Assembly: GCA_018267385.1 (NCBI GenBank)
Contig: JAFDYN010000010.1
Coordinates: 1 to 64,000 of the forward strand
Direction of reading: 5' to 3'
DNA: 64,000 nt
Origin: Bacteroidota bacterium
Lineage (GTDB): Bacteria; Bacteroidota; Bacteroidia; Chitinophagales; LD1
Position 1 is the stretch's first letter; each line of letters opens with the position of its first letter. The translations under genes were made by a program, and so were the position numbers. Below the pieces are notes generated by a model. It saw nothing but the letters and a program-made list of their open reading frames with translations, had not been told where the DNA came from and searched no databases. Shown one piece after another: positions 1-64,000 of the stretch.

Positions 1-339
1 GGACTGCAAATGTAGTCTTTTGCCACAAATAAACAAAAGGTGGGTGGAATTTTGTTTTTTGGGGGGCACCTCACCTATCTGCCTTCGGCAGCTTCCCTCT
101 CCGGAAGAGAGGGAAGCACCTACCGTCGCCGAGTGGTGTTTTTGCCTATTATTTTCTACATTCCTAAAGAAGTTAAGCTTGGCTGCGAACTGCGCAAGGC
201 CGGGGGAAATGCAAAATAGCCGATCCTCTATTCCGAAGCCTCGGAACTCTCTGAAGGGAGACTTTAATGCAAGTGCTAGTGACATAGAGGTGATCAAAAG
301 AAGGGGCAACTATTTCCAAGTTATGTGTAACATTACTGC
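1..339. other. Gene-free left edge with dyad and stem-loops
   Basis: No convincing gene is visible here. The one open frame (20-343) has no family resemblance and runs through stem-loop DNA. Positions 3-16 hold a dyad (ACTGCA-AA-TGTAGT) like the TACA/TGTA operators of BlaI/MecI-type repressors. Positions 79-91 and 92-116 hold two adjacent hairpins (stems of 5 and 9 bp), and 231-246 holds a third (stem TTCCGA/TCGGAA). The stretch looks like intergenic repeat DNA plus the control region of something lost or lying off the left edge. Confidence 0.5.
79..116. repeat. Paired stem-loops, probable intergenic repeat element
   Basis: Two back-to-back perfect inverted repeats are present: CTGCC-TTC-GGCAG (79-91) and CTTCCCTCT-7 nt-AGAGGGAAG (92-116). 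Compact double hairpins of this kind are typical of dispersed intergenic repeats. No second copy was noticed in this window, so membership of a genome-wide family is inferred. Confidence 0.4.
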
Positions 340-1035
340 ATGACAGACCTCTCTCATAGTACGCAGCAGATCCAATACGTAGCGAGCTTTGATGCGCTTG
401 TTTCTACGCCCTTTGATGAGGCGATGAATGCTGTCTGCTGGCGGCGGGAGCTGGTAGGGGATTTTGCGGAGATAGTGGGGAAGGTGCCGATGGAGAGCAA
501 TATCACGGTGGTGGGAGAGGAGACGCTGATGGCACTGGAACTGAGTGAGCAGGGGCAGCTGGCACGGGAGGTGCTGCTCGGTGATATGCAGCTACTCACA
601 GATCATGGCGCGGCACCGGTGCTCAATCTGATAAGGTGTTATGACAGGGACGATGCGGTGCCGTTCTTCCCGACGGATGTATACTCATGGCATGTAGACC
701 GCGCGCCTGTGCCTACGGCTACCTTTCTCTGTACCTACTATGGTGCGGCGAGTGAGATCCTGCCCAACGCACAGGCTGAGCAAAAAATACTGATGCCGGA
801 GATACGCGCGGAGCTGTGGCAGCTCTATGGCGGCGAAGAGGAGGGCTTTGAAGACTGGCTCAGTGAGAACTTCTATGACCTGCACTACCAGGCCAGGCCA
901 GATGCGCAGCCTGTCAACCTCGGCACAGGCAACCTGTGGCGGCTGGCGGTGGACTGTGCGGATAGCGGGGTGCTGCCGTGTGTGCATCGGGCGCCGGTAG
1001 AGGGTGATGGAGTGCGGTTGCTGTTGATCTGCTAG
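340..1035 (+). CDS. Uncharacterised protein, DUF1826-like
   Basis: A 231-residue soluble protein with no signal peptide or membrane segment. I do not recognise it with certainty. The layout resembles DUF1826 proteins: an early N-terminal 'CWRREL' segment, a central 'SWHVDRAPVPTATFLCTYYG' segment with a conserved-looking His-Asp and Thr-Tyr, and a Cys/His-containing tail ('VLPCVHRAP'). DUF1826 proteins are of unknown function and are often found near zinc-uptake genes in other bacteria, but no such neighbours are present here. The gene reads in the same direction as the P450 that starts 92 bp downstream. Codon use is GC-rich like the P450 and unlike the AT-rich gene at 3.1-4.9 kb. The family call is tentative; the coding call is firmer. 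Confidence 0.6.
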   Translation: MTDLSHSTQQIQYVASFDALVSTPFDEAMNAVCWRRELVGDFAEIVGKVPMESNITVVGEETLMALELSEQGQLAREVLLGDMQLLTDHGAAPVLNLIRCYDRDDAVPFFPTDVYSWHVDRAPVPTATFLCTYYGAASEILPNAQAEQKILMPEIRAELWQLYGGEEEGFEDWLSENFYDLHYQARPDAQPVNLGTGNLWRLAVDCADSGVLPCVHRAPVEGDGVRLLLIC

Positions 1036-1127
1036 GTTCTCCTTTGGATAGTGAGAGTTGAATATGACGCGCTTGCCGTTGGCTGACTGGTGTGTGCGGC
1101 TGCGAGGGAATCTCGTTACATTCCCAT

Positions 1128-2468
1128 ATGAACTCACCGCGACTACCTACGGGGCCTAAGGGCAATATCATCTTCACCGCAGCCCGTGAGCTGCGTACCA
1201 ATGTGCTGGGGCTGATAGAGCGCCATCAGCGGGAGTACCCGGATATCTCTCGGCTGCGCATCGGTCCATACTACTATGTGAATGTCTACCAGCCGGACAT
1301 GATCGAGCATATCCTCTCGCATAGCGACCTCTACTCAAAGGGCCGGGAAAATGCCAACCTCAAATACCTGCTGGGCAATGGGCTGCTGACGAATGAAGGC
1401 GAATTCTGGATGAAGCAGCGGCGGCTGATACAGCCTGTCTTTCACAAGCGGCGGCTGGCGACATTCGTAGAGCAGATCAAAGACTGTACGGAGCGGCTGA
1501 TGGCAGACTGGGAGCAGCACGGCAGTACCACAATGGATATACATGCGGAGATGACGCAAATCACGCTGAGCATCGTGAGCCGTACGCTGCTCAGTACGGA
1601 TACGGGTGGCTGGTTTCGCGAGATCAGTGATGCGCTGGGCTACCTGATGAAGGGCCTCAGCACGGAGACCACGAAGCTGATCCGCCTGCCGCAGTGGATG
1701 CCCACGCCATACAATATCCGCATGGCGCGCAACCGGGAGATACTGAATAAAATGATACTGGGCATCATAGCTGATCGCCGCGCTACGAAGGTGCAGCACG
1801 ATGACCTGCTCTCTATGCTCATGGAGGTGGAGGATGCCGATACGGCCGAGCGCATGACGGATGCACAACTGCGGGATGAGGTGATCACGATCTTCCTGGC
1901 GGGGCATGAGACGACGGCCAATGCGATGTCCTTTGCGCTGTACCTGATGGCGCGGCACCCGGAGGCGGCACAACGCATACGCGAAGAGACTGCGGCGGTG
2001 CTGGCCGATGGTCCACTGACCTATGAGTCTCTGATGCGACTGGACTATACCACGCGTGCGGTGAAGGAGGTGATGCGCCTGTACCCGCCGGCCTGGATCA
2101 TAGGCCGCGAGGCGACGCAGGATGATGTGATAGGTGACTACCTGATCAAAAAGGGCGACACTATGATGCTATTCCCCTATCTGACGCACCGGATGGAGCA
2201 GTACTGGGAGGAGCCGCTGCGCTTCGACCCGGACCGATTCCTGCCCGAGCGGATGAAGGACAGACCGAGGTATGCGTACTTCCCCTTTGGCGGTGGTGCG
2301 CGGCTGTGCATCGGCAATAACTTTGCTATGATGGAGATGCAGCTGATCCTGGCGCTGATCTGTTCTCGCTATAAGTTCTCTGTGCCGGATGGCTTCCGGC
2401 TGGAGCTGGAGGCGCTGGTGACGCTGCGGCCTAAGGGGGAGTTGAGGCTGGGGGTGAGGAGGGTGTGA
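1128..2468 (+). CDS. Cytochrome P450
   Basis: A soluble bacterial cytochrome P450 of 446 residues, a heme-thiolate monooxygenase expected to hydroxylate a hydrophobic substrate using electrons from a ferredoxin or flavodoxin partner. The ATG at 1128 (MNSPRLPTGPKG) is preferred over an upstream GTG at 1092 because P450s commonly open with a Pro/Gly-rich hinge like this one. The I-helix oxygen-activation motif AGHETTA lies at residues 258-264, the K-helix ExxR at E314-R317, and the heme-binding loop FGGGARLCIG at 387-396 with the axial ligand Cys394. Length and all motifs are intact. No redox partner gene is adjacent and the substrate is unknown. The AGHETTA and FGGGxRxCIG forms fit broad bacterial fatty-acid or terpene hydroxylase groups. 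Confidence 0.95.
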   Translation: MNSPRLPTGPKGNIIFTAARELRTNVLGLIERHQREYPDISRLRIGPYYYVNVYQPDMIEHILSHSDLYSKGRENANLKYLLGNGLLTNEGEFWMKQRRLIQPVFHKRRLATFVEQIKDCTERLMADWEQHGSTTMDIHAEMTQITLSIVSRTLLSTDTGGWFREISDALGYLMKGLSTETTKLIRLPQWMPTPYNIRMARNREILNKMILGIIADRRATKVQHDDLLSMLMEVEDADTAERMTDAQLRDEVITIFLAGHETTANAMSFALYLMARHPEAAQRIREETAAVLADGPLTYESLMRLDYTTRAVKEVMRLYPPAWIIGREATQDDVIGDYLIKKGDTMMLFPYLTHRMEQYWEEPLRFDPDRFLPERMKDRPRYAYFPFGGGARLCIGNNFAMMEMQLILALICSRYKFSVPDGFRLELEALVTLRPKGELRLGVRRV

Positions 2469-2532
2469 GTGACGTATGACGAGATCTGAAGTCGGAGACG
2501 AGGAGTAGGGAGGGCGGCTTTGAATGCAGAAG

Positions 2533-2585
2533 GTCCGTAGAAGCCTGCCACAAGCCTGCCTTCATCTACGGACAGCGTTGTTTTA
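2533..2585 (+). terminator. Probable terminator after P450
   Basis: A 9-bp inverted repeat (arms 2533-2541 and 2565-2573, core GTCCGTAG/CTACGGAC) encloses two direct copies of AAGCCTGCC and is followed by a T-rich run at about 2577-2590. It lies 65 bp past the P450 stop. The loop is long for an intrinsic terminator, so the assignment is moderate. Confidence 0.4.
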
Positions 2586-2665
2586 TTTTTAGCTACGGAT
2601 AGCTGGGGTGGGGGCATGGAACTAAGTTCTGCGCCAGTAACAAGATTTCCCGGCTGTTAAAAAAC

Positions 2666-2673
2666 TATCTTTG
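2666..2673 (+). promoter_or_regulatory. -7 promoter element TATCTTTG
   Basis: A perfect match to the Bacteroidota -7 consensus TAnnTTTG. It lies 70 bp before the start codon of the 37-residue peptide, which places the expected transcript start near 2680 and leaves a leader of about 64 nt. No clear TTG (-33) is visible at the usual distance. Confidence 0.45.
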
Positions 2674-2743
2674 CCATAAGTTGAGTGTACCTCTTTATCA
2701 GCTATGTTGCCCTGAGTTACAAAACTGGGCTTCATGATGAAGT

Positions 2744-2857
2744 ATGCGCAAATACGCAGAAAGGGGTAGAAGATTTGTCAAGATGCTGCTGACACTTATA
2801 GCAGGTGTAATAACCTCTGTTGTCGGTAACATTATCTTCTATCTCTGGGTTAAATAA
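2744..2857 (+). CDS. 37-residue cationic single-pass membrane peptide
   Basis: A short open frame starting with ATG at 2744 and ending with TAA. Residues 1-13 are strongly basic (MRKYAERGRRFVK). Residues 14-36 form one hydrophobic helix (MLLTLIAGVITSVVGN continuing to IIFYLWV) ending in Lys. This layout is shared by small inner-membrane proteins and by type I toxin peptides. A perfect -7 element lies 70 bp upstream and a 10-bp-stem terminator starts 22 bp downstream, so the unit looks like a free-standing transcript of roughly 230 nt. No Shine-Dalgarno sequence is obvious, which is common in Bacteroidota. I do not recognise the family. A toxin role is only a hypothesis: no antisense RNA or antitoxin was identified. 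Confidence 0.55.
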   Translation: MRKYAERGRRFVKMLLTLIAGVITSVVGNIIFYLWVK

Positions 2858-2878
2858 CCCACAGCCGAATAGCTGATA

Positions 2879-2910
2879 CTCCGACCTATCTTACTAGGTC
2901 GGAGCCAATT
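2879..2910 (+). terminator. Intrinsic terminator after the membrane peptide
   Basis: A perfect 10-bp stem (CTCCGACCTA at 2879-2888, TAGGTCGGAG at 2895-2904) with a 6-nt loop, followed by CCAATTTTACTT. It closes the transcript carrying the 37-residue peptide. Confidence 0.7.
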
Positions 2911-3058
2911 TTACTTGAAAGAGGCTAACTCGTATTCTGCAACTTAGAACTAACCCAAATCTAGACTGCTATAGAGGGAAATCCTGGTTATAGAAAGGAC
3001 TAAAGGGGGGAATCAAGAGTGTACAATCCTCGTCAGAGACGAGTAATAGAGTGCAGAG

Positions 3059-4897
3059 TTAATTTTTAGATTCTATTGAGCTTAAAGATTCCATGTTCAT
3101 TTTAATTTCAGTAATATCTGAATCTATAATTAATTGACAGTTAATATATTGTTGACTATAAAAGGCGTATTCTCTTCCTTTAGCCACATTCCTTTCCTCA
3201 CGCGATCTCAATTCAATAATTTTAGATATTGCTCTTTTTCTAAGTGCTAATAAAGCTCTTGCCATACTTTCGTTTGTTACTCGCGGCGTGTTTGATTTTA
3301 AAATTAGCGTTCCTTGAATACGATTGCTATAACCTTCTTGCTGAGACCTTATAGATGTTGCACTATTGACTTGTTGATTAAAAATAATTTCTAACTCTGA
3401 CGAATTGAAAACGAAATATCCATGTTCATTGGGTAACTCACCGTGGGGAAACAATAAATCTTCAATTATCAATAATCCACCATTATCTTTTAATGATTCA
3501 ATAGCCTTATTTAGTGACTTAACTAGGTTACCAATATTTATTTCGTGTACAACCCCAATAAAAGTCACTATCGAAAAGGTATTAATTGGCAAGTCTTCTA
3601 GCTCTTTTATTAGGTCACAGTTTATAGAAGTTTGACCAAAAGCCTTCGTAATTGACATTTCGAATGGTTCAAAGGCGGTATAAGAAAGTATTTTTGATTT
3701 GAAACTTGACGAACATTCATTTAAGGCATGTAATAACCTTCCTTGACCAGCTCCAAAGTCTAAAATGCTTATTTTGTTTCCTCGTCCGATTGCTTGCAAA
3801 AAAATAGTGATTTCAGGATCTCCAGCTTTTGCTTCGCTAAATATAGCTGGACGACTTAGGCATTCAATAGCAAAATTAGTTTCAGCCCATTTTGTTGTAT
3901 CCTTAATAAATTCATTTATTTTATCCGAGTTCGATCTTATTCCCATCAATTCGTCTAAGGCCTCGCCTGGGATTTTTCTCTTAGGAGCGAACAATTCCCC
4001 TTTTTTCATCAAATAAATTTCATTGTAGCTTAATTCAGAGAGAATATGGATAGAATGCGTAGCAAGCCACAATTGTCCCTTCTCACCTAGAATTGATTTT
4101 AACGCACGAATCAACGTGACCTGAGCTTCAGGATGAAGGTGAGTTTCCGGTTCGTCAATAATAAATATACATTCTTGAGCATTGACATTTTCTTTGACTT
4201 CAAACAGAGTCAGATAAAATGCAAAGACAACAAGAATTTTTTGGCCTGGAGACAGAAGATTAAATTCATAAGGGAAATTGCTAAATTCCATTAATCCAGT
4301 AAATCGAACGCTCAGATCATCAGTATCAGCGTCCACAAAATTTAGCTTCGTCCCTAGTAGCTTATCTATCCAATGTTGGAACTTGTTGAAATAAGGAGAG
4401 TATGTGATACCGTTTTTCTGGTTCTTGTTTCTGTATAAAAGATAATCTTCTTTAAGTAGTGGAGATGCTATTGTTTGCAACCCATTTATGATGAATTCTG
4501 CGGAAATATTTAAATCGAAATTAGACATGTCCAATTTCCTTACAACTTCAGAGAATTCTTCTGGCGAAATATCAGAATGCAAGGTGTGATTATGTGTCTC
4601 AATAACTCGAATTTTGGAATTTATTTTTTCCTTGTAAGCAGGTACATTTAGGCTGTCAGGATTTTTGGGGTCTTTCGGTAAATCACTTGTAAACGTCTCG
4701 TAGTCCGTATCTACACTGATCGTTGCAACTAAAGCTATGGGGTCTGCAAGTGCTGGATAGTTTTTTACAAGATTCAATAATCTTGTTTTACCTGATCCAT
4801 TTTTACCTATTAACGCTACTACTCTGCCAAATTCAGTAAAAGGAATAGGAGCCAATCCATTTTCCAGATTGGGTATTACAAGATTCTTTATATACAT
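3059..4897 (-). CDS. ABC/OLD-like ATPase fused to SAM methyltransferase
   Basis: A 612-residue two-domain protein. The N-terminal half is an SMC/RecF/OLD-like ABC ATPase: Walker A GKNGSGKT (31-38), signature LSPGQK (215-220), Walker B IFIIDEPETHLH (244-255) and the switch histidine ATHS (279-282). It lacks transporter features and no TOPRIM nuclease is visible. The C-terminal half carries a Rossmann methyltransferase: motif I ILDFGAGQG (378-386), an acidic mid-motif segment near VVHEI (449-453), and LLIIEDLLFP (475-484). An approximately 110-residue helical, charged tail follows. The gene is strikingly AT-rich beside its neighbours, which indicates horizontal acquisition. Stand-alone ATPases of this group often serve in anti-phage defence, but the fusion partner and the substrate (nucleic acid, protein or small molecule) are unknown. 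All ATPase motifs look intact. Confidence 0.9.
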   Translation of the reverse strand: MYIKNLVIPNLENGLAPIPFTEFGRVVALIGKNGSGKTRLLNLVKNYPALADPIALVATISVDTDYETFTSDLPKDPKNPDSLNVPAYKEKINSKIRVIETHNHTLHSDISPEEFSEVVRKLDMSNFDLNISAEFIINGLQTIASPLLKEDYLLYRNKNQKNGITYSPYFNKFQHWIDKLLGTKLNFVDADTDDLSVRFTGLMEFSNFPYEFNLLSPGQKILVVFAFYLTLFEVKENVNAQECIFIIDEPETHLHPEAQVTLIRALKSILGEKGQLWLATHSIHILSELSYNEIYLMKKGELFAPKRKIPGEALDELMGIRSNSDKINEFIKDTTKWAETNFAIECLSRPAIFSEAKAGDPEITIFLQAIGRGNKISILDFGAGQGRLLHALNECSSSFKSKILSYTAFEPFEMSITKAFGQTSINCDLIKELEDLPINTFSIVTFIGVVHEINIGNLVKSLNKAIESLKDNGGLLIIEDLLFPHGELPNEHGYFVFNSSELEIIFNQQVNSATSIRSQQEGYSNRIQGTLILKSNTPRVTNESMARALLALRKRAISKIIELRSREERNVAKGREYAFYSQQYINCQLIIDSDITEIKMNMESLSSIESKN

Positions 4898-4914
4898 AAG
4901 TCATTTTTACCACT

Positions 4915-4922
4915 CAAATATA
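4915..4922 (-). promoter_or_regulatory. -7 element TATATTTG for the ATPase-methyltransferase
   Basis: On the minus strand TATATTTG matches TAnnTTTG exactly. It ends 17 bp before the ATG at 4897, giving a leader of about 10 nt. No TTG is seen at the usual upstream distance. Confidence 0.45.
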
Positions 4923-5009
4923 TATAGGATTTCTCTTTTATTTCTTCGAAAGCTTTGTTGTCTCGTGAATCTCATTCAATACATACCTTCGTTTTTCTTC
5001 CCTTTCCTT

Positions 5010-5053
5010 CATGAGCTTTTTCAGAGATAGGTATGGCGGCCTGCGGGGTATTT
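5010..5053 (+). pseudogene. Remnant copy of the PBP gene 5' end
   Basis: This 44-bp stretch matches the start of the class A PBP gene (7619-7663) at about 38 of 44 aligned positions, including ATGAGCTTT and TGGCGGCCTGCGGG. One base is missing, so the frame shifts and closes within about 30 codons. It is in the same orientation as the intact gene, 2.6 kb upstream. It is best read as a decayed duplicate produced by a rearrangement, not a functional gene. Confidence 0.65.
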
Positions 5054-5132
5054 CGAAGATACTTTACCCAGGCCTGCATCGCGAATGGTGAAAGAGGCCT
5101 ACATTATCAAATCCTTCGGACGAAATTTCTCC

Positions 5133-7358
5133 CTACCTGATCAGCGTGACCGATCCTGTATGCGCGTGCTCCTGTGGCAGGCCCGTGCTACGGTAGCGGA
5201 TCATGTAGACATACACACCTGCGGGTTGTGCTACACCCTTGTAGGTGCCATCCCAGCCGCTGGCCTCGGCAGATGACTCATAGACCAGCTCGCCCCAGCG
5301 GTTGTAGATCGTGATGTGGTAGCTGTCATACGTGCAGGCTGAGTAGGTGCGGAAGGTTTCGTTTTTGCCATCGCCATTAGGTGTGAAGGCGGAAGGGATA
5401 GCCACCGGACAGGAGTCGCAGCGGTGGAAGTCGACACGCACTGTATCTGTGACGGGGCATAGCCCAGCCGTATCACTGATCACTACCGTATAAAGGCCGG
5501 AGTCAGTCACCGTGATGACCTGTGTGGTCTGCCCATCAGACCAGAGGAAATTGCGACCTGCGTTCTGCGCATCGAGGGTCACGCTGGCACGGGAGCAGCT
5601 ATCTACTACAGCACCATTGTATACGCGCGAAGGAGAACGTGGCAATGATATGCTGACAGATGCGTCTGCACTGGCGCAGGTATTGCTCACGGTCACAGTA
5701 TACGTGCCAGCGGTATGGGCATAGATAGATGGCTGTGTGGCGCCCGTACTCCAGCTATAGCTGGTGGCATCTGTAGCTACGGGGGCCAGCAGTATGCTGT
5801 CTGCATCGCACTGCACGGGTATAGGGTCCAGGCTCACGGTAGGGGCGGGCAGTGCGGTGATGGTGACAGAGGCCGTAGTAGCCGCACAGCGATTGGTCTC
5901 GGTGAGGGTATAGGTACCTGCCGCAGTGACGAGGAAGGTATCCGTCTGCGTGACACCATCCTGCCAGAGCAGGGAGAGGCCGGCAGCCGGCACGGGCGCT
6001 GCGCGCAGGGTCAGCTCGGCACCGCTGCACAGCCCCTGGTCTGCACCGATGGAAAAGGCCGCGGGAGCAGAGACTGTATCTATCCTGACCGAATCGGTAT
6101 AGGCGCCACAGGCATTGGCTACGCGCAGCCAGTAGATGCCGGGCGCAGAGGCGGTATAGGTCGAGTCTGTAGTGGCATCCTGCCAGAGGTATGACACAGG
6201 GGAGGTGCCGGTCACTGCGGGCACTATGACCATAGAGGCGCCGCCGCAGATGAGTGAGTCCGGACCGAGGTCAGCCGTAGGTGTCTGACCGAGTGAGATG
6301 CGCATGCTATCGCGCGCTGCAGACGAGGCGCATTGATTGCTCACCTGCAGCCAGTAGGTGCCGGCCAGGCGCGCAGTGTCACGCTGCTGGGTGGTGCCAT
6401 CAGACCAGAGGTAGCTCAGTGTACCCGTGCCTGTCACTACAGGGCTGATACTGGTGTACACGCTATCGCAAAAGGAGGTATCTGCCGGGAGCGCCACGGT
6501 AGGCTTGACAAAGGTGGTGATGTGCACGGTGTCAGTGAGGATGCAGATAGGGATGAAGGCAATATCATCGAGAGCAAAGTCATTGCCACCGCCGGCTGTG
6601 CTGGAGTCGGTCAGGCAGATATTGACGCTGGTATTGGCGCCGGAGTTCCACACGGTGTAAAACTGCGACCATACGCCTGCAGAGATCACCGGGCTGAAGG
6701 GTGGACCTGCGGGAGCGTTGTTGATATTAAAGCGGAGATTGGGCAGCGGCTGTGGATTGAGGTCCACATTAGACACCCAGGCGGAGAACTGATAATCTGT
6801 ATACGGCTGCACGGTGATGGTCTGGCACCATACGCTGATGTTGGGGCTGGTAGCGCCATTGACGATCATCATCTGCCCCGTGCCGGAGGTGTGGTCGCCA
6901 AAGTTTGCAAACTGTGTGTGCGTGTTGCGCGGATTGGTATTGACGGTATAGTCTGCCTCGCAGCCCAGTATGCCATAGGTGCCACAGGGCTGTGCAGGCG
7001 GGGCATTGAGATAGGTATAGCCGCTGCTGAAGCCTGTATTGCCGGCAGAGAAATCACCATTGGAGATGAGATTGGTAGTAGAGCTGACAGTGACCGTACA
7101 GGTGTAGGATGTATCGTGTGTGACCGTGGCAGTGGGATTGGCCACGGTGCTATCGCTCAGCCCGTATTTGGGCTTCCACGCGCGGGATATGATGGTGCCG
7201 GATGAAATAGCCGAGTGCAACACAAAACTACCTGGACAGATGCTGGTATCTGGTGTGATGGTCAGGGTAGGGCAGGCCTGGCTGTAGACCGTACCTATAC
7301 TGAGAAAACAGAGGCAGGATAGCAGCAGGAGGAAGCGAAAGGGATAAAACTGTGACAT
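5133..7358 (-). CDS. T9SS type B secreted adhesin-like protein
   Basis: A 741-residue secreted protein. Residues 1-26 are a signal peptide ending at VYSQ/A. A module at about 105-275 opens with 'NLISNGDFSAGNTGF' and ends with 'FALDDIAFIPIC'; this is the pattern of carbohydrate-binding/galactose-binding-like jelly rolls in this phylum. Four to five Ig/PKD-like repeats of about 75 residues follow, each with a Cys pair and a 'YLWSDG' or 'YLWQDA' strand. The C-terminus (about 650-741) is the gliding-motility-associated CHU_C type B sorting domain (IPSAFTPNGDGKNETF, YNRWGELVYES, WDGTYKG, PAGVYVYMIRY). It is exported by Sec, then T9SS, and held at the cell surface. A single-gene unit lying between two copies of the PBP 5' end. 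Confidence 0.9.
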   Translation of the reverse strand: MSQFYPFRFLLLLSCLCFLSIGTVYSQACPTLTITPDTSICPGSFVLHSAISSGTIISRAWKPKYGLSDSTVANPTATVTHDTSYTCTVTVSSTTNLISNGDFSAGNTGFSSGYTYLNAPPAQPCGTYGILGCEADYTVNTNPRNTHTQFANFGDHTSGTGQMMIVNGATSPNISVWCQTITVQPYTDYQFSAWVSNVDLNPQPLPNLRFNINNAPAGPPFSPVISAGVWSQFYTVWNSGANTSVNICLTDSSTAGGGNDFALDDIAFIPICILTDTVHITTFVKPTVALPADTSFCDSVYTSISPVVTGTGTLSYLWSDGTTQQRDTARLAGTYWLQVSNQCASSAARDSMRISLGQTPTADLGPDSLICGGASMVIVPAVTGTSPVSYLWQDATTDSTYTASAPGIYWLRVANACGAYTDSVRIDTVSAPAAFSIGADQGLCSGAELTLRAAPVPAAGLSLLWQDGVTQTDTFLVTAAGTYTLTETNRCAATTASVTITALPAPTVSLDPIPVQCDADSILLAPVATDATSYSWSTGATQPSIYAHTAGTYTVTVSNTCASADASVSISLPRSPSRVYNGAVVDSCSRASVTLDAQNAGRNFLWSDGQTTQVITVTDSGLYTVVISDTAGLCPVTDTVRVDFHRCDSCPVAIPSAFTPNGDGKNETFRTYSACTYDSYHITIYNRWGELVYESSAEASGWDGTYKGVAQPAGVYVYMIRYRSTGLPQEHAHTGSVTLIR

Positions 7359-7607
7359 CTATCGTAGTGACTTTTATGTGAAAAAGCGTTGGGACGCGCT
7401 ACATAAGTGGCTTAAAACCTAAGCGTTCATTTGCATTATGTATACAAAGAGAAGCAATCGAGGCGTCAAAAGTTGCATCGTGAAATGCCGTTTTGCCAAT
7501 GAATTGATTGTAAGTAAAATGTATCCTTTTTGACCGAAATTTTTACAACTGATCAATTGCTGCATCCCGCTATAGACCCGGTGTGTCTCTGCTGACAGTG
7601 TTTTTAC

Positions 7608-7615
7608 TACCTTAG
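7608..7615 (+). promoter_or_regulatory. Possible -7 element TACCTTAG for the PBP gene
   Basis: A 7 of 8 match to TAnnTTTG ending 4 bp before the ATG at 7620. If used, transcription would begin at or very near the start codon. No clear -33 TTG is visible. Confidence 0.3.
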
Positions 7616-7619
7616 CCCC

Positions 7620-9848
7620 ATGAGCTTTCTTAGAGATAAGGTGTGGCGGCCTGCGGGATATTTTTGGGTCCTGTGGGCCATCAGTATTGTAAGTGTAGTG
7701 CTGTTCTTTTTTGCTATCGCTACAGGTATGTGGGGACGCCTCCCATCGGTGCATGAGCTGGAGGACCCGAAGTCTAACACTGCTACGGAGGTGATCAGCG
7801 CAGACGGCGTGGTACTGGGAAAATACTTTCGCGAGAACCGCACCAATGTGACCTACGACCACCTGCCTAAGTGCCTGGTAGATGCACTGCTGGCTACTGA
7901 GGATGTGCGATTTTATGACCATACAGGTATAGACCTGAAGGCCATAGGCCGCGCTGTGATCGGCGTGGTGATCCGAGACTCCAAGGGTGGCGGTAGCACC
8001 ATCACGCAGCAGCTGGCCAAGAATCTTTTCCCGCGCAAAAGGCACATAGGCAAAGTACAACTGGCGCTGCAGAAGTTTAAAGAATGGGTGATAGCGGCGC
8101 GGCTGGAGCATACTTTTACCAAGGAAGAAATACTGGCGTTGTACTTTAATACCGTACCATTCAGTGATAATGCCTTTGGTATCAGTACCGCTGCGGAGAC
8201 CTACTTCAGCAAGCCTGTAGACTCCCTGAATGTGCAGGAGGCCGCCGTGCTGGTGGGTATGCTCAAGGCATCTACAGCGTACAATCCGCATCAAAACCCG
8301 GAGGCATCGCGCAAGCGCCGCGATGTAGTATTGTCTCAGATGGCCAACTATGGCTTTCTGACAGACCACCAATATGACTCCCTGACCAAGCTGCCTATTG
8401 TGCTGCGCTTTGATGCGGGTACACACGAGGATGGACTGGCACCGTACTTTCGTGAGTACCTGCGCCTCTACATCGCCGACTACCTGGACAATCATCCTAA
8501 GCCGGACGGCAGCAAGTACGACCTCTACAAGGACGGGCTGAAGATCTATACCACTATCGACTCGCGTATGCAGCGCTATGCAGAGGAGGCACAGCGGGAG
8601 CACCTGGAGGAGTGGCAGAAGCTATTCTTTAAAATGAGTGCGAAGGACCCGTGGAAGGAGTTCCCGGAGGAGTGGGAGCGCACCTATACGCAAAGCTCAC
8701 GCTACAAGCAATATCAGGCTGAGGGCAAGACGCGCGAGGAGATAGATACGCTGATGCGTACGAAGATAGAGATGCGCATCTTCAGCTGGCAGGGAGAGAA
8801 GGATACGCTGATGAGTCCGTGGGACTCGATACGCTATCACAGGATGATCCTGCAGAATGGCCTCATAGCACTGGATCCGGGCTCCGGTAATGTGCGGGCC
8901 TGGGTGGGAGGGGTAAACTACAAGTACTTCCAATATGACCACGTGAATGTGAATACAAAACGCCAGATCGGGTCTACATTCAAACCATTTGTCTACCTGG
9001 CGGCGATCCGTGAGAAAGGATACTCTCCCTGCTATGAAGTGCCCAATGAGCCGGTGACATTTGAGGCGGGTGACCCACGCTTCCACTTGCAGGAAGACTG
9101 GACACCGCACAACTCTGACGGCAAGTATGGTGGTACGCTAAACTTGAAGCAAGGCCTGGCTAACTCGGTGAATACGATCACTGCCTACCTGATGCATGAG
9201 ATGAGTCCTGCCACGGTAGTAAAACTGGTACACGATATGGGCGTGACCAGCGAGATACCGGACCAGCCCTCTATCTGTCTCGGCACTGCAGATATATCGC
9301 TGATAGAAATGGCCGGAGCCTACACGACCTTTGCCAATAAGGGGGTGCATGTGGACCCCATCTTTGTGACGCGGATAGAGGATAGGACGGGTACGGTCAT
9401 AGCCAATTTTGTAGCGGAGCAGCGAGAGGTGCTGGACGAACCAACAGCCTATGTGATGGTAGACCTGCTGCGCGGTGTGGTGAGCTATGGTACGGGCGTG
9501 CGCCTGCGCTACCGCTATCACCTGCCGGGAGATATCATAGGCAAAACCGGAACCACGCAAAACAACTCTGATGGCTGGTTTATGGGCTGCACGCCAGACC
9601 TGGTCACGGCCACATGGGTAGGGTGCGAGGATAGGTTCATCCGGTTTCGCAGTATGGAGTATGGCCAGGGTGCCAGCACTGCGCTGCCTATCTGTGCCAA
9701 ATTTCTGCAAAAGGTTTTTACCGATTCTACTGCTCTGGGTATCTCGCCTTCCCGCCAGTTTGAGCGGCCTGAAAGACTCTCTATAGACCTGAATTGCAAG
9801 ACCTACGCCGGGCAAAAGAAGGACCGGTCTGAAGAGTTTGGTGACTAA
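7620..9848 (+). CDS. Class A penicillin-binding protein (PBP1A-like)
   Basis: A 742-residue bifunctional peptidoglycan glycosyltransferase/D,D-transpeptidase that polymerises and cross-links lipid II at the outer face of the inner membrane. A short cytoplasmic stretch and one membrane anchor (about residues 13-40) lead into the GT51 domain, with the catalytic TEDxxFYxH segment near 94 and GGSTITQQLAKN near 123. The transpeptidase domain has SxxK in GSTFKPF (Ser452), SxN as SVN near 515 and KTGTT near 642. All catalytic motifs are present. It stands alone between an oppositely oriented adhesin gene and a T9SS gene in the same direction. The ATG at 7620 is the only start that keeps the anchor intact. 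Confidence 0.96.
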   Translation: MSFLRDKVWRPAGYFWVLWAISIVSVVLFFFAIATGMWGRLPSVHELEDPKSNTATEVISADGVVLGKYFRENRTNVTYDHLPKCLVDALLATEDVRFYDHTGIDLKAIGRAVIGVVIRDSKGGGSTITQQLAKNLFPRKRHIGKVQLALQKFKEWVIAARLEHTFTKEEILALYFNTVPFSDNAFGISTAAETYFSKPVDSLNVQEAAVLVGMLKASTAYNPHQNPEASRKRRDVVLSQMANYGFLTDHQYDSLTKLPIVLRFDAGTHEDGLAPYFREYLRLYIADYLDNHPKPDGSKYDLYKDGLKIYTTIDSRMQRYAEEAQREHLEEWQKLFFKMSAKDPWKEFPEEWERTYTQSSRYKQYQAEGKTREEIDTLMRTKIEMRIFSWQGEKDTLMSPWDSIRYHRMILQNGLIALDPGSGNVRAWVGGVNYKYFQYDHVNVNTKRQIGSTFKPFVYLAAIREKGYSPCYEVPNEPVTFEAGDPRFHLQEDWTPHNSDGKYGGTLNLKQGLANSVNTITAYLMHEMSPATVVKLVHDMGVTSEIPDQPSICLGTADISLIEMAGAYTTFANKGVHVDPIFVTRIEDRTGTVIANFVAEQREVLDEPTAYVMVDLLRGVVSYGTGVRLRYRYHLPGDIIGKTGTTQNNSDGWFMGCTPDLVTATWVGCEDRFIRFRSMEYGQGASTALPICAKFLQKVFTDSTALGISPSRQFERPERLSIDLNCKTYAGQKKDRSEEFGD

Positions 9849-9998
9849 CAAACTGGCGGTTTGATCTGCGGCAAGTAGAGGAACCTGGACAGATCCGGCT
9901 CTCTGGCTTATAATGTGTACCTTTACTATATTAAGACCCTGTCTGCCATGTGCGGAGAACATGTCAGTCCCCAATTTATGTGACCGAAAGAATCCTTG

Positions 9999-11960
9999 AT
10001 GAAAAAGAGCTTTACCCTATTCGCTGCCATTGTGACGGTGCTGATCACAGCCTTTGGACAATCCAGCTACTCAAATTTGTTTTACTCCAATGGAGCTACA
10101 GTATATGTGCAATCCGGCGCAGTGCTGCATGTACAGGGAGATGTAGTGAACGCCACGGGCAGCACCCTGACCAATGACGGCCTGGTGAATGTGGAAGGTG
10201 ATATCACTAATAATGCTACTATCAATACAGACGGCTCAGTGGGCGAAGGTACTACGCGCCTGATAGGTAATGGTACAGTAGCGGGTTCTACCACTACGGG
10301 TGTACAAACAATCAAGGGCAGCAGTACAGCCTCTTTTTACAATCTGGTAGTAGACCAGGGCAGCACAAGCCAGTCTGTGGCACTGGGCAATAATGTGACA
10401 GTATCTAATGCGTTGGTTTGGGGCGGCAGTACCACTGCCGGTACCTACTATGTGCCGTCCAGTTATGCCTCTACACTGGGTAATACTAGCTTCATGCAAG
10501 TGCGCGGCGTGACCCCGGGAGGTCATGGCATCATCAATACTTTCACCGGTACCAATGACTATGAACTCTATCTCTCCAATGCGGCACCTACTGCACTGGC
10601 CGGCTACCAGTCTATATCTTCGTTCAATTTTGTGAGCAATACCGCTGCTCTGTCAGGTGCCGCCAATGACGCCTATATCAGCACCCGTGGTGTGGATGGT
10701 GTAGCTTCAGGATTTGCCCGTCAGGCAGATAGGCCGGCTACCTATGTGTTCCCTATCGGCTCTCCAAACCGGACATACAATCCTGTGAAGATCTTCTTTA
10801 CCGGTACGCCATCAGCCTCTATGAAGCTATCGTCTAAGTTTACGGAGTACGCCCTGGCAAATACGAATACTTCTTTCACCAATACTTTTGACCAGACCAA
10901 CTCTACGTGGCCGGCCAGCACAATGAACCTCTCGCAAAATCCAATAGACTATGTAGCAAATCCGGGCTTCAATATCTTTCAGCAAAGCGCCTGCGGTGGC
11001 CCGGTAAACGGCAACTGGCTGGTGATGGACAAAATACTGAAGGCCCACGGCTACTGGAGCTTCAATGCCAGTCCGGCGCTCTCTGGTACTACCTATGTGA
11101 TAGAAGCCTATCCGCACGGCTACAGTGAGTGGGTGACCAATGGTACTAACCCCAATAAGCGTATGCTCCGCACCTCGGCTGCAGCATTCAGTGGTGTGCC
11201 TACCGTGGCAAACTTCCAAAGCGATATGGAGACGTCTGTGGCGCCAAATTATTCCGACCTTGTCACCTACAGCTATTTCAGCAACTCTAAGAACTTTACC
11301 ACCTGCGGCGATGGCGATGGGATCACCGGCGGCAGGTACTCCAGTTTTTCGCATTTTGCCATAGCTACAAGCTCCAGCAATGTGGGTAGTCAGGCACTGC
11401 CTGTAAAACTGATCAGCCTCACAGCTACACCGGTCAATAACGAATATATCCGCCTGGACTGGATCACTGCCTCTGAGATCAATAACAAGGGCTTTGAAAT
11501 ACTGCGTAGTGATAATGGCACCGACTGGACCAGCATAGGCTGGGTAGATGGCAATGGTACTACTAATGAGCAACACAGCTATCTCTACAATGACCATACC
11601 GTGCAGCCAAATGTAGAATACTACTACCGTCTCAGGCAGACAGATTTTGACGGCGGGACTGAGCTGACAGAGATCGTCTCCGGCGAGATCATCAGTGGCT
11701 CGGCTATCACGGTAGCAGCACTGCAGCCTAACCCTGCGAGCGCCTCTGTGAGGATCACGATCAGCACGACGGAGCCGGCTCCAGCCAGCATTGCATTCTA
11801 TGATATCCTGGGCAAGGAGATCATCAGCAATGCCTATCAACTGGAGTATGGTACCAATACCTACCAGATCAATACTGAAGCGCTGGCTGCTGCCACCTAC
11901 TCAGTCATGATCAAGGCCGGTGAGAAGACCTTCTCAAAGAAACTGGTGATCGTAAGATAA
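9999..11960 (+). CDS. T9SS type A secreted protein
   Basis: A 653-residue secreted protein beginning MKKSFTLFAAIV; ATG at 9999 is preferred over the TTG three bases earlier. A signal peptide (about 1-21, ending AFGQ) is followed by a repetitive beta-rich region with many Gly, Asn, Ser and Thr ('GNNVTVSNALVW' style), probably a beta-solenoid. Residues about 470-560 ('LPVKLISLTATPVNNEYIRL', 'ASEINNKGFEILRS') form a fibronectin-like module common in cargo of this phylum. The last 80 residues are the T9SS type A sorting domain (LQPNPASASVRI, FYDILGKEI, ATYSVMIKAGEKTFSKKLVI). The C-terminal 170 residues match the giant adhesin at 13.9-22 kb, which lies just across uvrC; the two are paralogues at least in this part. 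Function is unknown, probably surface attachment. Confidence 0.88.
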   Translation: MKKSFTLFAAIVTVLITAFGQSSYSNLFYSNGATVYVQSGAVLHVQGDVVNATGSTLTNDGLVNVEGDITNNATINTDGSVGEGTTRLIGNGTVAGSTTTGVQTIKGSSTASFYNLVVDQGSTSQSVALGNNVTVSNALVWGGSTTAGTYYVPSSYASTLGNTSFMQVRGVTPGGHGIINTFTGTNDYELYLSNAAPTALAGYQSISSFNFVSNTAALSGAANDAYISTRGVDGVASGFARQADRPATYVFPIGSPNRTYNPVKIFFTGTPSASMKLSSKFTEYALANTNTSFTNTFDQTNSTWPASTMNLSQNPIDYVANPGFNIFQQSACGGPVNGNWLVMDKILKAHGYWSFNASPALSGTTYVIEAYPHGYSEWVTNGTNPNKRMLRTSAAAFSGVPTVANFQSDMETSVAPNYSDLVTYSYFSNSKNFTTCGDGDGITGGRYSSFSHFAIATSSSNVGSQALPVKLISLTATPVNNEYIRLDWITASEINNKGFEILRSDNGTDWTSIGWVDGNGTTNEQHSYLYNDHTVQPNVEYYYRLRQTDFDGGTELTEIVSGEIISGSAITVAALQPNPASASVRITISTTEPAPASIAFYDILGKEIISNAYQLEYGTNTYQINTEALAAATYSVMIKAGEKTFSKKLVIVR

Positions 11961-11982
11961 TATAGCTCCATTCATAATATAG

Positions 11983-12011
11983 AAACCCGCGCTGACCGTG
12001 CGGGTTTTTTT
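11983..12011 (+). terminator. Intrinsic terminator after T9SS gene
   Basis: An 8-bp stem AAACCCGC/GCGGGTTT with a 9-nt loop runs directly into seven T residues, 22 bp past the stop codon. It separates the T9SS gene from uvrC. Confidence 0.85.
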
Positions 12012-12067
12012 GTGCACTTACCTGTTGCATCTTCCGCTGCTGGCAGAGTTTTACTTATTTTTAAGTT

Positions 12068-13888
12068 GTGATCTTAGAAGAATTTGCTGCACAGTACCGG
12101 GACAGCCTGCCTAATCAGCCGGGGGTGTACCGCTACTATGATGAGGAGGGCACTATCCTGTATATAGGCAAGGCTAAAGACCTGAAAAAACGTGTGTCAT
12201 CTTATTTCAATAAGAATGATCACACCTTTCGCATAGCGCATATGGTGCGCAAGATAAACCGCATAGAGTTTACAATAGTAGATACAGAGCAGGATGCCTT
12301 TCTGCTGGAGAATAGCCTGATCAAAAAATACCAGCCGCGCTATAATGTGAGCCTGAAGGATGACAAGTCCTATCCCTACATTGTGATCAAGAATGAAGAC
12401 TATCCGCGTGTCTTCCTGACACGGCAGCTGATAAAAGACGGCTCGGAATACCTCGGGCCGTATACCTCTGTAGGGCAGGTGCGGATCATACTGAACCTAT
12501 TGACCACCATCTTTCCATTGCGTACGTGCACGCTGCCACTTTCGCAAAAGAATATCGACGCAAAGAAGTTTAAAGTATGCCTGCAGTACCACATCAAGAA
12601 CTGCCTGGGGCCCTGCGAAAACCTGCAGAGCAAGGAGGAGTATGATGAGTCTATCAGGCAGGTGAAGGACATACTGAAGAGCAACTTCGGATCAGTGATG
12701 TACTACCTGAAAGGTAAGATGCAGAAGTATGCAGAGAATATGGAGTTTGAGCGGGCCAATGAGTTTAAAGAGAAGATAGACCTGCTCACGGACTACCAGA
12801 GCAAGTCTACGATCGTAAATCCAAAGCTGAACAACGTAGATGTGTACGGCTATACAGAGACGGAGACCACGGCCTTTATCAACTACCTGCGTATAGGTAA
12901 TGGCGTGATCATCCAGACCAAAGCCCTGGAGCTGAAGCGCGTGCTGGATGAAACGCGCGAAGAGATGCTGGAGGCGGCGGTGCGTGAGTGCAGCTTCTCT
13001 GATAATATTCAGATAGATGACCTGCTGTTGCCGTTCTCTATAGAGATACCGGTAGAGGGTGTGAGTGTGGCTGTGCCTGTGATAGGTGATAAGAAAAAAC
13101 TCGTAGACCTGGCCACTAAGAACGCACTCTACGCCAGGCAAGAGCGCATCAACCAGCAAATGACATCGGAGGAGAAGAACCCTTCCTTCCGTATCATGAA
13201 GACACTAAAGGACGACCTGAAGCTCAAGGACCTGCCGCGGCACATAGAGTGCTTTGACAACTCTAACATACAAGGTACAAATCCGGTATCAGCTATCGTA
13301 GTATTTCGAGATGCGAAGCCATCAAAGAAGGACTACCGCTGGTTTAATGTAAAGACAGTAGAGGGGCCGGACGACTTTGCTACGATGGAGGAGGCTGTGT
13401 ACCGCCGCTACCGCCGCATGATAGAGGAGGGTGATCCGCTACCGAACCTTATCGTGATAGATGGCGGCAAAGGTCAGCTCAGCGCTGCTGTGAAGAGCCT
13501 GGAGAAGCTGAATATCTATGGGCAGGTACCAATAGTAGGTATCGCAAAACGACTGGAGGAAATATACTTTCCAGAAGATAGCCTGCCGCTCTATATCAAT
13601 AAAAAGTCAGAAGGGCTGAAACTCATACAGCGCCTGCGCGACGAGGCGCACCGATTCGGTATCACGGCACACCGCAATAAGCGCAGCAAGAGCCAGACCA
13701 CCTCAGAGCTCACCGGTATCAAAGGGATAGGCAATAAAACTTTTGAAAAGCTGATACTGCATTTCAAATCTGTGAAAAAGCTCAAAGAGGCACCGCAAAA
13801 TGAAATAGCAGAAGTGATAGGAGATAGCAAGGCTGCCCTGGTCATCGCTCATTTCGCAGGAGCACAAAATGAAACAGGGCAAGAGTGA
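12068..13888 (+). CDS. uvrC: UvrABC system subunit C (excinuclease)
   Basis: A 606-residue nucleotide-excision repair nuclease that makes both incisions around bulky DNA lesions with UvrA and UvrB. Visible in order: GIY-YIG nuclease domain (GVYRYYDEEG...LYIGKAKDLKKR, about 19-50), UvrB-binding UVR motif near 225-255 (YAENMEFERANEFKEKI), C-terminal RNase H-like nuclease (ECFDNSNIQG, LIVIDGGKGQLSAA, about 395-490), and the helix-hairpin-helix tail (LTGIKGIGNKTFEKL). The start is GTG at 12068, giving MILEEFAAQYRDSLPNQPGVY, which aligns with the usual N-terminus. Length is normal. It is transcribed alone, between two T9SS genes. Confidence 0.97.
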   Translation: MILEEFAAQYRDSLPNQPGVYRYYDEEGTILYIGKAKDLKKRVSSYFNKNDHTFRIAHMVRKINRIEFTIVDTEQDAFLLENSLIKKYQPRYNVSLKDDKSYPYIVIKNEDYPRVFLTRQLIKDGSEYLGPYTSVGQVRIILNLLTTIFPLRTCTLPLSQKNIDAKKFKVCLQYHIKNCLGPCENLQSKEEYDESIRQVKDILKSNFGSVMYYLKGKMQKYAENMEFERANEFKEKIDLLTDYQSKSTIVNPKLNNVDVYGYTETETTAFINYLRIGNGVIIQTKALELKRVLDETREEMLEAAVRECSFSDNIQIDDLLLPFSIEIPVEGVSVAVPVIGDKKKLVDLATKNALYARQERINQQMTSEEKNPSFRIMKTLKDDLKLKDLPRHIECFDNSNIQGTNPVSAIVVFRDAKPSKKDYRWFNVKTVEGPDDFATMEEAVYRRYRRMIEEGDPLPNLIVIDGGKGQLSAAVKSLEKLNIYGQVPIVGIAKRLEEIYFPEDSLPLYINKKSEGLKLIQRLRDEAHRFGITAHRNKRSKSQTTSELTGIKGIGNKTFEKLILHFKSVKKLKEAPQNEIAEVIGDSKAALVIAHFAGAQNETGQE

Positions 13889-13924
13889 TCTCCTGCCCTG
13901 CTCCGGTAAAAAGTTTTTCCGATC

Positions 13925-16900
13925 TTATTTAGCTATGGTCAGCACTTTGGTAAAGAAGCTATTGCCGGTCTTTACCGTGACGTGATAAACACCATCTGCC
14001 AGCGCAGCTATATCAAATCTACGGTCATTATAACCTGCACGGAGCTGCCACTGCGTGCTGAGTACCTCGCGGCCCAGTACATCAGTGAAGCTGATAGCTA
14101 CAGGTGTTTCTGTTGCCGCTACTATATCTACCGTGACCTGTGCAGCGGCAGGATTAGGATAGATATTGTGTATGGTGATACCATTGTTGCTACCGGTGAG
14201 GCTGGCGGAGACTATGTTGCTGTATTCATACTTACCGTCATAGTCCACCTGCTTCAGTCGATAATAGTAGATGGTACCTGTAGCCACCTGGCGGTCGTCC
14301 GTAGCATACTTGATCATACTGTTGCTATTGCCGCTGCCGTCTACCCATGCTATCGGCTCAAAGGCGATACCATCTGTGCTGCGCTCTACCTGGAAGCCAC
14401 TGTTATTGATCTCTGAGGCGGTAGCCCACTCCAGTATGATGTATCTGTCATCCTGCACGGTGGCGGTCAGGTACATGAGCGTGACGGGGAGGGGAGTATT
14501 GGTCTGATGGAGGCCGATAGCAAAATCAGAGAAGCCGGTCACACCGGTGCGCACCGCTGTGGCTACACCGCCGGAGATGGACTGTGTAGCATTACTATGG
14601 CTACCATAGGCGCTGGACTGTGCTGAGCCATTCAGCAGGCCGCAGCCCAGCCATGGAAAGCTGGCATTGGAGCGCTTGATCACACCCATCTGGTTGGCAG
14701 CCGTAGGTGCATTGCTGTAGCCCATGGCATTCAGTGTCACGTCATATGTGCCGCCGGCCATAGTGCTATTTGGCGTGAATGTCCAGAATCCGTTATTGAG
14801 GTAATCATTGATCTTGGAGCCATTGATCTGGCAGGTAGATATGGATGGTGCAGTGCCGGACTGACCGGTAGTGAAGTAACCCAACAGGCTGGTAATACCG
14901 GACTGGCCATTAAAGCTGATGTTGCCCAGATCATAGTAGGATGTATTGCCCACAGGGAAATCATAAGCACCGCTCGCACCTACATAGCGGCGCAGGTTTC
15001 CGATCACATATTTATTGAGGCCGTGACCTGTGATGGCAGAGGTCGATGTGCTGGATGCTACCAGTTCATTGCTGCCTGTAGAGATGCGGCCTTTTGTGAA
15101 TGCTATCACGCCACTGGCATTAGCAGTATTGGTCAGCGTCACAATATCGGAGGTACCGGACTTCTGCACATATATATTTACCATGCTGGACGGGAGGCCG
15201 TTGCCTGATACCATATCGCCATTGCCTACAAAACCATAGCTGGCAGAAGAAGAGAATGTGCGCGTGCCGCTGATGCGGATATTGCCATCACTCGTAGTAG
15301 TACCTGAGGTCTTTATGCCGTTTGGTGAGCCATATTTGAAGGTGGCTCCGGCGTTGATCGCAAAATTGCCTGTGCCGGTGACATTTTCTGTCTCATCCAG
15401 CTGGAAGACAGCCGGTGAGTAAACGTTAAAGTTGCCCTTGACCGCAAAGCTGGCTGCAGGGCCGACATTGTAGTCTGTGGTATTGGCAGCATCTGCATTG
15501 ATGTCTACATTGTAGTAGCTGATGGTATTGCTATTGCCATCTGTGCCACGCAGCACCTGATGGGCAGTACCATTAGATCCGTAAAACTCTACTGTACCGC
15601 CGGTGAGGGAGTATGGTATGGTGGTGCCTGTCAGGACCGGCTGAGTGGTACTGAGATTGCGGATCATGATGCGGCCGCCATCCATGATGAGGCCGCCATT
15701 GCCTAAGAAGGAAACCGCTCCTCCGGAGCCATCCACACAGTTTACTACGGTGTTAGCGCTGCTCACGATCAGGGAGTCATTGATGGTGGCATCGGTAGAC
15801 AGGTTCTTGTAGTCAGTGCCATAGATATTAGACCCTGAAAATTTAACGTTGTAATAGGTCCTGTTGCCACGCAGGGTTTGCGCACCTGCGCCGGCCAGCT
15901 CTATCGTACCGCCATTCAGTGTGTAGGCATTGCTCACTCCGTCCATACGTGGTATCAGGTCTGAGCTGCTGGTGCTGAGTGCCGGGATCTGATAGAGTGT
16001 ACCCGCGGCCATGGTCAGCGTGCCGGTAGATCCGGTGATATAGGCCGTAGCAGTCTCCAGAAACTGTCCCTTGCGGATATCCAGCTTGCCACCTGTAGCG
16101 CTGATAGTAGTAGCATTGGTCAGGCCTGTAGACTGTGTGAGCGTGACAGACAGACTCTTATTAAGGAGATCTATAATAATTTGCTTACCGTTTGAGCTGG
16201 TAGTGATGGCATCACCTGTCACCTGATTGGCGTGACCGGTGTACCAGAATGTAGCAAGCTGATTGAAAGTCTTATTGCTGTTTGTAAACTGGACATTGCC
16301 CAATGTACCGGATAATTGTTGTATGCCGTCAGGTGAGGTGATCTTCAATGTGCTGCCTTGCTCTGTGACAAATGTATTAGTACCTCCGGAGATGCTTTTT
16401 TTGATTACAAGCGCTGTCGTATTATTGGCTGCGAAACCAAAATCCAATGTACCCCCGGTTTTGACGGTGATGGCAGCTGAAGTACCGCTGTAGCAGGTGA
16501 CGTCCAGATTATTATTGCGCAGCGCAACGTTGGCACCGGAGAGGATATTCATAGGGATGGTGACGGGCTGAGTAGCTACATCCAAATACTGAGTAGTACT
16601 TGTATTGTTATAATTGAAAGATGATGTGCCGGTAGCAGCTTCGTTATCAAAAAGGACGGTACTAGCCACGGTCAGGTCACCTGTGAGGTTTACTGTAGCA
16701 TTGGTAGCAGAGCCGCCCCCATTATGGAAAAGCGTCAGTGCCCCGTTACCTTTCGATGAGAGGTTTTCCGTGATATTGAGTGTCTGGGTAGCGCTGCCGC
16801 TAAAGCATGCAGCCAGTGCTAGGTAGCCGCTGTTATGATTTAGCCTGCCTACAGTGACAGTAGGGCTGCTGGTATGAGACATCATGCTGACCGCATAGGT

Positions 16901-19900
16901 GAGGTTGCTCGTGTTATCTACATTCAGCGTATCACATAGCTTTACAGTAGAGCTACCTCCTACGAGTGTCCAGTCAGTACCATAATACGCAAGATCGACA
17001 TCGATAGATAGGATACCAAACTTATAGCCGTTGGCATTATTCGAAATGTTTCCGCTCGGGTAGGTACCTGTATTGTAAAGGCTACCGGATCCGGATCCGG
17101 ATATAGCCCAGTCTCCAACGTAAAATTCAGAGCCCGGTTCAAAGTTTTCAATGCCGCCCCAAATCACGTGGCGATTATCAATGTATGGACTTTCTATATC
17201 AAATATGGAGCCCTTGCGTAGAATGAATTTAGCGCCGCTATTGATAGAGATCTGACCCCATAGAGACAGGTAGCCACCATTCAGCACCTCAAGGCTATCG
17301 CCAGAGGGGATGAAGTCTACAGATGGGGTGCCCGTAGCGCGGAGATCGAGCCAACCATTACTTTGCACTACAATGGTGTGATAAGCCTTACTGTCATTGC
17401 CTGCACCGTTCACATAGGTGCCTGGTGCTATGATGACCCGTGTGGGCGTAGTAGTAGCATTGGCCGGAGCCTTATCTCCCGGTGTGGTGCCCCAGGTGGT
17501 CCCATTGTAGTATTCCCAGTTATTGGTAGTACCGGCTGTATTATTAGCGGCCAGGGTAGTAGATGAGGATACTGACCGGTAGTCACCTGCACGGTACACG
17601 AAATTGAGCACAGTGAGTGTGGCATTAGAAGAGGTCACGGTGCCGCAGGTGCCAGTCACTACTACAGAGTAGATGCTGCCATCGTCTGTGAGTGCTGCTG
17701 ATGACAATGTGTAACTGGATGAGGTAGCACCGGAGATATTGACGCCACCCTTGCGCCACTGATAGGTGAGGCCGACGCCCGCTGCTGTGACGCTAAATGT
17801 AGCCGGGCTACCCACGCTCACCGTGGTATTAGCAGGCTGGGTGGTGATAGAGGTATTGGTATTGACAGTGACAGATGCAGAGCTCACAGCTCCTGCTGAT
17901 GGGCATCCGCTATTGATAGCACGCACATACATGGTACCCGAGCTGCTCAGTGTATAGGCTGTAGTGGTAGGGGAGGCGGTGCTGGTGCCCGAAGCCGCAG
18001 TCTCCCAGTAGAGTGAGGCAGACGGTGCGCTATAAGTCAGGGTAGTAGAGCCGCAGGCGGGATTGGATGCTACGGAGATGGTACCTGTAGGTGTAGATGG
18101 TACGCTATTGACTGTGACCGTCACAGATTGACGCGTTGCGCTCAGACAGGAGCCATTCTCACCCTGTACAAAGTAGGTATAGCTACCTGCTGCGAGAGAT
18201 GATGGCGTAGTGAGGTTATTGCCGGACACTGTGCCTGCAGGGGTGGTACCGGTAGTCACAGCACTGCCCCCGGTAGATGCGGTCCAGTAGGTGTAGGCGG
18301 TGGCCCCTGTGCTGCCCGCGCCTGTGATCGTAGCGGTAGACCCTGCGCATATGGCCGCAGGAGTGGCGCACGCAGGAGTGGTAGGCTGTGTAGTCAGTGT
18401 AGCTACTACAGCAGTCCTGCCCGATGTAGTACATCCTGCATTTGTCGCGTCTACATAGTAGGTAGTGGTAGAGGATATGGTCGGAGAGTAGCTATTGCCG
18501 GTAGCGATAGCAGTACCACCGCTGGATGCAGTATACCAATTGACCGTGCCGGCAGATGCCGTAGCGCCCAGTGTCACCGTACCACTACCGCAGGTAGTAC
18601 TGGCCGGCGTAGTGCCGGTGATGGTAGGCTGTGTACAGGTATTGGGTGTGACATAGATATCATCAAAGTTGATACGGTTATTACCGGATGCAGCCAGGTT
18701 CACAATCCGGAAGCGGACATTGCCGGTCAGGTTTACAGTGATGACCTGCGTAGAGAATGAGCCTGCCGGTGCAGTATATGTACTGCTCACAAAAGCTGTA
18801 AATGTGGAGCCGCCATCTGTAGAAGCCTCCAGCCTCCAGGTCGCGCTCGCATCTGAGCCGTACATACCGTGAGAGACCGTCACCGTACCGAGCCCGGTGG
18901 TCAGGTCAAAGTTCATTTTGATAAGGCCTGCCGAATTTACGCGTGCAGACTGGCTACCGTTCATAAGGTCGCTGGCACTGGTGCCGAGGAGCGCATTGCT
19001 GAAGTTCCAGCTACCGGCTGTGCATGTCACATTGGCTGCAGAATAAGCTGTCTTGGAGCCAGCTTCAAAATCTTCCCATACGGCAGGATTGACAGTCAGT
19101 GTAGCCGAGCCTGAGGTGGCAGCCGTACATGGCGTGGTGCCACTCACCACACAGCGGTACTGGTAGCCCGACATGGTAGTAGCAGTAGGATTGATGACCA
19201 GTGATGCGGTGGTCACGCCGCTATATGGAGAGCCATTGCTCAGGCTGGCCCAACCTGTGCCATCATTGTACTGCCACTGATAGCCGCCTATAGTGCCGGA
19301 GGCAGCTACAGTGAATGTCTTAGATCCACCTGCTGTCACCGTAGCAGATGTCGGTGCGGCGGTGATGTTGATAGCAGTATTGATAGTGATACTACCCGAG
19401 TTCACAGTATTGGCAGACCAGCAGGTACCATTGTAGGCGCGCGCATAGATGGTACCGGTAGCAGCCAGGGAGTAGCCAGTACTGGTAGCATAGGTAGTAC
19501 TTGTGCCACCTGCGGCAGTCTCCCAATAGATGCCCGATGATGGCGCACTGTAGCTCAGTGTAGCCGCTCCGCAGCTTGGATTAGCCGAGGCACTGATCGT
19601 GCCTGTAGGGTCAGCCGGCAGGGCATTGACAGTGATAGCACCGGATGGATTGCTCGTCACCGTGGTACATGGGCTATTGCCTGTCACTATACAGTAGTAG
19701 TAGTACGTACCTACCGTAGCCGGCAGGGTATAAGATGAGCCGGTAGCTCCTGTGATCAGTGTACCGGTCGTATTGTTATTGGCTGTATTGACATACCACT
19801 GATAGCCGACAGCATTGGATGCCGTGACTGATACAGAGGCAGGCGAGAAAGCCGTGCCTGCGCAAACAGTCTGTGCGGAGGTAGAGGGCTGAGCGGATAT

Positions 19901-22045
19901 CGATGGAGCAGCCACGATGGTGATGGCCTGCGAGGCAGTAGCTGTACAGCTGCCTAGTGTGGATGTCACAGTGTAGGTGCCGCTGCTGGAGTAGTTAGCG
20001 CTGGCGCTGCTGCCGCCACCACCTGACCACGCGTATGAAGTACCTGTGCCGGAGGCTGTCAGTGTCACACTGCTACAGCCCGGGGTAGTACCTGATATGG
20101 ATACCGTTGGATTAGTATTGACTGTCACGGCAGATGATGCTGTAGCAGTACAGCCACTCAGTGTAGAGGTGACCGTGTAGGTACCGCTGGAGGTGAATGT
20201 ATTAGCCGCAGTAGTGGTAGAGGTGCCGCCGGACCATACATACGAGCTACCCGTGCCGGAAGCCGTCAGTGATACCGACGCGCAAGCGGTGGTAGTGCCG
20301 GAGATAGACAGGGTCGGGTTGACCCTGATGGTCAGGTCTGTACCATTGTCACTGCCGGAGACTGCAGGTGTATTGCTCACCACGCGAATGCGGTAGGCGG
20401 TACCCGCAGAGGCGCCGGATGGTATGGTGACGGATATGGACTGGCTGCCTGAGCCATCAGATACGATGCTCTGCAGTGCTGTAGGACTGGCGAAGCTACC
20501 TGCAGCATCAGAAAGCTGTGCGGTGAAAGTGGCAGTAGGAAACGCAGATGAAGCACTGTAGGTGAAAGGTACTGATATGCCAGATACTCCCTGGCAGAAA
20601 GGTGAACCTGGTACCGTGCCTGTAGTGATCGAATTATTGGTCACGTTGATCTGGACCTCATTGCTGGTCACGGTATTGCTGCAAGGTGCGCCGTAGGTAG
20701 TCTGGCAGACTACATAGTAGGTACCAGCAGAACCAAAGTTTGGTGTATAGGTAGTAGAGGTAGCACCACTTATCGTATTGCCATACGGACCTCCCGATGC
20801 CGTACTATAGTACCACTGGCGGCTGGTGGGTGCGCTGGTACCTTCTGTCACTGTGAGCGTGTTGCCATTCACTCCAGCAGTGATGTTTTGGGTAGGTGTA
20901 GGGGCTATGGTAGTAGTAGAGGTATTCACATTGATGGCCTGAGATGCCGTAGCCGTGCAGGTGCCTAAAGTGGATGTGACTGTGTATGTGCCACTGCCGG
21001 AGTAGGTAGCGCTCGCGCTGCTACCACCACCTGCTGACCACGCATATCCGGTGCCAGTACCACTGGCCGTGAGTGTCACACTGGTACAACCCGGCGTAGT
21101 ACCGGATATGGACAGGGTAGGGTTGGGATTGACAGTGATGGACTGTGATGCTGTGGCCGTACATGAGCCCAGCGTAGAAGTGACGGTGTAAGTGCCGGTG
21201 GAGGAGAATGTATTGGCCGCCGTGTTTGTAGAACTGCCTCCTGACCACACGTAAGATGTACCTGTGCCGCTGGCTGTCAGTGATACTATACCACAGGCCG
21301 TAGTTGTACCTGATATGCTGAGGGTCGGGTTGCTATTCACCACAATGGCTTTCGAGGCTGAGGCAGTACAACCACTATTGGTGGCAGTCACTGAGTAGGT
21401 ACCTGAAGAAGAGTAGGTAGCCGTAGAGGTGCTGCCTCCACTGTTTGACCATACATAAGTATTACCACTGGTGCCAGATGCTGTGAGCGTGATAGATCCG
21501 CAGCCAGGAGTAGTGCCTGAAATTGATACGGTAGGTGTGGTACATCCCGAAGTTATACTTACATCGTCAATGGTAAGATTAACTGATCCCGACTTGGTAT
21601 ATGTCCATTTGACATAGCGACTCGTACTTAGAAGTGTAAACGGTCCATAGCTTGTACACGAGGTAGATAGAGTAATGGTGCCGCTCACAGTAGTCCACGT
21701 ACTGCCGTTAGATGACTCTTGTAACAGCAGGCTACAACCTGTAGGCGTTGCTGTAGCTTTTGTTGTAAATGAAACTGTACCTGCCTGGCTGCTAAAATTG
21801 ACAATATAATTATCTGCTGTCGTAGCGAATTTGCCGCCATCATTTGTCGAACAGGCAAAGGTCGTTGCATAATTACCTCCAGCGTTGTCTGTCCATCCTG
21901 TAGGTGTTGTTCCCCAAGCTGTCCTGGATAAAGGAAGTGTAGCTTGCGACCATCCGGTCAGACTCATAGCTACTAGAAAAAGGGTCATCAGAGATTTGCT
22001 AATAGATAAACCACAAGACTGTTGGAAGTCGATCTTCTTCTTCAT
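13925..22045 (-). CDS. Giant T9SS type A adhesin with Ig-like repeats
   Basis: A 2706-residue secreted surface protein. Residues 1-34 are a signal peptide (ends GWSQ/A). A jelly-roll-like module (about 40-165) precedes five closely related Ig-like repeats of about 68 residues (SISGTTPGC...TASGTG...YVWSGG...TYTVTSTLG.CTATASQ), three in tandem at 174-376 and two more near 575-715. More diverged Ig/PKD-like domains, a second jelly-roll (about 985-1130) and a long beta-helix-like stretch (about 1500-2450) follow. The C-terminal 80 residues are a type A sorting domain (IYPNPAAAQVTV, FTDVLGREVL, GVYHVTVKTGNSFFTKVL). The composition is rich in Ser, Thr and Gly. Export is by Sec then T9SS; adhesion is the likely role but no ligand can be named. 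The frame is intact throughout its 8.1 kb. Confidence 0.92.
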   Translation of the reverse strand: MKKKIDFQQSCGLSISKSLMTLFLVAMSLTGWSQATLPLSRTAWGTTPTGWTDNAGGNYATTFACSTNDGGKFATTADNYIVNFSSQAGTVSFTTKATATPTGCSLLLQESSNGSTWTTVSGTITLSTSCTSYGPFTLLSTSRYVKWTYTKSGSVNLTIDDVSITSGCTTPTVSISGTTPGCGSITLTASGTSGNTYVWSNSGGSTSTATYSSSGTYSVTATNSGCTASASKAIVVNSNPTLSISGTTTACGIVSLTASGTGTSYVWSGGSSTNTAANTFSSTGTYTVTSTLGSCTATASQSITVNPNPTLSISGTTPGCTSVTLTASGTGTGYAWSAGGGSSASATYSGSGTYTVTSTLGTCTATASQAINVNTSTTTIAPTPTQNITAGVNGNTLTVTEGTSAPTSRQWYYSTASGGPYGNTISGATSTTYTPNFGSAGTYYVVCQTTYGAPCSNTVTSNEVQINVTNNSITTGTVPGSPFCQGVSGISVPFTYSASSAFPTATFTAQLSDAAGSFASPTALQSIVSDGSGSQSISVTIPSGASAGTAYRIRVVSNTPAVSGSDNGTDLTIRVNPTLSISGTTTACASVSLTASGTGSSYVWSGGTSTTTAANTFTSSGTYTVTSTLSGCTATASSAVTVNTNPTVSISGTTPGCSSVTLTASGTGTSYAWSGGGGSSASANYSSSGTYTVTSTLGSCTATASQAITIVAAPSISAQPSTSAQTVCAGTAFSPASVSVTASNAVGYQWYVNTANNNTTGTLITGATGSSYTLPATVGTYYYYCIVTGNSPCTTVTSNPSGAITVNALPADPTGTISASANPSCGAATLSYSAPSSGIYWETAAGGTSTTYATSTGYSLAATGTIYARAYNGTCWSANTVNSGSITINTAINITAAPTSATVTAGGSKTFTVAASGTIGGYQWQYNDGTGWASLSNGSPYSGVTTASLVINPTATTMSGYQYRCVVSGTTPCTAATSGSATLTVNPAVWEDFEAGSKTAYSAANVTCTAGSWNFSNALLGTSASDLMNGSQSARVNSAGLIKMNFDLTTGLGTVTVSHGMYGSDASATWRLEASTDGGSTFTAFVSSTYTAPAGSFSTQVITVNLTGNVRFRIVNLAASGNNRINFDDIYVTPNTCTQPTITGTTPASTTCGSGTVTLGATASAGTVNWYTASSGGTAIATGNSYSPTISSTTTYYVDATNAGCTTSGRTAVVATLTTQPTTPACATPAAICAGSTATITGAGSTGATAYTYWTASTGGSAVTTGTTPAGTVSGNNLTTPSSLAAGSYTYFVQGENGSCLSATRQSVTVTVNSVPSTPTGTISVASNPACGSTTLTYSAPSASLYWETAASGTSTASPTTTAYTLSSSGTMYVRAINSGCPSAGAVSSASVTVNTNTSITTQPANTTVSVGSPATFSVTAAGVGLTYQWRKGGVNISGATSSSYTLSSAALTDDGSIYSVVVTGTCGTVTSSNATLTVLNFVYRAGDYRSVSSSTTLAANNTAGTTNNWEYYNGTTWGTTPGDKAPANATTTPTRVIIAPGTYVNGAGNDSKAYHTIVVQSNGWLDLRATGTPSVDFIPSGDSLEVLNGGYLSLWGQISINSGAKFILRKGSIFDIESPYIDNRHVIWGGIENFEPGSEFYVGDWAISGSGSGSLYNTGTYPSGNISNNANGYKFGILSIDVDLAYYGTDWTLVGGSSTVKLCDTLNVDNTSNLTYAVSMMSHTSSPTVTVGRLNHNSGYLALAACFSGSATQTLNITENLSSKGNGALTLFHNGGGSATNATVNLTGDLTVASTVLFDNEAATGTSSFNYNNTSTTQYLDVATQPVTIPMNILSGANVALRNNNLDVTCYSGTSAAITVKTGGTLDFGFAANNTTALVIKKSISGGTNTFVTEQGSTLKITSPDGIQQLSGTLGNVQFTNSNKTFNQLATFWYTGHANQVTGDAITTSSNGKQIIIDLLNKSLSVTLTQSTGLTNATTISATGGKLDIRKGQFLETATAYITGSTGTLTMAAGTLYQIPALSTSSSDLIPRMDGVSNAYTLNGGTIELAGAGAQTLRGNRTYYNVKFSGSNIYGTDYKNLSTDATINDSLIVSSANTVVNCVDGSGGAVSFLGNGGLIMDGGRIMIRNLSTTQPVLTGTTIPYSLTGGTVEFYGSNGTAHQVLRGTDGNSNTISYYNVDINADAANTTDYNVGPAASFAVKGNFNVYSPAVFQLDETENVTGTGNFAINAGATFKYGSPNGIKTSGTTTSDGNIRISGTRTFSSSASYGFVGNGDMVSGNGLPSSMVNIYVQKSGTSDIVTLTNTANASGVIAFTKGRISTGSNELVASSTSTSAITGHGLNKYVIGNLRRYVGASGAYDFPVGNTSYYDLGNISFNGQSGITSLLGYFTTGQSGTAPSISTCQINGSKINDYLNNGFWTFTPNSTMAGGTYDVTLNAMGYSNAPTAANQMGVIKRSNASFPWLGCGLLNGSAQSSAYGSHSNATQSISGGVATAVRTGVTGFSDFAIGLHQTNTPLPVTLMYLTATVQDDRYIILEWATASEINNSGFQVERSTDGIAFEPIAWVDGSGNSNSMIKYATDDRQVATGTIYYYRLKQVDYDGKYEYSNIVSASLTGSNNGITIHNIYPNPAAAQVTVDIVAATETPVAISFTDVLGREVLSTQWQLRAGYNDRRFDIAALADGVYHVTVKTGNSFFTKVLTIAK
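19905..20325 (-). repeat. Two Ig-like repeat units, second block
   Basis: Two consecutive coding repeats of about 205 bp inside the giant adhesin. They begin SISGTTTACASVSL and SISGTTPGCSSVTL and closely match the three units of the first block. The separation of the blocks by a different domain suggests an ancient block duplication. Boundaries are approximate. Confidence 0.7.
20918..21526 (-). repeat. Three tandem Ig-like repeat units, first block
   Basis: Residues 174-376 of the adhesin are three head-to-tail copies of an approximately 68-residue unit (SISGTTPGCGSITL, SISGTTTACGIVSL, SISGTTPGCTSVTL). At DNA level the copies share long stretches, making this a likely site of unequal recombination and length variation. 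Confidence 0.8.
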
Positions 22046-22071
22046 GAGGGATGTTTGAAATTTAGGAGGCG

Positions 22072-22098
22072 CAAAACTACTAACAATATCCCTGCCAA
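22072..22098 (-). promoter_or_regulatory. Promoter of the giant adhesin
   Basis: On the minus strand TTG (22098-22096) is followed after 16 bp by TAGTTTTG (22079-22072), a perfect TAnnTTTG. The -7 element ends 26 bp before the ATG at 22045, giving a leader of about 20 nt. Confidence 0.55.
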
Positions 22099-22159
22099 CG
22101 AAGGTAATCCGGCTTTTTTTTGGGGTAATTCGCCGCTTTTAGCGGGTCAATGGTTAAAA

Positions 22160-22176
22160 CTTAACACAGTGTTAAG
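22160..22176. promoter_or_regulatory. 17-bp perfect palindrome, candidate operator
   Basis: CTTAACAC-A-GTGTTAAG: 8-bp arms around a single central base, 62 bp upstream of the adhesin's -33 element. No T-run follows on either strand, so it is unlikely to be a terminator. The symmetry suits a dimeric DNA-binding protein of unknown identity. Confidence 0.4.
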
Positions 22177-22278
22177 ACGCTGATAATGAGGGCGTGACGA
22201 ATGTTAATTTACTATATCTAAATATATAACTTGTTTATGTCCTATCCACTATACCACATTTCCAGAAAATCGGACAGT

Positions 22279-23880
22279 CTAGGCCACTATTTCGTCCAGT
22301 CTTTGGGATAGGGTTTTAACAATTGGTCCGGCTTTGGCCGGTATCTGATCCATGGCATATTCACTCAGGGCGGTGATCGTGAGAGAGGGATTCACGCCGA
22401 GATTGCAAGGCATGATGGAGCCATCGAGGATGTAGAAATTGTCATAGCCGTGCACACGGAAGTTTTCATCTACTACACCCTCTTCGCGCGTCAGGCCTAT
22501 AGGGCAGCCGCCCAGGATATGCGCTGTAGATGCAAGTGAGAAGAAGACCTCGCTAAAGGCATTTTGCGGTACGCCATTCACTTTGGCAGCGTAGCGATAG
22601 AGTGTCTCTTGTCCTATAGGTATGAAGCTCGGTACCTTCTGCCCGCTGTCATTTACCATAGACATGCTGCCCCTGCGCCATACCATGCGCATAGAGTTTT
22701 CGAGCTCCTGCATGATGAGGAAGATGATAGACGTACGTGCTATGTTGCCATTGAATATCGTGCGTAGAAACTGTATGGGATGGGTGATGAGATTGCCGAG
22801 CATTTTGGCAGTGCGCACCGGTGCGGGGCCATCTCCCGCGGCCATCACACCCAGCTTCTGCATAGCGCCCGATCCATCGGGAAATTTGCAGAGCTCGATG
22901 TGGGTCTTTTCGTCCGGGTCAAAGATCGAGTTGATAGCTATACCATGATTCAGCTTGCGGTCTGCAGATACGATGCCACTCAGCATCTCAGAGTTGGTCA
23001 GGATATTCTCACCCAGCCGGTCCGACAGGTGGGTCAGCGTACCGGTCTCATACTTCATACGGAGCAGCAGGTCCATCGTGCCCAGCACACCTCCGCTCAT
23101 CACGAGGCCACGGCTGCGATATATTTTCCGGCGTTTATTAAACCATGACGTGCTGCACTCCGTGTGGATCAGGTACTCGCCGTCTATGTGCTCTATCTTT
23201 GTGACCAGTGTCTCAGCGAGTATCTCCGCACCGAACATATGCTCCGCAAACCAGAGGTAATTTTTATCCAGCGTATTTTTTGCGTTTTCGCGGCAGCCTA
23301 CCATACAGGCCGCACACTCAGTGCAGCCTTTGCGCAAGGGACCCAGGCCCTTGAAGTAGGGGTCTTTTTCTTCGCCGGGCCGGCCCAGGTATACACCGAC
23401 ATAGTCCACGTGGCCGTATGTATCAGAGCGGCCCATGTCAGCAGCCACCTCTTTCAGCACGCGGTCCTCTTCATATTCCCTATTGTATTTGGCAGAGCCT
23501 AGCATAAACCTGGCCTGCTCATAGTACGGCGCGAGCGTTGTTTTCCAGTCTTTGATATGAGACCATATCTTATTGGTATAAAAACTCGGCTTGGGCATCA
23601 TATGCGTATTGGCATATACCAGGGAGCCGCCACCTACACCTACACCCGACAGGATAAAGACCTGCCGGAAGAAAGTGAGCTTTTGTATGCCGAAGCACTT
23701 GACCAGTGGCATCCAGAGGTATTTGGCTACATTCCAGTTGGTCCTGGCGTAGTCTTCGTTTCGCCAGCGTTTGCCTTTCTCTATCACGAGCACTTTGTAG
23801 CCCTTCTCTGAGAGGCGCATGGCCGAGACCGAACCGCCAAAGCCGGAGCCGATCACGATATAGTCAAATGTGTCAGACAT
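22279..23880 (-). CDS. GMC-family FAD oxidoreductase (cholesterol-oxidase-like)
   Basis: A 533-residue flavoenzyme of the glucose-methanol-choline family, oxidising an alcohol (sterol or long-chain type by subgroup). The dinucleotide-binding motif GSGFGGS is at 11-17, the GMC flavin-loop GVGVGGGSLVYAN at 79-91, and the C-terminal active-site region has AHILGGCPIG and NPSLTITALSEYAM, with the conserved His in 'STAHILGG' and the Asn in 'LGVNPSLT'. An unusual C186-x2-C189-x2-C192-x3-C196 cluster sits in the middle (GCTECAACMVGC). No signal peptide is seen, so it is cytoplasmic or membrane-associated. It starts 36 bp from the divergent small frame at 23917. The substrate is unknown. Confidence 0.92.
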   Translation of the reverse strand: MSDTFDYIVIGSGFGGSVSAMRLSEKGYKVLVIEKGKRWRNEDYARTNWNVAKYLWMPLVKCFGIQKLTFFRQVFILSGVGVGGGSLVYANTHMMPKPSFYTNKIWSHIKDWKTTLAPYYEQARFMLGSAKYNREYEEDRVLKEVAADMGRSDTYGHVDYVGVYLGRPGEEKDPYFKGLGPLRKGCTECAACMVGCRENAKNTLDKNYLWFAEHMFGAEILAETLVTKIEHIDGEYLIHTECSTSWFNKRRKIYRSRGLVMSGGVLGTMDLLLRMKYETGTLTHLSDRLGENILTNSEMLSGIVSADRKLNHGIAINSIFDPDEKTHIELCKFPDGSGAMQKLGVMAAGDGPAPVRTAKMLGNLITHPIQFLRTIFNGNIARTSIIFLIMQELENSMRMVWRRGSMSMVNDSGQKVPSFIPIGQETLYRYAAKVNGVPQNAFSEVFFSLASTAHILGGCPIGLTREEGVVDENFRVHGYDNFYILDGSIMPCNLGVNPSLTITALSEYAMDQIPAKAGPIVKTLSQRLDEIVA

Positions 23881-23916
23881 TTATTTGCTAGTTTTACTTG
23901 CGTCAAAATTGAACTG

Positions 23917-24102
23917 ATGACAATTTCCCAAATCACAAAAGAAGTGCCTCAGCTCATCGGCTCTTTGCCTGGCGAAATAGCATATGAGCTGATGCCGCTG
24001 CTGAAAGATATACAAAATAGCAGGGTAGGCGAAGCGGCCAGGGAAAAAGCCAAACCCATCTCTGCGGTTAACAGGCCATTGCCAGATAAATTGGCTCAAT
24101 AA
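23917..24102 (+). CDS. Small 61-residue protein, possible NUDIX N-terminal remnant
   Basis: A 61-residue frame diverging from the GMC oxidoreductase and 69 bp upstream of the DAHP synthase gene. It is soluble and partly helical; 'IGSLPGEIAYELMPL' recalls the 'LPGxxAQxxM' opening of CoA pyrophosphatase-type NUDIX proteins of this phylum, but no NUDIX box follows. It may be a real small protein, a truncated relic, or chance. No promoter or Shine-Dalgarno is clear. Confidence 0.4.
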   Translation: MTISQITKEVPQLIGSLPGEIAYELMPLLKDIQNSRVGEAAREKAKPISAVNRPLPDKLAQ

Positions 24103-24171
24103 ATTATCTTTTCCAAATTTAGCACGCTGATAATCGTCTTCATAAGCGGTAATCAGGATATACAGATAAAA

Positions 24172-25257
24172 ATGAATCCACCTCTCGATATAGCACCTTT
24201 CACCTCCTGGAGCGGAGGCAAGCTGCCACTGGTCATAGCCGGCCCATGTAGTGCAGAAACCGAAGACCAGGTACTGCAAACAGTAAAGCGCATGGTGGCT
24301 GCATCAGACGGTATAAGCATGATACGCGCCGGTGTATGGAAACCGCGCACAAGACCTAACTCTTTTGAGGGGGTCGGTGCTATAGGACTGCCGTGGGTCA
24401 AGGCTGCGGGCAATGCCGTGGGCCTGCCTGTGACAGTAGAAGTGGCAAACTCCGGCCACGTAGAGCTGGCGCTGAAAAATGAAATTGACGTGCTATGGAT
24501 AGGTGCACGTACTACAGTGTCTCCATTTATAGTACAGGAGATAGCGGAGGCGCTGCGTGGCATAGACATACCGGTCATGATCAAAAATCCGGTCAATCCT
24601 GACCTGCAGCTGTGGCTAGGCGCCATAGAGCGCTTCACGCAGATAGGGATCACTAAGATCGCGGCGATACATCGGGGTTTCTCTACCTATGAGAAGTCTG
24701 CCTACCGCAACCCACCCATGTGGGAGATACCTATAGAACTGCGGCGGCGGTACCCGCAGATACCGATCATAGTAGACCCCTCTCATATGGGTGGTACGCG
24801 CGACCTCATTTATCCCCTTTCTCAGCAGGCTATGGATATGGGGTTTGATGGCCTGATGATAGAGACGCATATCAATCCGGACAAAGCCTGGAGCGATGCA
24901 AAGCAGCAGGTCACTCCGGAGGCACTTGGCGCTATCCTACGAGACCTTGTGGTCAGACAGCCACATCTGGAGCATAATGAGTTTCACACACTGCACGAGC
25001 TGCGCGCCAAAGTGGATCGTATAGATGACTATATCATAGAGATGCTGGCCGAGCGTATGGGTATCAGTGAGCAGATAGGCCAGTTCAAAAAGGATCATGA
25101 TCTGGCAATCCACCAGAGTGAGCGCTGGGCAGCTATCGTCAAGCGCGCCCTGGCCAATGGCAAGACAGGTGGGTTGACTGAGGATTTTATCCTCAAATTA
25201 TTTCAGCAGATACATAACGAAAGCATCATACATCAGGGCAAGGTGATGGGGAAATAA
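24172..25257 (+). CDS. Bifunctional DAHP synthase / chorismate mutase
   Basis: A 361-residue fusion catalysing the first step of the shikimate pathway (phosphoenolpyruvate plus erythrose 4-phosphate to DAHP) and, further on, chorismate to prephenate. The N-terminal type I-beta-like DAHP synthase domain (about 1-265) shows AGPCSAE (23-29), 'GVWKPRTRPNSFEGVG', 'IGARTTVSPF', the metal/substrate segment 'IVDPSHMGG' and 'MIETHINPDKAWSDAKQQ'. The C-terminal AroQ-type chorismate mutase helix bundle (about 272-355) shows 'LRAKVDRIDDYIIEMLAERM' and 'IGQFKKDHDLAIHQSERW'. This domain order is well known in Bacteroidota. It would supply tyrosine and phenylalanine precursors, and it lies just upstream of a probable phenolic natural-product cluster, though a functional link is only inferred. 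Confidence 0.95.
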   Translation: MNPPLDIAPFTSWSGGKLPLVIAGPCSAETEDQVLQTVKRMVAASDGISMIRAGVWKPRTRPNSFEGVGAIGLPWVKAAGNAVGLPVTVEVANSGHVELALKNEIDVLWIGARTTVSPFIVQEIAEALRGIDIPVMIKNPVNPDLQLWLGAIERFTQIGITKIAAIHRGFSTYEKSAYRNPPMWEIPIELRRRYPQIPIIVDPSHMGGTRDLIYPLSQQAMDMGFDGLMIETHINPDKAWSDAKQQVTPEALGAILRDLVVRQPHLEHNEFHTLHELRAKVDRIDDYIIEMLAERMGISEQIGQFKKDHDLAIHQSERWAAIVKRALANGKTGGLTEDFILKLFQQIHNESIIHQGKVMGK

Positions 25258-25347
25258 AGTTATGGCAATTGCCCATCCCCCGGCGGCATAGAGTTTGAAG
25301 CCTTTTATGCGAAGACAAGTATTTGTAAACGCATAAAAAGTGAAATC

Positions 25348-25695
25348 ATGTCTAAGACTAAAAAGCAACAACCGCACGCCAAAAAGAGTGAAACTACTCC
25401 GGCGCACAAGTCCGCCAAGAGCAATCCCAAAGGAGATAAGAAGAATGCATCGCTAGAGCCATATCCTGCCAGTGAAGATGTATATAGCCAGGACGAAATA
25501 GACAGCAGCGTAGATCCCGATGATCCTACCCGCCGCAAAGCCCGCAACGAGGCACCTGATGCACCCAATGAAAAAGGCTTCCAAGATGATATGACCGGAG
25601 AGGACCTGGATATACCCGGCAATGGTGAAGATGAACACAGCCGTGCGAACGGTGATGAAGACGAGGAAAACAACTACTACAGCCTGGGCAGCTAA
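25348..25695 (+). CDS. Conserved acidic small protein of unknown function
   Basis: A 115-residue, highly charged, probably disordered protein: a Lys-rich N-terminus (SKTKKQQPHAKKSE) followed by an acidic C-terminal half with 'YPASEDVYSQDEIDSSVDPDDP', 'DMTGEDLDIPG' and the ending 'DEENNYYSLGS'. I recognise this pattern from small proteins found widely in Bacteroidota; no function is established. It has no signal peptide, membrane segment or catalytic motif. It is convergent with the UbiA gene, and their stop codons overlap by two bases. Confidence 0.75.
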   Translation: MSKTKKQQPHAKKSETTPAHKSAKSNPKGDKKNASLEPYPASEDVYSQDEIDSSVDPDDPTRRKARNEAPDAPNEKGFQDDMTGEDLDIPGNGEDEHSRANGDEDEENNYYSLGS

Positions 25696-26624
25696 AAACT
25701 GCGGCCAGCGTGATTGAGGTAAAACAAAACGCTGAAGCAGGCGATCATAAAGCTGGATGAAAGCAAGGTCATGCGCGCCGAGTGCGCGAAATCGGCCTTG
25801 CTTTTATCTTTCAGAGTGATGATGAACCAATAAAGAAAATAGCCTGTGACAGGTAGGAGGCAGATATTGAAGATCAGGAAATGATCCGGTGTATAATAGC
25901 GCGTAAAATAGTACCAGGCTATGGCATTCCCCGCCAGAAAGAGCGTGGCAGTAAAGACAAAAGTGCCGATGATGCCGAGCCTATAGCTAATGGTCATATC
26001 TCCGCGCGAGCTATCCTCCTCATGCTGATAGACCTGTGTCAGTGGATAAAAGCCGCCGATGAGTAAAGTAGCAATAGCCATGCACAAAAGATGGGGAGTA
26101 GTAAACCAACCCATCGAGAAGTCATTTACGGCAGTCATGTTGACCATCATAAAGGTGTAAGCTCCCTGAAAGATCACCACCACGAGCCAGGCCGTGATAC
26201 CGTATTTCTTCAGCCGGATGCCATGCCAGCTGTATGCTTTGGACATGGCAATATAAATGGCGATCAGGATCACCAGTCTCCATCCTACCAGCAGGCTTAG
26301 CGCCAGGCCTATACCATCCATCACGATACTGGCATAAAAGAGATGGCGGGTCGCTTTCGGAGGATTTTTGAGCCCGCCTATACTGCCCTCATCCTGATCC
26401 ATATAGCTATTGTAGGCATTGCTACCGGGGTAGATGAATAGGTGCAGGACAAAGAACAAAATAATGGTAGGATACCACTCAATACCTCCGGCCTGGCTCA
26501 GCGCAAATACATAGATAGGCAGCAGGAAAAAGGAGAAAGGTATGCGTAGCAGAGTGATCGTATCGCGATCAAAAATTCCTAAAATGGAACTACCTGCATG
26601 TGGGTCAGCAGCGGTGTGTGCCAT
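25692..26624 (-). CDS. UbiA-family prenyltransferase
   Basis: A 310-residue integral membrane protein with about eight to nine hydrophobic helices. UbiA enzymes transfer a polyprenyl chain from its diphosphate to an aromatic ring. The first Asp-rich motif is at about 74-86 (NAYNSYMDQDEGS, an NxxxDxxxD variant); the second is less typical (YQHEEDSSRGD, about 203-213). The motif variant places it outside the core quinone-pathway UbiA and MenA groups. It diverges from the type III PKS with only 83 bp between start codons, which suggests a shared control region and a role in modifying the PKS product. The acceptor and donor are unknown; a non-aromatic acceptor is possible. Confidence 0.85.
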   Translation of the reverse strand: MAHTAADPHAGSSILGIFDRDTITLLRIPFSFFLLPIYVFALSQAGGIEWYPTIILFFVLHLFIYPGSNAYNSYMDQDEGSIGGLKNPPKATRHLFYASIVMDGIGLALSLLVGWRLVILIAIYIAMSKAYSWHGIRLKKYGITAWLVVVIFQGAYTFMMVNMTAVNDFSMGWFTTPHLLCMAIATLLIGGFYPLTQVYQHEEDSSRGDMTISYRLGIIGTFVFTATLFLAGNAIAWYYFTRYYTPDHFLIFNICLLPVTGYFLYWFIITLKDKSKADFAHSARMTLLSSSFMIACFSVLFYLNHAGRSF

Positions 26625-26707
26625 ACGAGTGGGGAATGGTGCAATAATTGCGTCTCAAAAAACGGACCTCATTTCTTATAGTATATACCAGTAAAACCAT
26701 CCGTCTC

Positions 26708-27874
26708 ATGTCCCGCCCCAATATTTACAGTATAGGTACTGCACTGCCTCAGCATAAAATAGCCCAGAGCACACACCACGAGTTGCTACAGGCCTCACCG
26801 GCCATAGGCCGTAAGCAAAAGCTACAGATCAGAAAGATTTACGGCAGGACGGGCATAGACTACCGCCATAGCGTGCTGGAGGAGTTTGGCCGACCTGAAA
26901 ATGGGGAAAATATTCTCTTTTTCCCGTCAGATCAGGAGCGTATGACCCCAGTTTCCACGCGCATGAAGATTTTTGAAGAACAGGCCCCCGATCTTTGTAT
27001 GAAAGCTGTGAATGATTGTCTCTCGCAGTTGGATGATTTTGACCTGGCTCGGATCAGCCATATTGTGACTTTCAGCTGCACAGGTATGTACGCCCCGGGG
27101 CTGGACATCCAGCTGGTAGAGCGCCTGGCGCTGAATAAGAATGTGGAGCGGACTTGTGTAAACTTTATGGGGTGCTATGCTGCGATCAATGCCATCAAAT
27201 CTGCCTACTACATCTCCAGGGCTGAGCCCGAAGCAGTAGTATTGATAGTAGGGATAGAGCTATGTACCCTTCACTACCAGAAAAACGAAACCGAAGACCA
27301 GATCGTAGCGAATGCACTATTCGCAGATGGTGCTGCTGCGGCTATCATATCATCTGCCCCGATAGCCAGGTCAGACGAGGCGCCCGTGCTGGCTCTGGAT
27401 AGCTTTTATGCAGAATTTGAATCTGCCGGCAAAGAAGAAATGGCATGGCGCATAGGTGATCACGGCTTTGACCTGAAGCTAAGCTCCTATGTACCGGACC
27501 TGATAGAAAAAAATATCAGGACCATCATGGAGAAAATATTTGAGCGAGCAGACCTCACGCAGGATGACATTAGTTTTTATGCCTTACACCCGGGCGGAGT
27601 CAGCATACTAGAGGCCTGTGAAAAGGCGTTAGGTATAAGTAAGGAGCAGAACCGACACTCCTATGATGTCCTCCGGCATCATGGCAATATGTCATCTGTC
27701 ACTATACTCTTTGTCCTGAAGCGATACATGAAGGAATGGAGGCGCAGCGATACAGGCCGCAAGATGCTGGCCTATGCGTTTGGCCCCGGCCTGACCATGG
27801 AGTCTATGATAGCAGAAGTATCGATCACCCACAAAAAAGTAAAGTATGCCAAACCTCACCATCAGAGCGCATGA
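26708..27874 (+). CDS. Type III polyketide synthase (chalcone synthase-like)
   Basis: A 388-residue homodimeric condensing enzyme that extends an acyl-CoA starter with malonyl-CoA and cyclises the chain to a resorcinol, phloroglucinol or pyrone. The catalytic triad is complete: Cys156 (VNFMGCYAAINA), His294 (YALHPGG) and Asn327 (HHGNMSS). The GxGP-like C-terminal motif appears as 'AYAFGPGLTMES' (357-366). ATG at 26708 (MSRPNIYSIGTALP) is chosen over the start 60 bp upstream because it matches the usual N-terminus. It overlaps the following methyltransferase gene by 29 bp, indicating translational coupling. The starter unit cannot be predicted from sequence reading alone; long-chain acyl starters are common in bacterial homologues. 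Confidence 0.95.
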   Translation: MSRPNIYSIGTALPQHKIAQSTHHELLQASPAIGRKQKLQIRKIYGRTGIDYRHSVLEEFGRPENGENILFFPSDQERMTPVSTRMKIFEEQAPDLCMKAVNDCLSQLDDFDLARISHIVTFSCTGMYAPGLDIQLVERLALNKNVERTCVNFMGCYAAINAIKSAYYISRAEPEAVVLIVGIELCTLHYQKNETEDQIVANALFADGAAAAIISSAPIARSDEAPVLALDSFYAEFESAGKEEMAWRIGDHGFDLKLSSYVPDLIEKNIRTIMEKIFERADLTQDDISFYALHPGGVSILEACEKALGISKEQNRHSYDVLRHHGNMSSVTILFVLKRYMKEWRRSDTGRKMLAYAFGPGLTMESMIAEVSITHKKVKYAKPHHQSA

Positions 27875-28544
27875 TACAGAGCTAATGGACCTGCCTACAG
27901 CAGGAGAAGTGGAAACGCGCCACGCGCTGCGCGAGATAGATGCTATCAACCGCCTGCTGGGTGGGTATAGTGTCATATTTGATGCGCTGGAGAAGCTTCA
28001 ATGGACTGACAAGACGATGACCATAGTAGACCTGGGCAGCGGTGGCGGTGATATGCTGCGGGCTATATCTGACTGGGCACTGCATCACAAGAGGCACGTC
28101 AACCTCATAGGTATAGACTACAACCCCGTCATGACAAACTATGCCCGGGAGCAGTCGGTGGTTTTCCCAAATATTCATTTCCGCACTATGAATGTGCTGG
28201 ATGAAAGACTGATGGATGAACGGGCAGACGTGATTATCAATTCTCTTTTTTGCCATCATTTCGATCAGGAGCAGCTCGTCACGCTGGTGCAGCGTATGCA
28301 TGCATTGGCAGCACAGGCAGTGATCATCAATGATATTCACCGGCATTGGTTCGCCTACTACTCTATCAAGGCCCTGACATGGCTCTTCTCGCGAAACCCG
28401 CTGGTACGCTATGATGCTGCCCTGTCAGTAGCACGCTCGCTCACACGCAAAGAATGGCAGGCGGTACTCAAAGCAGCAGGCATAGAAAACTATACGCTCC
28501 GGTGGATGTGGGCTTTCCGCTGGCAGATCATCATCAGAAAATAA
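27846..28544 (+). CDS. SAM-dependent methyltransferase of the PKS cluster
   Basis: A 232-residue class I methyltransferase. Motif I is IVDLGSGGGDML (about 61-72), the acidic residue closing strand 2 is in 'LIGIDYNP' (about 86-93), and a 'DVIINSLFCHHF' segment lies at about 128-139. The C-terminus ('RWMWAFRWQIIIRK') is basic and aromatic. It overlaps the PKS gene by 29 bp and is followed after 1 bp by the FAD oxidoreductase, so the three genes form one transcript. By analogy with the Streptomyces griseus srs operon (type III PKS, methyltransferase, flavoprotein), it probably methylates the phenolic polyketide. That role is inferred from context. Confidence 0.88.
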   Translation: MPNLTIRAHDTELMDLPTAGEVETRHALREIDAINRLLGGYSVIFDALEKLQWTDKTMTIVDLGSGGGDMLRAISDWALHHKRHVNLIGIDYNPVMTNYAREQSVVFPNIHFRTMNVLDERLMDERADVIINSLFCHHFDQEQLVTLVQRMHALAAQAVIINDIHRHWFAYYSIKALTWLFSRNPLVRYDAALSVARSLTRKEWQAVLKAAGIENYTLRWMWAFRWQIIIRK

Positions 28545-28545
28545 T

Positions 28546-29691
28546 ATGGCTACCGCGCGCTCGGAGAGAGATGTGATCATCATAGGCGGTGGACTGGCAG
28601 GACTGACCGCAGCCATTATGCTATCACGTGCAGGGCTGGACGTATTAGTTCTGGAGAAGGGAAGCTACCCCTCTCACAAAGTTTGCGGTGAATACATCAG
28701 CAATGAAGTATTGCCATTCCTGAAATCCATAGGCCTTGACCCCTTCCGCCTAGGTGCGAGTAGCATATCGCAACTGCGCATATCTACACCATCCGGCAAG
28801 AATATTCATACACCACTGGATCTGGGAGCCTTTGGCCTCAGCAGGTACGTGCTGGACCATGCGATGTGTGATATCGCTATAAACAGCGGCGCAGAGGTGC
28901 TCACAAAAAGAAAGGTGACAGATGTTTCTTTTCAGGACGATCAATTTGCTGTGGGGACCAATACTGAAGAATCTTTTACTGCCTCACTGGTGATAGGTAG
29001 CTATGGTAAAAGGGATACACTGGATAAGCAGCTGAATAGGGATTTCATACAGGAGCGGACAGGATACCTGGGTGTGAAATACCATATCAGGACTGACTAC
29101 CCCACGGATGAAATAGGACTGGATAATTTTGAAGGAGGATACTGTGGTATATCGCGCGTGGAAGACGGAAAGTACAACCTCTGCTATATCTATCACCGTC
29201 CGCGAAATGCTGTCTATAAGACCATACCGGATATACAGGAACACATCATGTATCGCAATCCTGTGATCAGGCGCATTTTCACAAACTCTGATTTCCTCTT
29301 TCCCAAACCGGAGGTGATAAATGATTTTTCTTTTGCGGCAAAGAAGGCGGTAGAAGACCATATACTGATGTGTGGAGACGCAGCCGGGCTCATCACACCG
29401 CTATGTGGCAATGGCATGTCTATGGCCATCCACGGGGCCAAACTCCTGAGTGAACTCATCATAGCAACTGATGTAAGCACCATCACTCCACTGAAGCGAA
29501 GGGGGCTGGAGGCTGAATATACCAGGCGCTGGCAAAAGCTTTTCGGCAGCAGATTATTCTGGGGCAGGACCATTCAGGGACTATTTGGCAATGAAACTGT
29601 CTCTGAGATCGCTATCCGCGCCCTCCACGCTATACCACCAGTAGAGCGGGCCCTGATAGCGGCTACCCACGGTGATCCGATCGCTATCTGA
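28546..29691 (+). CDS. FAD-dependent oxidoreductase of the PKS cluster
   Basis: A 381-residue flavoprotein of the p-hydroxybenzoate hydroxylase/geranylgeranyl reductase superfamily. The N-terminal GxGxxG is IIGGGLAGLTAA (12-23), followed by 'KVCGEYIS' (the CGE motif typical of the geranylgeranyl-reductase-like branch), and the second FAD motif is 'CGDAAGLITPLCGNGMSMA' (about 281-299). It is the last gene of the PKS-methyltransferase-oxidoreductase transcript. It could hydroxylate the aromatic ring (towards a quinone) or reduce a prenyl chain; the CGE motif and the nearby UbiA keep both options open. It ends immediately next to the convergent phytochrome gene. Confidence 0.9.
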   Translation: MATARSERDVIIIGGGLAGLTAAIMLSRAGLDVLVLEKGSYPSHKVCGEYISNEVLPFLKSIGLDPFRLGASSISQLRISTPSGKNIHTPLDLGAFGLSRYVLDHAMCDIAINSGAEVLTKRKVTDVSFQDDQFAVGTNTEESFTASLVIGSYGKRDTLDKQLNRDFIQERTGYLGVKYHIRTDYPTDEIGLDNFEGGYCGISRVEDGKYNLCYIYHRPRNAVYKTIPDIQEHIMYRNPVIRRIFTNSDFLFPKPEVINDFSFAAKKAVEDHILMCGDAAGLITPLCGNGMSMAIHGAKLLSELIIATDVSTITPLKRRGLEAEYTRRWQKLFGSRLFWGRTIQGLFGNETVSEIAIRALHAIPPVERALIAATHGDPIAI

Positions 29692-31962
29692 TCAGACTGG
29701 AAAGTAAAGGTAGAAAGTGGCTCCCTCTCCGGGTACTCCCCGCGCAGTGATGAAGCCATGATGTGTTTCCATGATCTTTTTGCAGAGCGCGAGACCCACG
29801 CCGGTACCTCCAAAGGCAGCATGCGCATGTAGCCGGCTAAATACTTTAAAGATGGATTGGCTGTATTTATCTTCAAACCCTATCCCATTGTCAGATATAG
29901 ACACCAGATGATATAGCTTCAGCGGCAGGTGCTCTATAGGGGTGTACTCCTTCATGCCTTGATACCGGATGGCGATGTGTGGTGTAATGCCTTCCCGTGT
30001 AAACTTCATCGAGTTGCGAATGAGATTGCTGAAAAGCTGTGCAAGCAGGAAAGAGACACCCTGTACCTCCGGCAGCTCATCATAGTCTATCATGGCTCTA
30101 TGATTGGCTATCTCATCGTCCAGGTCATAGATCACACTTTGCACTATTTTATCCAATGATACAGCGGTCAGCCTGTCCTCGCTATTGCGCACGCGCGAAT
30201 AGGTCAGCACATCGTTGATCAGCGTTTGCATACGGCTGGCAGATCCCTGTATCTTCTGGAGGCTCGCCTGTATGCTATCCGGTAGCTCCAGTGCCTCGGC
30301 ATCCAGGATACGCGAGGCAAATACCTGTATCTTTCTCAGTGGTTCTTTGAGGTCATGGGTACTGATCCAGTTGAGGTTTTCCAGCTCCTGATAGGCCTCT
30401 GTCAGCCGCACGCTGAGCAGCCTGTATTTGGTCTCCTCCTCGCGCAGGAAAAGCGTATTGATAAACTTCTGGAGTGAGTGCGCATAGTTGGCCGCTGCAT
30501 TTAGCTCGGGTTTTTCCCACTCTATACTGCGGCACTTGACTATCTGCTTCCAGGCATGAAAGGATCTGCGTGGTGATAGCTGATCCCTGTCTTTCTCTAT
30601 GGCTTTATTGGGATCACCGGCCCAGTTGACCTCGTGGATCGTCTCGGGTCGAAACCAGATAATGCAGTTTTGCTGCATTTTATCCAGCGCATGATAGATG
30701 ATGCCTGCCGCCGTCTGACAGGCTTCTTCTGCATCCTGGTCCGCTTCATGTACCTGCGAGGTACTGAGGTAGCCGTTCACTGCATTCCCTGCGGCCCATC
30801 CCGCCAGCCTTTGTATCTCGCTGTCTCCGGGTGTGAGCCCTCCTCTGTAGATCACATCATCCAGTACTATGGCTACGCCGCGCGCGCGGCAGAGGTCCAG
30901 GAGGTCCGGTTCATTTGCGATCGTATGAAATGCGCTTCTGTCCAGGTCAAAGTTTTTTGCCAGTAGACTGTCTAGCGACTGATTGACCAGTTTAGATGTC
31001 TCATATTCTTCTGCTATCTGGCGCACACCTATCTGAGACGCCATAAAGTGCCCCTGCAGACGTGCTGCGATACGAGCATGGCTATTGATGGGCCGGGGGC
31101 CATGATAGTGATGGCAGGCTATGAGTCCCCACAGGCGTCCCTCATGCATCAGTGAGATACTCGTAGAGGCGCTGACACCCATATTGTGCAGGTACTGCAC
31201 GTGAATGGGCGAGACACTGCGTAATATCGAGAATGTCAGATCAAGGTCCTTATTTGTTTTGCTGCTGCGCGTATAGATAGGCACTGGGGTATAGTCTATG
31301 TCGCCTATCACACGGATCAGGTTTTTGCGGTACAGCTCGCGTGCCTGCGGCGGGATATCAGTATGCGGATAGTGCAGGCCAAGGAACGATTCCAGCTCCT
31401 CTATTTTGCTTTCAGCTATTACCTCACCATTATAGTCCTCGTCAAAGCGATAGACCATCACCCGGTCATAGCCTATGATATGGCGGGTACCATCAGCTAC
31501 AGCCTGGCAGAGCATCTGCAGGCTTGTGGCCTGCTCCATATAGCCTACGAACCTGCGCGTCTGTGTATAGAGCGCCGTGAGGTCGGGCAGGTCGGTGATA
31601 GCGGCTTCAAACTCCAGCACCCAAACATCTCCTGACCGGTGTATGGTAGTCTCAAAATGCTTGCCTCCCAGTGTCAGACCCAGCGGTGCGGTGAAGGTGC
31701 CTGTGAGCGCATGCAGGTATTTCTGCATGGCGGACAGTTGCTCTGTGCCTAGTATCGAGACGATATCTTTGCCCAGCAGCTCATCATATGCCATGCCGGT
31801 ATGCTCGTTTACATTACCACTGCAAAACTCTATCTGAAAAGTACCCGCATGCATCCCTATGAGAAACCCATGAGGCTGTATGGACCCGGGTATATGTATT
31901 GGTTCACTCTCGCAGTTCTCCAGATTGACCAGATCGCGATTGACTATATCTTTAATGCTCAT
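29692..31962 (-). CDS. bphP: Bacteriophytochrome histidine kinase
   Basis: A 756-residue red/far-red photoreceptor kinase. The start is taken at 31962 (MSIKDIVNRDLVNLENC), not the in-frame ATG 54 bp upstream, because it places the biliverdin-attaching Cys17 at the usual place before EPIHIPGSIQPHG. Domains: PAS (about 20-110), GAF (about 125-300, with 'LGLHYPHTDIPPQARELY' for chromophore contact), PHY (about 310-490, with the tongue motif PRRSFHAW), then a histidine kinase with H536 in 'STHDLKEPLRK' and ATP-binding motifs 'SDNGIGF' and 'GGTGVGLAL'. All key residues are present. It follows the heme oxygenase gene with an 11-bp overlap, so kinase and chromophore enzyme are co-expressed. The output partner is probably the response regulator at the head of the operon. 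Confidence 0.96.
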   Translation of the reverse strand: MSIKDIVNRDLVNLENCESEPIHIPGSIQPHGFLIGMHAGTFQIEFCSGNVNEHTGMAYDELLGKDIVSILGTEQLSAMQKYLHALTGTFTAPLGLTLGGKHFETTIHRSGDVWVLEFEAAITDLPDLTALYTQTRRFVGYMEQATSLQMLCQAVADGTRHIIGYDRVMVYRFDEDYNGEVIAESKIEELESFLGLHYPHTDIPPQARELYRKNLIRVIGDIDYTPVPIYTRSSKTNKDLDLTFSILRSVSPIHVQYLHNMGVSASTSISLMHEGRLWGLIACHHYHGPRPINSHARIAARLQGHFMASQIGVRQIAEEYETSKLVNQSLDSLLAKNFDLDRSAFHTIANEPDLLDLCRARGVAIVLDDVIYRGGLTPGDSEIQRLAGWAAGNAVNGYLSTSQVHEADQDAEEACQTAAGIIYHALDKMQQNCIIWFRPETIHEVNWAGDPNKAIEKDRDQLSPRRSFHAWKQIVKCRSIEWEKPELNAAANYAHSLQKFINTLFLREEETKYRLLSVRLTEAYQELENLNWISTHDLKEPLRKIQVFASRILDAEALELPDSIQASLQKIQGSASRMQTLINDVLTYSRVRNSEDRLTAVSLDKIVQSVIYDLDDEIANHRAMIDYDELPEVQGVSFLLAQLFSNLIRNSMKFTREGITPHIAIRYQGMKEYTPIEHLPLKLYHLVSISDNGIGFEDKYSQSIFKVFSRLHAHAAFGGTGVGLALCKKIMETHHGFITARGVPGEGATFYLYFPV

Positions 31963-32578
31963 GCTGACTATTAGCCGCAAAGTAGCGGTCAATAGCAGCA
32001 AAGGCATGCACAGCACCCTTTATGATCTCGTCGCCATTGCCACTGCGCTCTGCGTAGTTGGTTAGGTTTGATAAAAAGTTTTTCCACTTCACACCTGTCT
32101 CTGCACCATATCCGGCAAAAAAACCGGCTCCGCGATGTTCGTCAAGTTTCAATGTTTCCTGCACATGCTTTAGTATGACCCTGCCGCCCAGGGTAGAACC
32201 CTCTATGACATACATATATCCCAGCGCAAACGGGACATTGAATTCTTTTTCATCAGGGTGGAAGAGAGCAGGCTGCTGCTGCTCCTGACTACTGAGCGAT
32301 GCCAGGTCTGCGTGGATGTGTTGCAATTTATGCCGCTCATGCAGATCGGGCACGATATCCTGCACAGCAGGGAAGATGACCTTCTCAGTGAATGCGACCA
32401 CTTCACCCATTAGCGTGAGGTAGCGTTTATATATTTTTTCATCGAGAGCGGGTGACATCAGTGATGTGGACACAGCGTTAGCCTCCAGAGCCGAATGCAT
32501 AGGAGCGGTCTCAGTTCTTAGCTTTCGGAGGAAAACATCAGAAGCAGTACCGGAAGGGTGAGAAGGAGTAGTTGTCAT
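31952..32578 (-). CDS. Biliverdin-producing heme oxygenase
   Basis: A 208-residue heme oxygenase of the BphO type, cleaving heme to biliverdin, CO and iron with reductant. The proximal heme ligand is His28 in 'TETAPMHSALE'; the distal helix is seen as 'GYMYVIEGSTLGGRVI' (about 122-137). Length is normal. It sits between the response regulator (3 bp gap) and the phytochrome (11 bp overlap), so its product supplies the phytochrome chromophore. It could also take part in iron release from heme, but the operon argues for photoreception. Confidence 0.93.
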   Translation of the reverse strand: MTTTPSHPSGTASDVFLRKLRTETAPMHSALEANAVSTSLMSPALDEKIYKRYLTLMGEVVAFTEKVIFPAVQDIVPDLHERHKLQHIHADLASLSSQEQQQPALFHPDEKEFNVPFALGYMYVIEGSTLGGRVILKHVQETLKLDEHRGAGFFAGYGAETGVKWKNFLSNLTNYAERSGNGDEIIKGAVHAFAAIDRYFAANSQHEH

Positions 32579-32581
32579 TTT

Positions 32582-33019
32582 TTAGGAAGCTCTGAAGACA
32601 AAATTTTCTTTGCCAGGATCAAAGGTTTTCCAGTCTATACCCAGACTATGTCGCAGCACTTTTTTGATAGCCTTGTAGCTGGTAGGTTTGGGTACATAGA
32701 GGTTGGCACCCAACTCGCGGGAGCGGTTGATCGTTTTCTCATCATCAGAAGTAGAGAAAATTACTACCGGTATATTTCGTGTCTTAGTATCTTTTCTGAT
32801 TTCAGTGAGCGCCTGATAGCCATTCATCAGCGGCATATTGAGATCGAGGAAAATGACATCGGGAGCAGGTGGGGGACTTTGCAAAAGGTTCAGGAGTTGG
32901 CGGCCATCGCTGCGCATGTGCAGGTCATATGAACCACCGATCTCTTCTACTGCCTCTCTGAAAAGCTCCTGATCATCCAGATCATCATCGGCGTAAAAGA
33001 TATGCTTGTTGTTATTCAT
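32582..33019 (-). CDS. Single-domain response regulator of the phytochrome operon
   Basis: A 145-residue receiver domain with no output domain. The acidic pocket is 'ADDDLDD' (10-16), the phosphoacceptor is Asp59 in 'VIFLDLNMP', the conserved Thr/Ser lies in 'VVIFSTSDDE', and the Lys in 'YVPKPTS'. This is the Rcp1-like type that often partners phytochromes. It is the first gene of a three-gene operon with heme oxygenase and phytochrome. Without an output domain it must act through protein contacts or a phosphorelay. An inverted repeat lies upstream at 33043-33062. Confidence 0.93.
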   Translation of the reverse strand: MNNNKHIFYADDDLDDQELFREAVEEIGGSYDLHMRSDGRQLLNLLQSPPPAPDVIFLDLNMPLMNGYQALTEIRKDTKTRNIPVVIFSTSDDEKTINRSRELGANLYVPKPTSYKAIKKVLRHSLGIDWKTFDPGKENFVFRAS

Positions 33020-33042
33020 GATGTAATTTATTCATAATCATG

Positions 33043-33062
33043 CCAAAACGAGCATGTTTTGG
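33043..33062. promoter_or_regulatory. Inverted repeat upstream of the phytochrome operon
   Basis: CCAAAAC (33043-33049) and GTTTTGG (33056-33062) are separated by 6 bp, 24 bp upstream of the response regulator start. It lies in the 178-bp divergent region shared with the urocanate hydratase gene and could be an operator for either gene. Confidence 0.35.
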
Positions 33063-33197
33063 GCATTTAATCATTTTCTTTCGGTTAATGAAAAAAGGCA
33101 TTTCCCAATGTGGGGAATTAATTGCTTTTAAAGCCAACAAAGTCGTTATCAGGGTGTTTCTTTAAGTTTTATAATTTGCAGCGATAAACAAAAAGAC

Positions 33198-34853
33198 ATG
33201 TCAGCTACTACAGATAAAAGGATCATAACAGCACCACGGGGTACTACTATCTCATGCAAAGGATGGGTGCAAGAAGCAGCGCTACGCATGCTATGCAATA
33301 ACCTCGATCCGGAAGTAGCCGAGAGACCTGAGGATCTGATAGTGTATGGCGGCATAGGCAAAGCAGCGCGCAACTGGGAGGCATTTGACAAGATCATCTC
33401 CTGCCTGCAAAACCTGGAAGAAGATGAAACGCTCATGGTGCAAAGTGGAAAGCCCGTCGGCATACTGCGCTCACACAGGGATGCGCCGCGTGTATTGATA
33501 GCCAACTCAAACCTGGTGGGCAAATGGGCTACGTGGGAGCACTTCCGCGATCTGGAGAAGAAGGGGCTGATCATGTACGGACAGATGACCGCAGGCTCGT
33601 GGATCTATATCGGTACGCAGGGCATCGTGCAGGGCACATACGAAACCTATCTCTCACTTGCCGCGCAGCATTACAGCAACTCCCTGAAGGGTACGCTGAA
33701 TGTGACAGCCGGGCTGGGTGGTATGGGTGGTGCTCAGCCTCTGGCCATCACTATGAATGAAGGTGTGGCACTGATAGCAGAGATGGAGGAGTGGCGTATC
33801 AAGAAGCGCATAGAGACACGGTACCTGGATGAATATTACACTGATATAGACCAGGCTATAGACCGGTCTCTGGAGGCAAAAAATAATAAAGAGGCAGTAT
33901 CTATAGGTGTACTCTGCAATGTAGTAGATCTGCTGCAGCGACTCCTGGACAGGAATATCATACCCGATACGCTCACTGACCAGACATCAGCCCATGATGA
34001 GCTGATAGGTTACTTCCCCGAGGGGCTGAGCGTGGAGCAGGCATGTGTACTGAGAGATAGTGACCCTGAGGAGTACAAGCGGCGCTCACTGGATACGATG
34101 GCGCGACACGTGCGCCAGATGCTGGAGCTCCAGCAGCGGGGTGCTATCACTTTTGACTATGGCAATAACCTGCGCGGACAGGCCAAAGACAAACGTGGCG
34201 TACAAAATGCTTTTGACTTCCCTGGCTTCGTGCCTGCTTATATCCGTCCTCTTTTCTGCGAGGGCAAAGGGCCTTTCCGCTTTGTGGCGCTGAGTGGCGA
34301 TCCGGCAGATATAGCAGTATGCGATGCGAAGCTGAAGGAATTGTTTCCGGATAATACCGGCCTGCTGCGCTGGCTGGAGATGGCCAAGGAAAAGATCGCC
34401 TTTCAGGGATTGCCGGCGCGTATCTGCTGGCTCGGCATGGGAGACAGGGAGAAGGCAGGCCTCGCATTCAATCAACTGGTGAAAGAAGGTAAAGTAAAAG
34501 CTCCGATCGTGATAGGACGTGATCATCTCGACACGGGTTCCGTAGCCTCGCCAAACCGTGAGACAGAAGCCATGATGGATGGCTCTGATGCCATAGCAGA
34601 CTGGCCTATCCTGAATGCCCTGATCAATACTGCGGGCGGCGCGAGCTGGGTCAGCTTTCACCACGGAGGCGGCGTAGGTATGGGCTACTCCCTGCACGCA
34701 GGTATGGTGATCGTAGCAGATGGTACGGATGCTGCTGCACAGAGGCTCGGCCGTGTGCTGCATAATGATCCTGCCATGGGTGTGATACGGCATGCAGATG
34801 CAGGCTATGAGATAGCCAAAGAAACCTCACGGAAATTTGGGCTTGATATTTGA
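33198..34853 (+). CDS. hutU: Urocanate hydratase
   Basis: A 551-residue NAD-dependent enzyme that converts urocanate to imidazolonepropionate in histidine breakdown. Hallmarks: '[11 protein letters not shown]' near the N-terminus, the NAD-binding loop '[12 protein letters not shown]' (about 174-185), the catalytic Cys in '[11 protein letters not shown]' (about 408), and '[13 protein letters not shown]' (about 488-500). Length is normal. None of the other hut genes (hutH, hutI, hutG) is adjacent, so the pathway must be dispersed. MscS follows 27 bp downstream in the same direction and may be co-transcribed. The start is ATG at 33198 after an A-rich leader. Confidence 0.97.
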
Positions 34854-34880
34854 TTCTATCGGGCCAAACATTACCGCGCT

Positions 34881-35699
34881 ATGTACGAAAAGAAAATAGA
34901 GCCATACCTGGTATCTCTCGGAGATCGTTTTTTGCATTATACACCGCGTCTGATCGCTGCGGTCATATTCTTCGTAGTAGGTCTTTGGGTGGTAAACCGG
35001 TTGACCAAACTGATAGCTAAGGCCATGCACCGTGAGAAGCTGGACTCCTCTCTGCAGTCCTTTCTCTCCAGCCTCATCAGCATCGGGCTCAAAGTATTTC
35101 TGGTGATCACGGTAGCAGAGATACTCGGCATACAGACTACCTCTCTGGTAGCTGTGATGGGTGCTGCCGGCCTGGCAGTAGGCCTCGCGCTGCAGGGTTC
35201 GCTGAGCAACTTTGCGGGCGGGGTATTGATACTCGTTTTCAAACCATACAAAGTAGGCGATACCATTGAGGCACAAGGTCAGGTAGGGACGGTGCAGGAG
35301 ATACAGATATTCAATACCATCCTGCTCATGGGCAATAACAAAACGGTGATCCTCCCCAACGGTGCGGTCTCAAACGGCACCATAGTCAATCAGACGCGCT
35401 ACGGTACGCTGCAGGGAGAGTTTCTGGTCACGATAGCCGGCGATAGCGATCTGGCACAGGCGCGCGCAGTGATCTTGCAAACAGTAAATGCTAATCCTCG
35501 CGTCCTCAAAAGTCCGGCTGCCTCCGTAGATGTGACCCAGATCAATAACGGGATCACACTGGCTGTTCATCCTTTCGCCAAAACAACTGACCTGGGACCT
35601 ATGATGTCAGAGCTGCAGGAGCAGGTAAACAGTGCACTGATCAAAAGTAATATCAAGCGGCCCATACCCACCACTATCAGCATTACAAAGAGTAGCTGA
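34881..35699 (+). CDS. Small-conductance mechanosensitive channel (MscS family)
   Basis: A 272-residue inner-membrane channel that opens under membrane tension to release solutes in hypo-osmotic shock. Three membrane helices are visible (about 22-42, 62-82, 88-110); the third is the Gly/Ala-rich pore helix 'GAAGLAVGLALQGSLSNFAGG'. The cytoplasmic beta-domain begins 'FKPYKVGDTIE', and a C-terminal alpha/beta domain follows. Size and layout match the basic E. coli MscS type. It may be co-transcribed with hutU and is convergent with the sulfotransferase gene. Confidence 0.94.
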   Translation: MYEKKIEPYLVSLGDRFLHYTPRLIAAVIFFVVGLWVVNRLTKLIAKAMHREKLDSSLQSFLSSLISIGLKVFLVITVAEILGIQTTSLVAVMGAAGLAVGLALQGSLSNFAGGVLILVFKPYKVGDTIEAQGQVGTVQEIQIFNTILLMGNNKTVILPNGAVSNGTIVNQTRYGTLQGEFLVTIAGDSDLAQARAVILQTVNANPRVLKSPAASVDVTQINNGITLAVHPFAKTTDLGPMMSELQEQVNSALIKSNIKRPIPTTISITKSS

Positions 35700-35701
35700 T
35701 A

Positions 35702-36841
35702 TCATTTCTCAAAACCGAACTCATGGAATACCTCAAATAGCTGCTCATAGATATACTCCTTGCTGAGGCTGTATTTTTCGAGGCTGTAGTCATGATTAGA
35801 TTGATAGTTTTTCTGACGGCGTTCCTCTTTCTCCAGCGCTGCCATGAAATGTGCTGACACATCCCAGTTGAAATGCTTATAGACCTTCAGGACAGTATCC
35901 TTAGGTTGCTCTACCAGGTCATCATACTTCAGGGCTATGAATTGTGAGGGAGGTATCACTTTGCGCATTTCTGCCAGGTACAGGTAAAACTGTATGCCCA
36001 ACTCTGCAAATGCAAGGCGGCGTGGATCATTATCAGGTATCGATTTGCCATACATCACGGAGAACATACTCGTCATAGACGGCAGCGCCTCATACGGGTG
36101 CCTCGCTATATAGATGATCTTGGCATCAGGGAATCGCTCCAGCAGCGACTGAAACCTGCCCGTACTCATTACGTTCTTGGCCAGGTAGGTGCGATCCTTG
36201 CCGGCTGCATGCATAAAACGCTTCACGCTGCTCTCATAAAAGTCCATCGCATTCTTGCGGACGTGCTTAGGCTCATGATCCAGAAACTTATTGCCGTGTA
36301 TCACATCATAATAGGGGAAGGGTATAAATGCGCCGATGCTCATCATCATCTGTGCAAAGACGAGCTCATCTTCCTCAGCCTTATTGAACCCCATGGCGTG
36401 AATATCATCCCAGCCACCCCAGAAAACCTCGTCAAGTTTATTGAGCGTACTGCTGATAAACCGCCCTGCATGCCGGTCTATCCACTGCACGAGATTGGCC
36501 AGTCGGGTGAAGGAGGCCGTCATGAAAAAAGTGTGGGCAAACTTAGTGTAAGCAAAATGCATATCGTCCAGGCTGATGAGCCTGTGCAGGTAGGTCGTAC
36601 CACTGCGCGGATTGGCAATAATGAATACGGGCTGTTTGATCTTTATTTTGTGAAAGCCGCTGTAAAATATCTCGTCTATCAGTCGGAAGATGAGATTTAC
36701 CAGCTGGTTGAGAAAGAACATGAATATAAAAAAAATGGAAAGCAACCACACCTTAAGGCTGAATTTGCGATAGGTATAGGCTATGATCTGCCCGAGGATA
36801 CGGTAGCGCACATAGTAAAATCCTGCGGAGAAATATTTCAT
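35702..36841 (-). CDS. Sulfotransferase family protein
   Basis: A 379-residue protein (start taken at 36841, MKYFSAGFYYVRY; an upstream in-frame ATG lies 60 bp earlier). A hydrophobic segment at about 30-50 suggests membrane association. The PAPS 5'-phosphosulfate loop is 'NPRSGTTYLHRLI' (about 77-89) and the 3'-phosphate-binding segment is 'IYIARHPYEALPS' (about 245-257). Such enzymes transfer sulfate from PAPS to a carbohydrate, lipid or small hydroxylated molecule. No PAPS synthesis genes are adjacent. The acceptor is unknown; sulfonolipid or glycan modification are options. Confidence 0.85.
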   Translation of the reverse strand: MKYFSAGFYYVRYRILGQIIAYTYRKFSLKVWLLSIFFIFMFFLNQLVNLIFRLIDEIFYSGFHKIKIKQPVFIIANPRSGTTYLHRLISLDDMHFAYTKFAHTFFMTASFTRLANLVQWIDRHAGRFISSTLNKLDEVFWGGWDDIHAMGFNKAEEDELVFAQMMMSIGAFIPFPYYDVIHGNKFLDHEPKHVRKNAMDFYESSVKRFMHAAGKDRTYLAKNVMSTGRFQSLLERFPDAKIIYIARHPYEALPSMTSMFSVMYGKSIPDNDPRRLAFAELGIQFYLYLAEMRKVIPPSQFIALKYDDLVEQPKDTVLKVYKHFNWDVSAHFMAALEKEERRQKNYQSNHDYSLEKYSLSKEYIYEQLFEVFHEFGFEK

Positions 36842-36954
36842 ACAGTAAGTGGACGATACAAAGCAAGGAAAATTTGGCCACCTGTGAAATGGACGCGCCA
36901 TGCATGTGGAAACTTTAGAAACAAAGCGTGTGAAATGAGCGCCGAAACGTCCAT

Positions 36955-36980
36955 TTGTCGTCTGGTCTTTCCTATATTTA
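36955..36980 (+). promoter_or_regulatory. Promoter of the aminotransferase gene
   Basis: TTG at 36955-36957, a 15-bp spacer, then TATATTTA (36973-36980), a 7 of 8 match to TAnnTTTG. The -7 element ends 4 bp before the ATG at 36985, implying an almost leaderless transcript. The spacer is shorter than usual. Confidence 0.35.
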
Positions 36981-36984
36981 TCAA

Positions 36985-38169
36985 ATGCTTACGCCGAGAC
37001 AGGTATTCCTGCAGCATGTGGCCCAGACCAGCACCGCTCCCCTGATGATAGAGATAGAGCGGGCGGAGGGCATATATATGTATGGACCGCATGGGAAAAA
37101 ATACCTGGACCTGATATCGGGTATCAGTGTAAGCAGCCTGGGCCACAGCCATCCGCGTATAGTACAGGCGGTGCAGGAGCAGGCCGCAAAATATATGCAC
37201 CTGATGGTGTACGGAGAGTTTGTAGCATCGCCACAGACCTCATATGCACAGGCACTGACGGCGCTACTGCCACCTGCTCTTGATTCTGTATACTTCACTA
37301 ACTCGGGCGCGGAGGCCGTAGAGGGGGCCATGAAGCTGGCCAAAAGGCATACCGGCAGGATGCAATTTGTCCACTTCAGAAAATCATATCATGGCTCTAC
37401 ACAGGGCGCGCTAAGCCTGATAGGCGATGAATACTTCAAAAGAGCCTTTCGTCCGCTGCTACCTGACGTAGTAGAGCTAGAGTATGGCCATATGGATGAC
37501 CTGGAGCAGATCACGCCGCACACGGCCGCCGTGATCATAGACCCGGTACAGGCAGAGTCTGGCGTGACCATCCCTACTGCCCACTACATGCAGGCGCTGC
37601 GACAGCGCTGTACGGATACAGGCGCCCTCATGATCATGGACGAGATACAGACAGCCTTTGGCCGCTGTGGCTCTATGTTCGCCTTTGAGCAGTATGAGAT
37701 CGTGCCGGATATCCTGCTACTGGCCAAAGCTTTTGGCGGTGGTATGCCTTTGGGAGCATTCATAGCGGACAGGCGTATCATGCAGGACCTGACAGACAAT
37801 CCGGTGCTGGGACATATCACCACCTTTGGCGGGCATCCGGTCAGCTGTGCAGCAGGACTGGCTGCGCTACAGGTTTTGCAGGAAGAGAACCTGATAGCAG
37901 ACGTAGAGCGCAAAGGATCACTATTTGAGTCTAAGCTCCGGCACCCAAAGATCAGATCGGTACATCGCAAGGGACTGATGATGGCGCTGGAGTTTGACAG
38001 CTATGAGCAAAATAAAAAGATCATAGATAGCTGCATAGCAGATGGCGTTCTGACGGACTGGTTCCTCTTCGCTCCGCAGTCTATGCGTATAGGGCCGCCA
38101 CTGATCATCAGTGATGCCGAGATAGACCATGCCTGTGGTATCATATTAAATGCTATAGAGCAGTGCTGA
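36985..38169 (+). CDS. Class III PLP-dependent aminotransferase
   Basis: A 394-residue pyridoxal-phosphate enzyme of the acetylornithine/4-aminobutyrate/ornithine aminotransferase group. The start at 36985 (MLTPRQVFLQHVAQ) is preferred over an upstream start 30 bp earlier. Features: 'YFTNSGAEAVEGAMKLAK', 'HFRKSYHGST', the PLP-contacting 'MIMDEIQTAFGR', and the Schiff-base Lys248 in 'LLLAKAFGGGMPLGAF'. The exact substrate cannot be decided by reading; members act on acetylornithine, ornithine, lysine or GABA. Its stop codon overlaps the start of the following lipoprotein gene. Confidence 0.92.
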   Translation: MLTPRQVFLQHVAQTSTAPLMIEIERAEGIYMYGPHGKKYLDLISGISVSSLGHSHPRIVQAVQEQAAKYMHLMVYGEFVASPQTSYAQALTALLPPALDSVYFTNSGAEAVEGAMKLAKRHTGRMQFVHFRKSYHGSTQGALSLIGDEYFKRAFRPLLPDVVELEYGHMDDLEQITPHTAAVIIDPVQAESGVTIPTAHYMQALRQRCTDTGALMIMDEIQTAFGRCGSMFAFEQYEIVPDILLLAKAFGGGMPLGAFIADRRIMQDLTDNPVLGHITTFGGHPVSCAAGLAALQVLQEENLIADVERKGSLFESKLRHPKIRSVHRKGLMMALEFDSYEQNKKIIDSCIADGVLTDWFLFAPQSMRIGPPLIISDAEIDHACGIILNAIEQC

Positions 38170-39128
38170 AGTTTTTTTCATATATCAGCATGGCTGTGAT
38201 GCTCCTGGGCATCGCCTCTTGCCACAAGGGAGAGATCATGCTGCACATACAGCGGATAGACGCACACACAGCCTATGACCTCAATGATGTCAAATTTGTG
38301 AATGACTCTGTAGGGTATATATGCGGGGGGCCTCGCTATGCGTCCGGTATTTTCATACGCACACTGGATGGAGGCCGTACATGGTCGGTGCCTGACTCAG
38401 TGATGACGTCCACCTTGTATACGATACACTTTTTTTCGGCCGGAGAGGGATTCGTGGGTGGTTTTTATGGCCATGCTACCTACACGGCTGACAGCGGGCA
38501 TACTTTCAGTGATGTGTCCTTTAGCAGTATAGCTATCAACCAGCTTTCTTTTTATGGCAGGCAGAGAGGTGTAGCAGCCTGCGGCTGGGGATACAAGGGT
38601 GGTCCGATCTATAACACGACTGATGGAGGAGCCACATGGCAGCAGGCATATTTTGACTCGCTGCATACCTTTATAGGCTGCGCCTACCTGGACGATAGTA
38701 CAGTAGTAGTCTGCGGCTATGGTACTGTAGTGCGCTCTACAGATGGAGGGCATACATATCGGGTGGTGAAAGAAAACGGCGATTTCTACCAAAATATGCA
38801 GTTTGTAAACTCTATCACCGGATATGCAGTAGGCTATCAGGGCGAGATCATCAAAAGCACGGATGCCGGCAAAAGCTGGCGCATAGTGAAGGGCGGCAAT
38901 GGCCTTTTTGGCAAGGTCGATCATCTCATGGGCCTGGACTTTATAGATGAGAATAATGGATACGCAGTAGGTGAGTCAGGCCTGATGGTGCATACGTCCG
39001 ATGGCGGGCTCAACTGGCAGACTGTAAAACCGTTCACCGGGGAAAGGCTGCGCGGTATCCATATGTTCTCTGCCACATCAGGAATAGTAGTGGGAGGTGG
39101 AGGATCGGTATACCTTTTCCAGGAGTGA
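38163..39128 (+). CDS. YCF48/BNR-repeat lipoprotein
   Basis: A 321-residue exported protein starting with GTG at 38163, overlapping the aminotransferase stop by 7 bp. A hydrophobic signal ending in 'LGIASC' gives a lipobox, so it is probably an outer-membrane lipoprotein. The rest is a beta-propeller of about six YCF48-like/BNR repeats, recognisable by 'RTLDGGRTWSV', 'NTTDGGATWQQ', 'RSTDGGHTYRV', 'KSTDAGKSWRI' and 'HTSDGGLNWQT'. In photosynthetic organisms YCF48 assists photosystem II assembly; in Bacteroidota such proteins are common with no photosynthetic role and no assigned function. Confidence 0.88.
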   Translation: MLKFFSYISMAVMLLGIASCHKGEIMLHIQRIDAHTAYDLNDVKFVNDSVGYICGGPRYASGIFIRTLDGGRTWSVPDSVMTSTLYTIHFFSAGEGFVGGFYGHATYTADSGHTFSDVSFSSIAINQLSFYGRQRGVAACGWGYKGGPIYNTTDGGATWQQAYFDSLHTFIGCAYLDDSTVVVCGYGTVVRSTDGGHTYRVVKENGDFYQNMQFVNSITGYAVGYQGEIIKSTDAGKSWRIVKGGNGLFGKVDHLMGLDFIDENNGYAVGESGLMVHTSDGGLNWQTVKPFTGERLRGIHMFSATSGIVVGGGGSVYLFQE

Positions 39129-40472
39129 TCAGTGGCTGAGCATATCTTTCTCTATTACCTGCATTGGTATATTGCCATAGCTGAGAAATTGAGCGTGAAA
39201 TTTTCTGATATCAAAAGCACTCCCTTGCCTTTTTCGCAAGGTATCACGTAGCTCCATGATCTTGGCTGCGCCGACCTTATAGCTGAGCGCCTGTGCGGGC
39301 CAGTTAGTACAGCGTGTCACCTCGCGCTCTGCTATATCATCCTGTCCATATATATATTGCTTCCAGCACAGCAGAGCCTGCTCGTGTGTCCATCCTTTAT
39401 AGTGTATGCCTACGTCTATCAGTATACGCACCGATCTGACCAGGTCCCACTCCCATTTACCCAATTCAGTATAAGGGGCGCTATAAAGTCCCATATCCTT
39501 GCCGTAGTACTCTATATATGCCGCCCACCCCTCTACATTGCCTGGATAAAAGAATAATTGTCTGAAGGAGTCCGGCTGTGGTAGCCTGGCTCTTGTGCTC
39601 CACTGATAGTGGTGACCAGGTACCCCCTCATGCATATAGAGCCAGTCCATTGACCGTTTGCTGTGGCGCCCATTATAAAAATTGAAAAAGAAAACGCCTT
39701 TACCATATTGGTTATCGCCTGCTGGGCTATAGTAGCCTGGAGGAGTCTGCTTATTGGCACCAGGCCACTCCATAAAGGTGAGCGGAGCTATATCTGTGTC
39801 CAGAAACAAATGACCAAGGTGCTCAGATACGGTCTGGCCGATGCGGGTATAGCGCTTCATGATGTCCGACCTATCTGTGAGATAAAAACTATCTGACTGC
39901 AGCATCCTGTAGAAGCCTACTTCATCATGTCCGTATCCCAATTGTATTTGTATACGGTTTATCTCTTTTTTGACTCGCTTTACTTCCCTTTCACCGTAAG
40001 CATACAGCTGATCGGGTGTAACTTCAATGCTTGTGTAAAACTTTATATAGTACTCGTACCACTTTTTATCCAGTGCATGTAAACCTCCGGCGGGGATACT
40101 TGTATGCTCATTGCTAAACGCCTTTTCCAGATCTATCCGCTGCTTATTGAGCGTTATTTCATAATCTATCTGGTCATATGCTACACGGTCAGCGCCTTTC
40201 AGTGCCGAGCGATCGATGCCCCGCAGCTGCTGACGGATAGTAGCAAAGAAATGCCTCTGCAGATCGAGGGTATCCATCGTCTGTATATGTGCCAGGTTTT
40301 CTTTGTAGTCAAAACCCATCGTCCTTATGCCGATAGCTTGGTAGCCTGTGTCAAAAGATGATTTCAGCGCATTAAACTTTTGACTGTCATTATGACCTGA
40401 GGATGAGCATGAAAGGGCCGCCAATAAGATCACGACAGGCAGGATGATATTGTAAAATCTCATGTGGATCAC
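39129..40472 (-). CDS. DUF885 family lipoprotein, putative metallopeptidase-like
   Basis: A 447-residue protein with a lipoprotein signal ('LLAALSCSSSG'; ATG at 40463 is an alternative start). The mature part is largely helical. It carries the DUF885 signature: 'HEGVPGHHYQ' with H281, E282 and H287 as an HExxxxH-like metal site, and downstream 'NVEGWAAYIEYYG'. DUF885 proteins resemble M32/M3-type zinc carboxypeptidases in fold, but substrates are mostly unknown. It is convergent with the YCF48 gene (no gap) and stands 2 bp past the AraC gene's stop, so it may be co-transcribed with that regulator. Confidence 0.88.
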   Translation of the reverse strand: MIHMRFYNIILPVVILLAALSCSSSGHNDSQKFNALKSSFDTGYQAIGIRTMGFDYKENLAHIQTMDTLDLQRHFFATIRQQLRGIDRSALKGADRVAYDQIDYEITLNKQRIDLEKAFSNEHTSIPAGGLHALDKKWYEYYIKFYTSIEVTPDQLYAYGEREVKRVKKEINRIQIQLGYGHDEVGFYRMLQSDSFYLTDRSDIMKRYTRIGQTVSEHLGHLFLDTDIAPLTFMEWPGANKQTPPGYYSPAGDNQYGKGVFFFNFYNGRHSKRSMDWLYMHEGVPGHHYQWSTRARLPQPDSFRQLFFYPGNVEGWAAYIEYYGKDMGLYSAPYTELGKWEWDLVRSVRILIDVGIHYKGWTHEQALLCWKQYIYGQDDIAEREVTRCTNWPAQALSYKVGAAKIMELRDTLRKRQGSAFDIRKFHAQFLSYGNIPMQVIEKDMLSH

Positions 40473-40474
40473 AC

Positions 40475-41431
40475 TTAAAAATCTGACCGGTCCAGTGAGC
40501 GGCCCCTGAATGACATCGGAGTGAGATTATATGAATTTCTGAAGAGGCGTATAAAGGAGGAGGTATTTTCAAATCCTATCTCGCCGCATATATTGCGCAC
40601 CGGCATATCAGATTGTATCAGCAGTGCCTTAGCTTTCTCCAGCCTGCGCTGTATGATATATTGGTGCGGTGTGATATGAAAATACTCTTTGAAAAGGCGC
40701 TTGAGGTGGCTCACGGAGAGGCAGCAGTTTTGTGCTATATCTTCCAGCATGATATCCCTCGTGTAGTTTGAATCTATGTAGTCCTTTGCCATACTGATGC
40801 GCTTGTACAGTTCGACACCGGTAGAGGGTTTCACATATCCGCGGGTACGGATATCACTGTATATGTCGAAGTGTATCTCCATCAGTCGCTCCAGGAGGTG
40901 CGTATATTTATCCTCCATATCCGCCGGTTCTGTATCGGCAGTATCACTATGGACTGCCTCCCTCAGATCCTCTAGCACGCCGGTGATCACAGGGTCTGCT
41001 GTATAGGTTTTCTCAAAAAAGCGCAAAGGCTCGTTGGGTTTAAAAGCAGGATTATCCAGCAGCCACTCTTCCGTATTGGTGAGGCCCTGAAAGATGCCTT
41101 CTGCAAATCCCGGCCTGAAGCCTACAGTCATCATCTCGGCATCCTCTCTGCCCTCAAAAGAGGTCTTGTAGGTTTGGCCCTCGTTGATGACCAGAAAATT
41201 GTCAGGAGTTACGGTGCACTCCCGGTCGCCTACTTTATAGTGCGCCTCACCATTCTGCATACGGCTGATAGACAGCCGCGATACATGCCAGTCGGTCTCT
41301 TCCAGTTTTGGAGCTCTGATCAGCAGCGTACCGGTATCGGGCTTCTCCATGCCTTCACCGCTGCGGGAGCAATACACATTGCCCGCCATTGCAGAGTTGA
41401 CGCTGTGACAATACGGACAATAAGATGCCAT
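40475..41431 (-). CDS. AraC-family transcriptional regulator
   Basis: A 318-residue protein when started at 41431; in-frame starts also exist at 41479 and 41350, and the choice is uncertain. A cupin-like sensing domain (about 40-150, 'VSRLSISRMQNGEAHYKVGD', 'FLVINEGQTYKTSF') precedes a linker and a C-terminal double helix-turn-helix (about 215-310): 'MLEDIAQNCCLSVSHLKRLF' and 'VRNICGEIGFENTSSFIRLF'. With the 41431 start the N-terminus carries three cysteines (SYCPYC...VYC), which would be lost if the start is 41350. It is followed after 2 bp by the DUF885 lipoprotein gene, a possible target. The inducer is unknown. Confidence 0.9.
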   Translation of the reverse strand: MASYCPYCHSVNSAMAGNVYCSRSGEGMEKPDTGTLLIRAPKLEETDWHVSRLSISRMQNGEAHYKVGDRECTVTPDNFLVINEGQTYKTSFEGREDAEMMTVGFRPGFAEGIFQGLTNTEEWLLDNPAFKPNEPLRFFEKTYTADPVITGVLEDLREAVHSDTADTEPADMEDKYTHLLERLMEIHFDIYSDIRTRGYVKPSTGVELYKRISMAKDYIDSNYTRDIMLEDIAQNCCLSVSHLKRLFKEYFHITPHQYIIQRRLEKAKALLIQSDMPVRNICGEIGFENTSSFIRLFRNSYNLTPMSFRGRSLDRSDF

Positions 41432-41541
41432 AGCCACATTATTTAAGGTTAAAAAGACCATCCTGCATCCCTCTGCCATAGGAGAGTAGGCAGATCATGC
41501 GGAGCAGGATATAATAGCCGCGGCGTCAGCCGCATTTATCA

Positions 41542-42582
41542 TCAGAACTTAGGACAGTACATCGGGTATTGTATCCACTCGTCCTTCTGACGCTTGAATA
41601 TATACACTATAGACGCTTCGAGCGCACCCTGGGATTTGCTCGCACCGCTCAGTCCTGAGATATTGATATCGTAGGCCAGGCCTATACGTGCATTATACAC
41701 GTCTACACCTGCATTCAGGATGGCTGCATCAAACGCGGCCTTGCTATTGGCTCGGCCAAATGCACCCGCAAATACGCCCAGATGCTCATTGGTAGTCTGA
41801 TAGTTGATACCCAGGCCAAAATTATACTGCTGTGCCTGACCCTGCATCATGAAGAGCAAGGTAGGTACGAAAGTCCATTGATTGTCGTAGCCGGCATTGA
41901 TCTCGAGGCTGCCATGCACGTTAAACCTGCGGTTTATCCTGCTGCTCTCATCACCCAGGAAGCTCTCACGCGGTGCAGCTATATGATTTACCGAAGCACC
42001 GAAGTTGTAAGCAAACTTCTCAGTAGGGCGGGATGCAAAAGCGACGCCCACATTGACATCTGGATAGATGATCGGTTTGCCGGTAAATGCTTCACCACTA
42101 TTGATATTCCTGTTCCACCCGAAACCATCTAGTTGAGATTCAAATATCAGGTTCTGGTACTGCACCTGCTTCATCACAAAACCCGCCTGCAGGCCAAAAG
42201 ATAGATGCGACTTGCCGTAGCGGTCTACTGCCTGGTGGTATGCCACTGAGGCCATAGCCGAGTTAGTAGTCAGGGAGCCGTCTCCCGCTTTGTCATTAAA
42301 GAACATCAGGCCTACGCCAAACTTGTTATTATTAAGACGCTCCGAAGCTATCGAACCATCTACCGAGGCCTGCATGGTCTGGTATGGCGAGGTCTGATTG
42401 AGCGTAGGGATGAGAAACCACTGATTGCGATAGGCAAAGGTGCCCCTAATGAGGCCGTTGAATTTGCCAGTCAGGGCAGGGTTCATAGCTACCGGGGTGG
42501 CCCACCACTCAGAGAAGTGTATATCCTGTGCGAATACACCACCACTTATGAGCAGAAAAATAGCTGCGTACAGTTTCTTCAT
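41542..42582 (-). CDS. T9SS-associated membrane protein, PorP/SprF family
   Basis: A 346-residue outer-membrane beta-barrel of the PorP/SprF family, with a signal peptide ending 'SGGVFAQ' and the family's opening 'DIHFSEWWATPVAMNPALTGKF'. The start at 42582 (MKKLYAAIF) is used; three residues upstream is another ATG. PorP/SprF proteins are needed for type IX secretion or for SprB-like adhesins, often beside a type B cargo gene; here no cargo gene is adjacent. A good promoter lies at 42601-42629. It is divergent from rsgA. Confidence 0.92.
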   Translation of the reverse strand: MKKLYAAIFLLISGGVFAQDIHFSEWWATPVAMNPALTGKFNGLIRGTFAYRNQWFLIPTLNQTSPYQTMQASVDGSIASERLNNNKFGVGLMFFNDKAGDGSLTTNSAMASVAYHQAVDRYGKSHLSFGLQAGFVMKQVQYQNLIFESQLDGFGWNRNINSGEAFTGKPIIYPDVNVGVAFASRPTEKFAYNFGASVNHIAAPRESFLGDESSRINRRFNVHGSLEINAGYDNQWTFVPTLLFMMQGQAQQYNFGLGINYQTTNEHLGVFAGAFGRANSKAAFDAAILNAGVDVYNARIGLAYDINISGLSGASKSQGALEASIVYIFKRQKDEWIQYPMYCPKF

Positions 42583-42600
42583 ATCAGGCAAATTGAAATT

Positions 42601-42629
42601 GAAATTTAGCCTTTTTCCGCGAAGTTCAA
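42601..42629 (-). promoter_or_regulatory. Promoter of the PorP/SprF-like gene
   Basis: On the minus strand TTG (42629-42627), an 18-bp spacer and TAAATTTC (42608-42601, 7 of 8 to TAnnTTTG). The -7 element ends 18 bp before the ATG at 42582. An inverted repeat (42612-42621 and 42642-42651, TTTTTCCGCG/CGCGGAAAAA) flanks the -33 region. Confidence 0.5.
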
Positions 42630-42715
42630 AAAAACTGAAGCCGCGGAAAAATTAACACTATGTATAAGACGTTGATAGGGCTCCGGGGGTGGTATGGACG
42701 CTATCACTATTTGAA

Positions 42716-42723
42716 TATCTTTG
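42716..42723 (+). promoter_or_regulatory. -7 element TATCTTTG for rsgA
   Basis: A perfect TAnnTTTG ending 6 bp before the ATG at 42730, so the transcript should begin at or within a few bases of the start codon. No clear -33 TTG is visible. Confidence 0.5.
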
Positions 42724-42729
42724 GCTCCG

Positions 42730-43659
42730 ATGACAGGGGTCGTGATCAAATCTACCGGTAGCTGGTATGAGGTGCGGACAGACAGCGGAGCTACTATCTC
42801 CTGCCGGCTGCGAGGGGTATTTCGCCTGGACGAGACCAAGGATACAACCCCCCTGACAGTAGGCGACCGCGTCACCGTGGCCGATACGGAGGGTGACTGG
42901 ATGATCACAGAGATAGCCGAGCGGCAGAACTACATAGTCAGGGCATCGCCCAAACATAAAGGCGCGCGTCAGATACTGGCAGCCAATATGGACCAGTGTC
43001 TCCTGATCGTGACGATGGCGAATCCGCGTACCTCCACAGGGTTTATAGACCGGTTTCTCCTTACTGCAGAGGCATACCACATACCTGTGCATCTCGTTTT
43101 TAATAAGCAGGACATCCTCGATCCCAAGGGACTGAAAAAGCAGCAAGCGGTCACGGAAATATATAGCCATATAGGCTATCCTGTACACATGGTATCTACC
43201 TACACCGGACAGGGGATCAGCGAGCTACGCGACCTTCTGCGCCACAAGACGACGCTCGTAGCCGGCCACTCCGGAGTCGGCAAATCATCTCTGCTCAACA
43301 AGCTGGACCCTGCACTGGACCTGCGCACCACAGATATATCTCAGATCACAGGCAAAGGCATGCACACCACCACTTTTGCGGAGATGCACTTTATGGACTT
43401 TGGAGCGGCTATCATTGATACGCCGGGGGTGCGAGAGTTTGGGCTGATGCACTTTCTGCCGGAGCAGATCAGCCACTACTATGTAGAGATGAGGGAGTTT
43501 ATCCCGCTTTGCAAGTTCAATAACTGTATGCATGACAATGAACCCGGCTGTGCGGTAAAGCAGGCCTATCTCGATGGCAAAATAGCCGAAGAAAGGTACA
43601 TCAACTACCTCACTATCATGGCCGACTACAAAGCCAATTATAAGCACTGGGAGGAATAA
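42730..43659 (+). CDS. rsgA: Ribosome small-subunit assembly GTPase RsgA
   Basis: A 309-residue circularly permuted GTPase that checks the decoding centre during 30S maturation. The start at 42730 (MTGVVIKSTGSWYEV) is preferred to an upstream TTG in frame. An OB-fold (about 1-65) is followed by permuted G motifs: G4 'VFNKQDIL' (about 119-126), G1 'GHSGVGKSS' (179-187), G3 'DTPGVREFG'. A zinc-binding tail is present (C-x4-C-x-H-x5-C in 'LCKFNNCMHDNEPGC'). It is the first gene of a four-gene run with dtd, a PaiB-like gene and a MazG-like gene. Confidence 0.97.
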   Translation: MTGVVIKSTGSWYEVRTDSGATISCRLRGVFRLDETKDTTPLTVGDRVTVADTEGDWMITEIAERQNYIVRASPKHKGARQILAANMDQCLLIVTMANPRTSTGFIDRFLLTAEAYHIPVHLVFNKQDILDPKGLKKQQAVTEIYSHIGYPVHMVSTYTGQGISELRDLLRHKTTLVAGHSGVGKSSLLNKLDPALDLRTTDISQITGKGMHTTTFAEMHFMDFGAAIIDTPGVREFGLMHFLPEQISHYYVEMREFIPLCKFNNCMHDNEPGCAVKQAYLDGKIAEERYINYLTIMADYKANYKHWEE

Positions 43660-43702
43660 GTATTTTGTAATTCCTGATCCTAAATTCTGACTAACAGACA
43701 CT

Positions 43703-44155
43703 ATGCGCATCATTATACAGCGGGTCTCAGAGGCCGGGGTCTCCATAGGTGGCCACATCAAATCTGCCATGGGGCCAGGATTGCTGGTATTGGCAGGTTT
43801 TGAAGAACCTGACACCATAGAAGACCTGGAGTGGATGGCCGCGAAACTGGTCAATCTGCGCATTTTCACAGATGAAAATGGTCTGATGAATCTATCTGTA
43901 AAGGACACGAATGGAGATATTATTATAGTATCTCAATTTACGCTATACGCCCAAACTAAAAAGGGAAACAGGCCCTCCTTCATCCGTGCAGCCAAGCCGG
44001 ATGTAGCGATACCCTTGTATGAGAAATTCGTTTTTCTGGTGTCTAAGGGACTCGGTAAAAGTGTCGGCACTGGAGAATTTGGAGCGGATATGAAAGTATC
44101 GCTTATCAATGATGGCCCGGTCACTATCACTATAGATTCTAAAAATAAGGAGTAG
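43703..44155 (+). CDS. dtd: D-aminoacyl-tRNA deacylase
   Basis: A 150-residue proofreading enzyme that hydrolyses D-amino acids from tRNA. The family signatures 'SQFTLYA' (about 77-83) and, near the C-terminus, 'NDGPVTITID' (the Gly-cisPro region) are present, as is the opening 'MRIIIQRVSEAGVSI'. Length matches the family. It lies 43 bp after rsgA and 2 bp before the PaiB-like gene, indicating one operon. Confidence 0.97.
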   Translation: MRIIIQRVSEAGVSIGGHIKSAMGPGLLVLAGFEEPDTIEDLEWMAAKLVNLRIFTDENGLMNLSVKDTNGDIIIVSQFTLYAQTKKGNRPSFIRAAKPDVAIPLYEKFVFLVSKGLGKSVGTGEFGADMKVSLINDGPVTITIDSKNKE

Positions 44156-44157
44156 CC

Positions 44158-44778
44158 ATGTATATACCAGGACACTTTGAAGAGAAGGATATGGCAGTGG
44201 TGGAGGCCCTGGTGAGGGAGTTTGGTTTTGCCACGCTGGTGTCTGTGGTAGACGGCCATCCGTGGGCTACCCACATCCCGCTGGAGCTGGCAGTAGATGG
44301 GGGTACCTGGAGATTGTACGGTCATATAGCGCGCGCTAATCTACAATGGAGGCAACTGGCAGCGCATCCGGAGGTGCTGGCTATTTTCGCCGGGCCGCAC
44401 AGCTATGTATCTCCCAGCTGGTATGATCAGCGCAACGTGCCTACATGGAACTATCAGGCTGTACATCTCTCGGGTAAGGTCACTATCCTGGAAGGCGAAC
44501 TACTGGAAGACATGCTGCGGCAACTGATGCATCGCTACGAATCTGCCCACGCTGCACAGCCTCATACCTATGATGACCTCCCGGCAGAGATGCGCGAGAA
44601 GGACCTCCGCGGCCTGGTAGGCCTGGAGATACGGGTAGACAAAATAGAAGCTGTAAGCAAATTGAGCCAGAACAGAAATACGGCAAGCTATGCCAGCGTC
44701 ATAGATCACCTGAAGGAGATGAAGGCCTATGATGCCGTGCGTATAGCAGAGGAAATGGAGAAACGAAAAAAGAAATAG
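44158..44778 (+). CDS. FMN-binding protein, PaiB family
   Basis: A 206-residue flavin-binding split-barrel protein. Hallmarks are the opening 'MYIPGHFEEKD', 'WATHIPLEL' (about 41-49), 'LYGHIARANLQW', and 'SYVSPSWYDQRNVPTWNYQAVHL' split over about 82-104. In Bacillus, PaiB is linked to regulation of protease and sporulation genes; in Bacteroidota the role is unknown. It has close spacing (2 bp) to dtd and the MazG-like gene. Confidence 0.92.
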   Translation: MYIPGHFEEKDMAVVEALVREFGFATLVSVVDGHPWATHIPLELAVDGGTWRLYGHIARANLQWRQLAAHPEVLAIFAGPHSYVSPSWYDQRNVPTWNYQAVHLSGKVTILEGELLEDMLRQLMHRYESAHAAQPHTYDDLPAEMREKDLRGLVGLEIRVDKIEAVSKLSQNRNTASYASVIDHLKEMKAYDAVRIAEEMEKRKKK

Positions 44779-44780
44779 CC

Positions 44781-45107
44781 ATGACTATCAAAGAAGCTCA
44801 AGAGACAGTAGACAAGTGGATCACTACGACGGGTGTCCGCTACTTCAACGAACTGACCAATACAGCCATCCTGATGGAGGAGGTCGGAGAGGTAGCGCGC
44901 ATCATGGCGCGGAAATATGGGGAGCAATCATTCAAAGAATCTGAAAAAGACAAAGATCTGGCCGATGAGATGGCAGATGTGCTCTGGATATTGCTCTGCC
45001 TGGCCAATCAGACCGGCGTAGATCTGACCACCGCGCTGGAAAAGAATATAGACAAGAAGACAAAGCGCGACAGTGACCGCCACCGCAATAATGAAAAGCT
45101 AAAATAA
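44781..45107 (+). CDS. MazG-like nucleotide pyrophosphohydrolase
   Basis: A 108-residue all-helical protein. The Mg-binding ExxE...ExxD pattern is visible as 'LMEEVGEVARIMAR' (about 32-45) and 'DLADEMADVLWILLCLAN' (about 60-77). Such enzymes hydrolyse (d)NTPs to monophosphates for pool cleaning. It is the last gene of the rsgA-dtd-paiB-mazG operon, closed by the terminator at 45108-45131. Confidence 0.9.
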   Translation: MTIKEAQETVDKWITTTGVRYFNELTNTAILMEEVGEVARIMARKYGEQSFKESEKDKDLADEMADVLWILLCLANQTGVDLTTALEKNIDKKTKRDSDRHRNNEKLK

Positions 45108-45131
45108 CAAAGCCCTCATGAGAGGGCTTTG
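45108..45131. terminator. Bidirectional terminator
   Basis: A perfect 10-bp stem CAAAGCCCTC/GAGGGCTTTG with loop ATGA, directly between two convergent genes (MazG-like ends at 45107, esterase ends at 45139). It is partly flanked by A- and T-rich bases. It can serve both strands. Confidence 0.8.
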
Positions 45132-45138
45132 CTGTAGT

Positions 45139-46410
45139 TTATTCAAAGACGATCTTGTCTGATCGTAGCTTTACAGTTCCTGTGTGATCATAGTATTGCA
45201 GTATATACATCCCCGCACTAAGCTCACCCTTGCGTATATAGTGGCGTCCATTAGCCGCCAGGTCAAAGGATTGCATCAATTTGCCATCTATACTATACAC
45301 CTCTACCTGCAGAGCCTCTGCCTCGTGGGAGTAGACGGTCAATATATCATCGGCAGGGTTGGGTAGTGCCGAGACCGAAATATGATAGTCGGGATCTAGT
45401 ATCCCCGTCTGCCCGATGCGCGTCGAGTCACAGTCTGTATGAGCATAGAGGAAATCCTGCAGGACCTGTATGGTAGTATCCATATACAGAGAGGCCGGAG
45501 GTACCAGAGGTATAGGCAGGACAAAAGGCGCGTGATCTGCCCCGTAGAAAGGATAGATATAGCCCGTAAAACTACTACCGAGATGGTTCATACGATTGAT
45601 GATATCACCACCGCCAAAGAAGCGCTTTTTGATATCCTGTGCTCCCAGCGCACTGTCATAGTAGAAGGAAACAGTATTGTCTGCTGTGCCATGCACACCT
45701 ACGAGTATAGGTCCTCCCGGCTGCATCCAGATCGTATCAAATACAGCACCACACAGGTCTATCACGCCTTTTACATTTGAATTGTAGCCTGGATTGTTGG
45801 TCCCATCAGGGCCGCCTACCGCACCAAAGGCCAGAAGAAAGTCCTGAGGAACCGGACGAGAGTAAACATTAAGATTTTGATAAGCTTTATTCAGGCCGAT
45901 AAAGGCTCCTGCTGAAGTACCACCGATATAGATCTGATTGGTATCTATCCGGTAGTGGTTATTGGTATAAACATCTTTGTAGAAATAGCGTATAGCGCCA
46001 TTCATATCCTGTATACCGCGCAGTACCGCCTTATACATAGATGTGTCATCACCATTCTCTTTGCCTATGCGATAGTCTATGGTAGCTGTCACAAAGCCTC
46101 GCTTGGCAAAATCGTTGCATAGCTGAAGGATATCCGGGCTCTGCCTGACACCTGATGTAAAGCTGCCGCCAAAGGCCAGGATGATCAGCGGTCGGCGGGC
46201 AAAGTTATCTCCCGAAGGCTGAAAAATATCCATGTACAAATCCTGGTTGCTCCCATCATATTTAGGAGCGGAGCCATATTGCTGCTGTACGTTTGTCGAT
46301 ACGCCAAATATCTTGTCTCGATAGCGGCCATTATTGCACTGGGCAGAGGAATTAAAAGTAGAGAGGCCAAAGGTCAAAAGACAAATACAAATAATGTAAG
46401 CCTGTTTCAT
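45139..46410 (-). CDS. T9SS-secreted esterase-like alpha/beta hydrolase
   Basis: A 423-residue secreted protein: signal peptide (about 1-23, 'FNSSAQ'), an alpha/beta-hydrolase domain and a C-terminal T9SS type A sorting domain (about 345-423, 'LPNPADDILTVYS', 'VYSIDGKLMQSF', 'GMYILQYYDHTG'). The nucleophile elbow is 'GGTSAGAFI' (about 163-171), with the oxyanion region 'FGGSFTSG'; the acid and His are probably in 'HGTADNTVSF' and 'GADHAPF'. It is a carboxylesterase type; the substrate is unknown. The protein acts outside the cell or on its surface. Confidence 0.9.
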   Translation of the reverse strand: MKQAYIICICLLTFGLSTFNSSAQCNNGRYRDKIFGVSTNVQQQYGSAPKYDGSNQDLYMDIFQPSGDNFARRPLIILAFGGSFTSGVRQSPDILQLCNDFAKRGFVTATIDYRIGKENGDDTSMYKAVLRGIQDMNGAIRYFYKDVYTNNHYRIDTNQIYIGGTSAGAFIGLNKAYQNLNVYSRPVPQDFLLAFGAVGGPDGTNNPGYNSNVKGVIDLCGAVFDTIWMQPGGPILVGVHGTADNTVSFYYDSALGAQDIKKRFFGGGDIINRMNHLGSSFTGYIYPFYGADHAPFVLPIPLVPPASLYMDTTIQVLQDFLYAHTDCDSTRIGQTGILDPDYHISVSALPNPADDILTVYSHEAEALQVEVYSIDGKLMQSFDLAANGRHYIRKGELSAGMYILQYYDHTGTVKLRSDKIVFE

Positions 46411-46522
46411 GATCTGTAATTTTTTTAGTACTTATTAAAGCTACAGAAAAATTAATATGACCCCAAGGTTAAGCCATTAAAAAAATCTTTTAACATAAAT
46501 CAATAAGTATGGATGGACTGGC

Positions 46523-47317
46523 TCAGCGCATTTTATCCAGGACACCCATTCCAAAGAGCGCAAAGTCATATTTCACCGGATCTATGGGATCAAAGGAGCG
46601 CAGGCTTTCTGTCAGCTCCAGCACCGCTTGCCAGTCGGTTTGTTTTCGTTTGAGCAAACCCAGGCATCGCGCATGCCGGTCTACATGTACATCCAGGGGA
46701 ATTAATAATTGAGATGGCTTGATATCCTTCCAGATACCGAAGTCAACGCCTTTTTTATCATGACGTACCATCCAGCGGAGGTACATGTTCAGGCGCTTGC
46801 AGGTAGACTTACGTGCAGGAGAGGAGATGTGTTTTTTAGTCCGCTGCGGATGATCTTCCAATGAGAAAAATAAATCCTGAAAACCGATGAGTGCGTGCTC
46901 CGTATGGATATCTTGTTTTGCCATACTCCCGGCAAATGCCTGCTCCAGTGACTCATGGTGACTGTAAAACCAGCGGAAGAACTCGATGAAATATAGCAGA
47001 TCGGTATCGTTGAAAGTGCGATGGACAAAACCGAGGAAACGCTTCAGGTCTTTGTCTTCATGATTTAAAATAAAATTATGAGGACTATTGTCCATCAGTT
47101 CCAATATGCGGGTCGTATTTCTGATGATGGTCACGCGCTGGCCCCATGCCAGCGTAGCGGCGAAGAAGCCTGCTATCTCGATATCCTGCTTCTTGCTGAA
47201 TCGATGCGGTATCTGTACGGGATCATCAGCTATGAAGGATAGCTTATTGTACTCCCTGTACTTTCTCTCGAGCAGCTCGTAGACGGCTTCGCGCGTGAGC
47301 TTCTTGTCCTTTGCCAT
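46523..47317 (-). CDS. TIGR02757 family protein
   Basis: A 264-residue protein of the TIGR02757 (DUF2400) family, seen widely in Bacteroidota. It is helical, with 'FAATLAWGQRVTI', 'LNMYLRWMVRHDKKGVDFGIWK' and 'LLIPLDVHVDRHARCLGLL'. These segments recall DNA glycosylase helix-hairpin-helix folds; a DNA-repair role is a guess based on fold only. It starts at the last base of the preceding trans-sulfuration gene, so the two are translationally coupled. Confidence 0.88.
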   Translation of the reverse strand: MAKDKKLTREAVYELLERKYREYNKLSFIADDPVQIPHRFSKKQDIEIAGFFAATLAWGQRVTIIRNTTRILELMDNSPHNFILNHEDKDLKRFLGFVHRTFNDTDLLYFIEFFRWFYSHHESLEQAFAGSMAKQDIHTEHALIGFQDLFFSLEDHPQRTKKHISSPARKSTCKRLNMYLRWMVRHDKKGVDFGIWKDIKPSQLLIPLDVHVDRHARCLGLLKRKQTDWQAVLELTESLRSFDPIDPVKYDFALFGMGVLDKMR

Positions 47318-48462
47318 TACTTAGTCTCCAGCGCTTGCTTCAGATCTGCTATCAGATCCTCTACATCCTCTACGCCTACAGATAGGCGCAGCAGGTTGTC
47401 TACTACTCCTACACGTTCGCGTTCTTCTTTTGGTATGGAGGCATGAGTCATAGTGACGGGGTGATTGATGAGGCTCTCTACCCCGCCCAGAGACTCGGCC
47501 AGTGAGAATACATGGAAGGAAGATGCTACGCGGAAAGTCTCCTCCAGAGAAGCGCCCCGTAAAACGATCGAGATCATACCACCAAAGTCCCGCATCTGCT
47601 TCTTTGCGATAGCGTGATTAGGATGGTCTTCAAACCCCGGCCAGTAGATCTTTTCTATACGCGGATGCGTCTTGAGAAACTCGGCGATCTTGCGGCCATT
47701 GTAGCAGTGGCGCTCCATGCGCAGGTGCAGCGTCTTCACTCCGCGCATCACCAGAAAGGAGTCCATTGGGCCGGGATTGGCTCCACAGGAGTTTAATATA
47801 AAAGCAAGGTCGGCATGCAGCTTATCATCATTGGTCATGAGCGCACCCATTACCACGTCACTATGGCCGCCTAGGTATTTTGTCACCGAGTGCATCACGA
47901 TATCCGCACCGAGTAGCAGTGGGTTTTGCAGGTATGGCGAGGCGAAAGTATTGTCAACACAGAGCGTTAGTTTGTGCTCTTTTGAGATAGCTGCGCAGGC
48001 TGCTATATCCACTATCTGCATGGTAGGATTGGTAGGGGTCTCTACCCATATCAGTTTTGTATTGGCATTGATATACTGCTTGATATTATGGGCATCGGTC
48101 AGGTTGATAAAGTGGAACTTGATGCCATAGTTGGCAAAGACCTTAGTAAAGATCCTGTAGGAGCCGCCATATAGATCATCTCCGGTGATGACCTCATCTC
48201 CGGGGCGGAGCAGTTTGATCACAGCATCGGTAGCGCCCATACCTGAGGCGAAACAAAGACAATGCTTTGCCTCCTCCAGTGCGGCAAGATTTTTCTCTAA
48301 TGCGACACGCGTAGGGTTTTTGCCACGGGCATAGGCGTATCCTTTATGTGTACCGGGGCTCTCCTGCACGTACGTAGAGGTCTGATAGATAGGGGTCATG
48401 ATAGCCCCTGTAGAAGGATCCGGCTCTGCGCCGGCGTGTATTGCTTTGGTGCCAAATTTCAT
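47317..48462 (-). CDS. Trans-sulfuration PLP enzyme (cystathionine gamma-synthase type)
   Basis: A 381-residue PLP enzyme of the Cys/Met metabolism family. The opening 'MKFGTKAIHAGAEPDPSTGA' and 'YARGKNPTRVALEKNLAALE' are typical; the Schiff-base lysine is in 'HSVTKYLGGHSDV' (about 195-207), and 'ETPTNPTM' and the C-terminal 'SLGGVESLINHPVTMTHAS' complete the signature. Such enzymes form or split cystathionine; gamma-synthase, gamma-lyase and related activities are not separable by reading. It is the first gene of an operon with the TIGR02757 gene, with a promoter at 48485-48512. Confidence 0.93.
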   Translation of the reverse strand: MKFGTKAIHAGAEPDPSTGAIMTPIYQTSTYVQESPGTHKGYAYARGKNPTRVALEKNLAALEEAKHCLCFASGMGATDAVIKLLRPGDEVITGDDLYGGSYRIFTKVFANYGIKFHFINLTDAHNIKQYINANTKLIWVETPTNPTMQIVDIAACAAISKEHKLTLCVDNTFASPYLQNPLLLGADIVMHSVTKYLGGHSDVVMGALMTNDDKLHADLAFILNSCGANPGPMDSFLVMRGVKTLHLRMERHCYNGRKIAEFLKTHPRIEKIYWPGFEDHPNHAIAKKQMRDFGGMISIVLRGASLEETFRVASSFHVFSLAESLGGVESLINHPVTMTHASIPKEERERVGVVDNLLRLSVGVEDVEDLIADLKQALETK

Positions 48463-48484
48463 TAACTGTCTTATTTTCTGAGAG

Positions 48485-48512
48485 CTAATGTAGCTTTATT
48501 TTATTACGCCAA
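48485..48512 (-). promoter_or_regulatory. Promoter of the trans-sulfuration gene
   Basis: On the minus strand TTG (48512-48510), a 17-bp spacer and TACATTAG (48492-48485; 7 of 8 to TAnnTTTG). The -7 element ends 22 bp before the ATG at 48462. Confidence 0.5.
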
Positions 48513-48552
48513 AATGCACACTAAAGGCATAAGACCGACGTTAGATATTTGT

Positions 48553-48745
48553 ACCGGAAAACGAACGATACTTAATTCTTCAAACTCCGGTTATGATAGA
48601 ACGTCTCTACTCCAGGTGATCTGTGCTCCCATTTGTCAGGTCGGTCTCTCCAAGGCGGGAAGTAGTAAGTCCTGAGCCAAGGCACCCATCACCCTACTAA
48701 TTTGTCATCACATCATGATGTATAGCCATCCCCGTAAGGATGGCT
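48553..48745 (+). ncRNA. Candidate structured RNA, possibly SRP (4.5S) RNA
   Basis: The 300-bp gap between two minus-strand genes holds plus-strand RNA-like structure. A weak -7 element (GATATTTG, 48544-48551) is followed by a hairpin (ACCGGA 48553-48558 / TCCGGT 48586-48591), a longer fold closed by GGTGAT (48615-48620) and ATCACC (48688-48693), and a terminator hairpin (48724-48745). The central fold contains GTCAGGTC, GGAAG and AGCCAAGGCA in that order. E. coli 4.5S RNA has the same three strings in the same order, with a shorter tip. The core 48615-48693 is therefore a candidate signal recognition particle RNA, about 80 nt. The apical part differs from the textbook symmetric loop, so an unrelated structured RNA remains possible. 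Confidence 0.5.
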
Positions 48746-48752
48746 TTTCTTT
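48724..48752 (+). terminator. Plus-strand terminator of the candidate RNA
   Basis: An 8-bp stem AGCCATCC/GGATGGCT with loop CCGTAA followed by TTTCTTTT. The T-run lies on the plus strand, while both flanking protein genes read on the minus strand, so the terminator must belong to a separate plus-strand transcript. Confidence 0.75.
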
Positions 48753-48762
48753 TGCGCTGCGA

Positions 48763-49443
48763 TCAGGCCTTGTCAGGCAGGGTGCCTATCACGGTGATAC
48801 CGCCCTTCACCTTCTGCTTCAGGTCTACATTTATACTGGTGCCTAGTGGCAGGAAGAGGTCCACCCGAGAGCCAAACTTGATAAACCCAAACTCATTGGC
48901 CTGATCTATAGAGTCGCCCTCAGATACATAGTAGCGGATCTTGCGGGCCAGCTTGCCGGCTATCTGGCGGATCAGGATCTCTATACCATCCTGATGCTCT
49001 ATCACTACTGTGTTACGCTCGTTCTTTTCAGATGACTTGGGGTGCCAGGCTACCAGGTACTGGCCCGGGTGGTACTTTTGGTAGGTCACCACGCCGCTCA
49101 CGGGGCTGCGGTTCACATGTACATTGGCCGGGGACATAAAGATCGAGACCTGTATCCGCTTGTCTTTGAAGTACTCTCCTTCCTCTACCTGCTCGATCAC
49201 CACTACACGGCCATCTGCAGGGGCTATGATCTTATTATTCTCCAGACGGAAGTCCCTGTGCGGGATACGGAAGAAGGAGATAAAGGCCAGTATCACTACC
49301 GTAGACAGCAGCGCCACCATGACCGCCAGGAAGGTGCTCTTTGTGATGATAGCCAGAGGCAGGTTGATAGCTACGGCTATAAGGCCTGTGACAATTATGA
49401 TCCCGTGACCTTCACGATGGATCGACATTTTCCTTGGACGCAT
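48763..49443 (-). CDS. psd: Phosphatidylserine decarboxylase family protein
   Basis: A 226-residue membrane-bound enzyme converting phosphatidylserine to phosphatidylethanolamine, the short (type II/archaeal-type) form. Two hydrophobic helices near the N-terminus (about 15-60) anchor it. The catalytic domain shows 'ADGRVVVIEQVEEGEYF', 'SPANVHVNRSPVSGVV' and the self-cleavage site 'FIKFGSRVDLFLP' (about 187-199), where cleavage before Ser would create the pyruvoyl group. It is the last gene of the CPBP-cdsA-psd run, with an additional -7 element just upstream. It fits the pathway: CdsA makes CDP-diacylglycerol, the phosphatidylserine precursor. Confidence 0.94.
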   Translation of the reverse strand: MRPRKMSIHREGHGIIIVTGLIAVAINLPLAIITKSTFLAVMVALLSTVVILAFISFFRIPHRDFRLENNKIIAPADGRVVVIEQVEEGEYFKDKRIQVSIFMSPANVHVNRSPVSGVVTYQKYHPGQYLVAWHPKSSEKNERNTVVIEHQDGIEILIRQIAGKLARKIRYYVSEGDSIDQANEFGFIKFGSRVDLFLPLGTSINVDLKQKVKGGITVIGTLPDKA

Positions 49444-49465
49444 TGAGTCTGTTATAAACGAACTA

Positions 49466-49473
49466 CAAAGGTA
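49466..49473 (-). promoter_or_regulatory. -7 element TACCTTTG upstream of psd
   Basis: A perfect TAnnTTTG on the minus strand, ending 22 bp before the ATG at 49443 and lying in the 80-bp gap between cdsA and psd. It suggests psd has its own promoter besides read-through from cdsA. Confidence 0.45.
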
Positions 49474-49523
49474 TAAAAACTCGATAAACAGCGGAATATT
49501 CGCCCAAGAGAGAATGTAACTCC

Positions 49524-50411
49524 TTAACTCAGAAAGTCAATAAGTAACCGGATCTCTCCTATACGGTCTGTAAACCAGATGACCAGTACAGCAAATGGGA
49601 GCGCTACAAGTATGGCATCCAGCCTGTCCAGAAAGCCACCATGGCCGGGCATGATAGAGCCCGAGTCCTTGATATTGAGGCTGCGCTTCAGCAGTGACTC
49701 TACCAGATCACCAAACGTGGCAAAAACCAGCGTCACTGCGCCGATGATCAGCCAGTTGATATTAGTATACGTATCGAGCGGGAGCTGCATATGAAATTGC
49801 GCACCGAGGTAGGCAAAGATCTTGTCAAAGAAGAAGACGAAGATGAGTGACAGTACCATGCCTCCTACCAGGCCTTCCACGGTCTTCTTAGGAGAGATGC
49901 GCTCTATGAGTTTGGTCCGGCCAAACAGTGACCCGCAGATGTAGCACATCGAGTCATAAAACCAGATCAGGAATAGAATGCTGAGTGCAAAGAGCGGGCC
50001 TTTGTCAAAGTAAAGCCAGTTTAGCAGCATGACGGGAAGCACTACGTATATGAAAGGAAGGATACTCCAGCCGATCTCCTGAAATGGATTGTCAGACTTA
50101 GTAAACAGCTCACGGACAAAGAAGAAGAACAATACCGCAGGCAGTAGCACCGCGATATCAGCAAAGATGAATGGACGCTTATTGAACAGGACTGAGAACA
50201 AGGTGACGACTACTGCCAGTGTCACAGTCAGAGCACGCCCCTTCGTATTGCCGTGGCGGGCAGGGGCAGAGATAGAGTAGAACTCATACACGCCGCCTGC
50301 TACAGCTATCAATACGACCACCCCATAGGTGAGCCAGCTATACAGCGTAGCTGCTATGAAAAGTGCTGCTACTACGAGGCCTGTAGCGAGTCTTACCAGA
50401 AAGTTATTCAT
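49524..50411 (-). CDS. cdsA: Phosphatidate cytidylyltransferase
   Basis: A 295-residue integral membrane enzyme with about eight hydrophobic helices that makes CDP-diacylglycerol from phosphatidic acid and CTP. The family signature is near the C-terminus: 'SLLKRSLNIKDSGS' followed by 'MPGHGGFLDRLDAI' (about 243-271), with the metal-binding Asp in 'DRLD'. It starts 18 bp after the CPBP protease gene's stop, so both share a transcript; psd follows. Confidence 0.96.
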   Translation of the reverse strand: MNNFLVRLATGLVVAALFIAATLYSWLTYGVVVLIAVAGGVYEFYSISAPARHGNTKGRALTVTLAVVVTLFSVLFNKRPFIFADIAVLLPAVLFFFFVRELFTKSDNPFQEIGWSILPFIYVVLPVMLLNWLYFDKGPLFALSILFLIWFYDSMCYICGSLFGRTKLIERISPKKTVEGLVGGMVLSLIFVFFFDKIFAYLGAQFHMQLPLDTYTNINWLIIGAVTLVFATFGDLVESLLKRSLNIKDSGSIMPGHGGFLDRLDAILVALPFAVLVIWFTDRIGEIRLLIDFLS

Positions 50412-50429
50412 GTGTATGGTTTAGTATTT

Positions 50430-51359
50430 TCAAATATAGTCAAATCGTGGTGCCGTCAGCTTGCGGCCGCTCCAGCGGCTGAGTATGACCAGACCCGCCA
50501 CCATCACGAGGCCCGCGGGGATAGTATAGTAGGGCGGCAGCGCATCTGTACTGACCAGGTCCTGCCGGATCACACCGGTCATGTGATAGTATTTGAAGGC
50601 CACTATCATAAAGTTATTGAGGAAGTGGGCAGTGATACACACCCACAGGCTATCTGTGTAGTAGTACAGCAGGCCGAGCACTACTCCCATGCACCAGATG
50701 CCTAGTGTATTGTCAAACTCCATGTGGATCACGGCAAAGGTAAAACCACTGATCACTATAGCCCCTATCGGGGTGATACCAAAGTCGCGCAGCGTATTCT
50801 GGAGCGTACCGCGAAAGAACGCCTCCTCTGCAATAGCGGGCATCAGCGCCATAGCCAGTGTCAGCGCCACGAAATATCCCGGTGTGGTGCCTGCAAAGAA
50901 AGCATTCAGCATTTTGTCAATAGTCTCACCGGCCGCACGCATAGACTGCAGCACGGGAGGCAGCGGTATGAGCTGCATGAGCTGTACGAGCAGCTGAATG
51001 AATATACCGGCAGATATCATGGTCAATATAGCTACCAGCCAGTACTTCGCAGCGGGCAGTGACAAGCGCAGCCTGTCTGCCATATCCGCACGAAACAGCA
51101 TCAGAAACATTAGCGAAGGAATCAGAAAAAGCCCAACGGACGAGGTGATGACCTGCATATATAGCGTAGCCTGGGGGTAAGCTATCTGTGCCGGCTGCGA
51201 GGCCATAAATGCTACTGGGTCTGCTACGCCAAACAGGCCGGGGAGCGTCACCTTCACGATCAAGAATGCCAGAGATAAGCTGACCAGCATAGACGCCACG
51301 ATAGTAGCTGCTACCACTATAGCCCGGAGCGGTTTATTGTCTGGGAAGGGATACCTCAT
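50430..51359 (-). CDS. CPBP-family intramembrane metalloprotease
   Basis: A membrane protein of 309 residues from ATG at 51359 (a TTG three codons earlier is also in frame). About eight hydrophobic helices are visible. The Abi/CAAX protease motifs are intact: EEAFFRG (EExxxR, about 189-195), 'FAVIHMEF' (FxxxH) and 'AHFLNNFM' (HxxxN/B). In bacteria such proteins process or protect peptides, or act in signalling; no substrate can be named. It heads the operon with cdsA and psd. A perfect -7 element ends 6 bp from the ATG. Confidence 0.9.
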   Translation of the reverse strand: MRYPFPDNKPLRAIVVAATIVASMLVSLSLAFLIVKVTLPGLFGVADPVAFMASQPAQIAYPQATLYMQVITSSVGLFLIPSLMFLMLFRADMADRLRLSLPAAKYWLVAILTMISAGIFIQLLVQLMQLIPLPPVLQSMRAAGETIDKMLNAFFAGTTPGYFVALTLAMALMPAIAEEAFFRGTLQNTLRDFGITPIGAIVISGFTFAVIHMEFDNTLGIWCMGVVLGLLYYYTDSLWVCITAHFLNNFMIVAFKYYHMTGVIRQDLVSTDALPPYYTIPAGLVMVAGLVILSRWSGRKLTAPRFDYI

Positions 51360-51365
51360 CTCGCA

Positions 51366-51373
51366 CAAATGTA
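51366..51373 (-). promoter_or_regulatory. -7 element TACATTTG for the CPBP-cdsA-psd operon
   Basis: A perfect TAnnTTTG on the minus strand ending 6 bp before the ATG at 51359. This spacing implies a leaderless or near-leaderless transcript and argues for the 51359 start over the TTG at 51368, which would lie inside the element. Confidence 0.5.
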
Positions 51374-51470
51374 AATATTACCATTATATACCGTCAAAAT
51401 TATCGGGATGGACCGGAATAGTTTCAATGTATGTTGGTTGTTGCGGTATCATTGTCTATTTTCGCTGGTG

Positions 51471-51839
51471 GTGAGGAAATTTGTATCCATACTATTGACC
51501 GTCGCGATACTCGCCCAGGGCATGGTGAGCCTGGGCCTGTGGGCGTACTATGAGGTCAATAAGAAAATGATCGCAGATAAACTGTGCGTGAATAAGAATA
51601 ACCCCTCCCTCCATTGCAACGGTAAATGCTACCTCTCTAAGCAGCTGAAGAAAGCCGAAGAAAACGAAAAGCGCCAGTCACGCTCACTGACCGAAAAAGA
51701 TGAAGCTGTATCTGCCTATGATCAGGTGGAGCTGCCTTCGTTTATCCCATCATATACAGTGGTGAGCCTGCTGCAGGTCTATGAGGCCAGGCAGATATCT
51801 GCACCGCATAGTGTACTCACACCTCCTCCCTGCGCGTAA
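51471..51839 (+). CDS. Small membrane protein with CNGKCYL motif
   Basis: About 122 residues from a GTG at 51471; an ATG at 51408 would add 21 residues, and the start is uncertain. The frame begins with a single hydrophobic helix ('FVSILLTVAILAQGMVSLGLW') and continues with 'NKKMIADKLCVNKNNPSLHC' and 'NGKCYLSKQLKKAEENEK'. The trio C...C-x3-C ('LCVNKNN', 'HCNGKCYL') is a pattern I recognise from small Bacteroidota proteins of unknown function, often near metal-related envelope genes. A TTG-20 bp-TATTTTCG promoter-like pair (51434-51464) supports the later start. It is the first gene of a five-gene run to 54419. Confidence 0.7.
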   Translation: MRKFVSILLTVAILAQGMVSLGLWAYYEVNKKMIADKLCVNKNNPSLHCNGKCYLSKQLKKAEENEKRQSRSLTEKDEAVSAYDQVELPSFIPSYTVVSLLQVYEARQISAPHSVLTPPPCA

Positions 51840-51911
51840 CCTGAAGGATCTATGCCTGAGCGCCATCATGGTGTGAGGGCTATATTGTTTTCTCAGGTTA
51901 AAGCATTTATC

Positions 51912-52820
51912 ATGAAATACAAGATGATGCTATGCCTCTGCCTGATATGGCTGGGCATAGTGAATGGCAAGGCACAATCGTGCTGTGCCACAGGATCGGG
52001 ATGCAACTATAGTGTACTGCCCGACCTCAATAAACATATGGCCGGCCTGCGGTGGACCTACAGCCAGTATGAAAACCGCAACTTCAGCCTCATACCGGAG
52101 CAGAACGGCGTGAAAAACCATGAGATGGTGAATACGCTGGAGGCATTCGCCAGATTCAATCTGCCTAAGAGGTTTCAGTTGTCAGTATTTGTGCCGGTCA
52201 CCTTTATCCATCAGTACTCCACGCTGTCTGACACCCACGACAGGGGGCTAGGCGATATGAGTGTGCTGGCGCAGTACCAGATATTGGACCCTAAAAAATT
52301 TGGGGTGGGTCGTGTCAAACACCAGCTACGCGCAGGTGTAGGTGTCAAGCTGCCTACCGGCAAATACAAGACGGGGAAAAATGACCTCTACAACACGAGC
52401 GTACAGCTAGGGTCGGGTAGTACTGATGTGCTGCTAAGTATGATATACAGCCTCTCCTATCGCAAGCTGGTCATGAATGCCCGTGCCTCCTATAAACTCA
52501 ATACAGTCAATAGATACGGCTTCCGGTTCGGAGACAAGGCGGAGACCGGTGTACGCTTTTCCTATGTAGCGAAAGCGGGCAAGATCACACTGATGCCGAT
52601 GATAGGTGCTTCATACATCTATACACAGAATAATTACAATCACCACCAGCCTGTATATGAATCCTATGCACACCTGCTCACAGCTAACGCTGGGATGGAG
52701 GCCTATGTGAAGCATTTTGCATTTAGCGTGAGCGTGACACCCGTGGTGTATAACCGTGTATTTACTATGGCTTACCGCCAGCTGGTTTCTACCGAGGTGG
52801 GTGCCTTTTATCTTTTTTAA
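51912..52820 (+). CDS. Outer-membrane beta-barrel protein, transporter-like
   Basis: A 302-residue protein (start at 51912, MKYKMMLCLCLI; the frame extends upstream without a signal-like start). A signal peptide ends near 'VNGKAQ', then a 'SCCATGSGC' segment with three cysteines. The rest has alternating beta-strands ('FQLSVFVPVTFIHQY', 'HQLRAGVGVKLPTGKY', 'TLMPMIGASYIY') and the pattern of MetA-pathway/transporter-type outer-membrane barrels, ending in the aromatic 'VGAFYLF' typical of barrel insertion. It is in the same run as the MbnP gene, suggesting a shared metal- or redox-related envelope function. Confidence 0.78.
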   Translation: MKYKMMLCLCLIWLGIVNGKAQSCCATGSGCNYSVLPDLNKHMAGLRWTYSQYENRNFSLIPEQNGVKNHEMVNTLEAFARFNLPKRFQLSVFVPVTFIHQYSTLSDTHDRGLGDMSVLAQYQILDPKKFGVGRVKHQLRAGVGVKLPTGKYKTGKNDLYNTSVQLGSGSTDVLLSMIYSLSYRKLVMNARASYKLNTVNRYGFRFGDKAETGVRFSYVAKAGKITLMPMIGASYIYTQNNYNHHQPVYESYAHLLTANAGMEAYVKHFAFSVSVTPVVYNRVFTMAYRQLVSTEVGAFYLF

Positions 52821-52842
52821 ATCAAACCAATCAACTAATAAA

Positions 52843-53250
52843 ATGAAACAGAATTTGCTCTTTGTGCTGATATTCTCAGCATTTGCCTTTACTGCCTGCA
52901 AGAAGAAAACGACTATCAGTGATTATCCATCACTCTCCATCACGTCTCCTACCTCAGGACAGAATTTTGCCGCTGGCTCTACCCTGCATATCACAGGTAC
53001 GGCTACGGCATCAGGTACTGATGACGCTCACCTGCTGCATGAGCTATCTATCACAGTGACCCGCGCCTCGGATCATACCCAAGTCTGGATGGCAGATTTT
53101 TCCGTACATGACTATGAAAGCTATGCCATAGATACAACCTTTACCCTGCCCTCGCCATCTGCCAAAGACAGCCTGGTGCTGGAGGCAGAGGTGGTAAACC
53201 ACCTGACCAATAGCGCTACGCAAACGGTAGGTTTTACCGTTAATCCATAA
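52843..53250 (+). CDS. Ig-like lipoprotein, DUF4625-like
   Basis: A 135-residue lipoprotein beginning MKQNLLFVLIFSAF; the ATG at 52843 follows an A-rich leader. The lipobox is 'AFAFTACKKK'. The mature part is a single beta-sandwich domain ('SLSITSPTSGQNFAAGSTLH', 'DSLVLEAEVVNHLTNSATQT'), resembling DUF4625 and other Ig-like lipoproteins seen next to MbnP genes. It lies 22 bp after the barrel gene and 27 bp before MbnP. Function is unknown; a binding or scaffolding role is a guess. Confidence 0.75.
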   Translation: MKQNLLFVLIFSAFAFTACKKKTTISDYPSLSITSPTSGQNFAAGSTLHITGTATASGTDDAHLLHELSITVTRASDHTQVWMADFSVHDYESYAIDTTFTLPSPSAKDSLVLEAEVVNHLTNSATQTVGFTVNP

Positions 53251-53277
53251 TTTCTATCACTAAAAAATAAATCAGAC

Positions 53278-54036
53278 ATGAAATCGACAATCAAGTTATC
53301 TCTGCTGGTCCTGGCCGTCGTACTATTGTTTACCGGCTGCAAAAAGAAGACGGATACACCTCAGACTGCTATGCTCATGCTGCACATTCACACCAATATC
53401 GATACAAACGAGGTAGACCAAGGTGGCGTATACACCAATCAGGCCGGCCAGAGCATCTCGCTGACCCGTGCTGAGTACTATATCTCCGGTATCAAACTCA
53501 CAAAGACAGACGGCTCTACAGTAGATGTGAGTGGTACGAAGCTAGTGCAGTGGGGTGTAGAGGAATATATGATCGGCGATATTCCTACCGGCAGCTATAA
53601 AAGCATTTCCTTTAATGTAGGAGTGCCATCTGCAGATAACCACAAAGATCCGGCTACACAATCCGGAGACCTGGCTACTCAAAACCCACTTATGAACTAC
53701 AGTACTACGGCTAACGGCTATATCTTCCTGGCTGTAGCGGGCCTGGTAGATAGCAATGCCTCAGGAACCCCAAACAAAGCTTTCAGCTATCAGATAGGCA
53801 CAGATGCACTGCTAAAGACCGTCACTCTTGGAGATCACTCTGCCGCTCCGTATAATGCTCCTTATGTGGCTACAGCCAATGGCAGTGTCACTATCCATAT
53901 CATAGGTGATTACGGCAAACTGTTTGGCACAACAGACATGATACAGAATGTCCAGACCAATAGTACGGATGTGAATGCAGCCCTCGGTACCACCCTGGCA
54001 GGCAATATCCCGTCTATGTTTGACTACGAGGAGTAA
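53278..54036 (+). CDS. MbnP family lipoprotein
   Basis: A 252-residue lipoprotein (lipobox 'VLLFTGCKKK'). The mature protein shows the MbnP pattern: 'TAMLMLHIHTNIDTNEVDQGGVYTN' split at 31-54, 'LTRAEYYISGIKLTKTDGST', 'GDIPTGSYKSISFNVGVPS' and a late 'GSVTIHIIGDYGKLFG'. MbnP partners the MauG-like enzyme MbnH in methanobactin (copper-chelate) loci; homologues in Bacteroidota occur with redox and metal genes, and their role is not settled. Its stop overlaps the start of the cytochrome-like gene (TAATG), indicating coupling. Confidence 0.8.
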   Translation: MKSTIKLSLLVLAVVLLFTGCKKKTDTPQTAMLMLHIHTNIDTNEVDQGGVYTNQAGQSISLTRAEYYISGIKLTKTDGSTVDVSGTKLVQWGVEEYMIGDIPTGSYKSISFNVGVPSADNHKDPATQSGDLATQNPLMNYSTTANGYIFLAVAGLVDSNASGTPNKAFSYQIGTDALLKTVTLGDHSAAPYNAPYVATANGSVTIHIIGDYGKLFGTTDMIQNVQTNSTDVNAALGTTLAGNIPSMFDYEE

Positions 54037-54419
54037 TGAAGATCGCCCGCTACATATTTGCTTTGCTGATCCTTCCTTTGGTGCTGGGGCAATGCTCCAG
54101 ACCAAAGGAAGGGATCACCTGTGCAGACACGATGTCGTTCCGTCACGACATCATACCGATATTTCAGGAGCACTGTGCCATATCAGGCTGCCACACGGGT
54201 GCCAATCCTACGGGCTACCTGAAACTGGACTCTGCAGTAGCCTATAGTGACCTGCAGAGTGGCAGTTATGTCCATGCCGGGCAGGCTAACTATAGCATCC
54301 TGTACAATCAGGTGACTGGTGGCGGCGGTGCGCCTATCATGCCTCCTACCGGCCAGCTGCCGGACTCTCTGACCCATAAGATCTACTGCTGGATACAGCA
54401 AGGGGCACAGGATAATTGA
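54036..54419 (+). CDS. Cytochrome c-like lipoprotein with CX4CH motif
   Basis: A 127-residue exported protein. A hydrophobic signal ends in 'LVLGQC', a lipobox-like site with Gln at -1, which is unusual. The mature part resembles planctomycete-type cytochrome c (PSCyt1) domains: 'FRHDIIPIFQEHCAISGCHT' with C47-x4-C52-H53, and 'GGGAPIMPPTGQLPD' supplying a possible Met ligand. CX4CH departs from the classic CXXCH heme motif, so covalent heme attachment is likely but not certain. It is translationally coupled to MbnP. In other organisms MbnP works with a diheme enzyme; a small cytochrome here may supply electrons. Confidence 0.78.
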   Translation: MKIARYIFALLILPLVLGQCSRPKEGITCADTMSFRHDIIPIFQEHCAISGCHTGANPTGYLKLDSAVAYSDLQSGSYVHAGQANYSILYNQVTGGGGAPIMPPTGQLPDSLTHKIYCWIQQGAQDN

Positions 54420-54498
54420 GCTTTTACGATTCAAAACTGAAGCAATGGCTGGCCTCGTGCCGACCATTGCCCTTTTAGGGCGATAGGGGCATTTTGAG

Positions 54499-54506
54499 TA
54501 TCTTTG
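54499..54506 (+). promoter_or_regulatory. -7 element TATCTTTG for dusB
   Basis: A perfect TAnnTTTG ending 9 bp before the ATG at 54516. TTG at 54467-54469 is too far (29 bp) to be a normal -33 partner. A near-leaderless transcript is implied. Confidence 0.5.
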
Positions 54507-54515
54507 CACGCTCCG

Positions 54516-55553
54516 ATGGCCAAAATAGCACATATAGACCTGGGCAAGGACCCGCTCCTGCTCGCTCCGATGGAGGATGTAAGCGATCCGCCATTTCGCC
54601 GCCTCTGCCGCAAGCATGGCGCAGATATGCTATACACGGAGTTCATCTCTTCTGACGGTCTGATACGCGATGCAGACAAGAGTGTAAAGAAGCTGGACAT
54701 ATACGAGGATGAGCGCCCGGTGGGCATCCAGATATTTGGCGGAGAGGAGGAGGCGATGTCCCTCAGCGCAAAGATCGTAGAGCGCGCCAATCCAGAGCTG
54801 CTCGATATTAATTACGGCTGCCCGGTGAAGAATGTAGTCTGCAAGAATGCCGGCTCAGGTATCCTGCGTGACATAGACAAAATGGTGCGCCTCACAGAGG
54901 TAATAGTCAAGTCTACTAATCTGCCCGTCACTGTCAAGACCCGCCTGGGCTGGGATGCAAACTCTATACGCGTAGTGGAAGTGGCGGAGCGCCTGCAGGA
55001 TGTAGGTATCAAAGCCATCTCCATCCACTGCCGCACCAAGCACCAGATGTATACCGGCAAAGCCGACTGGACCTGGATAGAGAAGGTAAAGAATAATCCG
55101 CGCCTGCATATACCTGTCTTCGGCAATGGTGATGTGGCTACTGGTGAGGACGCCAGAAAGCTGATAAACACTTACGGTGCAGACGGAGTGATGATAGGTC
55201 GCGCGTCTATTGGCTATCCGTGGGTTTTTCGCGAGATCAGGCACTACCTCAATACGGGTGAACATATGGCTATACCCACGCTCTCTGAGCGCCTCGACGC
55301 CTGCCGCGAGCATGTGCGCCACTCTATAGAGTGGAAAGGTAATAACCTCGGCCTCCTGGAGATGCGCAGGCACTATGGCCCATACTTCCGCGGGCTGGAG
55401 AATATCAAGACCTTCCGCTCCCGGCTGGTGCAGACCATGAGCGCGCAGGAAGTATACGATATACTCGGTGAGATAGAGACCCACTACTCCGGCATGGAGA
55501 ATATGTGGGCCAAGCCCAATACACCTGTGGAGTATGCAGGTTTTGATGCCTGA
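54516..55553 (+). CDS. dusB: tRNA-dihydrouridine synthase DusB
   Basis: A 345-residue flavoenzyme that reduces uridine to dihydrouridine in the tRNA D-loop. The start at 54516 (MAKIAHIDLGKDPLLLAPM) is chosen over an upstream frame start because of the promoter at 54499-54506. Family motifs: 'LAPMEDVSDPPFRRLCRKHG', 'DINYGCPVKNVVCKNAGSGI' with the active-site Cys, 'TVKTRLGWD', 'IHCRTKHQMYTG', and 'GNGDVATGEDA' of the FMN phosphate site. Length is normal. The glycosyltransferase follows 41 bp downstream. Confidence 0.95.
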   Translation: MAKIAHIDLGKDPLLLAPMEDVSDPPFRRLCRKHGADMLYTEFISSDGLIRDADKSVKKLDIYEDERPVGIQIFGGEEEAMSLSAKIVERANPELLDINYGCPVKNVVCKNAGSGILRDIDKMVRLTEVIVKSTNLPVTVKTRLGWDANSIRVVEVAERLQDVGIKAISIHCRTKHQMYTGKADWTWIEKVKNNPRLHIPVFGNGDVATGEDARKLINTYGADGVMIGRASIGYPWVFREIRHYLNTGEHMAIPTLSERLDACREHVRHSIEWKGNNLGLLEMRRHYGPYFRGLENIKTFRSRLVQTMSAQEVYDILGEIETHYSGMENMWAKPNTPVEYAGFDA

Positions 55554-55594
55554 TAGCTTCCCGCTTTTATCCTTATCATTGCGGCTGCAGAGAG

Positions 55595-56728
55595 ATGGAT
55601 CCATACACCCTTCATATCCCCAGCTGGTATCCCAGCGATACCCATGAGCTAAATGGCATATTTGTGCGTAAACATGCCGAGGCCGTATCTTCTTTCCGCA
55701 AGGTAGTAGTAATGTATGTGACAGGCAGTGACCGGGCCTACAGTACCGAGACTGTAGTGAATGAAAACATGACCGAGTTTACGCTCTACTACAAAGAGAG
55801 TACCTCCCGAGCGCTCAATCAGATCAAGTACATCCGCGCACAGATGGATGCCTTTCACTATGTACTGAGCAGATTTGGATATCCTGACCTGATACATCTG
55901 CATGTAGTATTTCCGGCAGGGATGTTTGTTTGGCTACTGCTGCTTTTCCGGCGCATACCGCTAGTAGTCACCGAGCACTGGACCGGCTATACCGATGAGG
56001 ATGGCAGGTATCAAAAGCTCCCGGCCATAGCCCGCTACATCTCAGAGTCACTCCTGCACAAGGCGCGCAAAATATCTGTGGTGTCAGAATATTTCAAGCA
56101 GGTCATGATAAGCAAGGGGCTAGTGCAGCGGGACAAGCTGGTGACTGTCTACAATACGCTGAACGTACCTGCGACAGCCTATCACTATACAGAAGATAAA
56201 CGCCTGAAAGCGCTCTATGTAGGCAATATACTGGAACTCCAAAAAAATATATCTGCCCTGATAGGAGCCGCTGAGATCATACTCCGATCCTACCCTGACT
56301 TTCAGCTCACGCTGGTAGGCGGTGGCAATGATCTGGAGCACTTTAAGGCAGTATGCCGGCAAAAAGAATTGCTGGATAGGACCATCTTCTTTCGCGGCTT
56401 TGTAGCTAATGCCGGACTCGTACCGATCTACGAGGAGCACGGTTTTTTTGTCCTTACGAGTCACTTTGAGACATTCAATATAGCGGCGGCAGAAGCCATG
56501 ATGTCGGGTCTGCCGGTAGTATCTACGCGCTGTGGAGGTCCATCAGAGTTTGTAAATGAGAAGACCGGTATCTGGGTGGATGGCGACTCCGCTGAAGCAG
56601 TAGCCGCCGCCATGCTGGAGATGATCAGGCGCAGGGACGAATTTGACAGCAGTCAGATAGCAGCTGGGGCCCAGGCCAAATTCAGCTATGCTACTATCCA
56701 GAGTCAACTCAGGGAACTATATGCCTAA
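55595..56728 (+). CDS. GT4-family glycosyltransferase
   Basis: A 377-residue GT-B-fold glycosyltransferase. The N-terminal acceptor domain opens 'LHIPSWYPSDTHELNGIFVR' and includes 'IHLHVVFPAGM' and 'VVTEHWTGY'. The C-terminal donor domain begins near 205 ('KALYVGNILELQKNI') and includes 'LVGGGNDLEHF' and the EX7E-type motif 'FETFNIAAAEAMMSGLPVVS' (about 290-309), then 'CGGPSEFV'. It probably adds a sugar in surface polysaccharide or lipopolysaccharide assembly, as it is followed by FkbM methyltransferase and flippase genes. Donor and acceptor are unknown. Confidence 0.93.
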   Translation: MDPYTLHIPSWYPSDTHELNGIFVRKHAEAVSSFRKVVVMYVTGSDRAYSTETVVNENMTEFTLYYKESTSRALNQIKYIRAQMDAFHYVLSRFGYPDLIHLHVVFPAGMFVWLLLLFRRIPLVVTEHWTGYTDEDGRYQKLPAIARYISESLLHKARKISVVSEYFKQVMISKGLVQRDKLVTVYNTLNVPATAYHYTEDKRLKALYVGNILELQKNISALIGAAEIILRSYPDFQLTLVGGGNDLEHFKAVCRQKELLDRTIFFRGFVANAGLVPIYEEHGFFVLTSHFETFNIAAAEAMMSGLPVVSTRCGGPSEFVNEKTGIWVDGDSAEAVAAAMLEMIRRRDEFDSSQIAAGAQAKFSYATIQSQLRELYA

Positions 56729-56758
56729 ATACGTGGATGCATGCTACGCTAGTTTTTT

Positions 56759-56766
56759 TAAATTTG
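56759..56766 (+). promoter_or_regulatory. -7 element TAAATTTG for the FkbM gene
   Basis: A perfect TAnnTTTG ending 22 bp before the ATG at 56789, in the 60-bp gap after the glycosyltransferase gene. An oligo-T run precedes it. No TTG at the standard spacing is seen. Confidence 0.45.
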
Positions 56767-56788
56767 AACCTTCCGTAATCTAAATACA

Positions 56789-57661
56789 ATGATAGATACT
56801 ATAGCGAATAGCCTCTCTTACCTCACCCGTAGTCTGGCCTTTGTACCGGGCATGTACTTTGTGACCAAGCCCTTGCACAAAGCCTTTACCCGTCACTACT
56901 CTAAACAAGGTGAGGACAAAGGATGGAGGGTCATATCGGTCAATGGCTACAAGCTCAAAGTAAATATCACACACCGCATGGCTGCCCTCATCTACTGGCG
57001 CGGAGCTCATGAGTGGGCAGCACTCTACCTGCTGCGCCACGAGCTCAAAAAAGGTATGGTGGTCTACGATATCGGCGCTAATATCGGTGAGATGTCTATC
57101 TTCTCTGCCCATCTGCTGGGCCCGGATGCCAGGGTATTTTCCTTTGAGCCGATGAAGGAGACCTACAAAATTCTGAAAGAGAATATAGCCCTGAATGGCT
57201 ATGAGAACCGGGTCAAAGCTTTTGATATCGCGCTGTCTGACAAATCTGGAGAAGCAGACCTCTATGCAGCTACCGAGTACAATGAGAATGGCTCCTTTGA
57301 AGATGGCCTGCATACGCTATATGCCACAAATGACCGGAGCGTAAAGCTGCAGACCATCCGCATGGAGACACTGGATAGCAAGCAAGGAGAGCTACCGGCA
57401 CCCCATTTCATCAAGCTGGATGTGGAGGGCGCCGAGCTGCACGTACTGAAAGGTGCTGTCAATACGCTGCGCACCAAGCATCCGAAGATCATGCTGGAGT
57501 TTAATAAAGATACTTTTGAAGCGGCAGGCTATAGCCAGCGTGAGGTGTTGGATTTTCTGCGCCAGTTTGACTATAAATTCTTCACTGTAGAGACACGGGG
57601 CAGGCTGGAGCAGCTAGATGAGGCCCATATGCCGGAGCTGGTGAACCTGCTCTGTGTCTAG
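56789..57661 (+). CDS. FkbM-family methyltransferase
   Basis: A 290-residue SAM-dependent methyltransferase of the FkbM family. SAM motif I is 'VVYDIGANIGEMSIFSA' (about 91-107), the strand-2 acidic residue is in 'VFSFEPMKET', and the family's C-terminal 'FIKLDVEGAELHVLKGAVN' (about 211-229) and 'IMLEFN' are present. In surface-polysaccharide loci these enzymes O-methylate sugars. It stands between the GT4 gene and the flippase gene in the same direction, which supports a role in the same glycan. Confidence 0.92.
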   Translation: MIDTIANSLSYLTRSLAFVPGMYFVTKPLHKAFTRHYSKQGEDKGWRVISVNGYKLKVNITHRMAALIYWRGAHEWAALYLLRHELKKGMVVYDIGANIGEMSIFSAHLLGPDARVFSFEPMKETYKILKENIALNGYENRVKAFDIALSDKSGEADLYAATEYNENGSFEDGLHTLYATNDRSVKLQTIRMETLDSKQGELPAPHFIKLDVEGAELHVLKGAVNTLRTKHPKIMLEFNKDTFEAAGYSQREVLDFLRQFDYKFFTVETRGRLEQLDEAHMPELVNLLCV

Positions 57662-57731
57662 GATACTCGTGTCCTCTTTTTTATGGTGTGCGGTTTATCC
57701 GCTATACTTGCATAGAGAAAAGCATTCCTAA

Positions 57732-59225
57732 TTGGGCATCATTCAGCGTCAGGGTATCCGCAATAGTATCATCACCTATACAGGTATTTTACTAGGTGCT
57801 ATCAGCCTGATCATCATACAGCCACGCTTCCTGACCAAAGAGGAGATCGGCCTCACGCGTATCCTTTATTCTTTTGCTGTGCTGATAGCGAGTTTTGCGC
57901 CGCTGGGTATGACGGCTACGGTGACACGTTATTTTCCCTACTTCCGCGACAGGGAGCGCCAGCACCACGGCTTTTTTGGCTTTATGCTTATATTCCCTCT
58001 GCTGGGCTATATAGTGATAGCAGGTCTGATCTTTCTATTCCGGGAGCAGATCATGGTCTACTATGGCCAGTCAAAGCTTTTTACAGATTACTTTTTCTAT
58101 GTTTTCCCGCTGATATTCTTTGCCTCCTTTATCAGTGTACTCACCGCCTATTCTTATTCCATCTTTCGCACCTCAGTACCGGTACTGATCAATGATATAC
58201 TGGTCAGGCTCGGTTCGATCGTGGTATTTACGCTTTATCACATCCACATGATGGACCGCGATGGGCTCGTCTTCTACTTTGTGATGGTATATGGCATCCA
58301 GCTGGTGTTATTGGTCGGCTATCTGTTTTATGAAGATCGGCCATCACTGCGGATACGCTGGGAGCAGTATAAGGTACATACGCCGGTCACTATGTTCAAA
58401 TATGGGCTGATAGTAAGCCTGACAGGGATATCGTCTATAGGCCTGAGATATATGGACTCCCTCATGCTCGGTATGTATAAGCCCCAGCAAGCAAATCTCA
58501 ACGCACTTGATATAGTGGGTATTTATTCTATAGCTGCCTTTATAGCTACCTTTGTAGAAGCGCCCATGAATGCGATAGACAAGATCATAGTACCGAAATA
58601 TGCCGACGGCTGGAAGAACAAAGACTACGCAGATATCAGGCAGATCTATTATAAATCTGCTAAATACCTGCTACTGATAGGCGGCCTGCTTTTCCTCCTT
58701 ATCAATCTCAATATCGACTCCCTTTTTATGCTGATACCTGATCATGACTACTCGCTGGCGAAAGGCGTGGTACTCATCATCAGCATCGGTACACTGATCA
58801 ATATGGGCACCGGCAATACAGACGGCTATCTGCTCACCTCTACCAAATACAAGCTGCTCACCTGGCTCCTGGTAGGCCTGCTCGGCGTGGCGTACATTAA
58901 TTACCGTATACTGATACCACTTTTTGGTATGTATGGGGCAGCGCTGGCTACTGCCACCTCCGCTACAGTATATAATTTTGCAAAGTATTTTATCATCTGG
59001 CGCTACTACAAGATGCAGCCATTTAATCTTGACACTATCAAGATTATCCTGACGATCGTGGTCACGGGAGGCATCTGCTATTTCATTCCGTCATTTGGCA
59101 ATCCATTCATGGATATTCCTGTGAAAGGGTCTATAATATCAGTACTCTTCGTGGGCCTGGCCTACGCGCTGCGTATCGTGCCGGAGTTTCACCACCTGAT
59201 ACCGTTCATAGGCAAGAAGAAATAA
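57732..59225 (+). CDS. Polysaccharide flippase-like membrane protein (MOP superfamily)
   Basis: A 497-residue protein with about 14 hydrophobic helices, typical of Wzx-like polysaccharide exporters that flip lipid-linked glycan across the inner membrane. The N-terminus 'TYTGILLGAISLIIIQPRFL' and 'TKEEIGLTRILYS' matches the family. The start is TTG at 57732; no ATG or GTG in frame fits better. A partial -7 element (TATACTTG, 57703-57710) lies 21 bp upstream. The gene completes the set of glycosyltransferase, methyltransferase and flippase and is closed by the terminator at 59230-59247. Confidence 0.9.
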   Translation: MGIIQRQGIRNSIITYTGILLGAISLIIIQPRFLTKEEIGLTRILYSFAVLIASFAPLGMTATVTRYFPYFRDRERQHHGFFGFMLIFPLLGYIVIAGLIFLFREQIMVYYGQSKLFTDYFFYVFPLIFFASFISVLTAYSYSIFRTSVPVLINDILVRLGSIVVFTLYHIHMMDRDGLVFYFVMVYGIQLVLLVGYLFYEDRPSLRIRWEQYKVHTPVTMFKYGLIVSLTGISSIGLRYMDSLMLGMYKPQQANLNALDIVGIYSIAAFIATFVEAPMNAIDKIIVPKYADGWKNKDYADIRQIYYKSAKYLLLIGGLLFLLINLNIDSLFMLIPDHDYSLAKGVVLIISIGTLINMGTGNTDGYLLTSTKYKLLTWLLVGLLGVAYINYRILIPLFGMYGAALATATSATVYNFAKYFIIWRYYKMQPFNLDTIKIILTIVVTGGICYFIPSFGNPFMDIPVKGSIISVLFVGLAYALRIVPEFHHLIPFIGKKK

Positions 59226-59229
59226 AAAA

Positions 59230-59247
59230 GGCAGGATAAATCCTGCC
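59230..59247. terminator. Bidirectional terminator
   Basis: A 7-bp stem GGCAGGA/TCCTGCC with loop TAAA, preceded by AAAAAA (a T-run on the minus strand) and followed by CGTTTGTTTG. It separates the convergent flippase and aldehyde dehydrogenase genes. Confidence 0.75.
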
Positions 59248-59270
59248 CGTTTGTTTGTGTCCGCTTGATT

Positions 59271-60797
59271 TTACAATTCAAATTTGATACCCTGTGCGAG
59301 TGGTAGCTTGGTGCCATAGTTGATCGTATTGGTCTGGCGGCGCATGTAGGCTTTCCAGGCATCAGAGCCGGACTCGCGGCCTCCACCGGTTTCCTTCTCA
59401 CCACCAAAGGCACCACCTATCTCTGCGCCGGAGGTACCGATATTCACATTGGCTATACCACAGTCAGAGCCCGATGCAGAGAGGAATGACTCTGCCTCGC
59501 GCATATTGGTAGTCATGATAGCTGACGAGAGACCTTGCACTACGCCATTCTGCAGGGCTATCGCCTCATCTATGGTTTTGTATTTCATCAGATAGAGAAT
59601 AGGAGCAAATGTCTCATGCTGTACGATAGGCATGCTGTTTTTACCTTCTATTACAGCAGGCTTCACGTAGCAGCCACTGGCGTAGCTTTTACCCTTCAGC
59701 ACGCCGCCTTCTACCCACACTTTGCCTCCTTGTTTTACCGCCTCAGAGATAGCGTGCTCATACATAGCCACAGCCTGTTTGTCTATGAGCGGGCCTACGT
59801 GATTACGCTGATCCAGAGGATCGCCTATCTTGAGCTGGGCATATGCCTTCTTGATGCGTTTTTTTACTTCCTCATACCTGGACTCATGTATGATGAGCCT
59901 GCGCGTGGTCGTGCAGCGCTGGCCGGCAGTACCTACCGCGCCAAATACTACCGCCACCATAGCCATATCGAGATCGGCATCAGGTGTGATGATGATCGCA
60001 TTATTACCACCCAGCTCCAGCAGGCTGCGGCCCAGGCGTCCTGCTACTGCCTGCGCTACGAGCTTGCCCATACGGGTAGAGCCGGTAGCGGATACCAGAG
60101 GAACATTGACGTCGTGAGACATCAGTTCGCCCACCTTGTAGTCACCGATGATCAGGTTTGATATTCCCTCCGGCAGGCCATTCCTCTTGAATACTTTTGC
60201 TACGATATTCTGACAGGCTATACCGCAGAGAGGTGTTTTTTCAGACGGTTTCCAGATGCAGACATCGCCACACACCCAGGCCAGCATAGAGTTCCAGCTC
60301 CAGACTGCCACCGGGAAATTGAACGCGGATATGATACCCACTATACCCAGCGGGTGATATTGCTCATACATGCGGTGCAGCGGACGCTCTGAGTGCATGG
60401 TGAGGCCATGCAGCTGACGCGATAGGCCCACGGCAAAGTCACAGATGTCTATCATTTCCTGCACCTCGCCAAACCCTTCCTGCAGTGACTTACCCATCTC
60501 ATAGGAAACCAGTTCACCGAGGGCCTCTTTATGTTTGCGCAGTTCGTCACCTATCTGGCGTACGATCTCGCCTCTCTTTGGCGCTGGTATATTGCGCCAT
60601 ACTTGAAATGCCTTCTGCGCAGTCTCTACGATCACTTTGTATTCTTTCTCAGTACCGGCTACTACTGCACCTATTTCTTTGCCATCTACAGGAGAATAGC
60701 TTTTTATGACTTGTCCTTTTGATTTCAGCCACTTATTGCCGGTAGAGGAGCCGGCATTCTCTTTACTCAGTCCGAGTTCTTTCAGGAAACTTTTCAT
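59271..60797 (-). CDS. Aldehyde dehydrogenase, ALDH7 (aminoadipate-semialdehyde type)
   Basis: A 508-residue NAD-dependent aldehyde dehydrogenase of the antiquitin/ALDH7 group, which oxidises alpha-aminoadipic semialdehyde in lysine breakdown and also other aldehydes. The catalytic Cys295 is in '[13 protein letters not shown]', with the general base Glu in '[11 protein letters not shown]' and the cofactor segment '[14 protein letters not shown]'. The C-terminal '[20 protein letters not shown]' is characteristic of ALDH7. Length matches the family. No other lysine catabolic gene is adjacent. It is convergent with the flippase and divergent from queE. Confidence 0.93.
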
Positions 60798-60908
60798 TGC
60801 ACTTTGTATTTGAAAAACGAAATTACACTAATGCGGCAATATGCCAATGTTTGTCAACAGTCCACAATCTATGGTCAATAGCCCAGCCGCCTAATGGCGG
60901 GTTTTAGG

Positions 60909-60916
60909 TAAATTTG
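60909..60916 (+). promoter_or_regulatory. -7 element TAAATTTG for queE
   Basis: A perfect TAnnTTTG ending 7 bp before the ATG at 60924. No -33 TTG is evident. A near-leaderless transcript is implied. Confidence 0.5.
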
Positions 60917-60923
60917 TATCACA

Positions 60924-61538
60924 ATGTCATCTTCCGGCACACCACTACTCCCCGTGATGGAGCACTTCTACACCATACAGGGTGAGGGCTACTATCAGGG
61001 CCGTGCAGCCTACTTCGTACGGCTGGGAGGCTGTGATGTAGGCTGCCCGTGGTGTGATGTGAAAGAAAGCTGGGATGCAGAGGCACACCCCAAAATGTCT
61101 GTAGAGGAGATAGTAGCGGCGGTGGATGAAGCCGGGGCTAAAATATGTGTGATCACCGGCGGCGAACCACTGATGTATGACCTCACAGCACTGACGGCCG
61201 CGCTGCGCGCAAAAGGCATACGCTCTCATACCGAGACATCAGGCGCCTATCCTGCGCGAGGAGAGTTTGACTGGATCACCGTATCTCCCAAGAGATATAA
61301 ACCGCCAGTAGAGAGTATACTCCCGCTGGCCAGTGAGCTGAAGGTGGTGATCAATCACCGCAACGACTTCCGCTGGGCCGAGCAGTATGCAGCCAAGGTG
61401 AATGCTGCCTGCAAGCTTTTCCTGTCTCCTGAATGGGAGCAGGAGGAGGAGATGGTACCTATGGTGATAGAATACGTGAAGGAGCATCAGCAGTGGGAGA
61501 TCTCACTACAGATACACAAGTACCTGAATGTACCGTAA
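60924..61538 (+). CDS. queE: 7-carboxy-7-deazaguanine synthase QueE
   Basis: A 204-residue radical-SAM enzyme that makes 7-carboxy-7-deazaguanine for queuosine biosynthesis. The cluster motif is CX3CX2C (Cys37, Cys41, Cys44) in 'GGCDVGCPWCD', preceded by 'FYTIQGEGYYQGRAAYFVRL'. The SAM-contacting 'ITGGEPLMY' is at about 78-86 and 'ELKVVINHRNDF' follows. Length matches the compact QueE form. Other queuosine genes (queC, queD, queF) are not in the window. The OmpA-family gene follows 38 bp later. Confidence 0.95.
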   Translation: MSSSGTPLLPVMEHFYTIQGEGYYQGRAAYFVRLGGCDVGCPWCDVKESWDAEAHPKMSVEEIVAAVDEAGAKICVITGGEPLMYDLTALTAALRAKGIRSHTETSGAYPARGEFDWITVSPKRYKPPVESILPLASELKVVINHRNDFRWAEQYAAKVNAACKLFLSPEWEQEEEMVPMVIEYVKEHQQWEISLQIHKYLNVP

Positions 61539-61576
61539 CGACTTGAGACGATGGACAAGAGACATTAGACAATACA

Positions 61577-63496
61577 ATGAATAAACTTTTTCTGGCCCTT
61601 GCTGCGATACTCATCGGTGTGCAGTCTTTTTCGCAGACGGGAGTGACCTATGAGCATGCTAAAAAGCGCGCGCAAAACCACTATGACGCAGGCAACACTG
61701 CTTATGCTTTCGGCCGTTATGTACAGGCAGACTCGCTGCTAAAGATCGCTATAGAGAGTGAAAAGAACTTTGTAGACGCTCACTGGCTGCTGGGTATCAT
61801 GTACCTGGAGAATCAGCGCAACTATACAGGCGCTGTAGAAGAATTAAAACTCGTAGCACAGCTCAAGCCCGACTACCAGCCCGACGTAAACTGGCAGCTA
61901 GGCTTAGCCCTTTTCAATAAAGGCGACTTTGACGAAGCTAAGAAGGCTTTTCAGGCATACAGAGCGCAGCACCTGACACCTGACAGGGAAAAAGCTGCGG
62001 ATAACATGATCAAGAACTGCGATTTTGCCAAGGATGCGGTGAAGCACCCCGTAGCATTCAAACCAATCAATCTGGGCAGCGGTGTCAATAGCCCCGAGGA
62101 TGACCTGATGCCCGCACTGACGGCAGATGAGCACTGGCTTTACTTTACACGGCTGGAGCGCATAGGCCGGGCCCATGATGAGAATATCTTTGTATCGGAG
62201 AACCGTAACGGGCAGTGGAGCGAGGCGGTACCGGTATCTGAGAGGGTCAATACATTAGAGTTTAACGAAGGCGCACATTGTATCTCTCCGAGCGGCAAAT
62301 ATCTATTCTTTACCTCCTGCGACAGGCCAAACAGCATCGGAGGCTGTGATATTTATTTCTCCAAGAGGGATGGCAATGAATGGGAGCCGGGCAAAAACCT
62401 GGGGCCGGTGATCAATACCCGCGCTAAAGAGACCCAGCCATATATCACAGGCGATGGCCGTACGCTGTACTTTGTCAGCGCCAGAAACGGTGGCTATGGC
62501 GGCGGGGATATCTACTCCTCTACCCTGGGAGATGATGGCCGCTGGAGTGAGCCCAAAAACCTCGGTCCCGAGATCAATACCGATCAGGAGGAGGAGCGCC
62601 CCTTCATACATCCTGATGGCTATACCCTGTATTTCACATCCCGTGGCCATGAAGGGATGGGGGGAGCAGACCTCTTTATGTCCCGTCGGCAGGCGGATGG
62701 TACCTGGGGCAAGGCCATCAACCTGGGATACCCGATCAATACACCCGGCGATGAAATAGGCATATATGTCACTACAGACGGGCACTGGGCTTACTTTGCC
62801 TCTGAGCAGCCCGACACCAGGGGCGGTATGGATATCTACAAGTTCGAAATGCCGGAAAACCTGAAGCCATATCCTGTGAGCTATGTCAAGGGTGTCGTGA
62901 CCGATAAGGACAATGGCCGTCCGTTGGCCACTAAGATCCAATTCTTTGATCTCGCATCAGGTGTGATCTACTCCACGGCGTCATCAGACGGCAAAACAGG
63001 CGAATACCTGGCTACGCTGCCTACCGGCAAGAACTACGCCTGCCAGATATCCAAAGAGGGCTACCTTTTCTACTCTGCTAATTTCTCTCTGAAGGATGTA
63101 AAGCAAGGCGGAGCTTATATCATGGATATACAGCTGGAGAAGATCAAAGTGGGCAGCGCCGTGGTGCTGAATAATGTCTTCTTTGAGAGTAACAGCTATG
63201 AGCTGAAGAATGAATCGCGCACTGAGCTCAATACACTCATAGATCTGATGACCAAAAACCCGACGATGAAAATAGAAATAGGCGGTCATACAGATAACTC
63301 AGGCCTGGAGAAAGACAACGAGGCACTCTCTACCAATCGCGCAAAGTCAGTAAACGACTATCTCGTATCCAAAGGGATCTCGCAGGATCGACTGACCTAT
63401 AAAGGCTATGCAGCGACCAAGCCGATAGCAGATAATAAAACGGCGGAGGGTAAGGCTAAGAACAGAAGGACTGAGTTTATCGTGACAGGGATATAG
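61577..63496 (+). CDS. OmpA-family protein with TPR, propeller and CRD (PorE-like)
   Basis: A 639-residue envelope protein. After a signal peptide (about 1-20, 'GVQSFSQ') come two to three TPR repeats (about 25-150, 'AFGRYVQADSLLKIAIESEK', 'VDAHWLLGIMYLENQRNYTG'), a WD40/PD40 propeller (about 160-430, repeated 'LYFTRLER', 'YLFFTSCDR', 'LYFVSARN', 'LYFTSRGHEGMGGADLFMS'), a carboxypeptidase-regulatory-like domain (about 435-520, 'KGVVTDKDNGRPLATKIQFF') and a C-terminal OmpA peptidoglycan-binding domain (about 525-639, 'GGHTDNSGLEKDNEALSTNR'). This exact order is that of PorE, a T9SS component that anchors to peptidoglycan. Other members of the architecture have no proven T9SS role, so PorE-like is the safe call. 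Confidence 0.9.
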   Translation: MNKLFLALAAILIGVQSFSQTGVTYEHAKKRAQNHYDAGNTAYAFGRYVQADSLLKIAIESEKNFVDAHWLLGIMYLENQRNYTGAVEELKLVAQLKPDYQPDVNWQLGLALFNKGDFDEAKKAFQAYRAQHLTPDREKAADNMIKNCDFAKDAVKHPVAFKPINLGSGVNSPEDDLMPALTADEHWLYFTRLERIGRAHDENIFVSENRNGQWSEAVPVSERVNTLEFNEGAHCISPSGKYLFFTSCDRPNSIGGCDIYFSKRDGNEWEPGKNLGPVINTRAKETQPYITGDGRTLYFVSARNGGYGGGDIYSSTLGDDGRWSEPKNLGPEINTDQEEERPFIHPDGYTLYFTSRGHEGMGGADLFMSRRQADGTWGKAINLGYPINTPGDEIGIYVTTDGHWAYFASEQPDTRGGMDIYKFEMPENLKPYPVSYVKGVVTDKDNGRPLATKIQFFDLASGVIYSTASSDGKTGEYLATLPTGKNYACQISKEGYLFYSANFSLKDVKQGGAYIMDIQLEKIKVGSAVVLNNVFFESNSYELKNESRTELNTLIDLMTKNPTMKIEIGGHTDNSGLEKDNEALSTNRAKSVNDYLVSKGISQDRLTYKGYAATKPIADNKTAEGKAKNRRTEFIVTGI

Positions 63497-64000
63497 TCAA
63501 TCCTGTTTGCCGCCCGATAGTATTGAGCCAAGAATCAGTACCGGTACAGCCTGTACGGCATAGATGATCGGCATGATGTAGCGGAAGTTATTGATAGGCG
63601 CAGCGATGGTACTGGCACCACAGAAAGCACCTACAAAAAGGCCCAATGCCGCTATCACCAGTTTCTGCTCCAGCGTCAGGTTTAGCCTGCGTATCATCAC
63701 CACCCCGGCTATAGCCGAGATAAAAAACAATACCCACAGGGTACTATCGCATACCTGGCGGATAGCGGTGAGCGGTTTGAATACATGCTTTTTGAAGCCA
63801 TAGCTATCGCGATCTGAGGTAAAGAGCTGTTTAAGATTAGCATCAGCGTGGAAAGTGTCCGTCTCTCCTATCGGATGTGCTTTGAAGATGAGCTTAAAGT
63901 TTGGCAGGATGTAATGTTTGATATACTCCCCGCGATAGTGCGACTGCAGGAAGTCGCCATATTTCTGCATCTCAGTGCCCATGATGGCCCAGGCCTGCAG
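63497..64000 (-). CDS. Membrane protein, C-terminal part (cut by the window edge)
   Basis: An open frame of 168 codons running off the right edge with no stop; the in-frame ATG at 63982 is internal. The visible part has a soluble stretch ('YGDFLQSHYRGEYIKHYILP') followed by about three hydrophobic helices ('LWVLFFISAIAGVVMI', 'LVIAALGLFVGAFCGASTI', 'YIMPIIYAVQAVPVLIL'). The 'NNFRYIMPIIY' segment, a polar Arg-Tyr pair before a helix, resembles the end of GT39/PMT-type glycosyltransferases. It is convergent with the OmpA gene, its stop abutting that gene's stop. The family cannot be fixed without the N-terminal part. Confidence 0.65.
   Translation of the reverse strand: MQAWAIMGTEMQKYGDFLQSHYRGEYIKHYILPNFKLIFKAHPIGETDTFHADANLKQLFTSDRDSYGFKKHVFKPLTAIRQVCDSTLWVLFFISAIAGVVMIRRLNLTLEQKLVIAALGLFVGAFCGASTIAAPINNFRYIMPIIYAVQAVPVLILGSILSGGKQD

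Follow-up and report, generated by a model that had tools for sequence, protein, structure and literature searches.

A gene joining a PtuA-like ABC ATPase to a class I methyltransferase: a candidate one-gene defence system in Bacteroidota

Relation to described ABC-ATPase systems

In the published defence systems considered here, ATPases of the PtuA, OLD, AriA and WonA types are paired with nucleases (PMC12137116, PMC12839542, PMC10568477, PMC13261556). The gene described here, found in a 64-kb stretch of DNA (the window), resembles several of these systems and differs from each. Septu, or the type I-A retron effector (PtuA-PtuB), is similar in that PtuA gives both the nearest solved fold to the ATPase part (E. 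coli Septu PtuA, 8ee4; Z 15.9, rmsd 4.0, 274 residues aligned) and the best PADLOC match of that half (4.8e-19). However, the gene of the window is not accompanied by the HNH partner PtuB, as its neighbours encode a P450 and an adhesin, and a methyltransferase is fused to the ATPase instead. Members of the OLD family (class 1 single-gene OLD, Gabija GajA, PARIS AriA/AriB and WonAB) likewise place an effector domain behind an ABC ATPase that contains a long insert, are mobile and often consist of a single gene, but where they carry Toprim or another nuclease the fusion has a class I SAM methyltransferase. CxC/DndD systems, which also belong to a conflict setting, combine an ABC ATPase with a methylase too, although their methylases are separate DNA cytosine enzymes and a DndE partner is present; in the fusion the enzyme is part of the same chain and is of a non-DNA type. 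MADS is similar in its MAD3 component, the profile of which matches the ATPase half (1.9e-16), but the score of the window protein is far under the curated cutoff (37.5 bits vs 420) and no other MADS component was recognised beside the gene.

The fusion family has no name in PADLOC 2.0.0 or NCBIfam and we found no description of it in the open-access literature; the main survey of ABC ATPases (Krishnan 2020, doi 10.1093/nar/gkaa726) lies outside that coverage and an earlier mention is possible. Our best reading is that the fusion is probably a new form of ABC-ATPase defence in which a methyltransferase takes the place of the effector. If this is true, methylation joins the immune effectors by way of a non-DNA methyltransferase that is permanently fused to a sensor of the PtuA/OLD/AriA type, and as a single protein of about 600 residues the system is easy to clone and test.

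The two halves of the fusion protein

The original prediction that one gene joins an ABC ATPase to a methyltransferase is borne out by the open reading frame, by Pfam, by the motifs (Table 1) and by about 20 independent loci with the same full-length architecture. Pfam assigns the N-terminal half to AAA_15 (5e-17) and AAA_21 (5e-13) and the C-terminal half to Methyltransf_23 (9e-7, which exceeds its curated cutoff). The N-terminal half is a complete ABC ATPase of the OLD/PtuA type, in which Walker A, signature, Walker B and switch His are all present. Walker A, the signature and motif I (ILDFGAGQG at residues 378-386 when the preceding residue is included) stand in the translation exactly where they had been predicted. 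Walker B, IFIIDEPETHLHP, extends over residues 244-256, and the switch His, though present, had been numbered one short, at 280.

Table 1. Features of the fusion gene and its surroundings, in window coordinates; invariance refers to an alignment of 20 homologues
Feature	Position	Strand	Residues	Remarks
ATPase-methyltransferase fusion gene	3059..4897	-	612 aa	ATG start, intact ORF, lone gene
Walker A GKNGSGKT	4784..4807	-	31-38	G31, N33, G36, K37 invariant
Variable ATPase insert	4283..4747	-	51-205	low model confidence
ABC signature LSPGQK	4238..4255	-	215-220	S216, G218 invariant
Walker B and D-loop CIFIIDEPETHLHP	4130..4171	-	243-256	D248, E249, H255 invariant
Switch His	4055..4057	-	281	invariant
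Class I SAM methyltransferase domain	3293..3850	-	about 350-535	predicted from Pfam, model and fold comparison
SAM-binding motif I LDFGAGQGR	3737..3763	-	379-387	D380, G382, G384, R387 invariant
NVLHE-type motif at the place of motif IV	3542..3547	-	H451-E452	invariant
C-terminal helical pair	3062..3274	-	542-612	N586 invariant
DUF1826 gene	340..1035	+		left border of variable spot
Cytochrome P450 gene	1092..2468	+		left neighbour of fusion gene
Secreted adhesin-like gene	5133..7358	-		right neighbour of fusion gene
Penicillin-binding protein 1A-type gene (pbp1A)	7620..9848	+		right border of variable spot; named from sequence
Decayed copy of pbp1A 5' end	4991..5053	+		real copy 7600-7663; adjoins fusion gene

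The invariant residues of the ATPase include those marked in Table 1, and those of the C-terminal half include the ones marked there together with G473, E479, G486, E487 and G493. By sequence the ATPase is closest to the PADLOC models for PtuA, AriA, MAD3 and AbiLi, all of which are defence ATPases. The AriA models match 20/20 family members scanned, and the PADLOC matches cover the ATPase halves only; against the NCBIfam PtuA model (NF041760) the window protein scores 40.6 bits, below the curated cutoff of 500. The predicted model of the full-length protein (mean pLDDT 72.6) is good at both ends and poor in the ATPase insert, which is the most variable part of the protein, with a length of 117-250 residues in homologues and a mean pairwise identity of 0.17. 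Mean identity is 0.43 around the signature and Walker B, 0.39-0.43 at the ATPase ends and 0.36 in the methyltransferase core. Judged from its sequence, the insert is a candidate region for trigger recognition or dimerisation.

Modelled on its own, the C-terminal half adopts a class I SAM methyltransferase fold with high confidence (pLDDT 89.4, pTM 0.88), in keeping with the Rossmann methyltransferase that had been proposed, and from this fold and motif I it is predicted to bind SAM and to transfer methyl groups. Fold comparison places the small-molecule O/N/S-methyltransferases TmtA and GtmA at the top (Z 16), with METTL6, Hen1 and others also matched (Z about 14), and with matches to enzymes as different as these the fold does not reveal the substrate. 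A profile search of the PDB again returned small-molecule methyltransferases. The invariant H451 aligns with the His of NVLHNW in the O-methyltransferase Plu4895 (chain position 230 of 8big), and an H229N mutant structure of Plu4895 is among the matches. Motif I and the H-E pair are kept in 22/22 members, while the (D/N/S)PP(Y/F/W) motif IV of DNA/RNA amino-methyltransferases occurs in none of the 22, and no DNA-methylase Pfam family matches this half, the families that do match being of the small-molecule type. A base-modifying restriction methylase is thus unlikely, which weakens the earlier suggestion of a nucleic-acid system. Motifs and fold point rather to an enzyme of the O-/N-small-molecule type that would act on a non-DNA target.

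Relatives, their neighbourhoods and a possible role

Three family members, used to seed a search of GTDB genomes, brought in 18 more full-length relatives as well as a broken copy split in two frames (L032), at 22-35% identity; one of the loci obtained, L015, is the same gene as the seed L002. Full-length relatives as a whole show 20-35% identity and the same fusion architecture. Three more members, all on prophage contigs (L119, L120 and L121), came from a methyltransferase-led scan of IMG/VR; in the same collection the window protein alone found no relatives and an ATPase-led alignment found ATPase relatives only. The hosts are mostly Bacteroidota, followed by Clostridia, Alphaproteobacteria and Stenotrophomonas, and the distribution is patchy. 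Five of 345 Bacteroidia genomes have the fusion, the genome of the window included, and the five strong methyltransferase matches in this sample all lie in open frames of 613-677 codons, the length of the fusion. Samples of 369 and 391 genomes from two other classes held no fusion besides that of the seed genome, and searches of plasmid collections (four queries) and phage collections (two queries) gave no full-length relative. A match on a Gloeobacter plasmid was rejected, as it has no methyltransferase motifs and by eye resembles an ATPase-Toprim protein, and three weak methyltransferase matches (L127-L129, E about 1e-11) were taken to be methyltransferases of other kinds and left out. The window protein forms a long, early branch of the Bacteroidota group in the tree, and the homologue of its congener G006 (L002/L015) falls in a different clade, so that one genus holds two deeply divergent members of the family. 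The 0.8-Mb genome that contains L024 (G744) has two members, one of them in a 927-codon frame with one in-frame TGA, possibly the sign of a different genetic code or of a broken copy.

Several relatives lie among restriction or other defence genes. L024 begins 53 bp after HsdS and ends 1 bp before GajA, with GajB next and all of them on one strand; after L020 come a PDC-S26 nuclease and a type II methyltransferase; and L023 is placed among HsdM and HsdS with AbiTii further out, and a type I restriction subunit recorded among more distant neighbours is most likely part of that island. L030 and L031 are transcribed divergently from genes for anti-phage dCTP deaminases, L025 has genes for a HEPN-nucleotidyltransferase and an HNH protein nearby, and a DUF4062 gene is four genes away from L019. 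The prophage members sit between phage baseplate, tail, repressor and RecE-like genes, and an endolysin gene is near L028. Roughly half of the homologues stand alone between housekeeping genes, for example DnaK-, ClpB- and AlaS-like ones (names read from sequence), and mostly have a higher AT content than the DNA around them. Among 84 neighbour proteins only dCTP deaminases and restriction methylases recur between loci. PADLOC matches are modestly commoner adjoining the fusion gene than further away, in per-family tallies without formal significance that include housekeeping matches (ClpB-like, ThiF-like and TatD-like) and in which several of the neighbours scanned had been picked by eye as defence-like. 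In G006 a gene for a 430-aa protein without a Pfam match (L015 11803-13095) is convergent to the homologue.

The suspicion of a defence function raised by the original prediction gains from the PtuA-like fold and from the homologues that lie near Gabija, restriction or dCTP deaminase genes or in prophages, but the copy in the window has no defence neighbours. This copy, and the half of the family that stands alone among housekeeping genes, count against a role in defence. On balance we favour, with a probability of roughly 60%, a system of one gene directed against phages or mobile elements, whose methyltransferase would be gated by the PtuA-like ATPase and would modify a target other than DNA. 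In such a system the PtuA/OLD-type ABC ATPase, with its fast-evolving insert, would sense infection, and the trigger could lead to ATP-dependent dimerisation of the ATPase heads or to oligomerisation. This would switch on the fused methyltransferase, which as the effector may methylate a tRNA, protein or metabolite at an O- or N-methyl acceptor and so stop phage production, probably through abortive infection. That we are dealing with a new class of effector, a methyltransferase switched on by an ABC-ATPase sensor to disable tRNA, protein or metabolite of host or phage, is put forward more tentatively, at somewhat under even odds, together with a sub-variant in which it would serve as a SAM gauge guarding restriction systems against SAM-destroying phages.

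Other explanations can be suggested for the same observations. The small-molecule Pfam families of the methyltransferase half and the many copies adjoining housekeeping genes would be expected if the protein were a metabolic methyltransferase, or a housekeeping one, regulated by its ATPase and with no part in defence. Confinement of homologues to metabolic operons had been named at the outset as evidence that would remove the defence reading, yet across the family loci surveyed we found neither a conserved metabolic operon nor a shared operon of any kind. The very patchy distribution, the carriage by prophages, the restriction of conserved neighbours to the dCTP deaminase pair and restriction methylases, the affinity of the ATPase with defence ATPases and the two deeply different members in one genus also make a metabolic role unlikely. 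We would give similarly little weight to the idea that the ATPase alone is antiviral or toxic, and the methyltransferase a regulator or dispensable. In the OLD protein YbjD the anti-phage phenotype needs the ATPase domain but not the C-terminal Toprim (PMC13261556), and by analogy the ATPase might act alone in the fusion protein too. However, the methyltransferase core is conserved about as well as the ATPase ends, and in the Bacteroidia sample the fusion is strictly kept.

Two further possibilities connect the protein to restriction, and both seem improbable. It could be a self-marking, restriction-like enzyme, in which the ATPase finds sites and the methyltransferase marks bases of host DNA or RNA, an arrangement that calls to mind the pairing of ABC ATPases with DNA methylases in CxC/Dnd-like systems (PMC10853773) and the co-location of L020, L023 and L024 with type I or II restriction genes. 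The lack of a DNA-type motif IV and of DNA-methylase families speaks against this, as does the fact that there is no target-recognition domain and that most loci are without a nuclease partner. Alternatively, the methyltransferase domain might be a SAM gauge that releases the ATPase to damage the cell once SAM has been depleted or restriction blocked by a phage, much as PARIS is reported to sense Ocr and cut tRNA (PMC12839542). Such a guard would fit the relatives in or beside restriction loci and the match of AriA models to every member scanned, but most copies do not adjoin restriction genes, and the invariant residues, the H-E pair among them, indicate that the domain catalyses and does not only bind SAM; we give this reading only a slender chance.

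The variable spot that holds the gene

Whichever of these functions it has, the gene differs sharply in composition from the DNA around it, as had been noted from its AT-richness relative to its neighbours. Its GC content is 34-35% against 45-59% across the rest of the window; the two 1-kb bins of the gene have values of 0.343 and 0.348, all other 1-kb bins are at or above 0.449, and the dip spans about 2.98 to 5.0 kb. The genome has one copy. In the window the P450, fusion and adhesin genes occupy the interval between the DUF1826 gene and pbp1A, with the fusion gene upstream of pbp1A. In G006 some 0.4 kb, free of long genes, separates these two border genes, and in the congeners G004 and G005 other genes are present. 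The decayed pbp1A 5' end next to the fusion gene points to insertion or duplication here, and a similar relic occurs in the same spot of G004. Such partial duplications border gene blocks in two congeners (window 4991-5053 and 7600-7663; L112 8704-8774 and 3593-3660) and suggest that the start of pbp1A has repeatedly served as an insertion site. Direct repeats were sought on both sides of the fusion gene, with short AT-rich matches as the only result. The variable spot and the pbp1A relics, taken together with the placement in the tree, fit repeated lateral gain, and on this sequence evidence the fusion gene would be a horizontally acquired, lone cargo.

Other features of the spot and its surroundings may be recorded here. 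In G004 it holds a five-gene block (L112 3686-8637), several genes of which have predicted membrane segments by eye, and in G005 an ORF of the Y1 (RAYT-like) transposase type (L113 3026-3694). The window contains at 2521-2610 an interspersed REP-like repeat, about 50-85 bp long, of which the genome has at least 11 other copies, and at 13925-22045 on the reverse strand a gene for a very large repetitive secreted protein of 2706 aa.
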